Source: Campylobacteraceae bacterium
GTDB lineage: Bacteria > Campylobacterota > Campylobacteria > Campylobacterales > Sulfurovaceae
Reading direction: 5' to 3'
NCBI GenBank assembly: GCA_027035765.1
Contig: JALVUD010000047.1
Location: 1-61,937 of the forward strand
DNA length: 61,937 bases
The position numbers and the translations under genes are program-made. The number at the start of each line of letters is the position of its first letter. Within the stretch, counting starts at the first letter, position 1. The notes beneath the pieces are model-generated. The model had not been told where the DNA came from, ran no database searches, and was given only the letters and a program-made list of their open reading frames with translations. This document shows positions 1 to 61,937 of the stretch, piece by piece.

Positions 1-1
1 C

Positions 2-97
2 TCCTGGAGGATCCCCTTTCTTTCCATGAAGGTGGAGAGTTACATCCTGGACGAGATTCCCCATCCCAAGCTCCTGATCCCGGTGGAGATGGGCTGA
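2..97 (+). CDS. C-terminal end of an unidentified gene
   Basis: An open frame runs in from the left edge and ends at TGA 95-97. It encodes about 31 residues ending IPHPKLLIPVEMG. It reads in the same direction as aroB, 98 bases downstream. The fragment is too short for me to recognise the family. It is called coding because the frame is open to the window edge and its composition (charged and aliphatic, no low complexity) looks natural. Confidence 0.5.
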   Translation, partial: SWRIPFLSMKVESYILDEIPHPKLLIPVEMG

Positions 98-117
98 TTC
101 CCCCAGCTCTTTTTGGG

Positions 118-123
118 TAAAAT
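118..123 (+). promoter_or_regulatory. Possible -10 box for the aroB operon
   Basis: TAAAAT lies 72 bases before the aroB start, in the gap after the preceding gene. Campylobacterota promoters often have only a -10 box. Assigned by eye. Confidence 0.3.
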
Positions 124-195
124 AGCCTACTTTTCTCCTCCGATATCCACGAGAGAGGGGAACACCCTGACGTTTCTAGAAAGGCAGGCGAATCG

Positions 196-1251
196 ATGAT
201 CGTCCCCATCCGTTTATTGACAGAACAAGAGCGTCGTTACGATATCGTGATCGATGCGCTTCCGGAATTGAATTTCCAGCGCAAGGTCGCAGTGGTGAGC
301 AATCCTACTGTGGCGGGATTGCACAAGGATCGTTTGCTGCAACGACTGAAGGCTCCGCAGATCGAGTGGATCGAGGTCCCTGACGGGGAGGAGTACAAAA
401 CCATGGATACGGTGCTGGGGATTTTGGACCGGCTCTTCGAAGCCCAGTTCGACCGTCGATCCCTCCTGATCGCCTTCGGGGGAGGGGTGATCGGAGATAT
501 GACCGGATTCGCCGCCAGCATCTATCAGCGGGGCATCGGTTTCGTGCAGATCCCTACCACGCTTCTGAGCCAGGTGGACGCCAGCGTAGGGGGAAAGACC
601 GGGGTCAACACTCGCTGGGGCAAGAATCTTATCGGTTCCTTCTACCAGCCCGAGGCGGTTTACATCGATCCGGCCTTTCTCGAAACCCTGCCTCCCCGGG
701 AGTATGCCGCCGGGATCGCCGAAGTGGTCAAAATGGCGGTGATGTTTGACCGGGAGTTTTTCGAATTTTTGGAAAAGAGCGATCTCAAAAACCCGGCGGT
801 GGCGGTGGAGATGATCGCCCGTTCGGTGCGCCTCAAGGCTGACGTGGTCAATCAGGACGAAAAAGAGTCCGGCGTACGTGCGGTGCTCAACTACGGCCAC
901 ACCTTCGGCCACGTGATCGAGAACGAGACCGGCTACTCCCGCTATCTCCACGGCGAGGCGGTGGCCATCGGCATGGTCATGGCCAACGAACTGGCGACAG
1001 ATCTGGGGCTGCTCAGCTGCCGGGAAGCGGAACGGATCCGGGACCTGCTGCAGAAGTGGGGCCTGCCGGTGGAGTACACCGTCCGGGATCCCCAGGCGTT
1101 TTATGAACACTTCTATCTGGACAAAAAGAGCATGAACGACCGGATCAAGTTCGTTCTTCCCGGCGGAAGCATCGGCACGCATATCATGCGCAGCGATATT
1201 CCCGCCGAAGAGGTGGTCGCTGTCCTCGAGCGTTTTACGGAGAAGAGATGA
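196..1251 (+). CDS. aroB: 3-dehydroquinate synthase
   Basis: Cytoplasmic enzyme that converts DAHP to 3-dehydroquinate, the second step of the shikimate pathway. The 351-residue length is normal. NAD-binding and active-site signatures are intact: DGEEYKTMDT, GGGVIGDMTGF, then PTTLLSQVDASVGGKTGVN, and the metal-binding NYGHTFGHVIE and LHGEAVAIGM. The ATG at 196 opens the frame at the conserved N-terminus. The stop overlaps the next ATG (ATGA), so translation of the following channel gene is probably coupled. The order aroB, channel, mtaB, ftsH-like is also known from Campylobacter. Confidence 0.97.
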   Translation: MIVPIRLLTEQERRYDIVIDALPELNFQRKVAVVSNPTVAGLHKDRLLQRLKAPQIEWIEVPDGEEYKTMDTVLGILDRLFEAQFDRRSLLIAFGGGVIGDMTGFAASIYQRGIGFVQIPTTLLSQVDASVGGKTGVNTRWGKNLIGSFYQPEAVYIDPAFLETLPPREYAAGIAEVVKMAVMFDREFFEFLEKSDLKNPAVAVEMIARSVRLKADVVNQDEKESGVRAVLNYGHTFGHVIENETGYSRYLHGEAVAIGMVMANELATDLGLLSCREAERIRDLLQKWGLPVEYTVRDPQAFYEHFYLDKKSMNDRIKFVLPGGSIGTHIMRSDIPAEEVVAVLERFTEKR

Positions 1252-2945
1252 AACGAGGGGTTCTTCGTATTGTCGGTCTGATTCTCCTGATCGGCGTGTT
1301 CGCTGTGGAGATATCCGGGGAGACGCCGGCGGCGGAGACGGCGGTAAAAGCGGCAGACAACCGCAGCGGCGTCCGGATCTCTCCTGCGGGACAGAACCGT
1401 CTCGACCGCCTGAAGCTCCAGCTGCGGACGCTGGAAGAGAACAGCGACCGGGGGAATATCTGGACCAAGATCTACAGCAGCTACGCCACCTATCAGGCAT
1501 TGAAGAAACGTCAGGAGAAGCTGGTACACGAGATCTTCAAACTCAAGCACAAACCCAAGCTCACCCCCGAAGAGCAGCAGAAGCTCGAAGCCTATACGCT
1601 GGAGCGTCAGACCAACGTGGGCAAGCTGCAGCTGCTGCATGAGTTCCAGAGCGACCCCTTCAAAAAACTCCTGGAGCCCCCCGCTACGGGTGAGGTTCCC
1701 CAGATCGGCAATCCCTTCGGCATCATCACTGCCTTCAGCTATCTCAAAAAACTCCGGAGCGATCAGCAGCTCTATGCCGAAAACTTCCGCTCCCTGGAGC
1801 AGACGATCGACAGCCTGCGCAAAGAGCAGGAACTGGTCCGTCGCATGCTGCGCTACCGTCCCGGCGACGCCCGGCTGAAAAAACGTCTGGAGCGCCTGAC
1901 CCGGGAGATCGATACCCTGCTGCCTACCTATGAGATCTTCAAGACGACCCAGGAGGTCTACAACAAAAAGATCGACGAGATCCGGCTCAAGGTGAGCGAA
2001 GAGATTCGCCGGGAGATTCGCAAAGCCGCCACGATCGGCGGGATCCTGCTCTTTCTCTTCATCCTCTTCCTGATCTTCAAGCATCTGCTTCGCAAATATC
2101 TCTCGGACAAAGAGAGCTTCTACACCGTCAACAAGATCGCCAACCTGCTCTTCATCACCGTCCTGGTGCTTGTTCTGCTCTTTGCCTACATCGAGAATGT
2201 CAACTATCTGGTGACGATCCTGGGTTTCGCCTCGGCAGGTATCGCCATCGCCATGAAGGACTGGTTCATGTCGATGATGGGCTGGTTCGTCATCGTTCTG
2301 GGCGGCAGCATCCATGTGGGCGACCGGATCAAAGTGGTCCGCAACGGCGCCGAATATGTGGGGGACGTGGTGGATATCTCCCTGCTGCGGATGACGGTCC
2401 AGGAGGATATCACCCTGACCACCTATATGCACAACCGCCGGGCGGGCCGGATCATCTTCGTCCCCAACAACTACATCTTCACCGACATGATCGCCAACTA
2501 CTCCCATGCCGGGCTCAAGACGGTCTGGGACGGGATCGACTTCAACATCACCTACGACTCCGACGCCTCCAAAGCCGCCGCCATCGCCAAAGAGGTGGCC
2601 AAAAAATATTCAAAGGGCTACACCGACATCACCCGCAAGCAGCTCAACAAGCTCCGCAGCAGCTACCACCTCAAAAACACCAACGTGGAGCCGAGGGTCT
2701 ATACCTTCGTCGAGACCTACGGTATCCGGGTCAGCGTCTGGTACCTCACCAACGCCTTCGCCACCCTGACCCTGCGCAGCACCATCAGCAGCGAGATCCT
2801 GGAGCGGATCCGGGAGGAGAAGGAGATCGCATTGGCCTATCCCACCCAGTCGGTCTATATGCAGCGGCCGATCCCGCACCCCGAGCTGCCTCCCGAAGTG
2901 CCGCAGGAGCCTGAGGAAACCGCCAGCAAAGAGGTGCCCCTGTGA
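1248..2945 (+). CDS. MscS-family mechanosensitive ion channel
   Basis: Inner-membrane channel that opens under membrane tension and releases solutes on osmotic downshock. The 565-residue protein starts with a signal-like hydrophobic stretch (residues 4-22). A long charged, probably coiled-coil periplasmic region follows (about 45-255), then membrane segments near 261-283 and 300-320. The glycine/alanine-rich pore helix begins at about 327 (LGFASAGIAIAMKDWF) and leads into the MscS beta domain (GGSIHVGDRIKV). The extended N-terminus makes it longer than E. coli MscS and more like the larger MscS paralogues. It overlaps aroB by 4 bases and its TGA overlaps the GTG start of mtaB. Confidence 0.93.
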   Translation: MKRGVLRIVGLILLIGVFAVEISGETPAAETAVKAADNRSGVRISPAGQNRLDRLKLQLRTLEENSDRGNIWTKIYSSYATYQALKKRQEKLVHEIFKLKHKPKLTPEEQQKLEAYTLERQTNVGKLQLLHEFQSDPFKKLLEPPATGEVPQIGNPFGIITAFSYLKKLRSDQQLYAENFRSLEQTIDSLRKEQELVRRMLRYRPGDARLKKRLERLTREIDTLLPTYEIFKTTQEVYNKKIDEIRLKVSEEIRREIRKAATIGGILLFLFILFLIFKHLLRKYLSDKESFYTVNKIANLLFITVLVLVLLFAYIENVNYLVTILGFASAGIAIAMKDWFMSMMGWFVIVLGGSIHVGDRIKVVRNGAEYVGDVVDISLLRMTVQEDITLTTYMHNRRAGRIIFVPNNYIFTDMIANYSHAGLKTVWDGIDFNITYDSDASKAAAIAKEVAKKYSKGYTDITRKQLNKLRSSYHLKNTNVEPRVYTFVETYGIRVSVWYLTNAFATLTLRSTISSEILERIREEKEIALAYPTQSVYMQRPIPHPELPPEVPQEPEETASKEVPL

Positions 2946-4204
2946 GCCGGGAAAAGGTCTATTTCAAAACCTTCGGCTGCCGGACCAACCAGTTCGACAC
3001 CCAGGTAATGATGAGCCGTCTGGAGGATTTCGACCTCTGCACCGAGGAGACGGAGGCCGACGTGGTGGTGGTCAACTCCTGCACTGTCACCAACGGGGCC
3101 GACGCCACGGTGCGGGGTTACATTAACGCCCTGAAGCGCCGCAATCCCAAAGCCCGTGTGGTCCTGGCGGGCTGCGGGGCCCACTCCAAAGGGGAGGAGC
3201 TCCTGGCCCAGGGACGGGTCCACGGCGTCATGGGCCATTCGGAGAAGGAGCGGATCAACGAGATCCTCCACCGCCCCGAAGGCTTCTACGAGATCGGGGA
3301 TCTGGAGCATGTGGACTCCACGGTCGTCAGCGAATTTATTGGCAAGAGCCGGGCCTTCATCAAGATCCAGGAGGGGTGCGATTTCCGCTGCAGCTACTGC
3401 ATCATCCCCTTCGTCCGGGGCAACGCCCGCAGCCATGACGAAGAGCAGATCCTGGAGCAGGTGCGGCGTCTGGCCGCCAACGGTTTCGGCGAGTTCATCC
3501 TCACCGGGACCAACGTCGGCAGCTATGGCCGGGACCGGGGCAGCTCCATGGCGAAGCTGCTCAAACGTCTGAGCATGATCCGCGGAGTGCGCCGGATCCG
3601 CATCGGGAGCCTGGAGCCGATCCAGATCGACGCGGAGTTCAAGGAGCTGCTGGGCGAGCCCTGGATGGCGAAGCATCTGCATATCGCCCTGCAGCACACC
3701 TCCGACCGGATGCTGGAGCTGATGAACCGCCGCAACCGCTACCCCGAGGATCTGAAGCTCTTCGAGGAGCTGGCGGAGCGGGGCTATGCGCTGGGGACCG
3801 ATTTCATTGTCGGGCATCCGGGAGAGGGCGATGCGGAGTGGCGCGAAGCGATGGAACGGATCCGCGAGCTGCCCCTGACCCATGTCCACGCCTTCACCTA
3901 TTCGCCCAGGGAGGGGACCGCTTCGGCGGGGATGGATCTGGCCAGAGTCCGGGGCGATATCGCCAAGGCCCGTCATCGGGAGCTGACCGAGACGATCCGG
4001 GAGAAGAACCTCCGCTTCCGCCGGGAACATACCCGGGATCTGACGGTCCTGGTCGAGGGGGGCGGCGACGGGGTCTACCAGGGCTTCGACCAGTACTACA
4101 ACCGGGTCAGGATCGAGAGTGCCGAAGACCTGGCCAACACCTGGCTGCTGCTGAATGAGGTGGAAGCAGGCCAAAAGGAGAATCATGCCCGATTTTCGCT
4201 CTAA
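2942..4204 (+). CDS. mtaB: tRNA t6A37 methylthiotransferase MtaB
   Basis: Radical-SAM enzyme that adds a methylthio group to t6A at position 37 of tRNAs, giving ms2t6A. The N-terminal UPF0004 cysteines are visible (FGCRTNQ, VNSCTVTN, LAGCGAH). The radical-SAM CxxxCxxC cluster site is C146, C150, C153 (CDFRCSYC). A TRAM-like tail ends the 420 residues. The start is GTG at 2942, overlapping the stop of the channel gene. MtaB is preferred over MiaB and RimO because of the FGCRTNQFDT opening; this is a judgement from motifs. Confidence 0.92.
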   Translation: MSREKVYFKTFGCRTNQFDTQVMMSRLEDFDLCTEETEADVVVVNSCTVTNGADATVRGYINALKRRNPKARVVLAGCGAHSKGEELLAQGRVHGVMGHSEKERINEILHRPEGFYEIGDLEHVDSTVVSEFIGKSRAFIKIQEGCDFRCSYCIIPFVRGNARSHDEEQILEQVRRLAANGFGEFILTGTNVGSYGRDRGSSMAKLLKRLSMIRGVRRIRIGSLEPIQIDAEFKELLGEPWMAKHLHIALQHTSDRMLELMNRRNRYPEDLKLFEELAERGYALGTDFIVGHPGEGDAEWREAMERIRELPLTHVHAFTYSPREGTASAGMDLARVRGDIAKARHRELTETIREKNLRFRREHTRDLTVLVEGGGDGVYQGFDQYYNRVRIESAEDLANTWLLLNEVEAGQKENHARFSL

Positions 4205-5840
4205 GAATTTCCGGATCATCGCCGGCCTGGTGGGCTTGTTGCTGGTCATCGGGCTTTTCCTGGCCCTACGCGACGGCTCCCGGCTTATCACCGGCGATCA
4301 GCTGGACCTCCTGGCCCAGAAGAAGCTCATCACCCGGATCGTTCGGGAAGATCCCTATCTCTATGTGCGTACCTCCAAGATGCTCTACCGGGTCCCGGTC
4401 TCGGCAGTGGATCTGAAAAAGGTAGGCCGGGAGTACCCCATCGAGATCCACAAAAAATGGGATATGCTCAATCTGGGACTGATTCTCCTGCTGCTCCTTC
4501 TGGTAGGGTTGGCAGTGGTGATCTACTACCTCTCCCGCCGGGACCGTCTGGAGACAGCACGCCGGGTTGAGACGGCGGAGGGGGAGCGGGAGATTCCGGT
4601 TCGTGAGAGTATCACCCCCACCCGTTCCCGAGTCCGTTTCGACGATGTGGCCGGCAGTGAGGAGGTCAAGCGCGATCTGCGGGAGATCATCGATTTCCTC
4701 AAAAAACCGGCCCGCTACAAAAAGTTCGACATCCGCCTCCCCAAGGGGGTCCTCCTGGCGGGGCCTCCGGGGGTGGGCAAGACCCTGATGGCCAAGGCGG
4801 TGGCCGGCGAGGCCGGTGTTCCCTTCTTCTACCAGAGCGGTGCCAATATCGTAGAGATCTACGTGGGGATGGGCCCGCGGCGGGTCCACGAGCTTTTCCA
4901 GGCGGCCAAAAAAGCGGCGCCGGCGATCATCTTCATCGACGAGATCGACGCCGTGGGCCGCCACCGGGGGAGCCTGCGCAACGAGGAGCGGGAGGCGACG
5001 CTCAATCAGCTCCTGACCGAGATGGACGGCTTCGAGAGCGACAGCGGCGTGATCGTCATGGCGGCCACCAACCGGATCGAGATGCTCGATCAGGCGCTCC
5101 TGCGCCCCGGGCGGTTCGATCGGCGGGTCCACCTCTCCCTGCCCGATATGGAGGATCGCCGGAAGATCCTGGAGCTCTATCTCCGCCGCAAACCCCACGA
5201 GCTGGACCTGGAGGAGCTGGCCCGTTCCACGGTAGGCTTCAGCGCGGCGGCCCTCTCCACCCTGGTCAACGAAGCGGCACTGCACGCCCTGCGACGGGGC
5301 GGCAAGCAGATCGAAGAGGAGGATTTCGAGGCGGTACGCGAGACGGTGATCTCCGGCAAGCGGAAGATCCTCAGTTTCAGCGAAGAGGAGCGCCGGATCC
5401 AGGCGGTCTATCAGTCGGGCAAAGCCCTGGTGGCCACCTGGCTCGATGTTCCCTACGACCGGATCGGGATCGTCACCACCCGGATGCGGGAGGCGGAACG
5501 GGAGATCAACTCCCGGAGCGACCTGTTGGCCAGGATCAAGGTGCTGCTGGCAGGCTCCGCCGCCACCCAGGCCGTCTTCGGCGAGCAGTACAGCAATGCC
5601 GCCGAGGACCGGGCGGCCGCCATCGCCGAAGCAAGGCGACTGATCCACGACTACGGCATGGGGGAGCATCTGCTGGCCAGAGATGACGAGGTGGAGAGTC
5701 TCCTGACGGAGCAGTACCGTGAGGTAGAGACGATGCTCCTCAAGCTCCGCCAGGCCCGCGAAGCCATCGAGGCCTGGCTGCTGGAGCACGAAAACATCCG
5801 GGAGGAGGAGGCGAGGAGGATCCTGCGTGATCTATTTTAG
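4185..5840 (+). CDS. FtsH-like AAA+ protein lacking the protease zinc site
   Basis: Membrane AAA+ ATPase of the FtsH family, 551 residues from the ATG at 4185, which has AAGGAG four bases upstream. Two transmembrane helices (about 7-26 and 96-118) flank a small periplasmic domain. Walker A GPPGVGKT is 193-200, Walker B IIFIDEID ends near 253, and the pore loop (IYVGMG) and arginine-finger region are intact. In the C-terminal M41-like domain the zinc motif HEAGH is replaced by YQSGK (409-413), so proteolysis is not expected. A similar second FtsH homologue follows mtaB in Campylobacter. It probably acts as an unfoldase or adaptor; its substrate is unknown. Confidence 0.9.
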
Positions 5841-6342
5841 CGGTTTCAGCCTGGAAGGGGAGGCGGAGCTCTTCTCCGACTGGCTGGTACAAAGCGACTA
5901 CGCCGTCGCCGGCTTCAGCTACGGGGCGATCCGGGCGCTGGAGTACGCCTACTCGAGCTCCCGGCGCATCGACCGGCTTCTGCTCTTCTCCCCCGCCTTT
6001 TTCCAGACCAAAAAAGAGCGGTTCATCACGCTGCAGCTGGAGGCCTTCCGCCGGGATCCCGAAAGCTATCGCCGCAACTTCCTGGCCCGCGCCGTCTCTC
6101 CGGCCCGGATCGATCTGGAACCTTACGTCAAAGAGGGAAGCTACGAAGAGCTGGAGGAGCTGCTGAACTACCGCTGGGAAGCGGAGAAACTCCGCGCACT
6201 CCAGGAGCGGGGCACGGTGATCGAGGTCTTTATCGGTGAAAAGGACCGGATCATCGACGCCCAGGGAGCACTGGAGTTTTTCATTCCCCTGGCGACGGCC
6301 ACCTACCGCTTTCGGGAGGCGGGGCACTTTCTTCGAAGTTAG
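5827..6342 (+). CDS. bioV: Pimeloyl-ACP methyl ester esterase BioV
   Basis: Alpha/beta-hydrolase that removes the methyl group from pimeloyl-ACP methyl ester, giving the seven-carbon precursor of biotin. It is the Helicobacter/Campylobacterota replacement for BioH. The 171-residue protein has the nucleophile motif GFSYG near residue 36, an acid candidate in EKDRIID and a terminal GHF histidine, so a full Ser-Asp-His triad is present. It starts at GTG 5827 inside the end of the ftsH-like gene, a 14-base overlap. Its TAG stop lies inside a heptanucleotide repeat array. Confidence 0.85.
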   Translation: MIYFSGFSLEGEAELFSDWLVQSDYAVAGFSYGAIRALEYAYSSSRRIDRLLLFSPAFFQTKKERFITLQLEAFRRDPESYRRNFLARAVSPARIDLEPYVKEGSYEELEELLNYRWEAEKLRALQERGTVIEVFIGEKDRIIDAQGALEFFIPLATATYRFREAGHFLRS

Positions 6343-6364
6343 GAATTAGAAATTAGGAATTGAA
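6337..6364. repeat. Heptanucleotide array, consensus AATTAGG
   Basis: Four 7-base units (agttagg, aattaga, aattagg, aattgaa). The bioV stop TAG at 6340-6342 is inside unit 1. TAG recurs in units 2 and 3. Confidence 0.8.
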
Positions 6365-6393
6365 CCCTCTGAAAGACTGATCGGATAGCATCT

Positions 6394-6470
6394 CGTCATA
6401 CTGAACTTGTTTCAGGATCCAGGGTATAATGGGCATTCAAAGCCCTGGATTCGGGATTGAATCCGGAATA
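6394..6470 (-). repeat. Paired-hairpin interspersed repeat, copy 1 (inverted)
   Basis: Degenerate copy, in reverse orientation, of the approximately 80-bp element seen at 17621, 26111 and 38873. It runs from a CGTCATaCTGAAC block to GAATCCGGAATAA. It fills the gap between bioV and the SDR gene. Confidence 0.7.
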
Positions 6471-6519
6471 ATTTGAGTTTTTCAAAGGGATAAATTTGGA
6501 ACTTTGGATGAGGGAGAGT

Positions 6520-6540
6520 ATTGAGAATGGAGAATGAGGA
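6520..6540. repeat. Heptanucleotide array, ATTGAGA type
   Basis: Three units (attgaga, atggaga, atgagga) directly before the SDR start. The last unit supplies the GAGGA that can serve as ribosome binding site. In-frame TTG and ATG codons inside the array are therefore probably not the true start. Confidence 0.7.
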
Positions 6541-6541
6541 T

Positions 6542-7372
6542 ATGAAAGCTCAGGAGACGGCCAATCCCGTCGTGGTCATCACCGGCTGTTCCAGCGGGAT
6601 CGGGCGGGTGACGGCGGAGTATCTGCGGGAGAGGCTCTGTCGGGTCTATCCGACGGCGCGGACCGATGAGGAGGTGGCGGAGCTTTGGGCGGCGGGTTTC
6701 GAGGGGGCGATGCGGCTGGATGTGCGCAAGCCTGAAGAGATCGCCGCGGTGATCCGGGAGGTCCTTTCAAAAGAAGGCAGGATCGATGTTTGGTTCAACA
6801 ACGCCGGCTACGGTCAGATGGGGGCGGTGGAGGATTTGCCGGCGGAGGCGCTTCGGGAGCAGTTCGAGACTAACGTCATCGGGCTGCACGAGTGTACCCG
6901 TCAGATCCTGCCGGTGATGCGCCGTCAGGGCCACGGCAAGATCATTCAGCACAGCTCGGTCCTGGGACTGATAGCCCTGCCCATGCGGGGGGCCTACAAC
7001 GCCAGCAAGTATGCCGTCGAAGGCCTCACCGACACACTGCGCCTGGAGCTGGAGGGATCGGGCATCCACGTCAGCCTCCTCAATACCGGCCCCGTCACCA
7101 GCCGCTTCCGGGCCAACGCTATCAAGACACTGGAGTGCATCGATATCGAAGGCTCCCGCTGGCGCAGCCTCTACCGCAAGGCCCTCCGGGGTGAGATCCG
7201 GAAGGTTCCTTTCAACCAGCCGCCCGAGGCGGTGGCGTCGACGGTCCATCGGATCATCCTCAGTGACCGTCCCGCGCCCCGTTACTATATCACCAAGGCC
7301 ACCTGGATATTCGGTATCGCCAAGCGGGTTTTGAGTACCCGGATGCTCGACAGGATTCTATTGAAGGTATAA
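6542..7372 (+). CDS. Short-chain dehydrogenase/reductase
   Basis: NAD(P)-dependent oxidoreductase of the classical SDR family, 276 residues; substrate unknown. Visible features are the Rossmann motif TGCSSGIG (14-21), NNAGYG, and the catalytic SS...Y152-NAS-K156 with VLGLIALPMRGAY before it. The PxxxTxF-like segment NTGPVTSRF follows the active site. The start is ATG 6542 after GAGGA; in-frame TTG 6521 and ATG 6527 would add repeat-encoded residues. The gene stands alone between repeat-rich gaps. Confidence 0.88.
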   Translation: MKAQETANPVVVITGCSSGIGRVTAEYLRERLCRVYPTARTDEEVAELWAAGFEGAMRLDVRKPEEIAAVIREVLSKEGRIDVWFNNAGYGQMGAVEDLPAEALREQFETNVIGLHECTRQILPVMRRQGHGKIIQHSSVLGLIALPMRGAYNASKYAVEGLTDTLRLELEGSGIHVSLLNTGPVTSRFRANAIKTLECIDIEGSRWRSLYRKALRGEIRKVPFNQPPEAVASTVHRIILSDRPAPRYYITKATWIFGIAKRVLSTRMLDRILLKV

Positions 7373-7382
7373 TAAATTAGTA

Positions 7383-7410
7383 GTGCTAAGTGCTATGTGC
7401 TAAGTGTTAA
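7383..7410. repeat. Heptanucleotide array, GTGCTAA type
   Basis: Four units (gtgctaa, gtgctat, gtgctaa, gtgttaa) starting 11 bases after the SDR stop, with TAA in three of them. The same unit sequences recur at 45328-45362. Confidence 0.8.
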
Positions 7411-7444
7411 GAAGAAAATTGTTAAGTGAGAGGGAGAAGTTGGA

Positions 7445-7978
7445 ATGGATAAGATAAATATCGGGGTTGTCACCACCAGCGACCGGGCAAGTCAGGGGAT
7501 CTACGAGGACGAATCGGGCAAGGCGATCATGGAGACGATGCAGGAGTATCTCAAGAACGAAATCGAGTTCTATTACCGCTGTGTCCCGGATGAACGGCAC
7601 ATCATCGAAGAGGCGCTGCTGGACCTCTCCCGGGACAAGAAGTGCGATCTGGTGGTCACCACCGGCGGAACCGGTCCGGCACCGCGGGATGTGACGGTGG
7701 ATGCCACCCTGGCAGTCTGTGACAAGATCCTGCCGGGCTTCGGGGAGCAGATGCGGGCGGTGAGTCTGCAGTATGTCCCCACGGCGATTCTCTCCCGCCA
7801 GACGGCAGGGGTTTGCTGCAACTCTCTGATTATCAACCTGCCCGGCAAACCCAAATCGATCCGGGAGTGCCTGGATGCGGTCTTCCCCGCCGTGCCCTAC
7901 TGTCTCGATTTGATCGGGGCGGGCTATATGGTGACCAACGAAGAGGTGATCCAGGCCTTCCGGCCGAAAACAAAGTGA
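7445..7978 (+). CDS. mogA: Molybdopterin adenylyltransferase MogA
   Basis: Adenylates molybdopterin before molybdate insertion, so it serves molybdo- and tungsto-enzymes such as formate dehydrogenase and nitrate reductase. The 177-residue protein carries the MoaB/MogA signature TTGGTGPAPRDVT, followed by LPGFGEQMR and the NLPGKPKSIRE segment. Length and motifs fit MogA/MoaB; the two cannot be separated with certainty by eye. GGGAG lies 6-10 bases before the ATG. Confidence 0.92.
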   Translation: MDKINIGVVTTSDRASQGIYEDESGKAIMETMQEYLKNEIEFYYRCVPDERHIIEEALLDLSRDKKCDLVVTTGGTGPAPRDVTVDATLAVCDKILPGFGEQMRAVSLQYVPTAILSRQTAGVCCNSLIINLPGKPKSIRECLDAVFPAVPYCLDLIGAGYMVTNEEVIQAFRPKTK

Positions 7979-7997
7979 TGAATGGTTAATGATAGAA

Positions 7998-8032
7998 ATT
8001 GAGAATGGAGAATTGAGAATTGAGAATTTGGA
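7998..8032. repeat. Heptanucleotide array, ATTGAGA type
   Basis: Five units (attgaga, atggaga, attgaga, attgaga, atttgga) after mogA, preceded by aatggtt, aatgata at 7981-7994. Its last bases run into the GGAGG of the next gene. Confidence 0.8.
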
Positions 8033-8041
8033 GGTTTTGGC

Positions 8042-8248
8042 GTGGAGATAGAGTTTATTGAAGAGAAGTTCAACGAGATTTTTCGGGAGCTGGAGAAGGA
8101 GGTGATGGAGATCCTGCAGGATCAGAGCCTGGACAAGAAAAACACCAACCTGCGGATGAAGCCTCTGAGCTCGACGAAGCAGATCCTCCAAAACGCCATC
8201 GAGAGTATCCGCCTGGTGGACCGGCTCGATAAAGAGGGCAGAGAGTAG
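8042..8248 (+). CDS. Small acidic hypothetical protein
   Basis: A 68-residue, highly charged, predicted mostly helical protein with no membrane segment. The GTG start is supported by GGAGG seven bases upstream. It ends two bases before the DUF389 gene, so the two are probably co-translated. I do not recognise the family. Confidence 0.65.
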   Translation: MEIEFIEEKFNEIFRELEKEVMEILQDQSLDKKNTNLRMKPLSSTKQILQNAIESIRLVDRLDKEGRE

Positions 8249-8249
8249 C

Positions 8250-10169
8250 GTGATGGGGAGTGGAGAAGAGAAGCAGGAAAGCGGCAGCCTCTACTTTGTC
8301 TATGAAGGAGAGCGCGGGGAGCTGCCCGGGGATCTTTTGCAGGAGATCGACTCTCTCAAGATTCAGTGGCTCAATGCCGCCGATTTTTTTCAAAAGAGGC
8401 TAGAAAAAGAGGATCGGCTCATCGCCCACGGATCCCTTCTCTTTTTGAAAAAAGTCCTGCGCAAAGCGGAAGCGGAAGGCTTCATCTTGGCCATTCTCCC
8501 CACCCCCAAACAGCCCAAGTTGGCCAAGATTTTGGGACTCAAAGGTGTCGAAGGCTCTTTGCCGGCTTTTCTGAGCAGTGTCGAGCCGCAAGCTCTCGAT
8601 CTGCTCTATGCGGGGGAAGAGCCGGTCTTTTTCAGTGCCCTGGTGGGCGAGGCCCCGCCCCTGGGAGTGCAAAACCAAACTCTCAACGAGGATCTGGAGA
8701 ATGGCAGTCGTCTGGGGCTCTTTTTTCGGGCTTTTTGGAGACTGCGGGGTCTGCGCCGGGTCCTGGCCGAGGTGACGACCGCCAAAGGTCAGACGCTCAA
8801 GACCGCCATCACCGGAGCGCTGATCTTCAACCGGGAGGCCAACAGTTTCGCCGCCAATCTGCTGCAGGAGTCGAGCTACAACGATGGGCAGCTGCGGGCT
8901 TTGCTCATCTCTCCGCTTTCGGTGATCTCCTATCTGCACCATCTGATGGTCTCCATCTACGCCCGTTTCCGTCAGCCGACGCTGCCCGATTCGGTGGGCC
9001 TGATCAAAAGTGAGTCGCTGACGATCCAGTGTGATCCGCCTCTGCAGGTCTCCGTGGACGGTGTGGAGACGGGAGAGACCCCCATGACCTTTCAGGTCCA
9101 TCCCAAGGCGATACGTTTCTGTGCCACTGAAAGCTTCTGGGAACGCAATCATCCCACCCAGAGCGACAAAGAGACATTGCGCGTGGATCACCTTCCCAAA
9201 GAGGAAGAGGCCAAGGAGGTGATCCGCAAACACCTGCCCCTGCTGACCCATGCCAGCGAAGAGGAGTACAAGGAGCTCTTTACCGCGCTGCGGGCCGACG
9301 GAAAGCTGAGCAGTACTTTCGTGATCCTGATGATCCTCAGTACTTTGCTGGCGACGGTAGGACTCTTTCTCAACAGTGCATCGGTCGTCATCGGCGCGAT
9401 GCTCCTGGCTCCTCTGATGCAGCCGATCGTCACTTTCTCCATGGGGTTGCTGCGCTGGGACGGCTCTCTGGCCTACGGAGCGCTTCGGACGGTAAGTGTA
9501 GGGGTGGGATTGGTGCTGCTTAGCGCCCTCTCCATGGCGGCGCTTTTGCCCTTCAGGGAACTGACCCCCGAGATGGCGGGACGGCTTCATCCCAGTCTGC
9601 TGGATCTGCTGGTGGCGGTGGTCTCCGGTATTGCCGCCGCCTATGCCAAAAACAATCCGAAAATCAGCGGCTCTTTGGTCGGGGTGGCTATCGCCGTGGC
9701 CCTGGTGCCGCCCCTCTCTACGGCGGGCATCGGCCTGGGGTGGGGAGATTGGATGATGTTCTACCATGCCTTTCTCCTCTTTCTGACCAACTTTGCCGGG
9801 ATCGTCTTCGCCGCGGCGTTGATCTTTATGCTCCTGGGCTTTTCGCCCCTGCATCGGGCGAGAAAAGGATTGATCTACGGAGTGATGATGGTGCTGCTGG
9901 TGGCGATTCCTCTGACACTCTCCTTCCGGCAGATGGTGCGGGATGCCGGATTGCTGCAGACCCTGGAGAGCCGCAGATTCCAGCTTGACGGCAAAGCAGT
10001 GACTCTGGAGAACGTAATTCTGCGTCACGGAAAGAGCGATCGGCTTCTCTGTGATCTGGTGGTTTCCGCTCCCCTGAACCAGAAGGAGATGCAGCGACTC
10101 AAAACCGAGGTGGAGCATCTGGCCGGAGAATCTTTGATCATGGAGTGCGCCCAGCGGATCCGCTTCTAG
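8250..10169 (+). CDS. Fusion of degenerate diacylglycerol-kinase-like domain and DUF389 membrane domain
   Basis: A 639-residue protein. The first approximately 290 residues resemble the diacylglycerol kinase/YegS fold: ILPTPKQPKLAKILG sits where LPxGTxNDxA is expected, and a beta-rich C-lobe contains VDGVETGETPMTF. The GGDGT nucleotide motif is missing (AHGSLLFLKK instead), so kinase activity is doubtful. Residues from about 335 form a DUF389 membrane domain with the ASVVIGAMLLAPLMQP motif and about six helices, ending in a soluble tail. DUF389 function is unknown. GTG 8250 and ATG 8253 are adjacent possible starts. Confidence 0.85.
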   Translation: MMGSGEEKQESGSLYFVYEGERGELPGDLLQEIDSLKIQWLNAADFFQKRLEKEDRLIAHGSLLFLKKVLRKAEAEGFILAILPTPKQPKLAKILGLKGVEGSLPAFLSSVEPQALDLLYAGEEPVFFSALVGEAPPLGVQNQTLNEDLENGSRLGLFFRAFWRLRGLRRVLAEVTTAKGQTLKTAITGALIFNREANSFAANLLQESSYNDGQLRALLISPLSVISYLHHLMVSIYARFRQPTLPDSVGLIKSESLTIQCDPPLQVSVDGVETGETPMTFQVHPKAIRFCATESFWERNHPTQSDKETLRVDHLPKEEEAKEVIRKHLPLLTHASEEEYKELFTALRADGKLSSTFVILMILSTLLATVGLFLNSASVVIGAMLLAPLMQPIVTFSMGLLRWDGSLAYGALRTVSVGVGLVLLSALSMAALLPFRELTPEMAGRLHPSLLDLLVAVVSGIAAAYAKNNPKISGSLVGVAIAVALVPPLSTAGIGLGWGDWMMFYHAFLLFLTNFAGIVFAAALIFMLLGFSPLHRARKGLIYGVMMVLLVAIPLTLSFRQMVRDAGLLQTLESRRFQLDGKAVTLENVILRHGKSDRLLCDLVVSAPLNQKEMQRLKTEVEHLAGESLIMECAQRIRF

Positions 10170-10170
10170 C

Positions 10171-10185
10171 TTGACTTTTGTCAAG
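10171..10185. repeat. Short hairpin after the DUF389 gene
   Basis: TTGAC and GTCAA arms around a short T-rich loop, immediately after the stop. There is no T tract beyond it, so it is a weak terminator at best. Confidence 0.3.
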
Positions 10186-10240
10186 AGAGGGGGTGGCGCT
10201 CTGAGCTAGAATCAAAACAGCAAAGTGTGAAGGAGACGCT

Positions 10241-10720
10241 ATGGATACAAGCTTTGATATGTTCATCGAGACCGAGGTTCCCGAGAATCAACTGATCATC
10301 TCCCGTACGGACCTGAACGGGGTCATCACCTACGTCAACGAAACCTTCGCCCATATCTCCGGCTACGAACCCGAAGAGCTCGTCGGCAAACCCCACAGCA
10401 TCATCCGCCACCCTGACATGCCCAAGTCCCTTTTCGCCGACCTCTGGGAGACGATCCGGGCCGGCAAAACCTGGGAGGGGTACGTCAAAAACCTGCGTAA
10501 AGACAAAGGCTACTACTGGGTCTACGCCCGCATCTCCCAGGTGATCAAAGACGGTGAAGTGGTCGAGTACAAATCGCTGCGCGAACCGGTCCCCAGAGAG
10601 AAGCGGATCGAGATGCAGAATCTCTACGACCGGATGCGGTCCGAAGAGGAGGGGACCAGCCGGGTGGTGCTCTATACGAAAAACGAGAATCTAGAAGAGC
10701 TGAAAAAATACGAGCTTTAA
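10241..10720 (+). CDS. PAS-domain sensor protein, CetB/Aer-like
   Basis: A 159-residue cytoplasmic protein made of one PAS domain plus a short helical tail. The segments FAHISGYEPEELVGKPHSII, RHPDMPK and YYWVYA match the Aer/CetB type that binds FAD and feeds energy taxis in Campylobacter. It has no HAMP or methyl-accepting domain, so a partner would carry the signal; none is encoded nearby. AAGGAG precedes the ATG. CetB orthology is not proven because Campylobacterota hold many such single-PAS proteins. Confidence 0.85.
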   Translation: MDTSFDMFIETEVPENQLIISRTDLNGVITYVNETFAHISGYEPEELVGKPHSIIRHPDMPKSLFADLWETIRAGKTWEGYVKNLRKDKGYYWVYARISQVIKDGEVVEYKSLREPVPREKRIEMQNLYDRMRSEEEGTSRVVLYTKNENLEELKKYEL

Positions 10721-10781
10721 TTCTGTATACAATAGAGCCAAAGCAGGAAAGTTTCAAAAATTATGAGATTGGGGAATGTGA

Positions 10782-10787
10782 TATAAT
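10782..10787 (+). promoter_or_regulatory. Extended -10 promoter of the MntA/HepT-Wadjet cassette
   Basis: TATAAT preceded by TG and one base (TGATATAAT), 34 bases before the MNT start. No further promoter-like box was found before the Wadjet genes, so this may drive all six. Confidence 0.6.
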
Positions 10788-10820
10788 CATCGAAAGACGA
10801 GAATAAAACCGGGGACTTAG

Positions 10821-11105
10821 ATGAAACGCAAAGAGATCGTTGATTTCCTCATCGAACAAAAGCCCTTCCTGGAACAAAAGTTCGGAGTGAAAAAGATTGG
10901 CTTGTTCGGTTCATATCTGCGTGGAGAGGAAACTCCAGAAAGTGACATCGACCTCGTTGTAGAGATGCCCTCTTCATTGGAGAAGTTCTTCGATCTCAAA
11001 GATTATCTCGAGTCGAAACTCCCCGCCCCCGTCGATTTGGGGCTTTCCCGTACGCTTCGTTCCTACATCCGGAAAAAAATCGAATCGGACATTCTTTATG
11101 TCTGA
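10821..11105 (+). CDS. mntA: Minimal nucleotidyltransferase antitoxin, MntA family
   Basis: A 94-residue protein with the polymerase-beta motif GSYLRGEE followed by SDIDLVVE (GSx10DxD), which supplies the catalytic aspartates. In characterised MntA/HepT systems the nucleotidyltransferase AMPylates and silences the HEPN toxin. The gene overlaps the HEPN gene by 8 bases (ATGTCTGA), the usual order for this pair. Confidence 0.85.
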   Translation: MKRKEIVDFLIEQKPFLEQKFGVKKIGLFGSYLRGEETPESDIDLVVEMPSSLEKFFDLKDYLESKLPAPVDLGLSRTLRSYIRKKIESDILYV

Positions 11106-11547
11106 AGCTCGCTCACCTGAGCTGTATATCGTCGATATCCTGATTGCAGCGGACAAGATTTATCGTTACACGCATTCTTTTCAAACAGCTCAAGAGTTTT
11201 TGCATAGCGAATTGGAGTGGGATGCCGCTTTGCGTGAATTGGAAATTGTCGGGGAAGCGGTACGCCATCTGATCCGATTCGGACTGGCTGAAGACAAGTA
11301 TCGAAGGATCGTAGATTTTCGCAACCTGATTGCTCATGCATATTTCGGTATAGATGAAGAGATTGTTTGGGAAGTGATAACGAAGCACTTGAAGACGTTG
11401 GTTGAGTCTGTTTGGAGTTTAGGGATAGAGAATCCTCATGATTTTTCTGTCGCTATTGAATGTGCAAAAGAGGATTTTTCACACCACCCGCAAACCGTGA
11501 ATTTTCTTACACGGCTGGAAGAACAATTGCAACATGATTTGGCGTAA
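11098..11547 (+). CDS. hepT: HEPN-domain toxin (HepT/DUF86)
   Basis: A 149-residue helical protein with the RNase signature RNLIAHAY (Rx4HxY), typical of HepT ribonuclease toxins. Partner of the preceding nucleotidyltransferase. It ends only 16 bases before the first Wadjet gene, with no terminator or promoter between, so it probably shares that transcript. The C-terminal approximately 35 residues extend past the usual DUF86 core. Confidence 0.85.
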   Translation: MSEARSPELYIVDILIAADKIYRYTHSFQTAQEFLHSELEWDAALRELEIVGEAVRHLIRFGLAEDKYRRIVDFRNLIAHAYFGIDEEIVWEVITKHLKTLVESVWSLGIENPHDFSVAIECAKEDFSHHPQTVNFLTRLEEQLQHDLA

Positions 11548-11563
11548 ATGGTAGACTCAATCC

Positions 11564-12361
11564 ATGGCAAAAGAGAAACTGCAACGTAAATCCCTCCTGC
11601 GACAAGCCCTCAAACTTCGTGACAATCCTCCCTTCGGCGAGGTCAAAGCCTTGATGGCTCTGGCGCGGGAATACCAAGCCGAAACGAACGACTATGTTGT
11701 GCGCGGTGGGCGTGGGGAACGGGTACAGCTGCTGGATGAAGATGCCTTTTTTCGTTTTTTGAGCGAAACGGTGCAGATGCCCCTGGATAGTTTCGAGGCG
11801 ATCGAGAGGGCTCTGCAGGCGCAAACTCGCGCCGAAAACATCGCCGCCACGGGAGATAGCAAAAGCAGCGCCGTGGCCCCCTTCGCCAAAACTTTGCTGC
11901 TGCGTCGAACGGAGGAGTTGCCTATACTCTATCGAGAACAGGATTTGGATCAGTTGGCCGAAATTCACCGCGTCGTGGCCGTGGAGAACGCCGAGAGTTT
12001 TCTCGATTTTGAAACCCTGGATCGGCACTTCGATACCCGGGCTTTCGTCTATCTGGGCGGGCAGCCCAATGCGTTGACGCGGGATTTTTTGGCAAGCAAG
12101 GAGGTGCTCTTTTTCATCGACTGGGATATCGTCTCTCTTAATTTCTATGACGATTTTAGTTGCGAATCCAAAAGTCTCTTTGTGCCTAAAAATTTCGATG
12201 GACTCCTAAAGCGTTACGGCAACGGAGCACTCTTTTTGAAACAGCGTTACGCCCTGCGCGAAAGTTATTCGCCCGAGACGGTGCCGATCATCGACAAACT
12301 CAAAGCGCAAGCCAAGGTACTCGAACAGGAGATATGGCATGACCCATCCGCAGCTCATTGA
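11564..12361 (+). CDS. jetD: Wadjet JetD-like Toprim nuclease subunit (short form)
   Basis: Proposed nuclease of the SMC-type plasmid-defence complex encoded by the next three genes. The 265-residue protein shows a Toprim pattern: E141 in VVAVENAESF, then a strand (FVYLGG), then D186 and D188 in FFIDWDIVS. Topoisomerase-VI-like Toprim domains use this Glu and Asp-x-Asp set to bind metal for DNA cleavage. JetD/MksG proteins are usually near 380-400 residues, so this one is markedly short, mainly in the N-terminal arm. The gene overlaps jetA by 23 bases. The assignment rests on motifs plus operon context; full-length similarity is weak by eye. Confidence 0.75.
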   Translation: MAKEKLQRKSLLRQALKLRDNPPFGEVKALMALAREYQAETNDYVVRGGRGERVQLLDEDAFFRFLSETVQMPLDSFEAIERALQAQTRAENIAATGDSKSSAVAPFAKTLLLRRTEELPILYREQDLDQLAEIHRVVAVENAESFLDFETLDRHFDTRAFVYLGGQPNALTRDFLASKEVLFFIDWDIVSLNFYDDFSCESKSLFVPKNFDGLLKRYGNGALFLKQRYALRESYSPETVPIIDKLKAQAKVLEQEIWHDPSAAH

Positions 12362-13412
12362 ACTTCTTGCCCGCTACAAAAAGACGCTGACGGAAGCCTA
12401 CAGCCAAAAAGAACTCTCAGACGCCCCCAAAGAGCTGGTAGATGCGACGCTGCTCATCGAGATCGGCGATCGCTATGTGCTCAACCAAAGTTACGTCGCC
12501 TTCGTCAACGCCATTTTGGACCGGGTCGATTACGGCACGGTCTTCGAGGATTACGAAAAGGAGCACAAGAACCTTCGCCGCTATATGCGCCGCTACCAAG
12601 AGAGCCGATCGCCCCAGATCAAGCAGTGGATCATGCGGGCGGTCGACGACATCTATCTGAAGTTCTACTACCGGGATCGGCAGATGCATCAGGTGGTGCG
12701 CCGCTTCGAGCAGGAGGTGAGCCTGGATATCGAGATCATCATCGACGAAGCCAACGCCATTCTCGATCAGATCACCGAACTCATCGACGCCAACCACGCC
12801 ATCATCGCCACCTTCAACGAGATCAAAGAGCTCGATATTGCGTTCAAAACCAAGCTGATCCCGATGGATGAAAACTTCCTGCGCTTCATGCAAAACATCG
12901 ACCACCTCACCGAGCGGCTGGGGCGCTTCATCACCCAGACCAAGACCAAACGCCGCCAAAATAAACGCTTCGCCAAAGTGGCCCGGGATATATTGAACGA
13001 AGACGACACCTATCTGGATGAGTGGCTGATGCTGCACATGAAGGAGTCGGCCCATACCCTCCGCCGCACCCGGCGCCACACCGTCACCGCCTTGGCGGAC
13101 CCCGACGACCGCCGCCTCAAACGCTTCCTCAAAGATCTCAAACTGGCCAAACCCAAGCCCAAACGGGCCCAAATCCGGATCGAAGAGCCGGCCCCCGAAC
13201 CTCTGCCCATGATCGACCTGGAGGCTCTCAAAGGGGCGCTGAACGAGAACGGATGCGACGATCTCTTCCTCTGCCTGCTGGATTATCCGGAGGTGGGCGG
13301 CGACGTCGCGACGGCTTTCAAACTCTATCTCTATCTACTGGACGAAGGGAGGGTGCAGATGACGGAAAATTTCAATGATCACAACATCAGGAGGATCCGA
13401 TGGCAGGGATGA
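12339..13412 (+). CDS. jetA: Wadjet JetA / MksF-like kleisin subunit
   Basis: Kleisin subunit expected to bridge the two JetC heads and carry the JetB dimer. It has 357 residues and is almost entirely helical and charged. The N-terminal segment (ELVDATLLIEIGDRYVLNQ) looks like a winged-helix dimerisation domain, and the middle is long helices rich in E, D, R and I. The C-terminal winged-helix-like end (LKGALNENGCDDLFLCLLD) is separated by a KPKPKR linker near 270. AGGAG precedes the ATG. It is called from position and architecture because kleisins diverge fast; it is shorter than typical MksF/JetA. Confidence 0.75.
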   Translation: MTHPQLIELLARYKKTLTEAYSQKELSDAPKELVDATLLIEIGDRYVLNQSYVAFVNAILDRVDYGTVFEDYEKEHKNLRRYMRRYQESRSPQIKQWIMRAVDDIYLKFYYRDRQMHQVVRRFEQEVSLDIEIIIDEANAILDQITELIDANHAIIATFNEIKELDIAFKTKLIPMDENFLRFMQNIDHLTERLGRFITQTKTKRRQNKRFAKVARDILNEDDTYLDEWLMLHMKESAHTLRRTRRHTVTALADPDDRRLKRFLKDLKLAKPKPKRAQIRIEEPAPEPLPMIDLEALKGALNENGCDDLFLCLLDYPEVGGDVATAFKLYLYLLDEGRVQMTENFNDHNIRRIRWQG

Positions 13413-13930
13413 AAGAGGCCTTCGCGGTGCTCTCCAAAGGAGTGATCGTCTCCCTCAACTCCCAAAAGTACCACGAGATCGCCAATTTTTTGAACGTGGA
13501 CGAAAACTTCGAGGCCTTCGACGAGACGGTGGGGCGACTGGGCTACCGCCTGGAAGGGGAGAACGGCTACTTCTATCTGGTACGCGACGAGCGGCTAAGC
13601 GGCGATGAGCTGGAACGCTTCATATCCACCCACAAAAAGCTCATCGTCGCCGTGGCGCTGCTGAAGCAGATCTATCCCCTTGTAGGCGTGGGCGAAACGC
13701 TGACCCAGACCCACTTCACCGCCGAACTACTCAAAAAAGAGGATGAGACGATCCTGCAGATGCTCCGCTTCATCGGCAGCGGCAGCGACACCAAGACCCT
13801 GATCGAAGCGTTTTTCAAACTCCTGGAAAAACACGATCTCATCGAACGCGTCGCTGCGGAAGATCGGGATCGGTATAAGATTCTGAGTAGCTACGGCTAT
13901 TATGTGAAGATCGTGGAGAGTGCGTTTTGA
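13400..13930 (+). CDS. jetB: Wadjet JetB / MksE-like KITE subunit
   Basis: A 176-residue tandem winged-helix protein, the size and shape expected for the KITE-type subunit (MksE/JetB) that binds the kleisin and DNA. The final wing (LLEKHDLIERVAAEDRDRYKIL) is a typical winged-helix ending. A strong AGGAGG lies six bases before the ATG. It overlaps jetA by 13 bases and meets jetC through TGATG. Identity is inferred mainly from its place between kleisin and SMC genes. Confidence 0.78.
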   Translation: MAGMKEAFAVLSKGVIVSLNSQKYHEIANFLNVDENFEAFDETVGRLGYRLEGENGYFYLVRDERLSGDELERFISTHKKLIVAVALLKQIYPLVGVGETLTQTHFTAELLKKEDETILQMLRFIGSGSDTKTLIEAFFKLLEKHDLIERVAAEDRDRYKILSSYGYYVKIVESAF

Positions 13931-16900
13931 TGCTCAAAGAGATCCTCCTCATCAACAGCGCCCGTTTCGACTTCGCCCGGGTGCGGCTGGATAAAGACCT
14001 CTTCTTTCTCGGTGACAACGGCAGCGGCAAAACGAGTTTTATCCGTGCCATTCACTTCCTCTACAGCGGCGATGTGAAGAGCCTGGGGATCAGCAACGAC
14101 AAAGAGAGCTTCAAAGAGTACTACTTCAAGTACGAAAACTCCTACATTATCTACGTCTTCGAGCACTTCTTTATCTTCGTCTACAAACGGGGCAACGAGC
14201 TGCACAAGGTCTTTAGCAAGCAGCCCTTCGATCTGGCCAAGATCACCGACGAAGCAGGGAAACTCAAGCCCTTCGAGGCGATTCGCGCCTATTTGCGCTC
14301 CGCGCCACTGCACAAGCGCGTCAGCGGCGTGAGCGACTACAGCGACATCCTTTATGGGCTGAACCGTCAAGACCTGGACTTCAAGATCGCCGACATCCGC
14401 AACAAAGAGCTTTTTTTGCGTCTCTTTCACGCCGTTTTCAACGTCGACAAAGCGATTATCGACGCCAAGAGCATCAAACGAGCCCTCATGACCTCGTTGC
14501 AGGGGGGCGAAGAGAGCAAGCATTTCGATCCCGAGGCGTATACCCAGCGGATCAACGGCTTTATGGAGCAGTATCGCTTCTTCAACGAGATCGAAAAGGC
14601 CGGCCCTCGGATCGAAGAGTTGGAGCGCCTGCACAAACGTTTGCTGCAAAGCGAGGCGGAGCTTGGGAGTCTCAGCGCCAAGATCCGGTGGCGCAAGCAG
14701 GCCGAGACGGCGCAATTGCAAGAACTTGGAGAAAAGATCGCGCAGCTTGAAGGGCAAAAAGAGGCCGAAATACAAAGGCTCAAATCGCTGCGAAGTTTCG
14801 AGGAGCGCTTCAAAAAGCTCCTGGACGGTCGCATCGACGCCGTGCGTCAAGCCATCGCCGAGATCGAGGGGGATAAGAGCCGTTTCGCCCCCGAAAAGCT
14901 CCAGGAGGCCCGCTTGAAGGTGCGCGAAGCAGCGGCGACGGAAGAGGAGAATGCCCGGCTCCAGCGCGAACGGGCGAAGCTGTCCGCCGGGATCGAGAGT
15001 GCCGTGGAGAGTCTGGAGCTAGAGATCCGAGCCCTGAGACGAACGATCGCCGAAGAGTTGCCCCGCCGACGCCGAATCGAAGTGGAAGAGGCGGTCCGAA
15101 GGGCCCGGGAGGAGCACGATGCGCGCCTGGAAGCCGAGCGGCTCAAACTGGCGGAGTTCGAGCGAAAAACCGAAGAGGAGATCGAAGGGCTACAGAGCCG
15201 AATCGTTCGTACCCAAGAGGCGATCGACGCGGCGCATCGCCGATTGGAGGAGGCCCGCGACAAGCGGCAGGAGGCGCTGGATGCTTTGCACGAGCGGGGA
15301 CGCGAGCTGCGCGATCGTCTGGATGAGGCGCTGCGGCAACTGCGGCAAAAAGAGGAGAAGTATTCGGGGCGGATCGCACGCTTGGAGGATGAGGCAAACA
15401 GCGTCGCCGAGCGCTACGAGAAACGGTTGGCACAGCACCGGGCGGAGTACGAAAAGGAACAAGCCGAGCTTTTGGCCCAACAGGTGCAGCTGCGCCAGGT
15501 GCTGGAGGTGGAGGAGGGGAGCTTTCAGGCCTTTTTGAACGACGAGGTGGAGGGGTGGCAAAAGAGCCTCTATCCCTTGCTGGATCCCGCACTGCTGCCA
15601 CTGCCGATCCAAGAACTCAAGCCCCGGATCGTCCACCGTCCGGTGCCGGGGATCGAGCTGGAGGTCTCCAAACTCAAACAGATGCCTACTCCCGAAGAGG
15701 CCCAGGAGCGGCTGGAGCGGCTGGCGAGCCGCCTGGCAGCCCTGCAGGAGCGGTGGCAGGCCAAGCAGACGCAGCTGCAACAGGAGCGGGACGCGGAGTC
15801 GGCGCAGATCGAAAGCCGCATCGCGGAGATGCGAACCCGTCTGGAACACCTGGCCAAAGAGCAGGCGCAACAAAAAGCGCGCTACGAAGAGCAGAGCGTG
15901 AAACTGGCGCAGGAGCGCGCCCGGACGCTGGAGGATTTCGAAAAGTTCGAGCGGGACATCCGGGAAGAGATCCAAACGCTCCAAGGGCTAATCACCGAGA
16001 TCCGCGCGCAGATCGTCTCCCGGCGCGAAGCACTCAAGGCGCGGCAACAGCGGGTGCGGCAGATGGGGCAGAGCCTGCACCGGAGTCTCGAGCGCATCCG
16101 AAGCCGGGCCGAGGCGGAGGTGGGGGAAAAAGAGGCGCAAGCCCGGGCCGAGTCGGAAGCCCAGATCGCCCGGTTGGAGGCGCAAAAGGCGACCGTCCAG
16201 ACCGACGAACGGCTGCGGGGAATCGAGGCGCAACTGGCGAAGGTCGAAGCACGTCTGCGGAGCATTCGCGACGCTCAGGTGCTGCTGGAGGCCTATGAGC
16301 GGGCATTGCCCAAACTCCGCCGCGAACCGCTTCTCAAAGAGCGCCTCGGCACTCTCAAAAGCCGCCGTCGCCGCTGCCTGGATCGCCTCGACGCAAAGCG
16401 GCGCCGCGCGAGTGAACAGATCGAACGGATCAAAGCGCAGATCGAAGGGGCCAAGCACCGTCTGAATCGCATCGAACAGGGGCTGCAACGGTTGCGGGAG
16501 CTGAGCCTCTTCGGCCCCGAAGAGGCGGTCGAAGAGAGCGCGGAAGAGCTGCTCGAGTTTATCGAGCGCCTGGAACGCGGCGCCGTGGCCTACGACAGGG
16601 ATCGCACAAGTATCGGCGGGGTTTTGTTGCGGCTGGCCGGGATCAAGGGGCTGGCCAAACAGGATATCCACCTGGATGCCGCCCAGGCCCAGAGCGATAC
16701 CCCGTGGAGTGAATTGACCTCCCTACACCTGCAGATTGACAATCTCGTCGAGCTCAAACGCTTCCGTATCGATACCCTCAAACGGGAAGCCAACGCCACT
16801 TTCAGCAACTTCGTCAAAAACCTTGTCACGCAGCAGCTGACGGTCTTTGCCAACACCCAGGAGGCTTTCGAGAGCCTGTTGGCCAAGGTCAACACCCAGC

Positions 16901-17493
16901 TGCGGCAGGTGGATTTCGGAGTGATTCGGGATATTCGCCTACGCACCCGCATCGAAGAGGGGGATTCCCTGGCCAGGATGTTCGCGCGACTCAAAAGCGA
17001 AAGCGACGAGATCGCGAGTTTAATGGTGCAAGATTCGCTCTTTTTCGATCGGCGTGACGCGCTCAAAAAGCTGGAGCGATTGCTGGAGCTTTTCAATGAA
17101 ATCAAAAGGCAGCTCAAGAGCGATCGCATCAGCCTGGTCGATACCATAGATCTGAGCCTGGAGTTCTACGAAAACGGGGTGCTCAAAAGCGGCATCACCC
17201 AGATCAAAAACGAAAGCAGCACCGGGGGCAGTATGTTGCTCAAAATCGCTATCGCCATCGCGATTCTCAAAGTCTATATCAAAAACGCCGAAAATATCTT
17301 CTTTCTCATCGTCGACGAGGTGGCGAGGCTGCATAGCGAAAACCAGAAGCGGCTCAAAAATTTTGCCAACGAAAGCGGCTTTCGGATCATCTTCGTCACC
17401 CCCGAGCCGGTCTTCGCCGATCCCGAGGCGCTGCTCTATTACAAATTCGTCAAGAGTGGGGAGAAGTTTCAGGCGATCGCGCTGAATCGCTGA
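13930..17493 (+). CDS. jetC: Wadjet JetC / MksB-like SMC ATPase
   Basis: SMC-family motor of a Wadjet defence complex, 1187 residues. Head motifs are Walker A GDNGSGKTS (28-36), an ABC signature variant STGGS (about 1097-1101) and Walker B FFLIVDE (1124-1130). Two very long charged coiled coils are interrupted near residues 533-590 by a non-coiled, proline-containing stretch (DPALLPLPIQELKPRIV), which I take as the small hinge. Known Wadjet complexes extrude closed-circular DNA and cut it through JetD. ATG 13930 is used; an in-frame TTG precedes it. The four genes overlap throughout, indicating fixed stoichiometry. Confidence 0.88.
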   Translation: MLKEILLINSARFDFARVRLDKDLFFLGDNGSGKTSFIRAIHFLYSGDVKSLGISNDKESFKEYYFKYENSYIIYVFEHFFIFVYKRGNELHKVFSKQPFDLAKITDEAGKLKPFEAIRAYLRSAPLHKRVSGVSDYSDILYGLNRQDLDFKIADIRNKELFLRLFHAVFNVDKAIIDAKSIKRALMTSLQGGEESKHFDPEAYTQRINGFMEQYRFFNEIEKAGPRIEELERLHKRLLQSEAELGSLSAKIRWRKQAETAQLQELGEKIAQLEGQKEAEIQRLKSLRSFEERFKKLLDGRIDAVRQAIAEIEGDKSRFAPEKLQEARLKVREAAATEEENARLQRERAKLSAGIESAVESLELEIRALRRTIAEELPRRRRIEVEEAVRRAREEHDARLEAERLKLAEFERKTEEEIEGLQSRIVRTQEAIDAAHRRLEEARDKRQEALDALHERGRELRDRLDEALRQLRQKEEKYSGRIARLEDEANSVAERYEKRLAQHRAEYEKEQAELLAQQVQLRQVLEVEEGSFQAFLNDEVEGWQKSLYPLLDPALLPLPIQELKPRIVHRPVPGIELEVSKLKQMPTPEEAQERLERLASRLAALQERWQAKQTQLQQERDAESAQIESRIAEMRTRLEHLAKEQAQQKARYEEQSVKLAQERARTLEDFEKFERDIREEIQTLQGLITEIRAQIVSRREALKARQQRVRQMGQSLHRSLERIRSRAEAEVGEKEAQARAESEAQIARLEAQKATVQTDERLRGIEAQLAKVEARLRSIRDAQVLLEAYERALPKLRREPLLKERLGTLKSRRRRCLDRLDAKRRRASEQIERIKAQIEGAKHRLNRIEQGLQRLRELSLFGPEEAVEESAEELLEFIERLERGAVAYDRDRTSIGGVLLRLAGIKGLAKQDIHLDAAQAQSDTPWSELTSLHLQIDNLVELKRFRIDTLKREANATFSNFVKNLVTQQLTVFANTQEAFESLLAKVNTQLRQVDFGVIRDIRLRTRIEEGDSLARMFARLKSESDEIASLMVQDSLFFDRRDALKKLERLLELFNEIKRQLKSDRISLVDTIDLSLEFYENGVLKSGITQIKNESSTGGSMLLKIAIAIAILKVYIKNAENIFFLIVDEVARLHSENQKRLKNFANESGFRIIFVTPEPVFADPEALLYYKFVKSGEKFQAIALNR

Positions 17494-17523
17494 AGATGTA
17501 GAAGGGGAGCAATTCCGGTATGT

Positions 17524-17541
17524 GCAGGATTGAAATCCTGC
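17524..17541. repeat. Short hairpin GCAGGAT/ATCCTGC
   Basis: Seven-base-pair perfect stem with loop TGAA, 30 bases after jetC. It belongs to the short hairpin family that recurs between genes; GCCTCC follows, as at 29781. No T tract. Confidence 0.6.
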
Positions 17542-17620
17542 CTCCGGCAATGATGAACAGCAGTTTTGGATCTTATTGCGCTTTGATTGGAGCTGAGACG
17601 AAGACCCTTGTGGTCTTTTA

Positions 17621-17700
17621 TCATTCCGGGCTCGACCCGGAATCCAGGGCTTGAAATGGCTACTGTACCGTGGATCCCGAGTTAAGTTCGGGATGACGAT
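17621..17700 (+). repeat. Paired-hairpin interspersed repeat, copy 2
   Basis: Two palindromes about 30 bp apart: ATTCCGGG/CCCGGAAT at 17623-17643 and ATCCCGA/TCGGGAT at 17674-17694. It is bounded by TCATTCC and GGATGACG. It lies between the convergent jetC and sulP genes. The first palindrome translates as HSGLDPESR-like peptides, a familiar mis-annotation of such repeats. Confidence 0.85.
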
Positions 17701-17733
17701 GGGATTGTTTCGGTTTTTGGGAGTACTCGATAC

Positions 17734-19272
17734 TCAGTAGTCCCTCGCCACCTTGTATTCCGGATCGTCCTCTTCTTGGGTGATGTTGGCCTGGGCCCGG
17801 TTCAGCACCGCTTTGCAGTCGTCGCTGAGGTGGCGGAGGGTGAGCTTCTTGCCGGCTTTGGCGTATTTTTCGGTCAGTTTTTCGATCGCTTCGACCCCCG
17901 AAGAGTCCATCACCCGGGTGTTTTTGAAGTCGATGATGACTACCTCGGGATCGTTTTCCACGTCGAAAGTGTCGTTAAAGGATTGGACCGAGCCGAAGAA
18001 GAGGGGGCCGGAGAGTTCGTAGAGTTTGGCATGCTGGCCGAGCATCCGGCTGTGGGCGTAGATCCGGGCGTGTTTCCAGGCGAAGACCAGAGCGGAGATG
18101 ATGACGCCGATGATGACGGCGATGGCCAGGTCGAAAAAGATCGTGATGATGGTCACCGCCACCATGACGAAGGCATCTTCGGGGGGCATCTTCTTCAGAT
18201 GTCCGAAGCTGCTCCACTCGAAGGTCCCGATACTCACCATGAACATGATCCCCACCAGAACGCCCACGGGGATGACGTTGAGCAGGTCGGTCAGCGACGC
18301 CACTAGGACCATCAGCCCGATGGCCGCCGTGGCCGAGGAGAGGCGTCCCAAACCGCCGGAAGTGAAGTTGATGATCGACTGGCCGATCATGGCACAGCCG
18401 GGCATGGCGCCGAAGAAACCGCAGGTGACGTTGCCGACCCCCTGGGCGACGCACTCCCGGTTGCCGCTGCCCCGGGTGCCGCTCATCTCGTCCAGGACCG
18501 CCAGGGTCAGCAGCGATTCGATGAGGCCCACCAGGGCGACGATGAGGGCGTAGGGGGCGACCATTCTGATCGCTTCCCAGCTGAACAGCGTCGGCGGGAC
18601 ATGGAAGGTGGGGAGCTGTCCTTTGAATGCGCTCAGATTGGCCAGATCGCCGATGAGAAGGGTATGCAGGCCGGTCAGATAGACCAGCAGCGTCAGGGCC
18701 ACGATGGCCACCAGCCCGGCAGGCACCGCTTTGGTATAGCGGGGGAGATAGACCATGATCAGCATCGTCACCGCCACGATGGCGTACATACTCCACCCCT
18801 GTCCGTGGAAGAACTTCAGCTGAGCCAGGGCGATGACGATAGCCAGGCCGTTGACGAAGCCGTAGATCGCCGGTAGGGGGACCAGGCGGATGAACTTCCC
18901 GAAGCGCAGCACCCCGAAAAGGATTTGGATCACCCCCGCCAGAATGGCGGCGAGGAAGATGTACTGCAATACACCGATGGCCAGGGCGTCGCCGCTGAGG
19001 CCGGACTTTTGCAGCATGGCCGCCGCACTGACGGCCAATCCCACCAGAACGACGGCCACCGAGCCCGTCGCCCCGCTGATCATTCCGGGCTTGCCCCCCA
19101 GGAGGGCGGTCACCAGCCCCAGGATGAACGCGGTATAGAGCCCGATGATGGGATTGATGCCGACGATGAAGCTGAAGGCGATCGCCTCGGGGACCAGGGC
19201 TACGGCGACCACGAGGCCGGAGAGGATATCGTTTTTGAAGTTGTCTCTGGTGTAGTTTCTGAGGGTGAACAT
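17734..19272 (-). CDS. SulP-family anion permease with STAS domain
   Basis: Inner-membrane transporter for sulfate, bicarbonate or a related anion, 512 residues from the ATG at 19272, which has AGGA upstream. The membrane part has the SulP motifs VALVPEAIAFSFIVG, GATGSVAVVLVG and GCAMIGQSIINFTSGG. The C-terminal STAS domain (FNDTFDVENDPEVVIIDF, VMDSSGVEAIEKL) keeps the serine that is regulated in anti-sigma-factor antagonists. The substrate cannot be decided from sequence; bicarbonate or sulfate would both suit an autotrophic sulfur-metabolising host. It is divergent from the SpoIIAA-like gene. Confidence 0.92.
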   Translation of the reverse strand: MFTLRNYTRDNFKNDILSGLVVAVALVPEAIAFSFIVGINPIIGLYTAFILGLVTALLGGKPGMISGATGSVAVVLVGLAVSAAAMLQKSGLSGDALAIGVLQYIFLAAILAGVIQILFGVLRFGKFIRLVPLPAIYGFVNGLAIVIALAQLKFFHGQGWSMYAIVAVTMLIMVYLPRYTKAVPAGLVAIVALTLLVYLTGLHTLLIGDLANLSAFKGQLPTFHVPPTLFSWEAIRMVAPYALIVALVGLIESLLTLAVLDEMSGTRGSGNRECVAQGVGNVTCGFFGAMPGCAMIGQSIINFTSGGLGRLSSATAAIGLMVLVASLTDLLNVIPVGVLVGIMFMVSIGTFEWSSFGHLKKMPPEDAFVMVAVTIITIFFDLAIAVIIGVIISALVFAWKHARIYAHSRMLGQHAKLYELSGPLFFGSVQSFNDTFDVENDPEVVIIDFKNTRVMDSSGVEAIEKLTEKYAKAGKKLTLRHLSDDCKAVLNRAQANITQEEDDPEYKVARDY

Positions 19273-19322
19273 AGGAATCCTGATGTGATAAAAGTCATTC
19301 GTTTTGGAGATAAAAAAGCGGC

Positions 19323-19328
19323 ATTCTA
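19323..19328 (-). promoter_or_regulatory. Possible -10 box of sulP
   Basis: TAGAAT on the minus strand, 51 bases before the chosen start, in the 126-base divergent gap shared with the SpoIIAA-like gene. Confidence 0.4.
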
Positions 19329-19360
19329 CCATAGGATTCGCGAGGTGGAGATGAAGGGTG

Positions 19361-19366
19361 TATAAT
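19361..19366 (+). promoter_or_regulatory. -10 box of the SpoIIAA-like gene
   Basis: TATAAT preceded by TG, 33 bases before the ATG at 19399. It sits back to back with the candidate sulP promoter. Confidence 0.55.
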
Positions 19367-19398
19367 GAAAAGAGATACATTACTGCAGGAGGTGTGAA

Positions 19399-19785
19399 AT
19401 GTCTGTCGAAATCGATACACGCGGCGTGGGAATCACCGTCAGGATGGAAGGTGAAAGAGAGATAGTGGAGATCGTACTGCATGGGAAACTGCACCATGAG
19501 GATTATGAAGTGCTGATCCCGGTGATCGAACGGGCCATCGAGGCGGCGGGTGAGCACAAGCCGGATATCCTGGTGGATATGCGCCAATTTAAAGGATGGA
19601 CCTTCGAAGCGGCGCTGGACGATCTGAAGTTCGGCCTCAGGATCCGGCATGCCTTTCATCGGATGGCGATCGTGGGAGAGAAGAAGTGGGAGGAGATCTC
19701 CGTGGAGCTCTTCCGGCACTTCTGCAGTGGAGAGATGCAGTTCTTCGAAGATTACGATGTCGCCATGGCATGGCTGAGGAGCTGA
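19399..19785 (+). CDS. SpoIIAA-like (STAS-superfamily) protein
   Basis: A 128-residue soluble protein with the pattern of SpoIIAA-like/DUF3478 proteins: alternating strands and helices, HGKLHHEDYEVLIP, ILVDMRQFKGWTFEA and RMAIVGEKKWEE. The role of this family is not established. Binding of hydrophobic or lipid-like ligands and membrane association has been suggested for relatives. AGGAGG precedes the ATG. Its divergent neighbour is an anion permease that ends in a STAS domain of the same fold, so a regulatory link is possible but unproven. Confidence 0.8.
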   Translation: MSVEIDTRGVGITVRMEGEREIVEIVLHGKLHHEDYEVLIPVIERAIEAAGEHKPDILVDMRQFKGWTFEAALDDLKFGLRIRHAFHRMAIVGEKKWEEISVELFRHFCSGEMQFFEDYDVAMAWLRS

Positions 19786-19847
19786 GTCACTCTTCTCTCC
19801 CGCCCGTTTCCCCGAGTTTTGCTACTTTTTTGCTACACACCCTGTGC

Positions 19848-19853
19848 TATACT
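19848..19853 (+). promoter_or_regulatory. Extended -10 promoter of gltA
   Basis: TATACT with TGC immediately before it, 27 bases before the citrate synthase ATG. A T-rich stretch lies upstream, where Campylobacterota promoters often have periodic T runs in place of a -35 box. Confidence 0.55.
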
Positions 19854-19879
19854 CGATAAAAGCACAAAGGAGGATCGTG

Positions 19880-21163
<1,284 letters not shown>

Positions 21164-21167
21164 TTGT

Positions 21168-21202
21168 GATGGAAGATGGAGGATGGACGATGGAAGATGA
21201 GA
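21168..21202. repeat. Heptanucleotide array, GATGGAA type
   Basis: Five units (gatggaa, gatggag, gatggac, gatggaa, gatgaga) starting 5 bases after the gltA stop and running to the GTG of the next gene. Unlike most arrays here, it has almost no stop codons. Confidence 0.75.
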
Positions 21203-21203
21203 G

Positions 21204-21668
21204 GTGAAGAGATTATTTAAAATCCTTGGGTGGATCTTCTCCTTTTCGGTGGCGATTGTGGGAAGTGCGTTGGTCCTTTCTTTGATCCGCTATCCCGATC
21301 ACAGTGACCAGATCAAACCGATCGCGGCGGAGCTTTTGCAGCAGGTGAACTCCCTTCGACTCAGTGATGAGGGCAATCGCACCGGATCGGATTGGAGTCG
21401 GCGGATCGTCGCATTCCTCGAGGAGGATGGGTGTGCCGGAGCTGTGGTGGACTGGAACAAAAGCGGAAGGAGGATGGACGGCGGCCGGGATTTCTGGTTT
21501 TCCGGACATTGTCGAAAGCCGGACGGGGAACGGGTCGATGTAGGCGTCCAACGGCACGGAAAGTCAGTCTATGTATATGTACGTATCGGTCACAGCGCGT
21601 GCTTTTATGGACTGGGTCAAAAGGCTCGGTGTGTCTCCGATAGTCTGGTGAGTCTTCCGGGGCACTGA
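21204..21668 (+). CDS. Hypothetical protein with one N-terminal membrane anchor
   Basis: 154 residues. A hydrophobic segment at about 9-27 (GWIFSFSVAIVGSALVLSL) suggests a membrane anchor or uncleaved signal, and the remainder would then be outside the cytoplasm. Three cysteines in the C-terminal half (CAG, HCRK, SACF, with a further one near the end) could form disulfides. No family recognised. The GTG start follows a purine-rich repeat array that could mimic a ribosome binding site, so the start is uncertain. Confidence 0.5.
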   Translation: MKRLFKILGWIFSFSVAIVGSALVLSLIRYPDHSDQIKPIAAELLQQVNSLRLSDEGNRTGSDWSRRIVAFLEEDGCAGAVVDWNKSGRRMDGGRDFWFSGHCRKPDGERVDVGVQRHGKSVYVYVRIGHSACFYGLGQKARCVSDSLVSLPGH

Positions 21669-21695
21669 GATAGATGTTCACTCCTCCCGAATTCC

Positions 21696-22886
21696 TCAGT
21701 CGATATACTCCTCGATGACCCACTCGGTGAAGGGCAGGGCGCAGGTGAAGGCGGGGGAGACGGCATTGAGGATGTGGACGCTGCGTGCGTCCCCTTCCAC
21801 GATGAAATCCTGGACCAGCTCCAGGGACTCTTTGTCCAGGAGCTGGGCGCGGATGCCGGGGGTGCTCCAGGTGTCGAATCGTTCTGCGTCGATCTGCCGG
21901 ACCATCCCGGCGGCCAGCTCGGCCAGGTGGCGCTTGGAGTATTTGCGAAACTCCTCCAGGGCCAGTTTGCGGAAACCGAAGCTGTCGGTGGCGAAGAGTT
22001 TGGCGTCGTACCAGAGGATCTCGGTCAGCTCGTCGGGACGGAAGCGCTCCAGCCCCCGATAGTTCTCGCGCCAGAAGGCGGGGATGGCTGTGGGACCGAT
22101 CTTGACGGTGCCGTCGACGGTGACGGTGTAGTGGACCCCCAGGAAGGGGTTTTCCAGCTTGGGAACGGGATAGATGTTGGTCCGCACGGGGGCGGGTTCG
22201 CCGGAGTATTTGAGATAGATCCCTTTGAAGGGCAGGATCGTGTAGCGTGCCCCGAAGCCGTAGGCCTGGGCGATCCGGTCGGCGTAGAGCCCGGCGCAGT
22301 TGATGATTTTGCCGGCGGTGAGGGTGTGGGTGCGGATCATGACGTGGTTGTTGCCCAGATTGCCCATCCAGGGGTTGCCCAGCATCAGGCGGGTCCCTTC
22401 GCTCACGACGATGTGGCGGAGCTTCTCCAGGACCTGTCGGGGATCGACGGTGGCGGTGGTGGGGCTGTGGAGTGCTTCGCGATAGGTGCGGATGTTGGGA
22501 TCGATCTCTGTAGCTTCCTCTTCGCTGATGATCCGTACTTCCACCCCGTTGGCCTCCCCCCGGCGCAGCAGTTCGTGAAGCGTCTGGCGCTCGGCTTCGT
22601 TCCGGGCGACGACCACCTTGCCGCAGGGATTGATGTCGAGTTTGTAGCTTTCGCAGAATTCCCGCATCGCCCGGTTGCCGTCGCGGGTGAACCGGGCCTT
22701 GAGGGAGTCGGCGGTATAGTAGAAACCGGCGTGCAGTACTCCGCTGTTGCGCCCGCTGGCATGGCGGCCGACTTCGTCCTCTTTGTCCAGGACGACGATG
22801 GAGGCATCGGGATACCGCTTGCGCAGGTTGTGGGCCATCGACAGACCGATGATCCCGGCCCCGACGATGAGAAAATCGCAGGTCAT
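21696..22886 (-). CDS. lhgO: L-2-hydroxyglutarate oxidase LhgO-like FAD enzyme
   Basis: FAD-dependent oxidoreductase, 396 residues, expected to oxidise L-2-hydroxyglutarate to 2-oxoglutarate and pass electrons to the quinone pool. The N-terminal dinucleotide fold GAGIIGLSMA is followed by the LhgO/DAO-type segment HASGRNSGVLHAGFYY. The central VYPVP-like substrate region and the C-terminal NAVSPAFTCALPF, which closes the FAD site, are present. It is a repair-type enzyme for an unwanted TCA-cycle by-product. Monocistronic on the minus strand. Confidence 0.9.
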   Translation of the reverse strand: MTCDFLIVGAGIIGLSMAHNLRKRYPDASIVVLDKEDEVGRHASGRNSGVLHAGFYYTADSLKARFTRDGNRAMREFCESYKLDINPCGKVVVARNEAERQTLHELLRRGEANGVEVRIISEEEATEIDPNIRTYREALHSPTTATVDPRQVLEKLRHIVVSEGTRLMLGNPWMGNLGNNHVMIRTHTLTAGKIINCAGLYADRIAQAYGFGARYTILPFKGIYLKYSGEPAPVRTNIYPVPKLENPFLGVHYTVTVDGTVKIGPTAIPAFWRENYRGLERFRPDELTEILWYDAKLFATDSFGFRKLALEEFRKYSKRHLAELAAGMVRQIDAERFDTWSTPGIRAQLLDKESLELVQDFIVEGDARSVHILNAVSPAFTCALPFTEWVIEEYID

Positions 22887-22987
22887 GGAAGCTCCTTGCA
22901 GAGGAATAGGGGAATTATAGCAATCCGATGTTTCTACTTGATATTTTTACCAATATATCAGGGGCATTGTCATAACAGAAGAAAAGA

Positions 22988-23239
22988 TCAGTAAACCTCT
23001 TTCCGGTGGGCGATGCGGACAAGGGTAATGAGCAGAATATCTTGTTCTCTCAGATAGATGATCCTGTAATTTCCAGCGCGTTTTCTGTATTTGCCTTTAT
23101 GTCTTCCTTTGAGGGGTTTGTCTTTTGCAAAATGTCCCTTCTCGAGGTCCCGGATTTTGGAGTAAACCAACCTCCGGTCTTCCGTATTCAGTTTTTCAAG
23201 CTCTTTGAAAACCGGTTTCGGGATGATGATTTTGAACAT
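22988..23239 (-). CDS. RelE/ParE-family toxin
   Basis: 83-residue basic protein with the RelE pattern: PKPVFKELEKLN, then RKRAGNYRIIYL and a final VRIAHRKEVY with the conserved Arg, His and Lys. Relatives cleave mRNA on the ribosome. Its start abuts the antitoxin stop at 23239, the standard antitoxin-first arrangement on this strand. Confidence 0.88.
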   Translation of the reverse strand: MFKIIIPKPVFKELEKLNTEDRRLVYSKIRDLEKGHFAKDKPLKGRHKGKYRKRAGNYRIIYLREQDILLITLVRIAHRKEVY

Positions 23240-23475
23240 TATTCAAGCCCGAGTCTCTTTGCCACTTCTTCCAGCGTATAGACCTCGGTTTTCCCGGCTT
23301 TGACATCGTCAATACGTTTGTCGGCGATCATCTCGTCCAGGGTATCGAAATAGGTACTGACCGCCTTTTCGATCAGGTAGGTCCTTGATCGTTCCAGTTC
23401 CCGGGCATAATTGTCCAGTTCGCTTAACAGATCTTCATCCATACGTATATTGATCGCTTTCTTCATATCATCCAT
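23239..23475 (-). CDS. Ribbon-helix-helix antitoxin
   Basis: 78-residue protein: an N-terminal ribbon-helix-helix DNA-binding part (INIRMDEDLLSELDNYARELERSRTYLI, shown in parts by INIRMD and RSRTYLIEKA) and an acidic toxin-binding tail. It is the partner of the downstream RelE-type toxin and likely represses its own promoter in the AT-rich stretch just upstream (about 23480-23510). ATG 23466 is a possible later start. Confidence 0.85.
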   Translation of the reverse strand: MDDMKKAINIRMDEDLLSELDNYARELERSRTYLIEKAVSTYFDTLDEMIADKRIDDVKAGKTEVYTLEEVAKRLGLE

Positions 23476-23609
23476 CCATGTGTATATATGTATCTACAAT
23501 ATACTACAAAAGTTGAATGGTGTCAAGGTGGAGTGAGAATTCCACAGAGAGGGCCAGAAAAGTATAGAAAATTTTGTGTTGGATCAGATTGGTGTTGTTA
23601 GAGATAGTA

Positions 23610-23622
23610 GGCCCGAAGGGCC
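23610..23622 (-). terminator. Hairpin after the malic enzyme gene
   Basis: GGCCC/GGGCC stem with a 3-base loop, 10 bases beyond the stop. It lacks a T run, so termination is tentative. Confidence 0.35.
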
Positions 23623-23632
23623 CAGGAAAGAT

Positions 23633-24934
23633 TTAGAGCTTGCCGTCGAGATGATCGGCCAACCGCTGGAGCTTGGTTTTGTAGGCTTCCAGGTCGAAAT
23701 CTTTGACCCGGGCGACGCCGTCCTCGACCGCAGCCTGGGCGACGGCGGAGGCGACATAGACTAGGACCCGGCGGTCGAAGGGGGAGGGGATGATGTAGTC
23801 GGGGCCGAACTCCATGCACTCACGTCCGTGAGCCTTCATGACATGCTCGGGGACGGGCTCTTTGGCCAGGGCGGCCAGGGCGCGGGAGGCAGCCATCTTC
23901 ATATTTTCGGTGATCTTGGTGGCGCGGACATCCAGGGCGCCGCGGAAGATCTGAGGGAAGCCCAGGACGTTGTTGACCTGGTTGGGGTAGTCGCTGCGGC
24001 CGGTACCGATGATGACGTCGGGGCGCGCCTCCTTGGCCAGAGGAGGCTTGATCTCGGGATTGGGGTTGGCGCAGGCGAAGATGATGGGGCTCTCTTCGCT
24101 CATGGTCTTGACCCACTCGGGATCGATCAGGTCCGCCCCGCTGAGGCCCAGGACCATGTCGGCACCCTTCATGGCGTCTTCCAGCGTCCGATCGGGCGTC
24201 TCGAAGGCGAACTCCTGCTTGTATTTGTTCAGATCGGTCCGACCGCTGTGGATGACCCCTTTGGAGTCGAGCATGGTGATGTTTTTGACACCCAGCTGCT
24301 TGTACATACGGGCGCAGGCGATTCCCGAAGCACCGGCACCGATGACGACGACTTTGAGATCTTCGGGTTTCTTGCCAGTCATCTCCAGGACGTTGATGAG
24401 ACCGGCGGTAGTAATGACGGCGGTACCGTGCTGATCGTCGTGGAAGACGGGGACGTTACAGATCTCTTTGAGACGGTCTTCGATTTCAAAACAGCGGGGC
24501 GCGGAGATATCCTCCAGGTTGATCCCGCCGAAGCTGTCGGCGATTCGGGAGACGGTTTCGATGATCTCTTCGGTATCTTTGGTATTGAGCTCGATATCGA
24601 TGGCATCGACGTTGGCGAAAGTCTTGAAGAGGACGCCTTTGCCCTCCATGACCGGTTTGCCGGCCAGATGGCCGATGTCTCCCAGACCCAGCACGGCGGT
24701 TCCGTCACTGACGACGGCGACCAGGTTGCCTTTGTTTGTATACTCATAGACTGCCTCTTCATCTTTTTCAATCTCGAGACAGGGATAGGCGACCCCGGGG
24801 CTGTAGGCCATGGAGAGCTCTTTTTCGGTGTCGCAGGGCTTGGTGATCAGGGTTCCGATCTTTCCGTTGGTGTCGAACTCGTTGCGTGCTCTGTGATATT
24901 GCAGGGATTCTTCTCTGAATTTATCGTTGCTCAT
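23633..24934 (-). CDS. NAD(P)-dependent malic enzyme (short form)
   Basis: Oxidative decarboxylation of malate to pyruvate. The 433 residues match the bacterial malic-enzyme core without the C-terminal phosphotransacetylase-like domain of MaeB. Signatures are SPGVAYPC, VVSDGTAVLGLGDIG, metal site EDISAPRCFEIE, VPVFHDDQHGTAV, and nucleotide site GAGASGIACARM. NAD or NADP preference cannot be read reliably. It forms a C4-to-C3 route beside PckA and OadGAB. Confidence 0.94.
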   Translation of the reverse strand: MSNDKFREESLQYHRARNEFDTNGKIGTLITKPCDTEKELSMAYSPGVAYPCLEIEKDEEAVYEYTNKGNLVAVVSDGTAVLGLGDIGHLAGKPVMEGKGVLFKTFANVDAIDIELNTKDTEEIIETVSRIADSFGGINLEDISAPRCFEIEDRLKEICNVPVFHDDQHGTAVITTAGLINVLEMTGKKPEDLKVVVIGAGASGIACARMYKQLGVKNITMLDSKGVIHSGRTDLNKYKQEFAFETPDRTLEDAMKGADMVLGLSGADLIDPEWVKTMSEESPIIFACANPNPEIKPPLAKEARPDVIIGTGRSDYPNQVNNVLGFPQIFRGALDVRATKITENMKMAASRALAALAKEPVPEHVMKAHGRECMEFGPDYIIPSPFDRRVLVYVASAVAQAAVEDGVARVKDFDLEAYKTKLQRLADHLDGKL

Positions 24935-24966
24935 GGCATCTCCTGTTGTTTGTGAAATAAAGATAC

Positions 24967-24972
24967 ATTATC
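24967..24972 (-). promoter_or_regulatory. Possible -10 box of the malic enzyme gene
   Basis: GATAAT on the minus strand, 33 bases before the ATG at 24934, with an AGGAG close to the start codon. Confidence 0.4.
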
Positions 24973-25056
24973 TTACTCAGAAGTAGTTGAGATTGCCAAT
25001 TGTCAGAGAGGGAGCGGAGCGAAATAGTCCTGATGTGTAACGGGATTACGCAGAAT

Positions 25057-25084
25057 GGATTTTGGATTTTGGATTTTGGATTTT
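25057..25084. repeat. Heptanucleotide array (GGATTTT)4
   Basis: Four perfect GGATTTT units between metF and the malic enzyme gene. The same unit appears inside the dsbD coding region at 52491. Confidence 0.85.
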
Positions 25085-25120
25085 TTCGGCTTGACAAAAA
25101 TTATCAGCCAGTTTAAACTC

Positions 25121-25155
25121 TTCACTCTTCACTCTTCACTCTTCACTCTTCACTC
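25121..25155. repeat. Heptanucleotide array (TTCACTC)5 overlapping the metF 3' end
   Basis: Five perfect units. On the metF strand they read GAGTGAA, and the array supplies the last codons and the TGA stop of metF (stop at 25143-25145). Confidence 0.9.
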
Positions 25156-26084
25156 CCAATAAGCTGCGCGCAGAGCTCGAAGCGGTTATGGGTCATGAGG
25201 TGGACTTTGGGGTGCAGGGCCAGGATCTCGTCGAAGATCCGCTTGGAGAGGGCGAAGCCTACCTCCCGCTCCTTCTCGGCACCGTCCATGGCAGCCAGGT
25301 TCATCTCGTCGATGATCGCTTTGGGGACGCTGATGCCGGGGACCTTGTCGTCGATGAAGGTGGCGGTGCGGGCCCGGACGATAGGGAATTGACCCAGGAT
25401 CAGCTGAGCCTCTTTGGCGGTTTCGCGGATACTTTTGCTCCGGGCCTCCTCGAAGATCGCCAGCAGTTCCCTCGCATTCTCCAGGTCAAAGACCGGCTGG
25501 GTGATGATGGCTCGGGCACCGTAGTCAAGCTTCTTGACCATCCGCTTCATCAGGTGCTTCATATCCTTGGCGTAGGCGTTGCTCACGGCGAAGGGGTAGA
25601 TGGGTTTGGGTCGGGGGTCCAGCGCCTGTCCCGAGTAGTCGAAGCCGTTGTTGAGACGGTAGATGATGCTCAGCAGCAGGGTACTGTCGCGCTCCAGGAC
25701 CCCCTTGACCTCGGGTTGGTCACTGAACTTGGCGGGATCGCCGGTCAGTGCCAGGATCAGACGGATATCGAAGTCGTTGGCCCCCAGCAGTGAGGATTGC
25801 AGGGAGAGTTTGTTGCGGTCGCGCATACTCATGGTGGCGATGACCGGCTTGCCGAAACGCTGCTGGACCCGGATGGCGCTGAGGATCGCCGACATCTTGA
25901 GGCGGGCCAGGGGGTTGTCGGTGACGGAGAAACCGCTGACCTTCTCCGGCAGGCCGGCGGCTTCGATGGCCTGAAGGATTGGCTCCATGGAGGCGCCGTG
26001 GGGCGGGGTGATCTCTACAGTGATGAAGGGACGGGTCCCCTGCAGATTCTGGCAAAAGCTTTCGAACATCGGATTCTCTTTCAT
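25143..26084 (-). CDS. metF: Methylenetetrahydrofolate reductase family protein
   Basis: Reduces methylene-THF to methyl-THF for methionine synthesis or a C1 branch; flavin-dependent TIM barrel. 313 residues. Visible are VEITPPHGASMEP at the N-terminus, SVTDNPLARLKMSAI, MSMRDRNKLSLQS, LTGDPAKFSDQPEV and the GARAIITQPVFDLE segment with the conserved glutamine. The final residues GSEE and the stop are encoded by a heptanucleotide array, so the natural C-terminus may once have been different. ATG 26069 is an alternative start. Pathway role (methionine versus autotrophic C1) not decidable here. Confidence 0.85.
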   Translation of the reverse strand: MKENPMFESFCQNLQGTRPFITVEITPPHGASMEPILQAIEAAGLPEKVSGFSVTDNPLARLKMSAILSAIRVQQRFGKPVIATMSMRDRNKLSLQSSLLGANDFDIRLILALTGDPAKFSDQPEVKGVLERDSTLLLSIIYRLNNGFDYSGQALDPRPKPIYPFAVSNAYAKDMKHLMKRMVKKLDYGARAIITQPVFDLENARELLAIFEEARSKSIRETAKEAQLILGQFPIVRARTATFIDDKVPGISVPKAIIDEMNLAAMDGAEKEREVGFALSKRIFDEILALHPKVHLMTHNRFELCAQLIGSEE

Positions 26085-26110
26085 TCTGATTGACCTTCGG
26101 GACGAGGCTC

Positions 26111-26190
26111 GTCATTCCGGGCTTGACCCGGAATCCAGGGTCCTGAATACCAAGTCATACCGTGGATCCTGAATCGAGTTCAGGATGACG
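26111..26190 (+). repeat. Paired-hairpin interspersed repeat, copy 3
   Basis: Palindromes ATTCCGGGcttgaCCCGGAAT and ATCCTGA/TCAGGAT separated by about 32 bp, bounded by GTCATTCC and GGATGACG. Lies in the divergent gap between metF and serB. Confidence 0.85.
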
Positions 26191-26263
26191 GAAGCGTGGC
26201 TCCTGGGTTTTTCAGAGGACTTAACGGATTGACTTCCAAATTTATGCCCAGGGTCGGTTTGGC

Positions 26264-26269
26264 TATAAT
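26264..26269 (+). promoter_or_regulatory. -10 box of serB
   Basis: TATAAT 28 bases before the serB ATG; no clear -35 box. Confidence 0.55.
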
Positions 26270-26296
26270 TCTACCAAAAAGAGCCAAAGAGAGCCG

Positions 26297-26947
26297 ATGC
26301 ATAAACTGGCAGTATTCGATTTCGATTCGACCTTGATGGATGGTGAGACCATCGATTTCCTGGCCGCAGAGCTGGGATTGGAGGAGGAGGTAGCCGCCAT
26401 TACCCGGCAGGCGATGGAGGGGCATCTTGACTTTTTCAAATCCCTGCTGGCCCGGGTGGCGCTCCTCGAAGGGCTCCCCGACGTACGGGTCCAGGAGATC
26501 TGCGAGGGATTGCCCCTGATGCCCGGAGCCAAAGAGGCGGTTCACGGCCTGAAAAAGCGGGGCTACAAGGTGGTCTGCTTCTCCGGAGGCTTCCGTCGGG
26601 CGACCCGGCCCGCGGCGGAGGTGTTGGGGCTCGATGCCGATTTCGCCAACTACCTCCACGAGGATGAGGGGATCCTCACCGGCAAAGTGGGCGGCGAAAT
26701 GATGTTCGGCGACTCCAAAGGTCGGATGATCGTGCGGCTCCAGCAGCTGCTGGGCGTCTCCCCTGAAGAGACCCTTGTGGTGGGCGACGGCGCCAACGAT
26801 CTGAGTATGTTCGCCCATGCGGCGACCCGGATCGCCTTCTGTGCCAAGCCGGTCCTCAAAGAGGCCGCCACCCATACCATTGAGACCAAGGACCTGAGCC
26901 GGGTGCTTGAGATCGCCGATTCCCTGAAAGATCCAGCCGCGTCGTGA
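26297..26947 (+). CDS. serB: Phosphoserine phosphatase
   Basis: HAD-family enzyme for the last step of serine synthesis, 216 residues. Motif I is FDFDSTLMDGET with both catalytic aspartates, motif II is CFSGGFRRAT, the motif III lysine is in DSKGR, and motif IV is VVGDGANDLSM. The protein lacks an N-terminal ACT regulatory domain. The TGA overlaps the GTG start of the ABC transporter gene (GTGA). Confidence 0.93.
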   Translation: MHKLAVFDFDSTLMDGETIDFLAAELGLEEEVAAITRQAMEGHLDFFKSLLARVALLEGLPDVRVQEICEGLPLMPGAKEAVHGLKKRGYKVVCFSGGFRRATRPAAEVLGLDADFANYLHEDEGILTGKVGGEMMFGDSKGRMIVRLQQLLGVSPEETLVVGDGANDLSMFAHAATRIAFCAKPVLKEAATHTIETKDLSRVLEIADSLKDPAAS

Positions 26948-28710
26948 CCTTCCGCTCCTGCCGCATCACCGATCTGCTGCGCCGGACCCTGCACTACCGT
27001 TCCGCCCTGATCCGGGGGAACCTGGCGGCGCTGCTGGCGACCCTGCTGACAGTGACGATCCCGCTCTTTATCCCGATCCTCGTCGATGAGCTGCTGCTCA
27101 AAAAGAGCCATACGATGACCGGCTGGGTGGCGGAGCATATTCACCCGATGAGTCTGGAAGGGTATGTCTTTTTCTTCCTGGCCTTGGTAATTGTGCTGCG
27201 GGGGCTCGGTTTTCTGCTCAATGTCTATCAGGTCAAGACCTTTCTGGGGGTCTCCAAAGACCTGGCCTACCGTCTGCGCCGTTCGGCGGTGGAGCATCTG
27301 GAACGGGTCTCTCTCAAGGAGTACGAGACCAGCTCATCCGGGGCCATCGCCTCCCGCCTTGTCACCGACATCGCCACTGTGGATACCTTTGTCGGGACCA
27401 CGGTAAGCAAATTCGTCATCTCCATCCTCACCCTGATCTTTACGGCGGTAGTGCTGCTGATCATCGACTGGAAGCTGGCGCTCTTCATTCTCGTCACCAA
27501 CCCGGTGGTGGTCTTCTTCACTGCGAAACTGGCCCGTAACGTGGGGAGGCTCAAGCGGGAGGAGAACCGGGCGGTGGAGGCCTTTCAGTCGGCGCTGACG
27601 GAGACGCTGGAGCTCTTTCACCAGATCCGGGCGGCCAACAAAGAGGAGTATTTCTTTTCCCGGATCGTCCGGGAGGCACGATCGCTGCGGGATCGCTCCG
27701 TAGATTACGGGTACAAGAGCGACCGGGCGATGCGTCTGTCTTTTCTGATCTTTCTCAGCGGCTACGAACTTTTCCGCTCCGTGAGCATTCTGGCGGTGGC
27801 CTACGGCGGGCTCAGTGTGGGGCTGATGCTGGCGGTCTTCGGCTATCTCTGGATCATGATGACGCCGACACAGGATGTGATCAACTTCCAGTACGCGCTG
27901 GCCTCCGCCCGGGCTGCCTGCCGGCGGATCGACGGGATCTTCGCCATGGAGCGGGAGCCGGAGGTCAAGCAAAGCGAGGATCCTTTCCGCGGGAAAGTGA
28001 CCGTAGCTATCCGGACAGAGGATCTCTCCTTCGGTTACCGAGAGGATCGTCAGATTCTGAAGCAAATCTCCCTGGAAATCACGGCCGGCGCCAAAGTGGC
28101 GCTGGTGGGTCCTAGCGGCAGCGGCAAGACGACGCTGGCCAATCTCCTGGTGGGCTTCTACCCGGTTCAGGGGGGAGAGATCTACTACGATGAGGTCCCC
28201 TCCCGCCGTATCGCCCTCCCGGTGATCCGGGCACATATCCACGTGATCCTCCAGCACCCCAAGCTCTTTAATGATACAATGCGTTTCAACCTCACGTTGG
28301 GACGGGAGTACCCTCCCGAGCGGATCGAGACGGCGATCCGCATCGCCCAGCTGGAGGATGTGATCGCGACGCTGGAACACGGTCTCGACACCCAGGTCGG
28401 GCGCGACGGCGTGCGGCTCAGCGGCGGACAGCGCCAACGGGTCGCCATCGCCCGGATGATCCTGCTCGATCCCGAAGTGGTGATCTTCGACGAGTCCACC
28501 TCGGCCCTGGATGTGCACACCGAGGCGAAGCTCTTTGCGGAGCTGGAAGCCTACCTGCGCCCCAAAACAGTGGTCACCATCGCCCACCGTCTCAGCACTA
28601 TCGAAAAGGCGGAGTATGTCTTTGTGCTGGAAGACGGTCACCTGGCGGATCAGGGTACGCCTGCAGAGCTGATGGCGCGGGAAGAGGGATACTTTGCCAG
28701 AATGATTTGA
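26944..28710 (+). CDS. ABC transporter, fused permease-ATPase (exporter type)
   Basis: 588-residue half-transporter, MsbA-like in layout: six membrane helices (about residues 18-300), then an ATPase domain. Walker A GPSGSGKTT, signature LSGGQRQRVAIARM, Walker B VVIFDESTSALD and the H-loop AHRLSTIE are intact. It works as a dimer in the inner membrane; the cargo (lipid, peptide or drug) is unknown. GTG start, translationally coupled to serB. An SD-like GAG is all that precedes it, which fits coupling. Confidence 0.9.
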   Translation: MTFRSCRITDLLRRTLHYRSALIRGNLAALLATLLTVTIPLFIPILVDELLLKKSHTMTGWVAEHIHPMSLEGYVFFFLALVIVLRGLGFLLNVYQVKTFLGVSKDLAYRLRRSAVEHLERVSLKEYETSSSGAIASRLVTDIATVDTFVGTTVSKFVISILTLIFTAVVLLIIDWKLALFILVTNPVVVFFTAKLARNVGRLKREENRAVEAFQSALTETLELFHQIRAANKEEYFFSRIVREARSLRDRSVDYGYKSDRAMRLSFLIFLSGYELFRSVSILAVAYGGLSVGLMLAVFGYLWIMMTPTQDVINFQYALASARAACRRIDGIFAMEREPEVKQSEDPFRGKVTVAIRTEDLSFGYREDRQILKQISLEITAGAKVALVGPSGSGKTTLANLLVGFYPVQGGEIYYDEVPSRRIALPVIRAHIHVILQHPKLFNDTMRFNLTLGREYPPERIETAIRIAQLEDVIATLEHGLDTQVGRDGVRLSGGQRQRVAIARMILLDPEVVIFDESTSALDVHTEAKLFAELEAYLRPKTVVTIAHRLSTIEKAEYVFVLEDGHLADQGTPAELMAREEGYFARMI

Positions 28711-28723
28711 ATCATTCTGGCAA

Positions 28724-28751
28724 GTGAGGAGTGAAGAGTGAGGAGTGAGGA
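28724..28751. repeat. Heptanucleotide array, GTGAGGA type
   Basis: Four units (gtgagga, gtgaaga, gtgagga, gtgagga) 13 bases after the ABC transporter stop. Every unit has TGA. Confidence 0.85.
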
Positions 28752-28765
28752 ACTGAATTTTGTAG

Positions 28766-28785
28766 CGTGGGATTGCCATCCCACG
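28766..28785. repeat. Short hairpin CGTGGGAT/ATCCCACG
   Basis: Eight-base-pair perfect stem, loop TGCC. Near-identical hairpins occur at 45451 and 55278, and a decayed one at 49939. Confidence 0.8.
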
Positions 28786-28816
28786 GAAGCTCGGGTATAT
28801 AGTGTGTGATTTCAAT

Positions 28817-28837
28817 ATGTGTTGCCAGGCAACACAT
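28817..28837. repeat. Short hairpin ATGTGTTGCC/GGCAACACAT
   Basis: Ten-base inverted repeat with one central base, 60-80 bp before uppP. Followed by four T on the plus strand, so it could terminate upstream transcripts. Confidence 0.7.
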
Positions 28838-28854
28838 TTTTCGAGCGACAAAGA

Positions 28855-28867
28855 GGGGCGAAGCCCC
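28855..28867. repeat. Short hairpin GGGGC/GCCCC
   Basis: Five-base-pair GC stem with loop GAA, 30 bp before the uppP start; it could influence translation initiation. Confidence 0.45.
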
Positions 28868-28896
28868 GTTCAAACGACAAACGACTAGAGAACAAA

Positions 28897-29670
28897 ATGG
28901 ACTACTTCCAATCGATTATTATCGGCATCATCGAAGGCTTCACCGAGTTTCTGCCTATCTCTTCGACCGGGCATATGATCGTGGCGGAGCACTACCTGGG
29001 CATTGCCCAGAGCGATCTGACCAAGGCCTATGACGTCATCATCCAGTTCGCGGCGATCCTGGCGGTGATGCTGATCTATCGGGAGAAGATCAGTTTCAAA
29101 AAGATCGTGCTCTGGGAGAAGCTACTGGTGGCTTTTCTGCCCCTGGGGGTGATCGGCTTTCTGCTGCGGCATCAGATCAAGGCGCTTTTTAGCGTGCAGA
29201 TCGTGGCATGGATGTTCATCATCGGCGGGGTAGTCTTTTTGATCGTGGAGTATTTCTATAATGAAGAGGCCAGGGAGCGGGTCCAGGATGTGGAGCAGGT
29301 GAGCTGGATGCAGGCGGTGGCCGTGGGGTTTGCCCAGGTCTTCGCGCTGATTCCCGGAACCTCCCGGGCCGGGGCGACCATCATCGGAGGTCTGCTGGCG
29401 GGGTTGGATCGCAAGACTTCGGCGGAGTTCTCCTTTCTCCTGGCGATCCCGGTGATGGCGGCGGTGAGCGGCTACGATCTGCTCAAACACTACCATGCCT
29501 TCGCCCACGCCCAGTGGGGTCCCTACCTGGTGGGCTTCGTGGTGGCTTTCGTTGTCGCCTGGATCACCATCAAGCTCTTTCTGGCTTTCCTCTCCCGCTT
29601 CACCTTCGTCCCTTTCGGGATCTACCGGATCCTTTTCGGAGCCTTTCTGCTCTGGAGCATGGGGCAATGA
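28897..29670 (+). CDS. uppP: Undecaprenyl-diphosphatase UppP/BacA
   Basis: Integral membrane phosphatase that recycles undecaprenyl pyrophosphate for peptidoglycan and O-antigen synthesis; can confer bacitracin tolerance. 257 residues from ATG 28897. Active-site motifs are EGFTEFLPISSTGHM and PGTSRAGATI, with about eight membrane helices. An in-frame ATG at 28819 lies in the hairpin-rich leader and is not used here. The TGA stop is the first codon of a heptanucleotide array. Functional partner of uppS at 58807. Confidence 0.94.
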   Translation: MDYFQSIIIGIIEGFTEFLPISSTGHMIVAEHYLGIAQSDLTKAYDVIIQFAAILAVMLIYREKISFKKIVLWEKLLVAFLPLGVIGFLLRHQIKALFSVQIVAWMFIIGGVVFLIVEYFYNEEARERVQDVEQVSWMQAVAVGFAQVFALIPGTSRAGATIIGGLLAGLDRKTSAEFSFLLAIPVMAAVSGYDLLKHYHAFAHAQWGPYLVGFVVAFVVAWITIKLFLAFLSRFTFVPFGIYRILFGAFLLWSMGQ

Positions 29671-29702
29671 AGAGTGAGGCGTGAAGAGTGAAGAGTGAGG
29701 AG
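29668..29702. repeat. Heptanucleotide array, TGAAGAG type
   Basis: Five units (tgaagag, tgaggcg, tgaagag, tgaagag, tgaggag). The first TGA is the uppP stop codon, and each unit contains TGA. Confidence 0.9.
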
Positions 29703-29711
29703 TTTTGGTAT

Positions 29712-29734
29712 GCGTTGCTATGCAACGCTTTTTT
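29712..29734 (+). terminator. Hairpin plus T run after uppP
   Basis: GCGTTGC/GCAACGC stem (29712-29728, 3-base loop TAT) followed by TTTTTT. Fits a rho-independent terminator for uppP. The same stem sequence recurs at 51057 and 55343. Confidence 0.65.
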
Positions 29735-29740
29735 ATGGAG

Positions 29741-29781
29741 GCGGGACTTTAGTCCCGCATTTTGCAGGGCTCAAGCCCTGC
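29741..29781. repeat. Double hairpin within TGGAGGC/GCCTCCA arms
   Basis: GCGGGACT/AGTCCCGC at 29741-29758 and GCAGGGCT/AGCCCTGC at 29764-29781, side by side. The flanking TGGAGG and CCTCCA pair around both, giving a nested structure. Confidence 0.75.
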
Positions 29782-29786
29782 CTCCA

Positions 29787-29814
29787 AATGACCAATGACG
29801 AATGACCAGTGACA
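29787..29814. repeat. Heptanucleotide array, AATGACC type
   Basis: Four units (aatgacc, aatgacg, aatgacc, agtgaca), TGA in each. Confidence 0.75.
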
Positions 29815-29820
29815 AAAAAC

Positions 29821-29948
29821 TTTGACTCTTTTGAGCTCCCTTCGGGGGATTCAGAAGGTTCAAAGGACCCGATCCGGGTTTGGGCCCGGTAGAGAAGTTT
29901 GAACGAGATTCCGGGGAGTGTTTTCCCCGTTTGTGCAAAGGTAAGCGT
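29821..29948 (+). promoter_or_regulatory. Structured leader of the DEAD-box helicase gene
   Basis: About 125 bases with several possible stems: CCC/GGGG around TTC near 29843, a CCCG/CGGG pair near 29870-29895, and CGGGGA/TCCCCG-type arms near 29913-29930. The region ends in AAAGGTAAG before the ATG. DEAD-box RNA helicase genes are often controlled through long leaders; here this is inference from potential pairing only. Confidence 0.4.
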
Positions 29949-31337
29949 ATGACATTCAGAGATTTCGACCTGCATCCCGAGGTGGCCAAGGGGGTCCGTA
30001 TCGCCGGATTCAAAGAGCCCAGTCCCATCCAGAAAGAGGCGATCCCCATCATTCAGGAGGGCAGAGACCTGGTGGGCCAGGCCCATACCGGAACCGGCAA
30101 GACCGCCGCTTTCGGTCTGCCGATCCTGGACCGGATCGCCCGGGGAGAGGTGGAGCGGGCCCTGGTGATCACTCCCACCCGGGAGCTGGCAACCCAGGTG
30201 AGCGACGAGCTCTACCATCTGGGGCGTTTCGCCGGGATCCGCACCCTGGCGGTCTACGGCGGCGTCGGATACGGCCGGCAGATCGCCCTGATCCATCGCG
30301 GCGTCCAGATTGTGGTAGCGACCCCGGGGCGGCTCAAGGACCTCTACCAGAAGGGGAAGATCGATGTCTTCAACCCGGAGATCGTGGTGCTGGACGAGGC
30401 GGACGAGATGCTCGATATGGGCTTCCTCGACGATGTACGTGAGATCTTCGAATATATCCCCCAGAACCGCCAGACGCTGCTCTTTTCCGCGACGATGCCC
30501 GATCCCATCAAGGAGCTGGCCGATACGCTGCTCTACGAGCCGGAATTCGTCTCCGTCGTAGGGGAGGAGACCACCAAGAATGTGGATATCGAACAGCTCT
30601 ACTACGTGATCAACGAGAATCAGCGGGACGAGGCGATCGTGCGGCTGCTGGAGACCGAGGATTACAACAAAGCGCTGATCTTCTGCCGGATGAAGCGGGA
30701 GGTTGACCGGCTGACGGAGCATCTCCGGGCCCTGGGCTTCAACGCCGCGGGGCTGCACGGCGATATCGATCAGATGGAGCGGGACGCCATCGTCAAATCC
30801 TACCGCCGGGGCGAGACCCGGATCCTCATCGCCACCGATGTGGCGGCGAGGGGACTGGATATCAAAAACGTCACCCACGTCTTCAACTATCACATCCCCT
30901 TCGATCCCCAGAGCTATGTCCACCGTATCGGCCGCACCGGCCGGGCGGGCAAACAGGGTCGGGCGATCACCCTGGCTTCTACCGAGGAGTTCCGGGAGCT
31001 GCAGAGGATCCGCAAAGAGGTCGGAGCGGATATGAAGCTGGCGACACTCAAGGTCTCCGGTGGCGGCGGTATCGGTGACGATGAGATCGAGATGTTGGGG
31101 CAGAAGCTTCAGGAGACGGCAATCCATCCCGTGGCGGATCGGGTTCTGGAAACATTGTCGGATATGGACCAGGCCACTTTCATCCGCAAGGCGGTCAGTT
31201 ATATTCTCGAGAACGAGACCTTTGACGTCAGCGATCGGATCGGCTACGACGAGTCGGAACTGGAGGCGATGCTCGGGGAGTTCGAGGCGGAGCAGCGCCA
31301 GGCCAAAACCGGCAAAAAGAGAAAAAGAAGAAGGTAG
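29949..31337 (+). CDS. DEAD-box RNA helicase
   Basis: ATP-dependent RNA helicase, 462 residues, RhlE/DeaD-like core with a short basic tail (KTGKKRKRRR). Motifs in order: Q motif (FKEPSPIQKEAIP), AHTGTGKT, PTRELATQ, VLDEADEML, SAT, and the C-terminal RGLDIKN and HRIGRTGRAG. Start ATG 29949 is preferred because the fold begins at MTFRDFDLH; 23 extra in-frame codons upstream lie in the structured leader. Likely role in ribosome assembly or mRNA decay, perhaps cold-related. Confidence 0.94.
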   Translation: MTFRDFDLHPEVAKGVRIAGFKEPSPIQKEAIPIIQEGRDLVGQAHTGTGKTAAFGLPILDRIARGEVERALVITPTRELATQVSDELYHLGRFAGIRTLAVYGGVGYGRQIALIHRGVQIVVATPGRLKDLYQKGKIDVFNPEIVVLDEADEMLDMGFLDDVREIFEYIPQNRQTLLFSATMPDPIKELADTLLYEPEFVSVVGEETTKNVDIEQLYYVINENQRDEAIVRLLETEDYNKALIFCRMKREVDRLTEHLRALGFNAAGLHGDIDQMERDAIVKSYRRGETRILIATDVAARGLDIKNVTHVFNYHIPFDPQSYVHRIGRTGRAGKQGRAITLASTEEFRELQRIRKEVGADMKLATLKVSGGGGIGDDEIEMLGQKLQETAIHPVADRVLETLSDMDQATFIRKAVSYILENETFDVSDRIGYDESELEAMLGEFEAEQRQAKTGKKRKRRR

Positions 31338-31413
31338 CGTTTTCTCTTAAGAGTCATCAAGGAAATCTATCCTACAATTGTCCATCGCCAAAGTCTATTG
31401 CAAAGGATCGGGG

Positions 31414-31662
31414 ATGGAGGTTCATCTCGTCAGCGAGAGTATCAAGTTCATGATACTGGGAATGGGGATCGTTTTTATCTTCCTCTATATACTGGTGCTG
31501 CTGATGCGTCTCCAGGCCTGGATCATCGCCCGCTATTTCCCTGAGAGATTTTCCGTCAGCGGTGAGAGAGCGGCATCGTCGGTGGAAGAAGAGCGAGCCA
31601 GAGTCGCGGCGATCGTCGCGGCGGTGGCCGAATACCGCCGATCCCACGGTAAAAGGGGTTGA
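31414..31662 (+). CDS. oadG: Oxaloacetate decarboxylase gamma subunit-like protein
   Basis: 82-residue small membrane protein: one N-terminal helix (about residues 9-31), then a charged cytoplasmic tail. This matches the OadG layout that anchors the alpha subunit to the sodium-pump beta subunit. The ATG at 31414 has AAAGGA six bases upstream; an earlier in-frame TTG is less likely. Its stop ends two bases before the oadA ATG. Small gamma subunits diverge strongly, so context carries most of the weight. Confidence 0.8.
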   Translation: MEVHLVSESIKFMILGMGIVFIFLYILVLLMRLQAWIIARYFPERFSVSGERAASSVEEERARVAAIVAAVAEYRRSHGKRG

Positions 31663-31664
31663 AG

Positions 31665-33470
31665 ATGGCGAAACGCTATATCGATGTGATGGATACCAGC
31701 TTCCGGGACGGCTTCCAGTCGGTCTTCGGAGGCCGGGTGCTGATGGAGGATTTTTTCCCGGCGGTGGAGGCGGCCCTGGAGGCGGGGATTACCCACTTCG
31801 AGTTCGGCGGCGGGGCCCGCTTCCAGAGCCTCTTTTTCTATCTGCAGGAGAATGCCTTCGAGATGATGGACCGCTTCCGCGAGATGGTCGGCCCCAACGT
31901 CAATCTCCAGATCCTCGCCCGGGGAATCAATACGGTGATGCTCGACACCGGCAGCCGGGAGATGATCGACCTCTTCGCCAAACTCTTCGCCAAACACGGC
32001 ACCACCACCGTTCGCAACTTCGATGCCCTCAACGATGTAAGGAACCTGGAGTACAGCGGTGCCTGTGTCAAAAAGCACGGCATGGACCACGAGGTGGTGG
32101 TGACGATGATGGATCTGCCCCCCGGATGCAAGGGGGCCCATGACGTGGCTTTCTACGAAAAGGTTTTGCGTCAGATCCTCGACAGCGGCCTGACCTTCGA
32201 CAGCGTTGCCTTCAAAGACGCCAGCGGCACCTCCAACCCTCACAAGGTCTTCGAGACGATCCGGATGGCCCGGAAGCTCCTGGGGGTCAATACCCATATC
32301 CGGCTTCATACCCACGAGACCGCCGGGGTGAGCGTCGCCTGTTATCTGGCGGCGCTGGAGGGAGGCGCCAACGGCATCGACCTGGCGGCGGCTCCCGTAA
32401 GCGGCGGGACCTCCCAGCCCGATATGCTGACGCTGATGCACGCCCTCAAGGGGACCGACTACGATCTGGGAGGGCTGGAGCTTCAAAAGGTCCGGCAATA
32501 TGAAAAGCGCTTCAAGGAGTGCCTCAAGGACTACTTCGTTCCCCCCGAAGCGACCCGGGTCAATCCCATCATCCCCTTCGCCCCCATGCCCGGCGGCGCT
32601 CTGACCGCCAACACCCAGATGATGCGCGACAGCGGCAACCTGGACAAATTCGACGCGGTGATCGAGGCGATGACCGAAGTGGTGGAGAAGGGAGGCTACG
32701 GCACCTCCGTGACCCCGGTCAGTCAGTTTTACTGGCAGCAGGCTTACGCCAACGTCATGTTCGGCCCCTGGAAAAAGATCGCCCCCGGTTACGGCCGGAT
32801 GGTTCTGGGCTATTTCGGCCGGACGCCCATGCCCCCCGATCCGAAGATCGTGGAGCTGGCATCGGAACAGCTTCATCTGGAGCCCACCACCGAAAACCCC
32901 ATCGATATCGCCGATCGGGACGAGAAAAAATCGATCGCCTACTGGCGGGCGGTTCTGCAGGCCGAGGGGATCGAGACCAGCGACGAAAATATCTTCATCG
33001 CCGCCTCCTGCGACAAGAAAGGGATCGCCTTTCTCAAAGGCGAATCACCGCTGATGGTCCGCAAAGGGGCGCAGGAGACAACCAACAAGGGAGAAACTAC
33101 TATGGCAGGGAACTACACGGTTATCGTCGACGGGAAAAAGTACAACGTTCAGGTCGCCGAAGGGGAGGGGGAGATCACCGTTCAAAAGGCGGAGAGCAAG
33201 CCTGCTTCGAAAGAAGAGACCCCAAGCAAGCCGACGACTTCTTCCGGCGGAAAAGGTGGTATCGAGATCCACGCCCAGACCCCCGGAACGGTGTGGAAGA
33301 TCCTCAAAAAACCGGGTGACCATGTGGATGAGGGGGAGGCGATCATGATCCTTGAAGCCATGAAGATGGAGATCGAGGTGGCTGCGCCGATGCAGGGGAC
33401 GATCGCCTCCATCGAGGTGGAGTCCAACGAACAGGTGGAGGAGGGGCGTCTCCTGGCGACGCTGGCCTGA
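31665..33470 (+). CDS. oadA: Oxaloacetate decarboxylase alpha / pyruvate carboxylase B-type biotin protein
   Basis: Carboxyltransferase plus biotin carrier, 601 residues. The N-terminal TIM barrel begins [19 protein letters not shown]; the usual DTTLRDGHQS motif is changed to [22 protein letters not shown] and LHTHETAGV metal-site segments follow, then [11 protein letters not shown]. The C-terminal lipoyl/biotinyl domain has the [11 protein letters not shown] biotin lysine. [20 protein letters not shown]-type linker joins them. Placed between oadG and oadB, it should act in the sodium-pumping decarboxylase. ATG 31665 has AAAAGGGG upstream; the TTG at 31659 is too close to it. Confidence 0.93.
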
Positions 33471-33472
33471 CG

Positions 33473-34816
33473 ATGATGTACCGACTCTTTCTTCCGCTGC
33501 TTCTGATGCTGGGGACGACGCTGCTGTGGGGCGGATCGAACGCTTCGGCCGAGGGACAGGGGCCTGGCGTTGCTCCGATCACGACAGAACAGAAAGCCGA
33601 AGAGCATGTTCCCAAGCCTTTGACCGTACTTCTCAAAGATTTTTTCCGTACCACCGGGATCTATGCTCTGATCCATCCTGAAGAGGGGGTCAAAAACGGC
33701 AACGGAGAGGCGATGAGCCGCTTCGCCCAGAGCTGGGGACGGGTGATCATGTTCATCGTGGTCTTCATCCTCTTCTACCTGGCCATCGTCAAGAAGTTCG
33801 AGCCGCTGCTGCTCCTGCCTATCGGATTCGGCGGCCTTCTGGCCAACATCCCCGTGGCCAACATGACAGGGCCGGAGGGATTCCTGGGGATCATCTACAA
33901 CATGGGGATCGCCAACGAGTTCTTCCCGCTGCTTATCTTCATGGGGGTGGGGGCGATGACCGATTTCGGCCCACTGCTCTCCAACCCCAAGACCGCGCTG
34001 CTGGGGGCGGCGGCCCAGTTCGGGATCTTCGGTTCGCTGGTGGGGGCGGCGGCGCTTTCCCAGTATACGGGACTGGTCGATTTCACCCTGCGTCAGTGCG
34101 CCTCCATCAGCATCATCGGCGGAGCCGACGGCCCCACCTCGATCTTCATCGCCTCGGCTCTTTCTCCGGAGCTTCTGGGGGCGATCGCCGTGGCGGCCTA
34201 CTCCTACATGGCGCTGGTGCCGGTGATCCAGCCCCCCATCATGAGAGCCCTCACCACCGAAGAGGAGCGGCGAATCGTCATGCCGAGGCTTCGCAAAGTG
34301 GCCAAACGGGAGAAGCTGATCTTCCCGCTGCTCATCGTCATGCTTTCGGCTATGCTGCTGCCCGAATCGACTCCGCTGATCGGGGCTTTCGCTTTCGGGA
34401 ATTTCGCCAAAGAGTCGGGGGTCGTGGACCGGCTCAGTCACGAGATGCAGAACTCCCTGATCAATATCGTGACGATTTTTCTGGGCCTGGGGGTCGGCTC
34501 CAAGCTCCAGGCCGACAAGTTCCTGGTCTTGGATACCATGGGGATTTTGATCATCGGTCTGGTGGCTTTCGCCGCGGGCACGGCGGCCGGAGTACTCCTG
34601 GCAAAACTGATGAATCTCTTCAGCAAGGAACCCATCAATCCTCTCATCGGTGCCGCCGGGGTCTCGGCGGTACCCATGGCTGCCCGGGTGGCCAACCGCG
34701 TCGGCGCCGAAGCCCGCCCCGGGAACGTGCTGCTGATGCACGCCATGGGGCCTAATGTGGCCGGCGTCATCGGCTCCGCGGTGGCGGCAGGCGTTCTGCT
34801 GTCGATCTTCAATTAA
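33473..34816 (+). CDS. oadB: Oxaloacetate decarboxylase beta subunit, sodium pump
   Basis: Integral membrane subunit that couples decarboxylation of carboxybiotin to sodium export. 447 residues, about nine to ten helices. The functional [10 protein letters not shown] motif carries the conserved aspartate, and [18 protein letters not shown] is typical of the family. An N-terminal signal-like segment and an approximately 60-residue extension precede the conserved core. Completes an oadGAB operon with 2-base gaps. Confidence 0.93.
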
Positions 34817-34823
34817 GATACGG

Positions 34824-34829
34824 CATAAT
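34824..34829 (+). promoter_or_regulatory. Possible -10 box of pckA
   Basis: CATAAT 34 bases before the pckA ATG, just after oadB. pckA may have its own promoter as well as read-through. Confidence 0.4.
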
Positions 34830-34862
34830 TGCACATCACTTGAACAGGAGACACATAGCATC

Positions 34863-36446
34863 ATGCAACCCAAAGGTCTGGACAAACTGGGATTGGAGAG
34901 TATCGGGAAGGTCATCTACAATCCCGACTACGCGCAGCTGACCGAAGACGAGAAACGCAAAGGAGAGTGCGCCTTCAGCGACAACGGGACGGCCATGGTC
35001 GATACCGGCATCTTCACCGGCCGCAGCCCCAAAGACAAATATTTCGTCGAACAGCCTCCCTCCAACGAGCACATCGCCTGGGGAAGCGTCAACCAGCCTC
35101 TCACTCCCGAAGTCTATGAGGAGCTGCGCGAAATCGCTCTGCAGCAGCTCTCGGGCAAAGAAATTTACGTGATCGATGCCTTCGCCGGCGCCAGCCCCTC
35201 CAGCCGCAAAGCGATCCGTTTCGTCACCGAGATCGCCTGGCAGGCCCACTTCATCGAAAACATGTTCATCATGCCCACCGAAGAAGAGCTGGAGAATTTC
35301 GAGCCCGATTTCGTCCTCTACAACGCCTGCAAAGCTACCAACCCCAAGTTCAAAGAGCATGGACTCAACTCGGAAGTCTTCGTCGCTTTCAATATCGAGC
35401 GCAACGAAGCGATTATCGGCGGCACCTGGTACGGTGGTGAGATCAAGAAGGGGATCTTCACCATGATGAACTACTGGCTTCCCCTGGAGGGCAAGCTCTC
35501 CATGCACTGCTCCGCCAATGTGGGCAAAGAAGGGGATGTCTGCCTCTTCTTCGGCCTCTCGGGTACGGGCAAGACCACCCTCTCCACCGATCCCAACCGG
35601 GCGCTGATCGGTGACGACGAGCATGGATGGGACGACGAAGGGGTCTTCAACTTCGAAGGGGGCTGCTACGCCAAGGTAATCAACCTGGATGCCGAGAGCG
35701 AACCCGAGATCTACAACGCCATCCGTCCCGGTGCCTTGTTGGAGAATGTGGTCGCTGATGAAGCAGGCCATGTGGACTACAGCAATGCTTCCAAGACCGA
35801 AAATACACGTGTCAGCTACCCCATCGAGCATATCGAAAACCACGAGTGCACCCTGATGGGCGGCCATCCCAAAAACATCATCTTCCTCACCGCCGATGCC
35901 TTCGGTGTGCTGCCTCCGGTGAGCAAACTGAGCAAAGAGCAGGCGATGTACTACTTCCTCAGCGGCTACACCGCCAAAGTGGCCGGGACCGAGCGGGGGA
36001 TCACCGAGCCGGTGGCCACCTTCAGCGCCTGCTTCGGCGAAGCCTTCCTGCCCCTGCACCCCACGGTCTATGCCGAGCTCCTGGGCAAAAAAATCGACGA
36101 GCACGAGGTCAACGTCTATCTGGTCAACACCGGCTGGACCGGCGGCCCCTACGGTGTGGGCAAGCGGATGAGTATCAAGGATACCCGCGCCTGCATCAAC
36201 GGCATCCTCAACGGCTCCATCAACGATGCCGAGTTCGAAACCCTGCCGGTCTTCAATCTCCAGATCCCCAAATCCCTGGAGGGTGTCGCCGACAACGCAG
36301 TCCTCAATCCCCGCAACACCTGGGAGGACAAGATCGCCTACGACGAGCAGCTCCGCAAACTGGCGGCCATGTTTATCGAAAACTTCAATCGTTATAACGA
36401 CCGGGGTGCCAAGTTCGACTACTCCGCCGCCGGTCCGCAGCTCTGA
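34863..36446 (+). CDS. pckA: ATP-dependent phosphoenolpyruvate carboxykinase
   Basis: Interconverts oxaloacetate and phosphoenolpyruvate with ATP. 527 residues. Signatures: [11 protein letters not shown], the kinase loop [37 protein letters not shown] and [15 protein letters not shown] lies 12 bases before the ATG, a long spacing; longer in-frame starts lie in the oadB coding region. It follows oadGAB closely, which places two oxaloacetate-consuming enzymes together. Confidence 0.96.
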
Positions 36447-36457
36447 TCTCTCCATAT

Positions 36458-36478
36458 GGGATCAGTTTGGCTGATCCC
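36458..36478 (+). terminator. Hairpin after pckA
   Basis: GGGATCAG/CTGATCCC stem of 8 bp with loop TTTGG, 11 bases after the stop. No T tract follows, so it may be an RNA-end stabiliser rather than an intrinsic terminator. Confidence 0.5.
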
Positions 36479-36555
36479 GATCGATAAACCAATAAGATAA
36501 AACCCTCCATTTCTTTTTCCATGACATCACATTGATAGTGACATTCCTTCTGGTG

Positions 36556-36561
36556 TATAAT
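36556..36561 (+). promoter_or_regulatory. -10 box of the acylphosphatase gene
   Basis: TATAAT with TG before it. It is followed at 36561-36577 by the inverted repeat TTGGAC-aaaca-GTCCAA, which would span the first transcribed bases and could be an operator or a leader hairpin. Confidence 0.6.
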
Positions 36562-36587
36562 TGGACAAACAGTCCAAGAGAGCAGAG

Positions 36588-36863
36588 ATGGAAAGTTACC
36601 GCTTCATAGTCTACGGCAAAGTACAAGGGGTCTTCTACCGCAAGTTCGTCGCTCAGAAGCTGCGGGAGCTTGGCCTGCAGGGCTACGTGCGCAATCTGCC
36701 CGACGGGACGGTTGAAGTAGTGCTCCGAGCGACGGAGGATGAGCTACCTCAGGTCGAACGGATTCTCTATGAAGGTTCACCTCTGAGCGAGGTCGAACGG
36801 GTGGAGATGGAGCCTCTGGAGGAGGACGATCTGCTCTACGAAGGATTTGAGATACGATACTGA
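36588..36863 (+). CDS. acyP: Acylphosphatase
   Basis: Small enzyme that hydrolyses acyl phosphates. 91 residues, normal length. The phosphate loop GKVQGVFYRKF has the catalytic arginine, and GYVRNLPDGTVEV supplies the catalytic asparagine. ATG 36588 is chosen; an in-frame TTG at 36561 lies on the promoter box. Follows pckA but has its own promoter. Confidence 0.93.
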   Translation: MESYRFIVYGKVQGVFYRKFVAQKLRELGLQGYVRNLPDGTVEVVLRATEDELPQVERILYEGSPLSEVERVEMEPLEEDDLLYEGFEIRY

Positions 36864-36906
36864 TGAAACTATAGCGACTATCGACTAAACTCAAAAGGAG
36901 CGTAAA

Positions 36907-37113
36907 ATGGCCAGCGGATGGGGATGTCAGCATCAGACCACCCATGAGGGGATCGCCGACTGGTGTCGGCTGCTTTCGCACCCCTGTGATCCGGGATGCA
37001 AAGGGTGTGTGCTCTACGGAGCGGGATTCTTCAGTGTCAGCGATACCCCCTCCAACGAAGCCTTCGAGCGCAGAAAGAAGAAAAAGCGGAGTGACAATCC
37101 TCTGGGGAAATGA
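36907..37113 (+). CDS. Small Cys/His-rich hypothetical protein
   Basis: 68 residues with cysteines at 7, 20, 27, 31 and 34 and histidines at 9, 13 and 25, then a very basic tail (ERRKKKKR). The spacing CDPGCKGC looks like a metal or iron-sulfur site. AAGGAG lies 5 bases before the ATG. It sits 73 bases before a c-type cytochrome gene. I do not recognise a named family. Confidence 0.7.
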   Translation: MASGWGCQHQTTHEGIADWCRLLSHPCDPGCKGCVLYGAGFFSVSDTPSNEAFERRKKKKRSDNPLGK

Positions 37114-37145
37114 GAATGGGAATCTTCGGGGTAATGTTTTTCCCG

Positions 37146-37151
37146 GTATGA
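37146..37151 (+). promoter_or_regulatory. Possible -10 box of the cytochrome gene
   Basis: TATGAT 35 bases before the ATG at 37187; GAAGGAGAG serves as ribosome binding site. Confidence 0.4.
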
Positions 37152-37186
37152 TAGGATTGTCAGTAATCGAAGAAGGAGAGTAAGAA

Positions 37187-37672
37187 ATGAAAAAGATTCT
37201 GTTTATCATTGCAGTCGGAATTTCCGGCAGCGCGCTGTGGGCCGGGGAGGGAGCTGCATTGTTTCAGGAAAAGTGCAGCGCCTGTCACAATCTGAACTTG
37301 CCCAAAGATATGAGTACCATAGTAGCTCCTCCGGCCCAGGGCATCGTGATGCATGTCAAAATGGCCTATCCCGACAAAAAGGCATTCAAAAAATTTGTCA
37401 TGGACTATGTCCTGCATCCGTCAAAAGAGAAATCCCTCTGTGAAAAAAAGACCGTTCAGCGTTTTGGCATCATGCCCTCCCAAAAAGGCAACGTCACCGA
37501 GAAACAGTTGGAGGAGATCGCCGAATATCTTTATGAGAATTACGCCACCGGCGGTCATCTGAAACAAAAGCACGAGATGATGAAGCGAAAAATTTACGGT
37601 GAGGGAGAAAAACATGCCCCTATGGGGGCTGAAGAGCCGGCTCCGAAGCAGGGCAAGATCAGAATGCATTGA
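37187..37672 (+). CDS. Periplasmic c-type cytochrome
   Basis: 161 residues. Signal peptide at 1-19 (cleavage near LWA-GEG), then one haem-binding CSACH motif near residue 32 and a methionine-rich C-terminal half with IMPSQKGN as candidate axial-ligand region. A further Cys lies at about 85. Small monohaem electron carrier of uncertain partner. The tail (KHAPMGAEEPAPKQ) is flexible. DsbD and YyaL elsewhere in the window could support its maturation, but this is speculation. Confidence 0.88.
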   Translation: MKKILFIIAVGISGSALWAGEGAALFQEKCSACHNLNLPKDMSTIVAPPAQGIVMHVKMAYPDKKAFKKFVMDYVLHPSKEKSLCEKKTVQRFGIMPSQKGNVTEKQLEEIAEYLYENYATGGHLKQKHEMMKRKIYGEGEKHAPMGAEEPAPKQGKIRMH

Positions 37673-37712
37673 AGTTCTCCACTAACTTACTTGGGAGTGG
37701 AAGGGAATGATG

Positions 37713-38300
37713 TCACATTAAAACTTTTCTGATTTCAAAATCCGGGAAATTGTGAATCATTTCATCGTATGTTTTATATTTCTTGAGTGTTTGTATTACT
37801 ATGTTCAGTGGAGCATTGTAAATTTCAGGCAGATCAAATTCCTTTTCACCCGGAAGAAAAGCCAGCTTTTCAGTTGGAGGATCAAATTGTGCATTGACAC
37901 CCTTTTTGTTTCCTCTCGCATCGATTCGATACCAGCCAAACTTTTTCAGATAGACGGCATTGAGTCCATGGAGGCAGTATATCCCTTCTCTGTATTCGGA
38001 GCAGCTTAATCTCTGATAACAAAATCCGACGGGTATATCGTTGGCTCTCAACAAGGCTGCCAACAGATGACTTTTGGCATAACACCAACCGGTAGTGTAT
38101 TTGAGGACGTCGCTGGCTTTGCAGGTTGTTATATTGTCTTTGTGATCTCCAGTGTGATTGATACGGTCTCTTACGAATTCGAAGCAGTTTTTTGCCGTTT
38201 CCGCATCAGTTTTACAGCCGGCTGATAACTCTCTCGCCAACTCTTGTATCGCTTGATCCGAATAATCGATAATTTCAGTCTCTTCAAGAAAGTTTTTCAT
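37713..38300 (-). CDS. Transglutaminase-like cysteine protease-fold protein
   Basis: 195 residues with a complete transglutaminase-like triad: Cys in GWCYAKSHLLAALLRAN, His in CLHGLNAVYL, Asp in WYRIDARG. Bacterial relatives act as peptidases or amide hydrolases; substrate unknown. It starts inside the 3' end of msrA (17-base overlap), so expression is coupled to methionine sulfoxide repair. Its composition is clearly more AT-rich than the neighbours, which suggests later acquisition. Confidence 0.82.
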   Translation of the reverse strand: MKNFLEETEIIDYSDQAIQELARELSAGCKTDAETAKNCFEFVRDRINHTGDHKDNITTCKASDVLKYTTGWCYAKSHLLAALLRANDIPVGFCYQRLSCSEYREGIYCLHGLNAVYLKKFGWYRIDARGNKKGVNAQFDPPTEKLAFLPGEKEFDLPEIYNAPLNIVIQTLKKYKTYDEMIHNFPDFEIRKVLM

Positions 38301-38847
38301 TGGCTTCTCTTGAATCTCTAAGATTTAATTTTTCCCCGAACTTCTCCCGCACTTTGTGGACCTTCGGTGCCACCACCATCTGACAGTATCCCTGGGTCGG
38401 GTTTTTGGCGAAGTAGTTCTGGTGGTACTCCTCGGCCGGGTAGAAGTTGCGCAGCGGTTCGATTTTGGTGACGATCCTGCGATCCAGATGCTGCTGCACT
38501 TCCCGGGTGACCTCTTCGGCGATCCGGCGTTCTTCATCGCTTTGGTAGAGGATCGTGGAGCGGTATTGACTGCCGAAATCGGCTCCCTGGCGGTTGAGGG
38601 TCGTGGGGTCGTGGAGGGCGTAGAAGATCTCCAGCAGATCCCGGTAGCTGAGTTTGGTATCGTCATAGAGGATCCTGACCACCTCGGCGTGGCCGGTGGT
38701 GTCGGTACAGACCGTTTTGTAGTCGGGATTCTCCACGTGGCCGTTGGCGTAGCCGCTGATAACATCCACCACCCCGTCGATCTGCCGAAAGGCCGCATCG
38801 AGGCACCAGAAACATCCCCCGCCCACTGTCGCTTCTCTTACTGCCAT
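38284..38847 (-). CDS. msrA: Peptide methionine sulfoxide reductase A
   Basis: Reduces methionine-S-sulfoxide in proteins. 187 residues from ATG 38847, which follows AAGGAG. Catalytic GGGCFWCLDAAF near residue 10, TGHAEVVRI and the resolving cysteine region GYCQMVVAPK are present. An upstream in-frame start would add ten residues from the adjoining repeat region. Confidence 0.94.
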   Translation of the reverse strand: MAVREATVGGGCFWCLDAAFRQIDGVVDVISGYANGHVENPDYKTVCTDTTGHAEVVRILYDDTKLSYRDLLEIFYALHDPTTLNRQGADFGSQYRSTILYQSDEERRIAEEVTREVQQHLDRRIVTKIEPLRNFYPAEEYHQNYFAKNPTQGYCQMVVAPKVHKVREKFGEKLNLRDSREANEKLS

Positions 38848-38872
38848 GTTGCTCTCCTTCCTCTGATTAATC

Positions 38873-38949
38873 GTCATTCCGGGCTTGACCCGGAATCCAG
38901 GGCCATGAAGACCAAAAAGCTACGGATCCCGAAACAAGTTCGGGATGAC
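38873..38949 (+). repeat. Paired-hairpin interspersed repeat, copy 4
   Basis: Same layout as 26111-26190: ATTCCGGGcttgaCCCGGAAT, then ATCCCGAa/TTCGGGAT, bounded by GTCATTCC and GGATGAC. Lies in the divergent gap between msrA and the LysE gene. Confidence 0.85.
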
Positions 38950-38982
38950 TATTGCTTCCATGAGATTTTCGGATGGTTCAAG

Positions 38983-38988
38983 TATAAT
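38983..38988 (+). promoter_or_regulatory. -10 box of the LysE-family gene
   Basis: TATAAT 29 bases before the ATG at 39017, just outside the repeat element. Confidence 0.6.
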
Positions 38989-39016
38989 AGCGCATCTTTT
39001 GGGAAAGGAGAGGGTA

Positions 39017-39625
39017 ATGATCGGTTGGGACTGGCTGACGGCACTGGTGCTTTTCGAGTTCGCCAGCGGCTTCACCCCCGGGCCCAACAACATCCTGGCC
39101 CTGGCCATCGGCTTTTCCCACGGCTACCGAAAAACGCTTCCCCATGTTTTCGGCGTGGCGATAGGCTTTCCGGTGATGCTGCTGCTGATCGGATTTTTCC
39201 TCAAGCCCCTGCTGGATCGGGCCCCGCTGCTTTTTGAGGTGCTGCGCTACTTCAGCATCCTCCTCGTCCTCTGGATCGCCTGGAAGATCGCCACCGCTCC
39301 CGTCGAAGAGGAGATCACCGAGGGGGAGATGCAAAGCCGACGGCCTATCACCTTCGGCCAGTCCCTGCTGCTGCAGTGGGTCAACCCCAAAGCCTGGGCG
39401 GGAGCGCTGACCATCGTCACCCTCTATACCGTTCCCCAGGAGTACGCCCGGAGTCTCTGGGCCGCGGCGGCGGTGACGGTGGGGATGACCTTCACGGCGG
39501 TCTCTCTGTGGTCTCTCTCTGGCCGCAGTATCAAAAGATTCCTGCACGACCCCCGCAAAATCCGGCTCTTCAATCTGAGTATGGCGATCCTTCTGGTACT
39601 TTCGGTGCTGATGATGCTCTGGTAA
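39017..39625 (+). CDS. LysE/RhtB-family exporter
   Basis: Inner-membrane amino-acid or metabolite efflux protein, 202 residues, about six helices. The family motif FASGFTPGPNNILAL near the N-terminus and GQSLLLQWVNPKAW in the second half are present. ATG 39017 with AAAGGAG eight bases upstream. Substrate not predictable. Confidence 0.88.
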   Translation: MIGWDWLTALVLFEFASGFTPGPNNILALAIGFSHGYRKTLPHVFGVAIGFPVMLLLIGFFLKPLLDRAPLLFEVLRYFSILLVLWIAWKIATAPVEEEITEGEMQSRRPITFGQSLLLQWVNPKAWAGALTIVTLYTVPQEYARSLWAAAAVTVGMTFTAVSLWSLSGRSIKRFLHDPRKIRLFNLSMAILLVLSVLMMLW

Positions 39626-39676
39626 GCTCCGGATTACCGCGATTTGCAATCTAATCAATCTCTTATCATTTTTTAA

Positions 39677-39682
39677 TATAAT
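39677..39682 (+). promoter_or_regulatory. -10 box of the RND efflux operon
   Basis: TATAAT in an A/T-rich run, 33 bases before the GTG start of the adaptor gene. Confidence 0.6.
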
Positions 39683-39714
39683 TAACGGAAAATAAACGAT
39701 CATAGGGATGGACG

Positions 39715-40854
39715 GTGGAAGAGGGAATCACAAAACGATCGATGGCGTGGCTGTTGGCCGGGATGCTGAGCCTCGGGCTCATGGGCTGCGGAGGTGAAAA
39801 GAAGCCGGAAAGTGCCACTGCGGCGAAGAAGGAACTCCCCCAGGTCAAAGTGAAACTTCTGGAGAAAGAACCCCGGAATATCTGGCTGGAGTACAGCAGC
39901 AAAGCCGAAGCCTACGAGTCGGCGACGGTGGTCTCCCGGGTCAAGGGGGAGATCCAGGAGCAGACCTTCAAACCGGGACAACGGGTCCACAAAGGGGACG
40001 TACTCTTCCATATCGACAAGAGTGACTACCTGGCCGACTACAATAAGGCTCTGGCCCAGCTTGAGAAGGACAGGGCCACGCTGGAACTGGCCGAAGCCGA
40101 TGTCCTGCGTTATATGCCGCTGGTGGCCGAGCAGTTGGCTCCGCGGCAGAAACTGGAGCAACTGGAAGCCGCCCGCAAGGAGCTCGAGGCGACCATTCGG
40201 GCCGACAAGGTGCTGATGGAAGATGCGAAGCTCAAACTCTCCTACTGCGATGTCAAAGCCCCCATCGACGGGGAGATAGGTCAGGAGTTTGTCAAACCCG
40301 GCAATCAGGTCTCCCCCGGGACCAGGCTGGCCTCCATCGTCGAGAGCCGGGCGCTGCAGGTCAGCCTCTACCCCAGCACCCGGGAGATGGCGGCGATTCA
40401 GCACTACAAAGCCAAGCCGATGCCCGATGTGGAGGTCTATCCCCGGGACAATCCTGCCATCCGTGACAAAGGGCAGGTGGAGTATATCGCCAGCCGGGCC
40501 GACGAGACCACCGGCACGGTGACGGTCCGGGCCAAAGTGGACAACGACCGCAAGACGATCCTGCCGGGGAGCTTCGTCACTGTCCGGCTCATCATCGACG
40601 ACAAGATGCCGGTGGTCTCCATCTCTCCCGATTGGGTTTTCCAGGATCAACAGGGGGAGTTCCTCTATGTGGTGGATGCCAACAACACCCTGCGCAAAGA
40701 GCACTTCGTCTCTCTCTTCTCCAATGCCGAAACGGTGATTCTGCCGGAGAAACTGGCGGGCAAACGGGCCCTGGTGCAGCCGGCGGGCAGCCTGATGGAG
40801 GGCAACCGGGTTCAGCCGGTGGTCGTCAGCGGGGATGAAAGCGCCGGAGAGTAG
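39715..40854 (+). CDS. RND efflux periplasmic adaptor lipoprotein
   Basis: Membrane-fusion protein (AcrA/MexA type), 379 residues. An N-terminal lipoprotein signal ends in LMGC with the lipidated Cys at position 25. A lipoyl half (VVSRVKGEIQEQTFKPGQRV), a helical hairpin (about 100-165), the second lipoyl half (DVKAPIDGEIGQEFVKPGNQV) and beta-barrel regions follow. Starts at GTG 39715; first of three genes (adaptor, pump, outer-membrane factor). Confidence 0.92.
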   Translation: MEEGITKRSMAWLLAGMLSLGLMGCGGEKKPESATAAKKELPQVKVKLLEKEPRNIWLEYSSKAEAYESATVVSRVKGEIQEQTFKPGQRVHKGDVLFHIDKSDYLADYNKALAQLEKDRATLELAEADVLRYMPLVAEQLAPRQKLEQLEAARKELEATIRADKVLMEDAKLKLSYCDVKAPIDGEIGQEFVKPGNQVSPGTRLASIVESRALQVSLYPSTREMAAIQHYKAKPMPDVEVYPRDNPAIRDKGQVEYIASRADETTGTVTVRAKVDNDRKTILPGSFVTVRLIIDDKMPVVSISPDWVFQDQQGEFLYVVDANNTLRKEHFVSLFSNAETVILPEKLAGKRALVQPAGSLMEGNRVQPVVVSGDESAGE

Positions 40855-40857
40855 GGG

Positions 40858-43800
40858 ATGTTCTCTCTCTTTTTCATCGACCGTCCCGTCGTCGCCAAGG
40901 TTATCTCGATCATTATCGTCCTGGTGGGCCTCATCGCCCTCAAGGTGCTGCCGGTGGCCCAGTTCCCCGAGATTGTGCCTCCCACGATCCAGGTGGTCGC
41001 CAGCTATACCGGCGCCTCCGCCAGTGTCGTCGAGGAGAGCGTCACCCGGCCCATCGAGGATCAGCTCAGCGGGATCCAGGGGGCGCTTTACAACGAATCG
41101 ATCTCCTCCTCCGACGGCGCTTCGGTCATCACCGTCACCTTCGAGCCGGGCTATGACCTGGACACGGCGGCGGTGGATGTGCAAAACCGCGTCGCCCTGG
41201 CGATGCCGCGTCTCCCCGAGGCGGTCAAACGCACCGGGGTCAGCACCCTCAAATCCTCCAGCAACATCGTCCAGATCGTCAGCGTCCGCTCCAAAAACCC
41301 GAAACACGATCTGCTCTACCTCTCCAACTTCGCCACCCTCAACCTGATGGATGAGCTCAAGCGGATCCCCGGCGTGGGGCAGGTCAAGAACCTGGGTGAG
41401 CGCAAATACGCCCTGCGGATCTGGATCGACCCCGACAAGCTCAGCTCCCTGGGGCTGACGGTCAACGACGTGGCCGCGGCACTGCGGAGCCAGAGTGTCC
41501 AGACGGCCCTGGGTAAGGTGGGAGATACCTCCCTCTCCCGGCAGGGGCGTTTCCAGTACACCCTGGTGGCCAAGACCCGCCTCAGCAATCTGGCCGATTT
41601 CGGCAAGGTGATCCTGCGGACCCGGCCTGACGGCTCCCAGATCCGGCTGCGGGATGTGGCGCGGATCGAGCTGGGATCGGAGAGCTATCTCTGGTCGGCC
41701 TACTTCAACAACAAGCCCGCCGCGCTGCTGGCGATCTATCAGCTTCCGGGAGCCAACGCCCTGGATGTGGCCCGGCGGGTCGAGGCCAAGCTGGCGGAGC
41801 TGAAGCGGGGCTTCCCCAAAGATATCTTCGTCGAGCCCAGCTACGACACCACCCGCTTCGTCAAGGTCTCCATCGAGGAGGTGGTCCAGACCCTCATCGA
41901 GGCTCTGGTGCTGGTGCTGATTGTCGTCTATGTTTTTCTCCAGTCCCTGCGGGCGACCATCATTCCGGCGGTGGCGATTCCGGTCTCGCTCATCGGGACC
42001 TTCGCCGCGCTGCTGGCGGTGGGCTTCTCCATCAACACCCTGACCCTCTTCGGCCTGATCCTGGCCATCGGGATCGTCGTGGACGATGCGATCCTCGTGG
42101 TGGAAAACGTCGAGGCCAACCTGGAGAAAAACCCCGACCTCACCGTCAAAGAGGCGACCCGCCTGGCGATGAAGGAGATCTCGGCTCCGGTCATCTCCAC
42201 GACCCTGGTTTTGCTGGCGGTCTTTGTGCCGGTGACCTTCATCCCCGGGATCTCGGGAGCGCTTTACAAGCAGTTCGCCGCTACCATCGCCTTCTCGGTG
42301 CTGCTCTCGGCCCTGGTGGCCCTGACCCTCTCGCCGGCTATGGCGGCGACGATCCTCAAACGCCGTCCCGAGGGGAAGAAAGTCGGAGTCTTCAAAGCCT
42401 TCGATGCGGGGCTGGAGCGGTTGAAAAACGCCTACGACCGGCTCCTGCACGTGCTGATCCGTCACTGGTATCTGCCGGTGGGGGGCTTTTTGCTCCTGCT
42501 GGCGGGGACCTGAATCCTCTTTCGGACCCTGCCCACGGGTTTCCTCCCCGACGAGGATCAGGGGACGCTGGTGGCTTCGGTCAATCTGGAGCCCGGTGTG
42601 CGCCTCCACGATACCGAGGCGGTGACCAAAAAGGTGGTCAAAGTGATTCGACAGACTCCGGGGGTCGAAGCGGCCATCAGCATCAACGGCTTCAACGGGA
42701 TCATGGGGACACTGGACTCCTCGACTTCGGCGATCTTCGTGGTGCTCAAAGACTGGAAAGAGCGGGAAGAGCCCGAGCTGAGCGTCACCTCGATCATCGA
42801 CCGGATCCAGAAAGCGGTCAAGAGCAAGGTCCCCGAAGCCACGGTGCGGATCTTCAGCCCGCCCTCCATCCCCGGGCTCTCGGCCACCGGCGGTTTCGAA
42901 TTCAAGCTGGAGAATATGGCAGGCGCGCCCCTGAAGGATTTCGAGGGCAAGGCAAGGAAGTTCATCACCGAGCTCAACAACGACGAGCGGATCGCCAGCG
43001 CCTACACGATGTTTAATTCCAACTATCCCCAGCTGCGCATCGATATCGACCGGGAGAAGGTGGCGGCTGCCGGTGTGCAGCTGAGCGATCTGCTCTCGGT
43101 GCTGGGGAGCTACCTGGGATCGCTCTATGTGGACGATTTCACCAAGTTTTCCAAAACCTACCGGATCTTCGTCCAGGTGGATGAGAAGTACCGCAGCCAT
43201 GCCGGCCGATTGGGACGCTTTTTCGTCCGCAACGCCAAGGGGGATCTGATTCCCCTTTCGAGCTTCGTGCGGATCGAGAAAACGGCGGGCTCCAGCACCA
43301 TCACCCACTTCAACGGCTATCAGAGCATCGCCGTCAACGGCATGCACAACGCCGCCAAAGGCTACAGCTCCGCCGACGCTATCGCCGCCATCGTGGAGCA
43401 CGCGCAGAAGCTGCCCCCCGGCATCGGTGTGGCCTATTCGGGCATCACCCTCCAGGAGAAAGAGGCGGGCAATGCGGCGCTCTATATCTTTGCCCTCTCG
43501 CTCCTGGCGGTCTTCCTCTTCCTGGCGGCCCAGTACGAGAGCTGGATCATCCCCCTGACGATCATGCTGCCGATTCCGGCGGTGATGGCGGGGGCCCTGG
43601 GGGCCAATATGCTGGCGGGGCTGCTCAACGATATCTACACCCAGATCGGGCTGGTGCTGCTGATCGCCATGGCCTCCAAAAACGCCATTCTGGTGGTGGA
43701 GTTTGCCAAGGAGCTGCGGGAGAAGGGCACCGAGCTGATCGAGAGCGCCGTGAAGGCGGGCAAACTGCGGATGCGGGCGATCCTGATGACGGCGTTTGCC

Positions 43801-43989
43801 TTTTTGCTGGGGATCTGGCCTCTGGTGACGGCCACGGGGGCGGGAGCGGCTTCCCGACGCTCCCTGGGAACGGCGGTCTTTGGCGGGATGGCCCTCTCGA
43901 CCCTGCTGACCTTTCTGCTGACGCCGGTGCTTTTTGTGCTCTTCGAGCGGCTGCGTGAACGATTCAAAGGAGGAGAAGAGAATGCGTAA
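40858..43989 (+). pseudogene. RND multidrug efflux pump (AcrB type) interrupted by in-frame TGA
   Basis: Full-length HAE1-family pump reading frame of 1043 codons with a single TGA at 42511-42513 (codon 552). The frame continues unchanged after it (ILFRTLPTGFLPDEDQGTLV), the expected AcrB sequence after the middle of the protein. The N-terminal half has the FFIDRPVVA-type start, porter domains and TM4 GIVVDDAILVVENVE. The C-terminal half has AQYESWIIPLTIML and FGGMALSTLLTFLLTP. Other TGA codons in the window are true stops, so this is a nonsense mutation, read-through or sequencing error. The downstream half has no strong own ribosome site. Confidence 0.88.
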
Positions 43990-45250
43990 GCGCATGATGG
44001 TTTTGATGCTGGCGGCGGGCACGCTGCTGTCGGCACGGACGCTGACGGTGGACGACCTGGTGAGCATCGCCCTGCGTCACAGCCCCGATGTCGCCCTGGG
44101 GCGCTACGGTGTGGAGGAGGCGAAGCAGCAGCACCGCTCCGCCGCCGGTGTGCGCCTGCCCCAGGTGGGGCTCTCGATCCATCTGGACCGGGAGCGCGAC
44201 CAGTACCGCCACAGCCCCCACACGACTACCGACACCCTGGAGGGGACCCTGAGTGCGACCCAGCTGCTCTATGACTTCGGCAAGAGTGCCGGCACGATCG
44301 AATCGGCGGCCGAGAGTGTGGCTTCGAGCCGGGCACTGATGCAGCAGATCGTCTCGGACAAGATCCTGGAGGTCAAAGAGCGCTACTACGACGCTCTCAA
44401 AGCCTTGACACTGATCTGGGTCTATACCAAAAACCTCCACCTGCAGGAGCAGCACCTCTACCGGGCCCAAAAGTATCTCAAAGCGGGGGTCAAGACGGCG
44501 GTGGATGTGAGCGACGCCCGACTGCAGCTCAAGACCGCCCGCAAGGATCTGAGCGACGGTCACTTCCTCTACCGGATGAAACGGACCCTTCTCGAAGAGA
44601 GTCTGGGGACGATCCCCGAGGGAGGAAACTACCGGCTCTACGGTGTGGCGAAAGATCCCAACAAGTGGCACCTGCCCAGGCACGAACCGACCCTGGGGAG
44701 CCTGCTGGCCTATGCGCAGAAGCACCGACCGCTTCTTCTGAGCCTGGCTCATAACATCCGCAGCGCCGAGGCGACGGCCCGGAGCAAGGCGCTGCACATG
44801 ACGCCGACGCTGGAGCTCTACGGCGAGGCGGGAGCCAAAGGGGCGGATGTGGGCACCGGAGCCCGGAGCCACGAAAAGGTGGGGGTGAGGATGAACTGGA
44901 ACCTCTTCAGTGGCTTCAGAGACAGCGCCGATGCCCAGGTGGCCCGGATCGAGGCGATGAAAGCTCAGGCGACCCGACAAAAGGCACGCCTGCAGATCCG
45001 CCGGGAAGTGACCCAGGCCTATCTCAATCTCAAGCATGTCCGCAAGATGTTTGCGCTGAATATGAGCATCGTCCGGCAGGCCAAAAAGAAGTACGGCCAG
45101 GCGAAAAAGCGCTACAGGAACGATCTAGGGGATTATGTGGAGCTCCAGGACGCCCGCCAGGACTACATCCGCGCCCTGGCGGATCTGGTCAACAGCTACT
45201 ACGACTACTTCATCGCGAGGGCAGAGCTCAATCACGCGATCGGGAAATGA
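43982..45250 (+). CDS. TolC-family outer-membrane efflux protein
   Basis: Outer-membrane exit duct of the tripartite pump, 422 residues from ATG 43982 (AAAGGAGG upstream). Signal peptide at about 1-18 (MVLMLAAGTLLSA). Two repeats of the long helical TolC barrel are visible, with YDFGKSAGTIESA and NLFSGFRDSADAQVARIEA at equivalent places, and DLGDYVELQDARQDYI near the end. It overlaps the pump gene by 8 bases. Confidence 0.92.
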   Translation: MRKRMMVLMLAAGTLLSARTLTVDDLVSIALRHSPDVALGRYGVEEAKQQHRSAAGVRLPQVGLSIHLDRERDQYRHSPHTTTDTLEGTLSATQLLYDFGKSAGTIESAAESVASSRALMQQIVSDKILEVKERYYDALKALTLIWVYTKNLHLQEQHLYRAQKYLKAGVKTAVDVSDARLQLKTARKDLSDGHFLYRMKRTLLEESLGTIPEGGNYRLYGVAKDPNKWHLPRHEPTLGSLLAYAQKHRPLLLSLAHNIRSAEATARSKALHMTPTLELYGEAGAKGADVGTGARSHEKVGVRMNWNLFSGFRDSADAQVARIEAMKAQATRQKARLQIRREVTQAYLNLKHVRKMFALNMSIVRQAKKKYGQAKKRYRNDLGDYVELQDARQDYIRALADLVNSYYDYFIARAELNHAIGK

Positions 45251-45266
45251 CGTCGTAGGAACGACG
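45251..45266 (+). terminator. Hairpin directly after the TolC-family gene
   Basis: CGTCGT/ACGACG stem with loop AGGA starting one base after the stop. No T run; possible transcript end. Confidence 0.4.
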
Positions 45267-45299
45267 GGTGATTGGTATATTGGTGTATTGGTTATTGGG
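45266..45299. repeat. Degenerate 7/8-base array, GGTGATT type
   Basis: Units ggtgatt, ggtatatt, ggtgtatt, ggttatt; period slips between 7 and 8 bases. Confidence 0.55.
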
Positions 45300-45327
45300 G
45301 AGTATTTTCTCGTTTGTCGTTTGACTC

Positions 45328-45362
45328 GTGTTAAGTGCTATGTGCTAAGTGTTACGTGCTAA
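45328..45362. repeat. Heptanucleotide array, GTGCTAA type
   Basis: Five units (gtgttaa, gtgctat, gtgctaa, gtgttac, gtgctaa). Same family as 7383-7410, 38 kb away. Confidence 0.85.
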
Positions 45363-45385
45363 GAAATATGTCGCTTCGAGGCACT

Positions 45386-45406
45386 CCAAAATCCAGAATC
45401 CAACAT
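45386..45406. repeat. Heptanucleotide array, CCAAAAT type
   Basis: Three units (ccaaaat, ccagaat, ccaacat). Confidence 0.55.
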
Positions 45407-45450
45407 TAAGCGCACCATAGAGCGGTGCCCCAACCATCCTCCATTCTCTC

Positions 45451-45631
45451 GTGGGATCGCAATCCCACACTACAAAAAAAATTTGGAAACGCGAATTCAT
45501 TCGCGTACTCATGCAGAAATATTTCTAAATCATTTGGCGGGAATGAATTCCCGCTTCCAAAAATACGCGTCGCTAAACAACGCTCCGAAAAAATCATTCA
45601 CCATTCATAAATTCGCGCCGCTTGACGGCGC
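45451..45631. repeat. Cluster of four short hairpins
   Basis: This gene-free stretch (45251-45690) holds four perfect hairpins: GTGGGAT/ATCCCAC at 45451-45467, ACGCGAAT/ATTCGCGT at 45489-45506, GCGGGAAT/ATTCCCGC at 45537-45554 and GCGCCG/CGGCGC at 45615-45631. Stems are 6-8 bp with 2-5 base loops. Two overlapping opposed reading frames here (about 60 codons) consist of these repeats and are not genes. Confidence 0.75.
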
Positions 45632-45650
45632 CCCCAAACTCCTCATTCCC

Positions 45651-45706
45651 AGTTAATAGTTACTCGTTTCTAGTTACTAGTTGCTCGTTACTAGTTACTA
45701 GTTCCA
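45651..45706. repeat. Heptanucleotide array, AGTTACT type, overlapping the HD gene end
   Basis: Eight units (agttaat, agttact, cgtttct, agttact, agttgct, cgttact, agttact, agttcca). On the minus strand it reads ACTAG/AGTAAC and supplies the last codons and TAG stop of the HD-domain gene. Confidence 0.88.
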
Positions 45707-46260
45707 TTCACGCCACATTCTTCGGCCCGTGCCTTCATCGCTTCGATCACTTCGGCAATGAGCTCGTCGAGGGTCATTCCCAGCATTTCGGCACCTTTGA
45801 GGACTATGTCACGGTCGACGCCGGCGGCGAAGGATTTCTGCTTGAACTTCTTCTTGACCGATTTGACGCCCAGATCGTCGATGCTTTTGGAAGGGCGCAC
45901 CAGGACGCAGGCGTTGACCAGGCCGCTGAGTTCGTCGACGGCATAGAGGGTCTTCTCCATGGGGGTGGTGGGCTCTACGTCGGTGCAGATTCCCCAGGCG
46001 TGGCTCATCATGGCCCGGATCAGCTCTTCGTCGTATCCCCGCTCCCGCATGATCTCGGCGGCTTTGTGGCAGTGCTGGTCGGGGTATTTTTCGTAGTCCA
46101 GATCGTGGAGGATTCCCACGATCTCCCACCGCTCCGTATCTTCACCGGCTTTTTGGGCGAAATGGGCCATACACGCACCCACCTGGATCCCGTGCTGGAC
46201 GAGGGCTTGGTTTTCATTGTACTCTTTGAGGAGATTGAGGGCGTCTTCTTTGTTGGGCAT
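45691..46260 (-). CDS. HD-domain hydrolase
   Basis: 189-residue metal-dependent phosphohydrolase of the HD/HDIG type: ALVQHGIQV, GILHDLDYEKYPDQH with the HD pair, MSHAWGICTD and YAVDELSGLV. Substrate probably a nucleotide or phospho-metabolite; not identifiable. The C-terminal residues GTSN and the stop come from a heptanucleotide array. Confidence 0.88.
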   Translation of the reverse strand: MPNKEDALNLLKEYNENQALVQHGIQVGACMAHFAQKAGEDTERWEIVGILHDLDYEKYPDQHCHKAAEIMRERGYDEELIRAMMSHAWGICTDVEPTTPMEKTLYAVDELSGLVNACVLVRPSKSIDDLGVKSVKKKFKQKSFAAGVDRDIVLKGAEMLGMTLDELIAEVIEAMKARAEECGVNGTSN

Positions 46261-46321
46261 TGTGATTCCTTTTTGTTATAGATTTTATCACAGCCGACGA
46301 TGGAAAAACGGAGAGAGGGTT

Positions 46322-46630
46322 TTACTCCTTGGTGAATTGGCGATGATTTTCAAGTAGTCTTTTACCGTGGATCACGGCCACGATAAGGATTTTGTTTTCG
46401 TAAACTTTATAAACGAGTCGATAACTGTAGACAAAAATTTCTCGAATATGCTCTGTGTTCAACTCAGGGACGGTACGTCCCATTTCCGGGAACTCCTGCA
46501 AGATTTCCGCTTTTTCCAAAAATTTTGAAACTACAGCCTGAGCATAGGTCAAGGAGTCTTTTTCTATAAAAGAGGCAATCGCTTCAATATCTTCGATCGC
46601 CTCCGCAGACCACTCTAATCTGAAAGCCAC
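46322..46630 (-). CDS. RelE/ParE-family toxin
   Basis: 102 residues with the ParE/RelE pattern: WSAEAIEDIEAIASFI, then FPEMGRTVPEL, IREIFVYSYRLVYKV and IHGKRLLE. Relatives block translation or gyrase. Its start overlaps the antitoxin 3' end by 16 bases. Confidence 0.88.
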   Translation of the reverse strand: MAFRLEWSAEAIEDIEAIASFIEKDSLTYAQAVVSKFLEKAEILQEFPEMGRTVPELNTEHIREIFVYSYRLVYKVYENKILIVAVIHGKRLLENHRQFTKE

Positions 46631-46803
46631 TTGGATAGTCTCTTTCTCGCATCATTATGTGAGTAGAGTTCACCCTCCTCGGCACGCTGAATCCCTTTTT
46701 TGATCTTTTCGATCACATAGAGGTGGTACTGAATGTCCTCATAGGTACAATTTTCCGGTAAATCACGGATCATTTTTTGCACTTCTTCTTTGACTGCAGA
46801 CAT
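46615..46803 (-). CDS. Antitoxin partner of the RelE/ParE toxin
   Basis: 62-residue helical, charged protein (VQKMIRDLPENCTYEDIQYHLYVIEKI) of the small antitoxin type that often precedes ParE-like toxins. Overlap with the toxin and a shared promoter support the pairing. Confidence 0.8.
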   Translation of the reverse strand: MSAVKEEVQKMIRDLPENCTYEDIQYHLYVIEKIKKGIQRAEEGELYSHNDARKRLSKWLSD

Positions 46804-46826
46804 GGGGATACTCCTGATGATCCTAC

Positions 46827-46832
46827 ATTATA
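46827..46832 (-). promoter_or_regulatory. Extended -10 promoter of the toxin-antitoxin pair
   Basis: TATAAT with TGG before it on the minus strand, 24 bases upstream of the antitoxin ATG at 46803; AGGAG lies between. Confidence 0.6.
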
Positions 46833-46916
46833 CCACAGCATACCGGGAAGCTTCAGGGGAGATTCCAAATCGTTTCGATAGAGTTTCTTCACCACATTGG
46901 AAAAAGGAAATCGGCG

Positions 46917-47666
46917 ATGGAATTGGATCTTTGGACGCTGTTTTGGCTCTTTCTGGCCAGTGGATTGGCGGGCTTTGTGGACTCCATCGCCGGGGGAGGG
47001 GGGATCATCACGCTGCCGGCGCTCCTGGCGGCGGGGATCCCGCCCCATCAGGCTCTGGCGACGAACAAGCTGCAGAGCAGCTTCGGCAGCTTCACCGCCG
47101 CGATGAACTATGCGCGGCTGGGGCTGATGAATCCGAGGGAGTTGCTGGTGGGGGTGCTCTTTACCCTCATCGGCGCGGCGACGGGGGCGACGGTGGTGCA
47201 GTGGTTCCCCGCCGACCGGCTGGAGTCGCTGATCGTGGTGATGCTGATCGTCATCTTCATCTATACCGCCCTGACCCCCAAGCTGGGCCTGGAGCCGAGG
47301 CCCCACCGGATCCCCCACGGGCTCTTTTATACTATTTTCGGCCTGCTCATCGGCTTCTACGACGGTTTCTTCGGCCCCGGAACCGGGAGCTTCTGGACTA
47401 TGTCGCTGGTGCTCCTGCTGGGCTTGGACCTCAAAGCCGCCACGGCCCAGACGAAGCTTTTCAACTTCACCTCCAACATCGTCTCCCTGGCGGTCTTTAT
47501 CTACGCGGGGCTGGTGCTCTGGGTAGCGGGGATCGTTATGGGGATGGGGCAGATCGTGGGGGCGTTTCTCGGCTCGACGATGGTGCACAAGCAGGAGGTG
47601 AAGTTTGTGCGGGTTTTCTTCCTTATTGTAACTGCGGCGACGATTTTGAAGTTAATGTTGTTCTGA
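46917..47666 (+). CDS. TSUP (TauE/SafE/DUF81) family permease
   Basis: 249-residue integral membrane protein with about eight helices and the duplicated TSUP motif: GFVDSIAGGGGIITLPALLAAG in the first half and GFYDGFFGPGTGSFWTMSLVLL in the second. The family moves sulfite, sulfoacetate and related organosulfur anions; which one is not readable. AAAAAGG precedes the ATG. An overlapping longer frame in another phase is a shadow. Confidence 0.9.
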   Translation: MELDLWTLFWLFLASGLAGFVDSIAGGGGIITLPALLAAGIPPHQALATNKLQSSFGSFTAAMNYARLGLMNPRELLVGVLFTLIGAATGATVVQWFPADRLESLIVVMLIVIFIYTALTPKLGLEPRPHRIPHGLFYTIFGLLIGFYDGFFGPGTGSFWTMSLVLLLGLDLKAATAQTKLFNFTSNIVSLAVFIYAGLVLWVAGIVMGMGQIVGAFLGSTMVHKQEVKFVRVFFLIVTAATILKLMLF

Positions 47667-47739
47667 GTAACGCTCCACATCACTGGCAGTTGCTGCTTAA
47701 GATATAGGATAGGAATGAGCAGCTCTTTTTATGTGATTA

Positions 47740-48813
47740 TTATATTTCAACTTTTGATAGTCCTAATTCATTTGAGAGTATGCGCAGCCTTTCTCGAATA
47801 TTTGCTGCATCATTTGTACCTTGCTGGCTTAATCTATCAAACTCTAATAATTCGAAACTGGAGTTTGCATAATCTTTTTCTGCTGCGATTCTGTTTTGTA
47901 AGAGCTTTTGTCTAAAATCTAATAGTTTTCTTCTTGTGATTTTGCTAGTTTCTCCTATCGATATTGCATTCCTAAATAACAAGTAGTACAGAACCATATT
48001 TCCTTGTGCCCTTAGAAGATCATCAGAATTAGAAAAGACATCACTCATCTTTTCAAGAATAACCTCAACATCATTCTTTAAAGAAGCCATTCGTTCTTTG
48101 CTGTCAAAATTGTCTTTGGCAAATTTATCAAGATATACTTTTTTAGTATCAATTAGTTTTCCAGTTTCTTGCAGATACATTTCAGATAGTAATAATCTTG
48201 CTGCAACCTCAAGATGCTGGTATCGTTTATTAGTGAATTTCACTTTAGATATGAAAAATCTATGTTTAGAGACTTCTCTTATTGCTCTTACGGCAGCTCC
48301 GCCTATTGCATTTCTTTTTTCAGCTGCATTTAATGGTACTGCTTCATTTAATCTAGAGAACATATCCTCTATTAAGTCTTCATCGTCGGTGGTGACACCA
48401 ATTATTGGCAAAACAAAAGAATCAAACTGAATTCTTATTCTTGGGTATTCTTTTGCTATATCTTCATATCCAAGGCCCGCCAAATTTATTTCTGGATTTT
48501 TCTGATATTCAAAGTCACTTGATAAATTAAATTTTCCTTCAATAAACTGCCAAATTGTTTCTAGTCTTTGCCTACCATCTATTACTGAATATTTTATTCC
48601 AGTTTTGGAGATCGATTCTCTATTATATATATGAAAATATATCTTTGGAATATCATAGTCATTCAATATTGAATCAATTAATAATTGTTTTTTCTCTTGT
48701 GTCCATACCCCTCCCATTCTTTGATATGGTGGATCAAGTCTAATTTCATGTCGCTCAGCAAAAATTAACATTATAGTTGTATTTTTTAGAGGTGATGTTT
48801 CTATATAGCTCAT
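47740..48813 (-). CDS. DUF262-domain protein (GmrS-like, ParB/Srx-type nuclease fold)
   Basis: 357 residues. The N-terminal DUF262 domain is clear: DPPYQRMGGVWTQEKKQLLIDSIL, then YSVIDGRQRLETIWQFI, where the DGRQR loop replaces the usual DGQQR that binds nucleotide. The C-terminal half is a helical region without the DUF1524 HNH nuclease found in GmrD. DUF262 proteins occur in type IV restriction, BREX and phosphorothioate defence. It begins in the end of the FRG gene (ATGA). Both genes are strikingly AT-rich against their surroundings. Confidence 0.85.
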   Translation of the reverse strand: MSYIETSPLKNTTIMLIFAERHEIRLDPPYQRMGGVWTQEKKQLLIDSILNDYDIPKIYFHIYNRESISKTGIKYSVIDGRQRLETIWQFIEGKFNLSSDFEYQKNPEINLAGLGYEDIAKEYPRIRIQFDSFVLPIIGVTTDDEDLIEDMFSRLNEAVPLNAAEKRNAIGGAAVRAIREVSKHRFFISKVKFTNKRYQHLEVAARLLLSEMYLQETGKLIDTKKVYLDKFAKDNFDSKERMASLKNDVEVILEKMSDVFSNSDDLLRAQGNMVLYYLLFRNAISIGETSKITRRKLLDFRQKLLQNRIAAEKDYANSSFELLEFDRLSQQGTNDAANIRERLRILSNELGLSKVEI

Positions 48814-49550
48814 CTAATACCTTCCTTAATAATGTCACCTATGCTAGACAACTCCGGGAAAAGCTGAAACTTGGAATAACCTAACAATGAAAGTTGGTTT
48901 TTAATAAATTGTTTTGAACCAGCAGGAATGACCAGTTTAACAATATGATCCTTGTCGCCTATTTCTTCAATTGGTATGTTTTCATGATGATGGATAGTAA
49001 ATACGCCCAATTGCGCTTGAATTCTGGAGTTGTTTCGTGTCGCAATTGCTGCAACAGGGAGAAGTTGTATTCTGGGGTTTGTTTTTAAGCTTTCCACAGA
49101 ATAGCTCACAAGCTCCTCATCATCGAATGAGGGAATATAATCCTCTTCCTCTTTGTTATTGATATGAGCATGCTTATTTAGTTCAGTAGGATAAAGCAGC
49201 CATAGTGCTCCATCCTCATCTCCATGATCTTCAAGATCTTCAACAGCAAAATACAGGGCAACCAAGGGACTTTCACTCCAATCAAGTAATCTAGTTGGAA
49301 CTCCATAATGCTGCATTAAAAAAAGCCAATCAAACGATTCTTTTGGTGCAGTATCTATCAACATGGCGGCACTTTGTTTAAAACGTTTTAGTAATGTTGA
49401 TTCAGACTGGGCATTATCCAGTCGCATGTAATATGGTGTCAGACCCCATTCTTTAGATGCTTGTCCTCTGTACCATATTGTTTTGGATGTGTCCTTTTGT
49501 TGCAGCTCTTCTAATTTTTCAAGAAGCTCCTGAATTGAATTTATTTCCAC
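48810..49550 (-). CDS. FRG-domain protein
   Basis: 246 residues. The FRG domain is visible as TIWYRGQASKEWGLTPYYMR (YRG in place of FRG), WLFLMQHYGVPTRLLDWSE and SPLVALYFAVEDL, with the conserved MQHYG-PTRLLDW core. The remaining C-terminal approximately 130 residues are mixed alpha/beta. FRG function is unknown, but such genes often lie in accessory islands. GTG start at 49550. Upstream of the DUF262 gene in a two-gene operon of foreign-looking composition. Confidence 0.85.
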   Translation of the reverse strand: MEINSIQELLEKLEELQQKDTSKTIWYRGQASKEWGLTPYYMRLDNAQSESTLLKRFKQSAAMLIDTAPKESFDWLFLMQHYGVPTRLLDWSESPLVALYFAVEDLEDHGDEDGALWLLYPTELNKHAHINNKEEEDYIPSFDDEELVSYSVESLKTNPRIQLLPVAAIATRNNSRIQAQLGVFTIHHHENIPIEEIGDKDHIVKLVIPAGSKQFIKNQLSLLGYSKFQLFPELSSIGDIIKEGIR

Positions 49551-49975
49551 TTAGATATATCTCCCTGATCTACTCTTTATTGTATGAAAATTTTATACCA
49601 AATACACTTACAATCCGAAAAGGGCAGAACATTTGAAATGTACTGTAATTTATAATAATGTGACAAAATGACATTTTTCTCTATTCTACTGTATTTTCCT
49701 TCAGAATTCCCTTAATCACAGTGTCGTGGTGTCGTGCTATTGATTCTACAGCCGTTATCTGAACAGAAATGTTTGGATAATGGCCCATATTTCAATGGCA
49801 TGACAAAATATTCCGCTATCGGAGAGACCATGTAATCCGGGAAAAAGAAGCTTTTGGATCAGGTGAGGGAGAAATAACTGAAGTGCCCTGGATCCTGAGT
49901 CAAGCTCAGGATGACGGAAATCAAAAAAGAGAAGTTGCAGCGTGAAATTGCCATCCCACAAAAAGGCAAGCGGCC
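49551..49975. other. Gene-free AT-rich stretch upstream of the FRG/DUF262 pair
   Basis: No credible gene. 49551-49740 is AT-rich and holds candidate minus-strand -10 boxes (TACAAT at 49579-49584 and TATAAA at 49592-49597). The remainder holds a half copy of the paired-hairpin repeat and a decayed GTGGGAT-type hairpin near 49934-49961. The AT-to-GC change in this gap could mark one edge of an acquired segment. Confidence 0.5.
49884..49917 (+). repeat. Paired-hairpin interspersed repeat, half copy 5
   Basis: Only the second palindrome remains (ATCCTGAG/CTCAGGAT followed by GACGG), preceded by CCCTGG. Confidence 0.7.
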
Positions 49976-50713
49976 TCAACCCCGGACGATCTCGCCGGGG
50001 TAGCTGATGATGCCGTAGGTGAGGTTGCCGACGTGGGCAAAGCCCTGGGCCTTCATGACGTGCTGGACCTGGAAGCTGCGGCTGCCGGTGTGGCAGTAGA
50101 GGATGAAGCGCTCCTCTTTGCGGCCCTGGATCTTTTCGAACCAGTCGTAGAACTGGCTGGTGGGCCAGAGTTCGTCGGTGCCTTTGATGTGGCCCATCTG
50201 GTACTCCATGTGCTCCCGCACGTCCACGAGGGTGAAGCGTACCATCCCCAGATCCCGGGCCTCCAGGAGCGACTCCAGTTCGTCGCCGTCGAGCTGCTCT
50301 TTGTCCAGCAGGAGCTCCGCCTCCTCCTGGCTCAGGCCCCGGGAGTGCTGGTGGGCTGCCTCTTCGGCAGACTCCTCCAGACGTTTCTTCTCGGCGTATT
50401 CGGGGGTGCAGAAGATCCCGCAGTGGCAGACGCCGTCCTCGGGGATCTCCTTTTCCAGGGCCGGTTTGCAGGGGCAGATGCGGTTGTCGGCGGCTTTGCG
50501 CTCTTCGGGGGTTTCGCCGATGACCATGAAGCAGGGGCAGTAGCGCTTGCCGTAGATGAGCTTGTTGCGGGCCAGCCCCATGGCGACCCCCTCGTTGATG
50601 TCTTTGTCGGGGTTCTGAACGAAACCGAACTGCTTGTCCACCTTTTCGACGAATTTCCAGGTCTTCTCCAGTTCCGCCTGGAATTCGGGAGAGTTCATAT
50701 CGATCTGCTGCAT
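49976..50713 (-). CDS. Ferredoxin-thioredoxin reductase-like domain fused to rhodanese
   Basis: 245 residues. Residues about 58-100 carry three Cys pairs, CPC-(18)-CPC-(13)-CHC, like the catalytic [4Fe-4S]/disulfide site of the ferredoxin-thioredoxin reductase beta subunit, whose plant spacing is CPC-16-CPC-8-CHC. A helical linker follows (about 105-150), then a rhodanese domain (TLVDVREHMEYQMGHI, active loop LYCHTGSRS). Such a fusion could pass electrons or sulfur between a [4Fe-4S] site and a persulfide. Role inferred only. Preceded by a long structured leader. Confidence 0.85.
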   Translation of the reverse strand: MQQIDMNSPEFQAELEKTWKFVEKVDKQFGFVQNPDKDINEGVAMGLARNKLIYGKRYCPCFMVIGETPEERKAADNRICPCKPALEKEIPEDGVCHCGIFCTPEYAEKKRLEESAEEAAHQHSRGLSQEEAELLLDKEQLDGDELESLLEARDLGMVRFTLVDVREHMEYQMGHIKGTDELWPTSQFYDWFEKIQGRKEERFILYCHTGSRSFQVQHVMKAQGFAHVGNLTYGIISYPGEIVRG

Positions 50714-50751
50714 TTGTAATCCTTTTTAATTATTGGTCTAATTGCGTTCCC

Positions 50752-50930
50752 TGAAAAAACGTCGGTTTCACTCGATAGCTCTGGCAGTCGCGAACATGAG
50801 AAGCGATGGCGAAGGACAACTGCTTGTCCTTCGTCGCTTCGGAACCGTAGCGGTCGGAGCGAAGCAAAGCCGCGAAGGAGCGCCCCTTTCGGGGTTGAGC
50901 GCTCCTTTGTCGCCATCGAGTGAAACCTCT
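50752..50930 (-). ncRNA. Candidate structured RNA / leader element upstream of the FTR-rhodanese gene
   Basis: A 13-bp perfect inverted repeat (GGTTTCACTCGAT at 50764-50776; complement at 50915-50927) encloses about 138 bases of further stems. Hairpin A is 50800-50840: 7 bp, a 3-base bulge, then 10 bp with loop CTGC. Hairpin B is 50875-50907: 8 bp, a 5-base bulge, then CCCC/GGGG with a GAAA tetraloop on the minus strand. A weaker GCGG/CCGC stem lies at 50850-50873. On the minus strand the closing stem is followed by TTTTTT, and a TATAAT box lies upstream. No match to an RNA family that I know. Confidence 0.55.
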
Positions 50931-50976
50931 CTCAGAGATTTTCTTCAGAGGGTTCAATTTGGAAAATTTTCTCGGG

Positions 50977-50982
50977 ATTATA
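50977..50982 (-). promoter_or_regulatory. Extended -10 promoter upstream of the structured element
   Basis: TATAAT preceded by TGC on the minus strand. Transcription from here would read the structured element and then the FTR-rhodanese gene, giving a leader of about 255 bases. Confidence 0.55.
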
Positions 50983-50997
50983 GCAGGCATGTTTGGA

Positions 50998-51025
50998 ATT
51001 GAGAATTGAGGATGGAGGATGGAGA
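50998..51025. repeat. Heptanucleotide array, ATTGAGA/ATGGAGG type
   Basis: Four units (attgaga, attgagg, atggagg, atggaga). It pairs as a rough inverted repeat with the array at 51082-51109. Confidence 0.75.
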
Positions 51026-51030
51026 ATAGG

Positions 51031-51073
51031 GGGAATGAATTCCCGCTTCCAAAAATGCGTTGCAGAGCAACGC
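51031..51073. repeat. Two short hairpins between facing heptad arrays
   Basis: GGGAAT/ATTCCC at 51031-51044 and GCGTTGC/GCAACGC at 51057-51073. The linking text CCCGCTTCCAAAAAT is nearly the same as beside the hairpin at 45537. Confidence 0.75.
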
Positions 51074-51081
51074 TAACCGAA

Positions 51082-51109
51082 ATTCTCCATTCTCAATTCT
51101 CCATCCTCA
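51082..51109. repeat. Heptanucleotide array, ATTCTCC type
   Basis: Four units (attctcc, attctca, attctcc, atcctca), one base beyond the dsbD stop (TGA at 51111-51113). On the dsbD strand units read TGAGAAT/TGAGGAT. Confidence 0.8.
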
Positions 51110-51110
51110 A

Positions 51111-53069
51111 TCATTTTATAGATTCAAGGTGTTTGGCGAAGGCTTCCGGGGGGACGAAGCCCACGAGAAATTTCTCGGGCAGGGGGCGGCCTTTGGCGTC
51201 GAAGATGAGGATGTTGGGGGCGCCGAAGAGTTTGTAGTGTTTGAGGATCGCCTGCTCCTGGGGGGTGTTTTTGGTGATGTCGATCTGGAGGAATTTGAAG
51301 CGCTTCATCGCCTGCCGGACCCTGGGATCGGGGAAGGTGATGTGCTCCAGCTCGGTACAGGCGGCGCAGTTTTCCTTGCCGATGTCCACGACGACCGGTT
51401 TGCCCTCTTTGGCCGCCTGGGCGATCTCACGCTGGAGACGCTCCAGGGTGTAGCCCCGGCGCTGGGCCATGGGGAGAGTGGCGGAGCTCTCGGCAGGTTG
51501 GGTGCCAGAGATGACGGTCGGAGCGGTGAAGGGGGCCAGGGGGTCGAGCAGCGAGCGGGCCCCTGCCAGCAGTCCCACGAAGAGGACCGAGCCGTAGAGG
51601 AAGAGAACGACCGCCAGGAGCTGGATCAGTTTGCCGGCCCCTTTGTAGCGCTGGCCGTTGTCGAAGACCTCCAGATAGAGGGCGCTGCCCAGGAGCAGCA
51701 GCGCCGCCAGGAACATGAAGAGCCCCGGAGAGAGGATCCCCCGCAGGACATAGAGCGCCATGGCCAGCATCACGACGCCGAAGATCTGGCTGACCCGGTT
51801 CATCCAGCCGCCCGGTTTGGGGATGAGCTTGTCGGCTCCGGCCCCCATGAGCAGCAGCGGCACCCCGGCGCCGATCCCCATGACGAAGAGGCTCAGTCCC
51901 CCCAGGAAGGCGTCGCCGGTCATGGAGATGAAGATGATCGCTCCGCTGATGACCGGCGCGGTACAGGTGCCCACGATCAGCGCCGAGAGGGCTCCCATGA
52001 CCGCCGTGCCCAGCAGCCCCTTGCCCTGGGCTTCGTCACTGGCTTTGGTGAGCCGGCTCTGCCAGGAGGCGGGGAGTCCCAGCTCGAAATAACCGAAAAG
52101 CGAGAAGGCCAGCGCGACGAAGAGCCCCGCCATGGGAATGATCACCCAGGGGTTATTCAGATGCGCCTGCAGGTCGAAGCCCAGCAGCCCCGCCACGATG
52201 CCGATGAGGGCGTAGGTGGCGGCCATGGAGACCACATAGACCAGGGAGATCAGGAAAGCCGTCGAGCGGCTCACGCCCCCCTCCTTGCCCGCCTGCTTGA
52301 CCAGGATCGAGGAGAGGATGGGGATCATGGGGAGAATGCAGGGCGTCAGCGCCAGCAGCAGCCCCGCGACGAAAAAGAGCAGCAGCACGAAGAGGATCCC
52401 CTCACTGGCCAAGGCTTTGGCGATCTTGGCACTGTTGCCCTCGGCGGCGAGGGCGGAGATCTTGGAGAAGAAACCGGATTCGCTTGCGGCGGATTTTGGA
52501 TTTTGTCCTCGTTCCTGCGGGGTTGTCGCTTCGCTCGGACGGATTTTGGATGTTGGATTGTTGGTGGTTGTTTGCTCAGATTTTGTATTGGAAACCGAAG
52601 GTTTCTTCGGTTCCACATTCCCTTTCCCTGCCTTGAGATCGAAGGTGTACTTCTGAGGAGAGTAGCAGATGCCGGCATCGCTGCAGCCTGTCAGCTCCAC
52701 CTCCAGAGTGAAAGTGCCGGTGATGCCCGCTTGGCGTATCTCTTTGAGAGGTACGGCGATGTTGAGGGTTCCGTAGTAGACTTTGTCCCCTTCGTAGACG
52801 ACGGGTTCGGGGAGCTTGGGCTTGAGTTCGAGCGCTTTGGGTTTGATGACCTTGAGGTGGAGATCCTTGGCGTAGATGTGGATCTTGTCCGCCAGACGGA
52901 TCGTAGTCTTGAGGGTGTCGCCTTCGACCTTCGCCTCGACTTTGAAAGCCTCCGAGGGTTTGAGGAATTTCTGCTGAAGTCCGAATCCTCCCGAGCTGCC
53001 GAAGCCGGCATAGAGAGTGAAAAGAGGGAGCAGCAGCGCGCCCAGCAGTATCGTCAATCGTCGTCTCAT
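51111..53069 (-). CDS. dsbD: Thiol:disulfide interchange protein DsbD
   Basis: Carries reducing power from cytoplasmic thioredoxin to the periplasm, for cytochrome c maturation and disulfide repair. 652 residues: signal peptide (about 1-21), periplasmic nDsbD domain with a CSDAGICYSPQKY Cys pair, linker (about 155-195), then eight membrane helices with catalytic Cys in TPCILPMIPI and GTCTAPVISG. A C-terminal thioredoxin domain follows (KENCAACTELEHITFPD). The linker is encoded by repeat-like DNA (direct GGATTTTGGA copies at 52491 and 52541). AGGAGG precedes the ATG. Confidence 0.94.
   Translation of the reverse strand: MRRRLTILLGALLLPLFTLYAGFGSSGGFGLQQKFLKPSEAFKVEAKVEGDTLKTTIRLADKIHIYAKDLHLKVIKPKALELKPKLPEPVVYEGDKVYYGTLNIAVPLKEIRQAGITGTFTLEVELTGCSDAGICYSPQKYTFDLKAGKGNVEPKKPSVSNTKSEQTTTNNPTSKIRPSEATTPQERGQNPKSAASESGFFSKISALAAEGNSAKIAKALASEGILFVLLLFFVAGLLLALTPCILPMIPILSSILVKQAGKEGGVSRSTAFLISLVYVVSMAATYALIGIVAGLLGFDLQAHLNNPWVIIPMAGLFVALAFSLFGYFELGLPASWQSRLTKASDEAQGKGLLGTAVMGALSALIVGTCTAPVISGAIIFISMTGDAFLGGLSLFVMGIGAGVPLLLMGAGADKLIPKPGGWMNRVSQIFGVVMLAMALYVLRGILSPGLFMFLAALLLLGSALYLEVFDNGQRYKGAGKLIQLLAVVLFLYGSVLFVGLLAGARSLLDPLAPFTAPTVISGTQPAESSATLPMAQRRGYTLERLQREIAQAAKEGKPVVVDIGKENCAACTELEHITFPDPRVRQAMKRFKFLQIDITKNTPQEQAILKHYKLFGAPNILIFDAKGRPLPEKFLVGFVPPEAFAKHLESIK
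52491..52560. repeat. Intergenic-type repeat inside dsbD
   Basis: GGATTTTGGA occurs at 52491-52500 and 52541-52550, flanking a GC-rich 40-base segment. It is the same heptad unit as the (GGATTTT)4 array at 25057. In frame it encodes part of the Thr/Asn/Pro/Ser/Lys-rich DsbD linker. Confidence 0.65.
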
Positions 53070-53102
53070 TCAGTTTCCTCCCGGCAGATTCAGTTAGTGT
53101 AT

Positions 53103-53108
53103 AGTATA
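53103..53108 (-). promoter_or_regulatory. -10 box of dsbD
   Basis: TATACT on the minus strand, 34 bases before the dsbD ATG. Confidence 0.5.
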
Positions 53109-53140
53109 TCCTCAGTGTGCAAAATATGTGCACTTGGATT

Positions 53141-53174
53141 ATCACCGCATCTGGTAGCTACCTGATGCGGTGAT
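53141..53174. promoter_or_regulatory. 34-base near-perfect palindrome between dsbD and yyaL
   Basis: ATCACCGCATC and its complement flank GGTAGCTACC with a single T:T mismatch on each side. It lies upstream of both divergent promoters, so it could be a shared operator, though a hairpin or repeat role is equally possible. Confidence 0.5.
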
Positions 53175-53186
53175 TATGGCCATAAC

Positions 53187-53192
53187 TATAAC
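53187..53192 (+). promoter_or_regulatory. -10 box of yyaL
   Basis: TATAAC, 41 bases before the ATG at 53233; AAAGGA serves as ribosome site. Confidence 0.4.
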
Positions 53193-53232
53193 CGATATTC
53201 ATTAATCAAAAGTATTGAAATAAAGGAAACAA

Positions 53233-55161
53233 ATGCCTAACCGTCTGACAAATGAACAGTCCCCCTATCTCCAGCAGCACGCTCACAACCCCGTGGACTG
53301 GTACCCCTGGGGTGAGGAGGCCTTCGAGAAGGCCCGCCGGGAGAACAAAGCGATCTTCCTCTCCATCGGCTACAGCAGCTGCCACTGGTGCCATGTGATG
53401 GAGCGGGAGAGTTTCGAGAACGAAGAGCTGGCGAAGATCCTCAACGAGCACTTCGTCTCGATCAAAGTGGATCGGGAGGAGCGCCCCGATATCGACAAGC
53501 ACTTTCAGGAGGTCTTCGTGACCATGAACGGCCGGGCGGGAGGATGGCCGCTGAGTATCTTCATGACCCCCGAGAAGGTCCCCTTCTACTCCGCCACCTA
53601 CATCCCGCCCGAACCCCGCTACGGGATGATGGGCTTCGGGGAGCTGCTGGAGACCATCGCCGCCAAATACGCCAAGGACCGCAAAACCCTGGAGGAGAAG
53701 GGGCAGGAGGTGCTGGAGTATCTCAAGCCCAAGGAGAAGATCCAGGCGACGAAGATCGACCGGAACCTGGAACAGATCGTCATCAAACAGATGAAACAGG
53801 TCTATGAACCTGCTTTCGGCGGCTTCGGCGGTGCGCCCAAATTCCCCCAGGCCTCGACCCTGCGCCTGGCGCTGGCCCTGCTGCAGCTTCGTGAGGATCC
53901 GGAACTGCGGCAGATGGTGACCCATACCATGAAGGGGATGAGCCGGGGAGGGCTCTATGACCTGGTGGACGGGGGATTTTGCCGATACAGCACCGATGTG
54001 ATGTGGCTGGTTCCCCATTTCGAGAAGATGACCTACGACAACGCGTTGCTGGCGGAGGTCTATCTGAAGGCGGGACTTCAGTTGGAAAATCCGGCTTTCA
54101 CGCAGGTCGCCTATGAGACCCTCGATTTTATGATAGATCGGATGATGGAGAAGGGGCTCTTCTTCTCTGCCAGCGATGCCGATACCGAGGGGGAAGAGGG
54201 GAAATATTTCGTCTACGGCTACGAGGAGGCGGTGGCGGCCTTTCGGGAGGCGGGCCTGGAGGAACCGGCGGGCATCGCCCGGCGGCTGGGGATCAGCCTC
54301 AAAGGCAATTTCGAGGGGAAGAACATCCCCAGGCTGGAGGAGTCTGCCGACCGGAACGATCCGGATATCCGGAAGGCGCTGGAGGTGCTGAAAAGGCTTC
54401 GGGAGGGAAGGGTGTATCCCTTTATCGACCGGAAGGTTCAGAGCTCCTGGAACGCCATGATGATCCGCTCGCTCTTTGTCGCCGGGCGGCAGGAGCGGCG
54501 CTACCTGGACCAGGCGCTCAAATGCCTGGAGGCGTTGGAGGCCAAAATGGCGGCGGGAGTGCGGCTCTTCCATTCGGCCCTCATCGATGCGGAGCCGAAG
54601 ATCGAGGGCTTTCTGGAGGATTACGCCTGGTGGGTGACGGCGCTGCTGGAGGGGTACCGCAGCACCCTGGACGAGCGCTACCTGATCCGGGCCACGGAGC
54701 TGGCCAACGAAGCGGTGCGCCGCTTCTACGACGGAGGACGCTGGCGGATCGACGACGGGGAGTTTAGGGAGGTCTGCGAAGACACCGACGCCGGCTACCC
54801 CTCGGCCCTGGCGGTGATGACCGAGGGATTGTTGGGGATCCGGGCCCTGGTGGATCCGGTCTACGAGAAGTTCATCGGCCGGACCCTGGAGGTCCACTCC
54901 TATCAGCTGATGCGCCAGCCCATCTCCCGCCCCACCCTCACCGAAGCGGCCATCCGCTTCCTGCGCGACGATCTGCTGGTCAAATCCAGCGAAGAGCGCC
55001 TGCGTCCCCACATCCCGGAGATCGACACCGTCGGCTATCCCTGGTTCTGGCTGAGGACCGCCTTCGAACCGGGATTCATGCTCTGCGGCACCCAAAGCTG
55101 CTTCGCCAACGAAGAGAGCTTCGAGGGGATCTGCAAAGCGGTGGAATACTGGAAAGAATGA
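53233..55161 (+). CDS. yyaL: Thioredoxin-domain protein YyaL (DUF255/spermatogenesis-associated 20 family)
   Basis: 642 residues. N-terminal thioredoxin-like DUF255 domain with [18 protein letters not shown] (CxxC, residues about 51-54) and [10 protein letters not shown], followed by an (alpha/alpha)6-barrel glycosidase-like domain with [20 protein letters not shown] and [11 protein letters not shown]. The cellular role of the family is not settled. Divergent from dsbD, another thiol-redox gene. The TGA stop lies in the first unit of a heptad array. Confidence 0.92.
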
Positions 55162-55190
55162 GAAATTAGGAATGAGGAATGAGGAACCGA
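55156..55190. repeat. Heptanucleotide array, GAATGAG type
   Basis: Five units (gaatgag, aaattag, gaatgag, gaatgag, gaaccga). The yyaL stop TGA (55159-55161) is in unit 1. Confidence 0.8.
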
Positions 55191-55226
55191 ATTTTGATTG
55201 AGTATGTAGAATGGAAAATTGGGAAA

Positions 55227-55261
55227 GAGTAACGAGTAACTAGGTATGAGGAATGAGGAAC
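55227..55261. repeat. Heptanucleotide array, GAGTAAC/GAGGAAT type
   Basis: Five units (gagtaac, gagtaac, taggtat, gaggaat, gaggaac). Confidence 0.7.
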
Positions 55262-55277
55262 CAGGGGAGGTTGTAGC

Positions 55278-55295
55278 GTGGGATTGCTATCCCAC
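55278..55295. repeat. Short hairpin GTGGGAT/ATCCCAC
   Basis: Seven-base-pair stem, loop TGCT, preceded by TTGTAGC exactly as at 28761. Confidence 0.8.
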
Positions 55296-55296
55296 C

Positions 55297-55331
55297 ATTA
55301 ATTGGTGAATGGTTAATGGTGAATGATGAAT
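55297..55331. repeat. Heptanucleotide array, GGTGAAT type
   Basis: Five units (attaatt, ggtgaat, ggttaat, ggtgaat, gatgaat). Confidence 0.8.
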
Positions 55332-55342
55332 GATTTTGGTTA

Positions 55343-55359
55343 GCGTTGCGATGCAACGC
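55343..55359. repeat. Short hairpin GCGTTGC/GCAACGC
   Basis: Seven-base-pair stem, loop GAT; third copy of the stem found at 29712 and 51057. Confidence 0.75.
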
Positions 55360-55382
55360 ATTTATGGAAGTGGAAATTATTT

Positions 55383-55826
55383 CTATGACTCCGGGAGGAA
55401 ATGTGCTGTGATTTCCCGGATAAAAGTGTGGAAATCCTCCAGATGATCCAGATACTCAAGGAGCCTTTTTCTATCCAGCCTTGTGTACTCGTGAACCAGT
55501 AGATTCCTCAGGCCGACCATGGCGGTAGTGTTCTGCATCAGATTATGGTCGATATAGCCGTGTTGTGCCAGGAGTTCGAGACACTCTTTGTAGTTGCTGG
55601 GATTTCCCAGATTGAAACGGGCGCTGATTTTGCAGGCGATATCGATGACAATCTGGATCGACTCCAGCAGACCGTAACGAACCTCCCACTCGTAGCGGAT
55701 ATTCTGCTCCAGCATTTCAGGGGAATGAATCTCATCACGCACCTCTTTCAGGACATTCAGGTTGGTCTCAAGGCGTTTGAGTTTGTCACTGAGCTGCACT
55801 GTTGACCCTACGGATGAAAGCTTCAT
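55383..55826 (-). CDS. hepT: HEPN-domain toxin (HepT/DUF86), second pair
   Basis: 147 residues, helical, with RNLLVHEY (Rx4HxY RNase motif). Partner of the overlapping nucleotidyltransferase gene. ATG 55826 is used; GTG 55799 would reduce the 41-base overlap and is a fair alternative. Gene order is the same as at 10821-11547, antitoxin first, but the two pairs are not close copies. Confidence 0.83.
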   Translation of the reverse strand: MKLSSVGSTVQLSDKLKRLETNLNVLKEVRDEIHSPEMLEQNIRYEWEVRYGLLESIQIVIDIACKISARFNLGNPSNYKECLELLAQHGYIDHNLMQNTTAMVGLRNLLVHEYTRLDRKRLLEYLDHLEDFHTFIREITAHFLPES

Positions 55827-56190
55827 CAAAGAGATGAAACATCGGAGCCTGATCGAAATAGTGTCGATAGGTCCGCTCTTTGAAATCGATATATTTTTCA
55901 GGATTTCGCTGGAAAAGAATTTTATGGTTTTGAAGGATGGAAAAGGAGAGTTTGGGCTGCTCCTGCGGAAGGTCGTTCAGCAGGACCAGATCCACCGGCC
56001 GATCGCTGACACTCTCCAGCTCCGTAATCAACGCTCCCTCTTCCAGAAGACTCATAGGCTTACGTAGATACAAAGCGATGTCGATATCACTCATGGGGTG
56101 TGTCGATCCTTTGGCCGAAGAACCAAAGAGCAGGGCAAAATCTATGCGTTTTTCTTGCTTCAATACCTCAGTGATCTTCTCTTCACGCAT
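55786..56190 (-). CDS. mntA: Nucleotidyltransferase antitoxin, MntA family, second pair
   Basis: 134 residues. GSSAKGSTHPMSDIDIALYL gives the GSx10DxD catalytic pattern of polymerase-beta-type enzymes, and VDLVLLNDLP carries the third acidic position. Expected to AMPylate and neutralise the HEPN toxin. Longer than the 94-residue copy at 10821. Confidence 0.85.
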   Translation of the reverse strand: MREEKITEVLKQEKRIDFALLFGSSAKGSTHPMSDIDIALYLRKPMSLLEEGALITELESVSDRPVDLVLLNDLPQEQPKLSFSILQNHKILFQRNPEKYIDFKERTYRHYFDQAPMFHLFDEAFIRRVNSAAQ

Positions 56191-56235
56191 TCATCAATCC
56201 TTTTGAAAGATTGTAACATACCAATACACCGATAA

Positions 56236-56982
56236 CTAAAAACAAGACTTCGCATCATAAATCACTCTTGCCAGATAGAGCCCCTCGGGGGGTGCCAGGC
56301 GGGTGGTGTGGCGGGTTTGGAGCTCCAGCTGTTCTCTCAGCTGCCCGAGGCTGAGTTCACCGTTGGCGACGGCGGCGGCGGCGTGGACCATCATCCGCAC
56401 CTGGGCTCGGAGGAAGCCGTCGGCGTGGAAGTAGATATAGCCGTAGGGGCCGCGTGAGAGGGCGTAGGCGCGGGTGATCGTGCGGACGTTGTGGGCGGTT
56501 TGGGAGCCGGTCTTGAGGAAGTAGCCGAAATCGTGGCGCCCGACGAAATACTCCAGCGCCCGGGCCAGCAGCTCCCAATCACCGATAGCGAGCCGGGCGA
56601 CGTAGCGGCGTTCGAAGATCGAAGGCTCCGGGCGGAAAATATAACGATAGATCCGTTCTTTGGCGTCGTAGCGGGCGTGAAAGTCGTTTCTGACCGGTGT
56701 GAGGTGTTTGATGCGGATGGCGTCGAAGCGGTTGTTGAGGTGGGTCTGGAGCTTGCGTAGGGGCTGGAGGGCCCAGTGCTCCGGCAGATCGAAATGGACC
56801 ACCTGGCCCGTGGCGTGGACCCCGGCGTCGGTGCGGCCGCTGCCGATGACTCGGCTTTCGATCCCCAGAGAGTGGAGGGCCCGCTCCAGCTCTCCCTGGA
56901 CCGTGCGGGGGGTGCGGGTCTGGCGCTGGAAACCCTCGAAGGCGGAGCCGTCGTAGGCAATGACCGCTTTGATACGCTGCAT
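56236..56982 (-). CDS. truA: tRNA pseudouridine(38-40) synthase
   Basis: Modifies uridines 38-40 in the tRNA anticodon arm. 248 residues. Catalytic aspartate in GSGRTDAGVHATGQV, N-terminal IAYDGSAFEGFQRQ, and RYDAKERIYRYIF and FLRAQVRMMVHA segments. Last gene of the minus-strand operon that begins with glmU. Confidence 0.95.
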   Translation of the reverse strand: MQRIKAVIAYDGSAFEGFQRQTRTPRTVQGELERALHSLGIESRVIGSGRTDAGVHATGQVVHFDLPEHWALQPLRKLQTHLNNRFDAIRIKHLTPVRNDFHARYDAKERIYRYIFRPEPSIFERRYVARLAIGDWELLARALEYFVGRHDFGYFLKTGSQTAHNVRTITRAYALSRGPYGYIYFHADGFLRAQVRMMVHAAAAVANGELSLGQLREQLELQTRHTTRLAPPEGLYLARVIYDAKSCF

Positions 56983-56986
56983 GGTC

Positions 56987-58009
56987 TCAGAAGTGCCTTA
57001 GGATCTTTTTGCGTATCAGCAGGACTGAGGCGACGGCCAGCAAGAGGGAAGCTGCGGCAAAGAGCGGGATGCTGCCGGTTTTTTGCAGGATCATTGCCGG
57101 GATGTAGATGGCGAGCGCCACGAGGAAAATCACTGCGATGGAGAGGCTGCGCTGATAGCGGGGGTTGTAGAAGGTCATGGCAGCGATGATCCCGAAGGCC
57201 AGCAGCGGGGAGAGGGAGACGAAGATCAGATAGAGGAGCTTGCCCCGTCGTCCCCGGTCGTGTCGGGCTATGTTCCAGTACTCCTGGCTGGTGACGACCG
57301 TGCCGTAGACGTTGCGGGGATACTGGTAGATATCGAGCTCTTTGTAGCGGAGGGTTTCGATCTTTTCCGGATTGGAGGTCTCGCCGGTACCGTGGCGCAG
57401 TGTCAGGGAGAAGCGCTTTCCGTCGTTGCGCACCACTCCCTCCCTGGCAATGAAGAGCTGGTATTTCCCCGCTTCACCCCGGTTGAAAAGGACCATGTTC
57501 CTGTAGGTACCGTTACGATCCTTGCTCTCGACGAACACATGGTAGTTGGCGAAATTCTGGCTCAGCTTGTTGGGGGCGATCTTGAGGGTCGCTTCGGCGA
57601 TCTTCTGCTTTTTGAACTGGGAAAGCTTCTGTTTCATCTGGGGATAGAGCATCACCGAGAGGACCAGAAGCAGGGCGGTGAAGAGCACGAGCGTCGGCAG
57701 CATGAAGCGCAGGATCCGTCCGGGGGTGTGGCCCAGGGAGAAGAGGGCGATGAACTCGTTCTCTTCGGAGAGCCGGGTGAAAGTGTTGGCCAGGGCGGCG
57801 ATGAGGGAGAGGGGGATCGTGTAGAAAAAGATCTCCGGCAGCATGTAGCCGAAGAGCTGGATCAGTTCGCCGGCACTGAGATTGACCTTGGAGGAGAGGA
57901 TCGAAAGCTGGATGACGAAGATCAGTGAGACCACCAGAAGAAAAGGGAGAAAGACCAGCAGATAGGTCTTGGCGAAGGTCCAGAGGATGTAGCGACGCGT
58001 TCTACCCAT
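56987..58009 (-). CDS. lptF: LptF/LptG-family LPS export permease
   Basis: Inner-membrane component of the Lpt LPS transport machine. 340 residues with about six helices: N-terminal helices (ILWTFAKTYLLVFLPFLLVV; YMLPEIFFYTIPLSLIAALA), a central periplasmic beta domain (about 130-240) and C-terminal helices. EENEFIALFSLG is the conserved coupling segment. LptF is chosen over LptG by the N-terminal pattern, not firmly. It starts 8 bases inside the prepilin peptidase gene. Confidence 0.88.
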   Translation of the reverse strand: MGRTRRYILWTFAKTYLLVFLPFLLVVSLIFVIQLSILSSKVNLSAGELIQLFGYMLPEIFFYTIPLSLIAALANTFTRLSEENEFIALFSLGHTPGRILRFMLPTLVLFTALLLVLSVMLYPQMKQKLSQFKKQKIAEATLKIAPNKLSQNFANYHVFVESKDRNGTYRNMVLFNRGEAGKYQLFIAREGVVRNDGKRFSLTLRHGTGETSNPEKIETLRYKELDIYQYPRNVYGTVVTSQEYWNIARHDRGRRGKLLYLIFVSLSPLLAFGIIAAMTFYNPRYQRSLSIAVIFLVALAIYIPAMILQKTGSIPLFAAASLLLAVASVLLIRKKILRHF

Positions 58010-58805
58010 AGATCAGACGCTCCAGCAGGTGATAGATCGGTCGATCCAAGAGATAGAGGATCAGAGTCCCCAGGGCCAGAAAGGGGACGAAGGGGATGAT
58101 GGTATCCCGGGCCAGCAGCGAGGGGACGATGGCCAGGATCGCCGAGAGGAAAAGCGCGACGAAGAAGCCGACCAGCCCCAGCAGCGCCGCCATGATCCCG
58201 GCCACGATCACGTCGGCGCCTCCCATAGCCTCTTTGCCTGTCGCTTTGCCGATGAGCCAGGCCAGGAGCCAGAGCCCGCCGGCGGCGATGGCGGCATCCC
58301 GCAGGGCCTGCAGGGCGATCCCCCAGTCTCCGACCTGCCAGGCGTGGGCCGCGGCGGCCAGCAGTGCCGTCACCAGGGCGAAGAAGTTGATCGAATCGGG
58401 GACGGCGAGATATTCGAAGTCGATCATGCTCAGCGCCAGCAGTGCGGAGAAGGTGGCGGCGATCAGCAGAAAATAGAGGAGTCCCGCCACGTCGATATGG
58501 TTCTGCAGCTGGGGAGCGAGCTTCAGATAAAGTGCCGCCCAGAGGAGGCCGTTGAGGAGCTCCACCAGGGGATAGCGGACCGAGATCGGTTCGCGGCAGA
58601 AGGCACAGCGCCCTCCCAGAGCGATCCAGGAGAGGAGGGGAACGTTGTGATACCAACGTAGGCTCTCACCGCACTTGGGGCAGTGCGATCCCGGCCAGGC
58701 GATGTTCTCCCCTCGGGGAGTGCGGTGGATCACCACATTGAGGAACGAGCCCACCATGAGCCCCAGCAGGAAGACCCCCAGTGTCCAGATCAGTGTCTCT
58801 GCCAT
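58002..58805 (-). CDS. Type IV prepilin peptidase (A24 family)
   Basis: Cleaves and N-methylates prepilins and pseudopilins at the inner membrane. 267 residues from ATG 58805 with GGAGG upstream. N-terminal GSFLNVVIHRTPR, the zinc cysteines CPKC...CAFC in the cytoplasmic loop, and active-site aspartates in SMIDFEYLAVPDSI and MGGADVIVA (GxGD-like). Both N-methylase and peptidase parts are present. Its pilin substrates are not in this window. Confidence 0.92.
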   Translation of the reverse strand: MAETLIWTLGVFLLGLMVGSFLNVVIHRTPRGENIAWPGSHCPKCGESLRWYHNVPLLSWIALGGRCAFCREPISVRYPLVELLNGLLWAALYLKLAPQLQNHIDVAGLLYFLLIAATFSALLALSMIDFEYLAVPDSINFFALVTALLAAAAHAWQVGDWGIALQALRDAAIAAGGLWLLAWLIGKATGKEAMGGADVIVAGIMAALLGLVGFFVALFLSAILAIVPSLLARDTIIPFVPFLALGTLILYLLDRPIYHLLERLIYG

Positions 58806-58806
58806 C

Positions 58807-59487
58807 TCATATCCCTCCGAATTTGCGCTGACGCGCTTTGAAATCGTCGATGATGCTTCGCAGCTCTTCGACACTGAAATCGGGCCAGTAGGTGTCGGTA
58901 AAGGCCAGCTCCGTATAGCTCAGCTGCCAGAGCAGGAAGTTGCTCAGACGCTGCTCCCCGCTGGTGCGGATCAGCAGGTCCGCATCGGTGTAGGGGGTGT
59001 CCAGGTGGCGGCCGATGCTCGCTTCGCTGATCTCTTCGTCCGCTTCGAGCACCCGCCGAACGCTTCGGACGATCTCGTCCCGCGCTCCGTAGTTGAGGGC
59101 CAGGATCTGGGTCAGCTGCCGATTGTTCCGGGTCAGATCCCGGGTCGCTTCCAGGGTCTGGCGCAGCTTGTCGCTGAAGGGGCTCAGGTCCCCGATGGTC
59201 TCGAAACGGATCCCGTGCTCCATATAGCGCTCCTGCTCCAGCCGGATGTACTTCTCAAGCAGATGCATCAGGTAGTCCACCTCCATCCTGGGCCGTTTCC
59301 AGTTCTCGGTGCTGAAGGCGTAGAGGGTGAGGGTCTCGATCTCGGGATCTTCAGCACAGTACTCGGTCACCCGCCGCACCGTCTCCACGCCGGCCTCGTG
59401 GCCTTTGGTGCGGCGCAGGCCCCGCTCTTTGGCCCAGCGGCCGTTGCCGTCCATGATGATGGCCAGGTGGCGTAATGTATTACTCAT
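58807..59487 (-). CDS. uppS: Undecaprenyl diphosphate synthase
   Basis: Makes the C55 lipid carrier for wall and LPS synthesis. 226 residues. AIIMDGNGRWAKERGLRRTKGH holds the catalytic aspartate and substrate loop, followed by LTLYAFSTENWKRP and DLLIRTSGEQRLSNFLLWQ. ATG 59487 (GTG 59490 adjacent) lies in the 3' end of coaBC, so translation is coupled. Works with UppP at 28897. Confidence 0.95.
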   Translation of the reverse strand: MSNTLRHLAIIMDGNGRWAKERGLRRTKGHEAGVETVRRVTEYCAEDPEIETLTLYAFSTENWKRPRMEVDYLMHLLEKYIRLEQERYMEHGIRFETIGDLSPFSDKLRQTLEATRDLTRNNRQLTQILALNYGARDEIVRSVRRVLEADEEISEASIGRHLDTPYTDADLLIRTSGEQRLSNFLLWQLSYTELAFTDTYWPDFSVEELRSIIDDFKARQRKFGGI

Positions 59488-60754
59488 CACCCAGTTTCTT
59501 CGCTTCGTCGAGGATGGCGTAGGCCAGTTCCGCTTTGGGAGCGGTCTTCAGCTCCGATACCCGGTCGGCTGTGATAAAAGTAACGGCGTTTTCGTCGCTG
59601 CCGAAACCTTTGCCCTCACCGACATGGTTGTAGCAGACGGCGTCGACCCCTTTGGCATCCAGGAGCTGCCGGGCGTTCTGCGGACCCTTCTCGGGGTCGG
59701 TCTCGGCCTTGAAGGCGACGGTGACGATGCCTGTTTTGTCCAGGGAGCTCAGCAGGTCGGGGTTTTGGATCAATTCCAGGGTCCAGTGCTCGCCCAGGGC
59801 GCTCTTTTTGAGCTTGCCCTCCTGGGGGTAGCGGGGACGGTAGTCGCTCACCGCCGCCGCCATGAAGAGATAAGGGGTCTTCTGGATCATTCCGACGGGG
59901 TTGGGGTTGTTCATACTGGGGCGGCTCATGACCCCTTTTTTGGCGACGCGGATGCAGTCGATGAGGTACTCCCCCATCTCCTGGGCACTTTCGACCTCGA
60001 TGGTGTAAATCTGGGCCGGGAGTCCCGGGTTGGCCATGGTGCGCAGGTAGCAGATATCGGCGCCCCGGAGCCAGAGTGCCGTGGCCAGGGCATCGGCCAT
60101 TTTGCCGCTGGAGCGGTTGCCGATGAAGCGCACCGCGTCGATGGCCTCCCGGGTGCCCCCGCCGGTGACCACCGCTTTGCGGTCTTTCCAAAACTCATCG
60201 ATCAGGAGGGCTCTAGCGGTCTGGTAGAAGATCTCCAGAGGGTCGGCCAGGGCGCCGCTCCCTTCGTCGCCGCAGGCCAGGAGCTTCTCCACCGGCTCGA
60301 CGACGGTGACGTCGTTGACCTTGAGCATCTTCAGCGACCCTTCGGTGTAGTGGTTGCGCAGCATCTGTGTGTTGGCCGCGGGGGCGACCAGCAGGGGACC
60401 GGCGTAGGCCAGGGCGGTCTGCAGGAGCAGATTGTCGGCGATCCCTTTGGAGAGTTTGTTGAGGGTGTTGGCGGTGGCGGGGGCGACGACGAAGGCTTCG
60501 GCCCACTTGGCGGTGTCGATGTGGTTGCGATCATCGCTCCAGCTCTCGCCGCTTTCGGTGAGCACCGGTTGCCGGGTGAGGGCTTCGAAGGTCAGTGGAG
60601 AGACGAAACGCTCGGCGGCAGGGCTCATCACCACCCGCACTTCGGCGCCGGCCTTGACGAAGAGCCGGGCGATCTCGCAGGCCTTGTAGGCGGCGATGGA
60701 ACCGGTGACCCCCAGCAGGATCCGCCGTCCGCTCAGATCGACGGGGGGTGTCAT
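59480..60754 (-). CDS. coaBC: Bifunctional phosphopantothenoylcysteine decarboxylase/synthetase
   Basis: Two successive steps of CoA synthesis. 424 residues. The N-terminal flavoprotein CoaC domain has [17 protein letters not shown], the catalytic histidine region [11 protein letters not shown], and [12 protein letters not shown]. The C-terminal CoaB domain has [23 protein letters not shown] and AAAVSDYRP. The start overlaps the glmU stop (ATGA). Confidence 0.95.
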
Positions 60755-61937
60755 TGGCGTCCCTTGTTGAAAAATTTCCGGTAGAAGCCTTCGACGATCT
60801 TGAGCGGGGCGCGGCTGATCGCCAGTGCGCCTGTGGGGACGTCCCGGGTGACGGTGCTGCCGGCGGCGATGATCGTCTCGTCCTCGATCGTCACGGGGGC
60901 GACGAGCTGGGTGTCGCTGCCGACGAAGACGTTTTTGCCGATGATGGTTTTGTATTTGGCCTTGCCGTCGTAGTTGCAGGTGATGGTACCCGCACCGATG
61001 TTGGTCCCCTCGTCGATTTCGCTGTCGCCCAGGTAGCTCAGGTGCCCCGCCTTGACCCCTTTGAGGATCGACTTTTTCACTTCGACGAAGTTGCCGATCT
61101 GGGTGTGGGAGAGGTTCGATCCGGGGCGGATGCGGGCCATGGGGCCGACGCTGCTATCGCGGATGACGGCCTCTTCGATGACGGAGTGGGCCTTGATGTG
61201 GGCGTTTTCGATCCGGCTGCGGCCGTGGATCTGTACGCCGCTTTCGATCTCGCACTCTCCGATGAACTCGGCCCGGCAGTCGATGTAGATCGTCTCGGGC
61301 AGGCGCATGGTGACCCCCTCCATCATCCAGTAGCGCCGGATGCGCCGCTGCATGATCTCCTCGGCGTGGGCCAGATCGACGCGGGAGTTGACCCCTTTGA
61401 ACTCCTCCTCCTCGACGAAGACCGGTTTGACGTGGAGCCCTTCGTCGACGGCCATTTTGACGATGTCGGTGAGGTAATACTCCTGCTGGGCGTTGTCGTT
61501 GGAAAGAGCGGGGATGTAGCGCTCCAGAAGCTCGCGCCGGACACAGTAGACCCCGGCGTTGACGGTGTGGATGAGGCGCTGCTCGGGGGTGCAGTCTTTC
61601 TCTTCGACGATCTCTTTGACCTCGCCTCCCTCGATGACGACCCGTCCGTAGCCGCTGGGATCTTCCAGGTCGATGACGCTCATGGCCACGTCGCCGCCGG
61701 CATCCGTCAACCGCAGGAGGGAGGAGGTGGTCACCAGGGGCATGTCGCCGTTGAGGATCAGCACCCGTTCGTGGCGGAAATCGATCCCCCGCAGGGCCCC
61801 GCCGGTGCCGGGGAAGTTTTCGGCGTCCTGGCGGTGGATATGTACCCGCTTGTATTCGCTCTCGACTGCCTCTTTGACCCGGTCGAACTGATGGTGGAGC
61901 ACCACGGTGACATCGTCGCTGATTTTCGTCGCGGCAT
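60751..61937 (-). CDS. glmU: Bifunctional UDP-GlcNAc pyrophosphorylase/GlcN-1-P acetyltransferase (5' end missing)
   Basis: Makes UDP-N-acetylglucosamine for peptidoglycan and LPS. The gene runs off the right edge; about 395 C-terminal residues are present. Visible are [20 protein letters not shown] and YYLTDIV of the nucleotidyltransferase domain, then the left-handed beta-helix hexapeptides ([43 protein letters not shown] in part) with the acetyl-transfer site, ending in FNKGRQ. The N-terminal GxGTRMxS loop lies outside the window. Confidence 0.94.

Follow-up and report, generated by a model that had tools for sequence, protein, structure and literature searches.

Bacterial MITEs such as NEMIS/Correia, RUP, ERIC and Nezha are dispersed, intergenic, non-coding units of 70-300 bp with terminal inverted repeats (TIRs) of ~15-30 bp, a target duplication and strong hairpin potential (PMC3733652). 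CGTC REPs occur as palindromic dimers within an outer inverted repeat in Halothiobacillus neapolitanus and Anabaena variabilis, and include RPE-4 and RPE-6 among the palindromic selfish repeats of Rickettsia; they have no dedicated transposase, and their mode of movement was left open (PMC3733652). The bcr1-bcr18 repeats of the Bacillus cereus group are dispersed and mobile and have a conserved secondary structure; about half are transcribed within UTRs, and some families are proposed RNAs (PMC6542083, PMC3446304).

The window analyzed here, a stretch of 61,937 nucleotides, derives from a genome that its FTR-rhodanese orthologues assign to Nitratifractor. Ahead of the FTR-rhodanese gene, a sequence-only reading had noticed a strongly structured element at 50752-50982 and taken it for an attenuator, a riboswitch-like leader or a stand-alone sRNA tied to this redox/sulfur gene, with a MITE-like element bounded by TIRs as the alternative. 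It was the alternative that proved right: 27 dispersed copies, TIRs and a 4-bp target site duplication (TSD) spoke against the former proposals, and we estimate a probability of about 0.85 that the locus is a non-autonomous MITE-like mobile DNA element with nested palindromes, inserted in the interval from promoter to start codon. The limits also had to be redrawn, the actual unit spanning 50744-50955 with AATT duplications on either side. The features of the locus are as follows.

49976-50713, minus strand: host gene with an FTR beta domain and a rhodanese domain, 245 aa (Pfam: PF02943, 2.7e-38; PF00581, 7.1e-14)
50740-50743, unstranded: target site duplication AATT, start-codon side (family-wide 4-bp duplication)
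50744-50955, minus strand: whole element, read as a MITE, long form, 212 bp (TIRs and flanking AATT, against other copies)
50744-50759, minus strand: right TIR TTTTTTCAGGGAACGC, which includes the six T (copy alignment and genome-wide TIR pattern)
50764-50776, minus strand: outer stem P1, 3' arm ATCGAGTGAAACC (covariation analysis)
50779-50791, minus strand: conserved core motif 2 GCGACTGCCAGAG (near-invariant in long and short copies; survives a wholly different P1)
50798-50878, minus strand: domain D, ~81 nt (model R1, 103 bits)
50810-50833, minus strand: inner hairpin P4 within domain D, with an invariant GCAG loop (double changes in 8 of 10 pairs)
50883-50894, minus strand: variable hairpin P2, CCCC-GAAA-GGGG (fold and copy comparison)
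50901-50912, minus strand: conserved core motif 1 CGACAAAGGAGC (near-invariant and retained with other P1 stems, as motif 2)
50915-50927, minus strand: outer stem P1, 5' arm GGTTTCACTCGAT (helix 1, double changes in 12 of 16 pairs)
50940-50955, minus strand: left TIR GAACCCTCTGAAGAAA (copy alignment and genome-wide TIR pattern)
50956-50959, unstranded: target site duplication AATT, promoter side (family-wide 4-bp duplication)
50977-51005, minus strand: promoter-like site of the FTR-rhodanese gene, TTCTCA-17-TGx-TATAAT, external to the element (scan; relatives)

All features of the architecture first described were recovered. The 13-bp perfect outer stem (50915-50927 with 50764-50776), the long minus-strand hairpin (CGAAGGACAA-GCAG-TTGTCCTTCG, 50810-50833) and the hairpin with the GAAA tetraloop were all present, and the proposed folding check gave -100.9 kcal/mol for the minus-strand RNA of 251 nt against -72.1 +/- 5 for its shuffles (z -5.8; none of 200 was as stable). 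The six T after the outer stem exist as well, but belong to the TIR, and the extended -10 box (TG-TATAAT, 50982-50977, with TTCTCA 17 nt upstream) is real but lies outside the element. The TIRs of the window copy, of ~16 bp, were imperfect (CCCTGAAAAAA versus CTCTGAAGAAA), which counts against the MITE reading. Elements of this family measure 131 or ~212 bp, below 300 bp, and are devoid of coding capacity, since core lengths vary by 1-2 bases among copies without a conserved frame. A hidden small protein (MATKERS...) was ruled out, short cores differing by 1-3 bases and the ATG not being kept.

Further genomic copies, whose search had been suggested, were found by BLAST of the 251-bp stretch at 27 separate places in its own genome (47 contigs totalling 2.03 Mb, with a completeness of 99.9%), of which 8 were long (core ~165 nt) and 19 short (83-86 nt). 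Of 60 relatives, 23 gave matches, most of them belonging to Nitratifractor or neighbouring genera; core A copies occur in the close relative Nitratifractor salsuginis. The exact core motif was confined to Nitratifractor among 397 Campylobacterota genomes and absent from the viral contigs searched. Aligned copies had common ends, GAACCCTCTGAAAA... and ...TTTTCAGAGnnCTC, and the TIR pattern gave 64 matches as against 2 for the reversed pattern. At the predicted offset, the flanking 4-mers were identical in 32 of the 64 TIR-bounded elements (shuffled mean 9.1; binomial p 1e-11), a fraction lowered by the chance pairs (72-75 bp 'mini') left among these candidates, whereas 0-1 were identical at offsets from -3 to +3 around it. 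The duplications read AATT, AATA, AATG, AATC, CATT, TATT and AGTT. What marks the element as a MITE is thus its TIRs, its TSD, the number of copies and the empty sites, and not a parent element.

Nearly all elements with a short core A or a CGTC dimer were exactly 131 bp long, and long ones were 209-215 bp; the total of 131 bp was common to unrelated interiors in all genomes, as if length were constrained. Two further elements with TIRs of the same type and CGTC-REP-like interiors were observed in the window at 6359-6500 and 26080-26225.

A leader specific to the FTR-rhodanese gene, acting as attenuator or riboswitch, would accord with the position between promoter and RBS, the stable fold and the T run after the outer stem. 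We nevertheless regard it as extremely improbable, because the element recurs at 27 places in its own genome with no conserved tie to one gene or pathway, because its T run is part of a TIR with no terminator scored at the element (intrinsic terminators being sought as a GC stem with a T tract within 0-2 nt), and because the FTR-rhodanese gene lacks the element in four relatives. In two of these (G010 and G011), the flanks aligned from promoter to start codon without it, and no fixed relation of the element to any gene was seen; G004 and G009 likewise carried the gene without it. The copy at C42:6913 provided a second empty site, in G006 and G011. These empty sites indicate that the element entered a pre-existing leader. 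Ahead of the FTR-rhodanese gene of G006, the flanks align as well and a CGTC-REP dimer palindrome occupies the same place, which may stem from exchange of the core or from a separate insertion there.

The promoter-like site itself was found at the same position in G006, G010 and G011. Lying between this conserved promoter and the start codon, the element is probably transcribed, incidentally, as a 5'UTR, so that the location in a transcribed leader was probably assigned correctly; transcription of the FTR-rhodanese gene, with its promoter upstream, would traverse it, and a by-product effect on expression is plausible. DsbD is encoded upstream of the insertion, and between dsbD and the promoter the window contains a different palindromic repeat at ~50988-51112 (TTGAGGATGGAGAATTGAGAATGGAGAATT ... 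AATTCTCAATTCTCCATCCTCCATCCTC, with an internal GCGTTGCTCTGCAACGC hairpin), which is common to G006.

In 88 copies whose gene context was classified with a simple home-made gene finder, 31 lay between tandem genes on the same strand, 25 between tandem genes on the opposite strand, 21 between divergent and 11 between convergent genes. The downstream gene was on the same versus the opposite strand in a ratio of 52:36 (p 0.11), without orientation bias, and the copies follow no leader- or terminator-like placement rule.

Many dispersed copies together with absent covariation had been named as the signature of a mobile repeat; the copies were found, but covariation proved strong, albeit without G-U wobble. 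In the long copies, 97.5% of cells were paired and double changes affected 26 of 39 pairs, with a covariation score of 0.283 against 0.107 for shuffled and <=0.09 for slid alignments. For domain D, double changes were seen in 23 of 24 pairs and the score was 0.490 against 0.129, in an alignment that was fitted to the model and leans to it. In RNA helices, G-U is a tolerated intermediate and A-C is not. Accordingly, RNase P RNA from the same relatives gave a GU:AC ratio of 54:9 at covarying pairs, with 7% GU cells. The element gave 15:18 without one fixed G-T pair (53:18 with it), the inner hairpin P4 gave 0:7 with no G-U cell among 46 copies, and domain D gave 13:22 phylum-wide with 1.1% GU. 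The difference from RNase P RNA was significant for the element (Fisher 8e-5) and domain D (2e-6), these p-values being nominal because the GU and AC cells come from related sequences and are not independent events. Reading the opposite strand swaps the GU and AC counts, and the overall ratio is still not RNA-like; moreover, the energy models used to pick both structures prefer G-U to A-C, a bias that runs against the low-wobble result.

Of the properties of a structured RNA family, double changes are hence present and the wobble excess of the RNase P control is absent, and strong covariation without wobble points to DNA-level hairpins. We read the arms as probably matched at the DNA level, either through selection for hairpin or cruciform DNA or through arm-to-arm templated repair. 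A structured RNA with a function of its own (sRNA or ribozyme-like), dispersed by a mobile MITE carrier and under RNA-level selection, would explain the covariation, the invariant unpaired core motifs and GCAG loop, the architecture kept in other genera, the probable 5'UTR transcription and the one G-T (G-U) pair at the top of P1 (columns 17/165), which is conserved in most copies and fits RNA better than a pure DNA palindrome, though it lies within an invariant motif. With G-U not exceeding A-C on either strand, no orientation bias of the neighbouring genes and no Rfam match even at E up to 10, such an RNA seems to us very unlikely. The Rfam check, also among the steps suggested, yielded no described family: at gathering thresholds and at E<=10, only chance matches to eukaryotic families were returned.

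The mobile DNA element favoured here is more than an ordinary MITE in being modular. Between its TIRs lies either core A, a CGTC-REP dimer (CGTCATTCCGGGCTTGACCCGGAATCC ... GGATCCTGAATCGAGTTCAGGATGACG) or next to nothing, the last in the TIR-only minis L304, L311, L335 and L336. Core A consists of stem P1, the motifs CGACAAAGGAGC and GCGACTGCCAGAG and hairpins; it has neither a GTAG nor a CGTC unpaired tag and hence does not qualify as a REP, whereas sister elements in the same TIRs do bear CGTC tags. With the core motifs kept, P1 was replaced wholesale in L200 (GTTTTTTGCCCGATA/TATCGGGCAAAAAAC), G010 (TTCTTTGGGTCAAGT/ACTTGACCCAAAGAA) and L199 (GTCAACCTTCCGATGG), and the core motif occurred in other P1 stems also at L319, L320 and L333; in G011, the core sat within an unrelated TIR frame, TATTAnnCCGGCA. 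Three orthologous insertions (L013/L034, L029/L210 and L031/L212) had a short core here and a long one in relatives, implying that domain D was lost or gained in place.

Among core A elements domain D is restricted to the long form, and it is also found free-standing across Campylobacterota, where model R1 matched 81 of 397 genomes and 35 of the 68 sampled genera, often in tandem with a period of ~82 bp. The literature searched describes no repeats of this nested palindromic kind from Nitratifractor or Campylobacterota, and domain D is a phylum-wide hairpin family new to it. An integron attC site was also considered for domain D, which has a single GTTRRRY-like box; the second core box is absent.

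Domain D might alternatively be a bidirectional transcription terminator or gene-3'-end element, its dispersed units being mobile terminators. Of the 18 copies outside Nitratifractor that could be measured, 8 terminate precisely at the stop codon of an ORF of at least 390 codons on the opposite strand (background 3.7%, p 1e-7), and several have an A-tract/hairpin/T-tract arrangement, e.g., at the groEL end in L361. Yet many copies, that of the window included, lack a T tract and are located in 5' regions, and sense and antisense placements are equally frequent, which makes this explanation unlikely. Precise ends at stop codons, which read ATGTGAGAnnCG on the gene strand, were observed in L342, L343, L348, L349, L350, L355, L359-L361, L364 and L367. 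In L356 and L366, domain D lies beside tRNA genes, and the repeat is followed by part of the tRNA 3' end in a second copy.

As for the enzyme that moves the element, no transposase gene with element-type ends (GAnnCTCTGAAAA) was found in its own genome or the genus, as represented by draft MAGs, which lose IS copies, and no DDE_Tnp_1 was found in its own genome. The 55 single-TIR places in its own genome and relatives at which a parent IS was sought turned out to be MITEs, CGTC dimers, minis or chance occurrences. The cores could instead be recognised as hairpin DNA and acted upon by an HUH (RAYT/TIRYT-type) transposase, as would suit their structure conserved over sequence, strictly Watson-Crick pairing and invariant loops, and the one Y1_Tnp protein of ~257 aa in each of several Nitratifractor genomes. 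This we judge quite unlikely: the only Y1 transposase gene of the own genome, TIRYT-like, lies between GGGGTCAGGTGAT TIRs of its own, and neither core A nor CGTC nor an element TIR occurs in its vicinity, so that the flanking arrangement of RAYT/TIRYT systems is absent, and G001, G004, G005 and G006, most of them incomplete MAGs, had many copies and no Y1_Tnp match.

The single Y1/TIRYT-like transposase gene at L372 (G000:C20:28345-28674), between AGGGGTCAGGTGATGCTAATG inverted repeats, is present once in several Nitratifractor genomes. In G008 and G017, the RNase P RNA genes (L279 and L281) are extended by the insertion of palindromes bearing GGGTCAGACCC / GAGGTCAGACCC motifs, which resemble the GGGGTCAG TIRs of the TIRYT gene and represent a repeat inside an essential ribozyme.

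For the MITE-like element, we envisage that a putative transposase acting on the TIRs would move the unit in trans; its insertion duplicated 4 bp (AATT). The interior palindromes may be retained by acting, or being repaired, as hairpin or cruciform DNA, and might acquire further palindromes at their apices; within the 5'UTR, the element would give the FTR-rhodanese mRNA a strong hairpin, and expression may change as a by-product. More tentatively, domain D and the core-A motif could be phylum-wide hairpin DNA modules, conserved at the DNA level in structure rather than sequence, which insert in palindrome apices and beside stop codons via a dedicated hairpin-recognising recombinase or transposase and ride inside TIR elements, a possibility that we hold to be doubtful rather than probable. 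If true, they would form a nested class of palindrome-targeting mobile DNA.

Whatever moves it, the element illustrates that a leader with stable folding and strong covariation may turn out to be a mobile DNA palindrome. Counting G-U versus A-C mismatches, with RNase P RNA from the same genomes as calibration, offers a cheap discriminator for multi-copy structured-RNA candidates. The analysis further exposed a Campylobacterota-wide hairpin family (81/397 genomes), often ending exactly at stop codons.

The Nitratifractor element resembles NEMIS/Correia, RUP, ERIC and Nezha (PMC3733652) in size, non-coding nature, TIRs, target duplication, dispersed intergenic location and hairpin potential. It differs in that several interiors unrelated to one another (core A, a CGTC-REP dimer or none at all) share one TIR set, that one interior occurs in several frames, and that the parent IS was not found. 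The CGTC dimers of H. neapolitanus and A. variabilis are alike in their outer inverted repeat (PMC3733652), but the outer repeat in Nitratifractor is a TIR with a measured 4-bp TSD that is shared with a non-REP interior; REP dimers inside such elements suggest a route for CGTC-REP movement, left open in that work. The bcr repeats are comparable as dispersed mobile repeats with conserved secondary structure, but bcr1 is tied to a TTTAT motif and limited to B. cereus, and, in contrast to the bcr families proposed as RNAs (PMC6542083, PMC3446304), the pair changes of the Nitratifractor element look DNA-like. The Rickettsia palindromic elements (PMC3733652) are likewise palindromic and selfish but differ in sequence, and no in-frame insertion of the Nitratifractor element was seen. 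The MITE, REP and bcr kinds are known; new here are palindromic interiors that can be exchanged within a single TIR frame and a phylum-wide hairpin domain that the literature searched does not describe.
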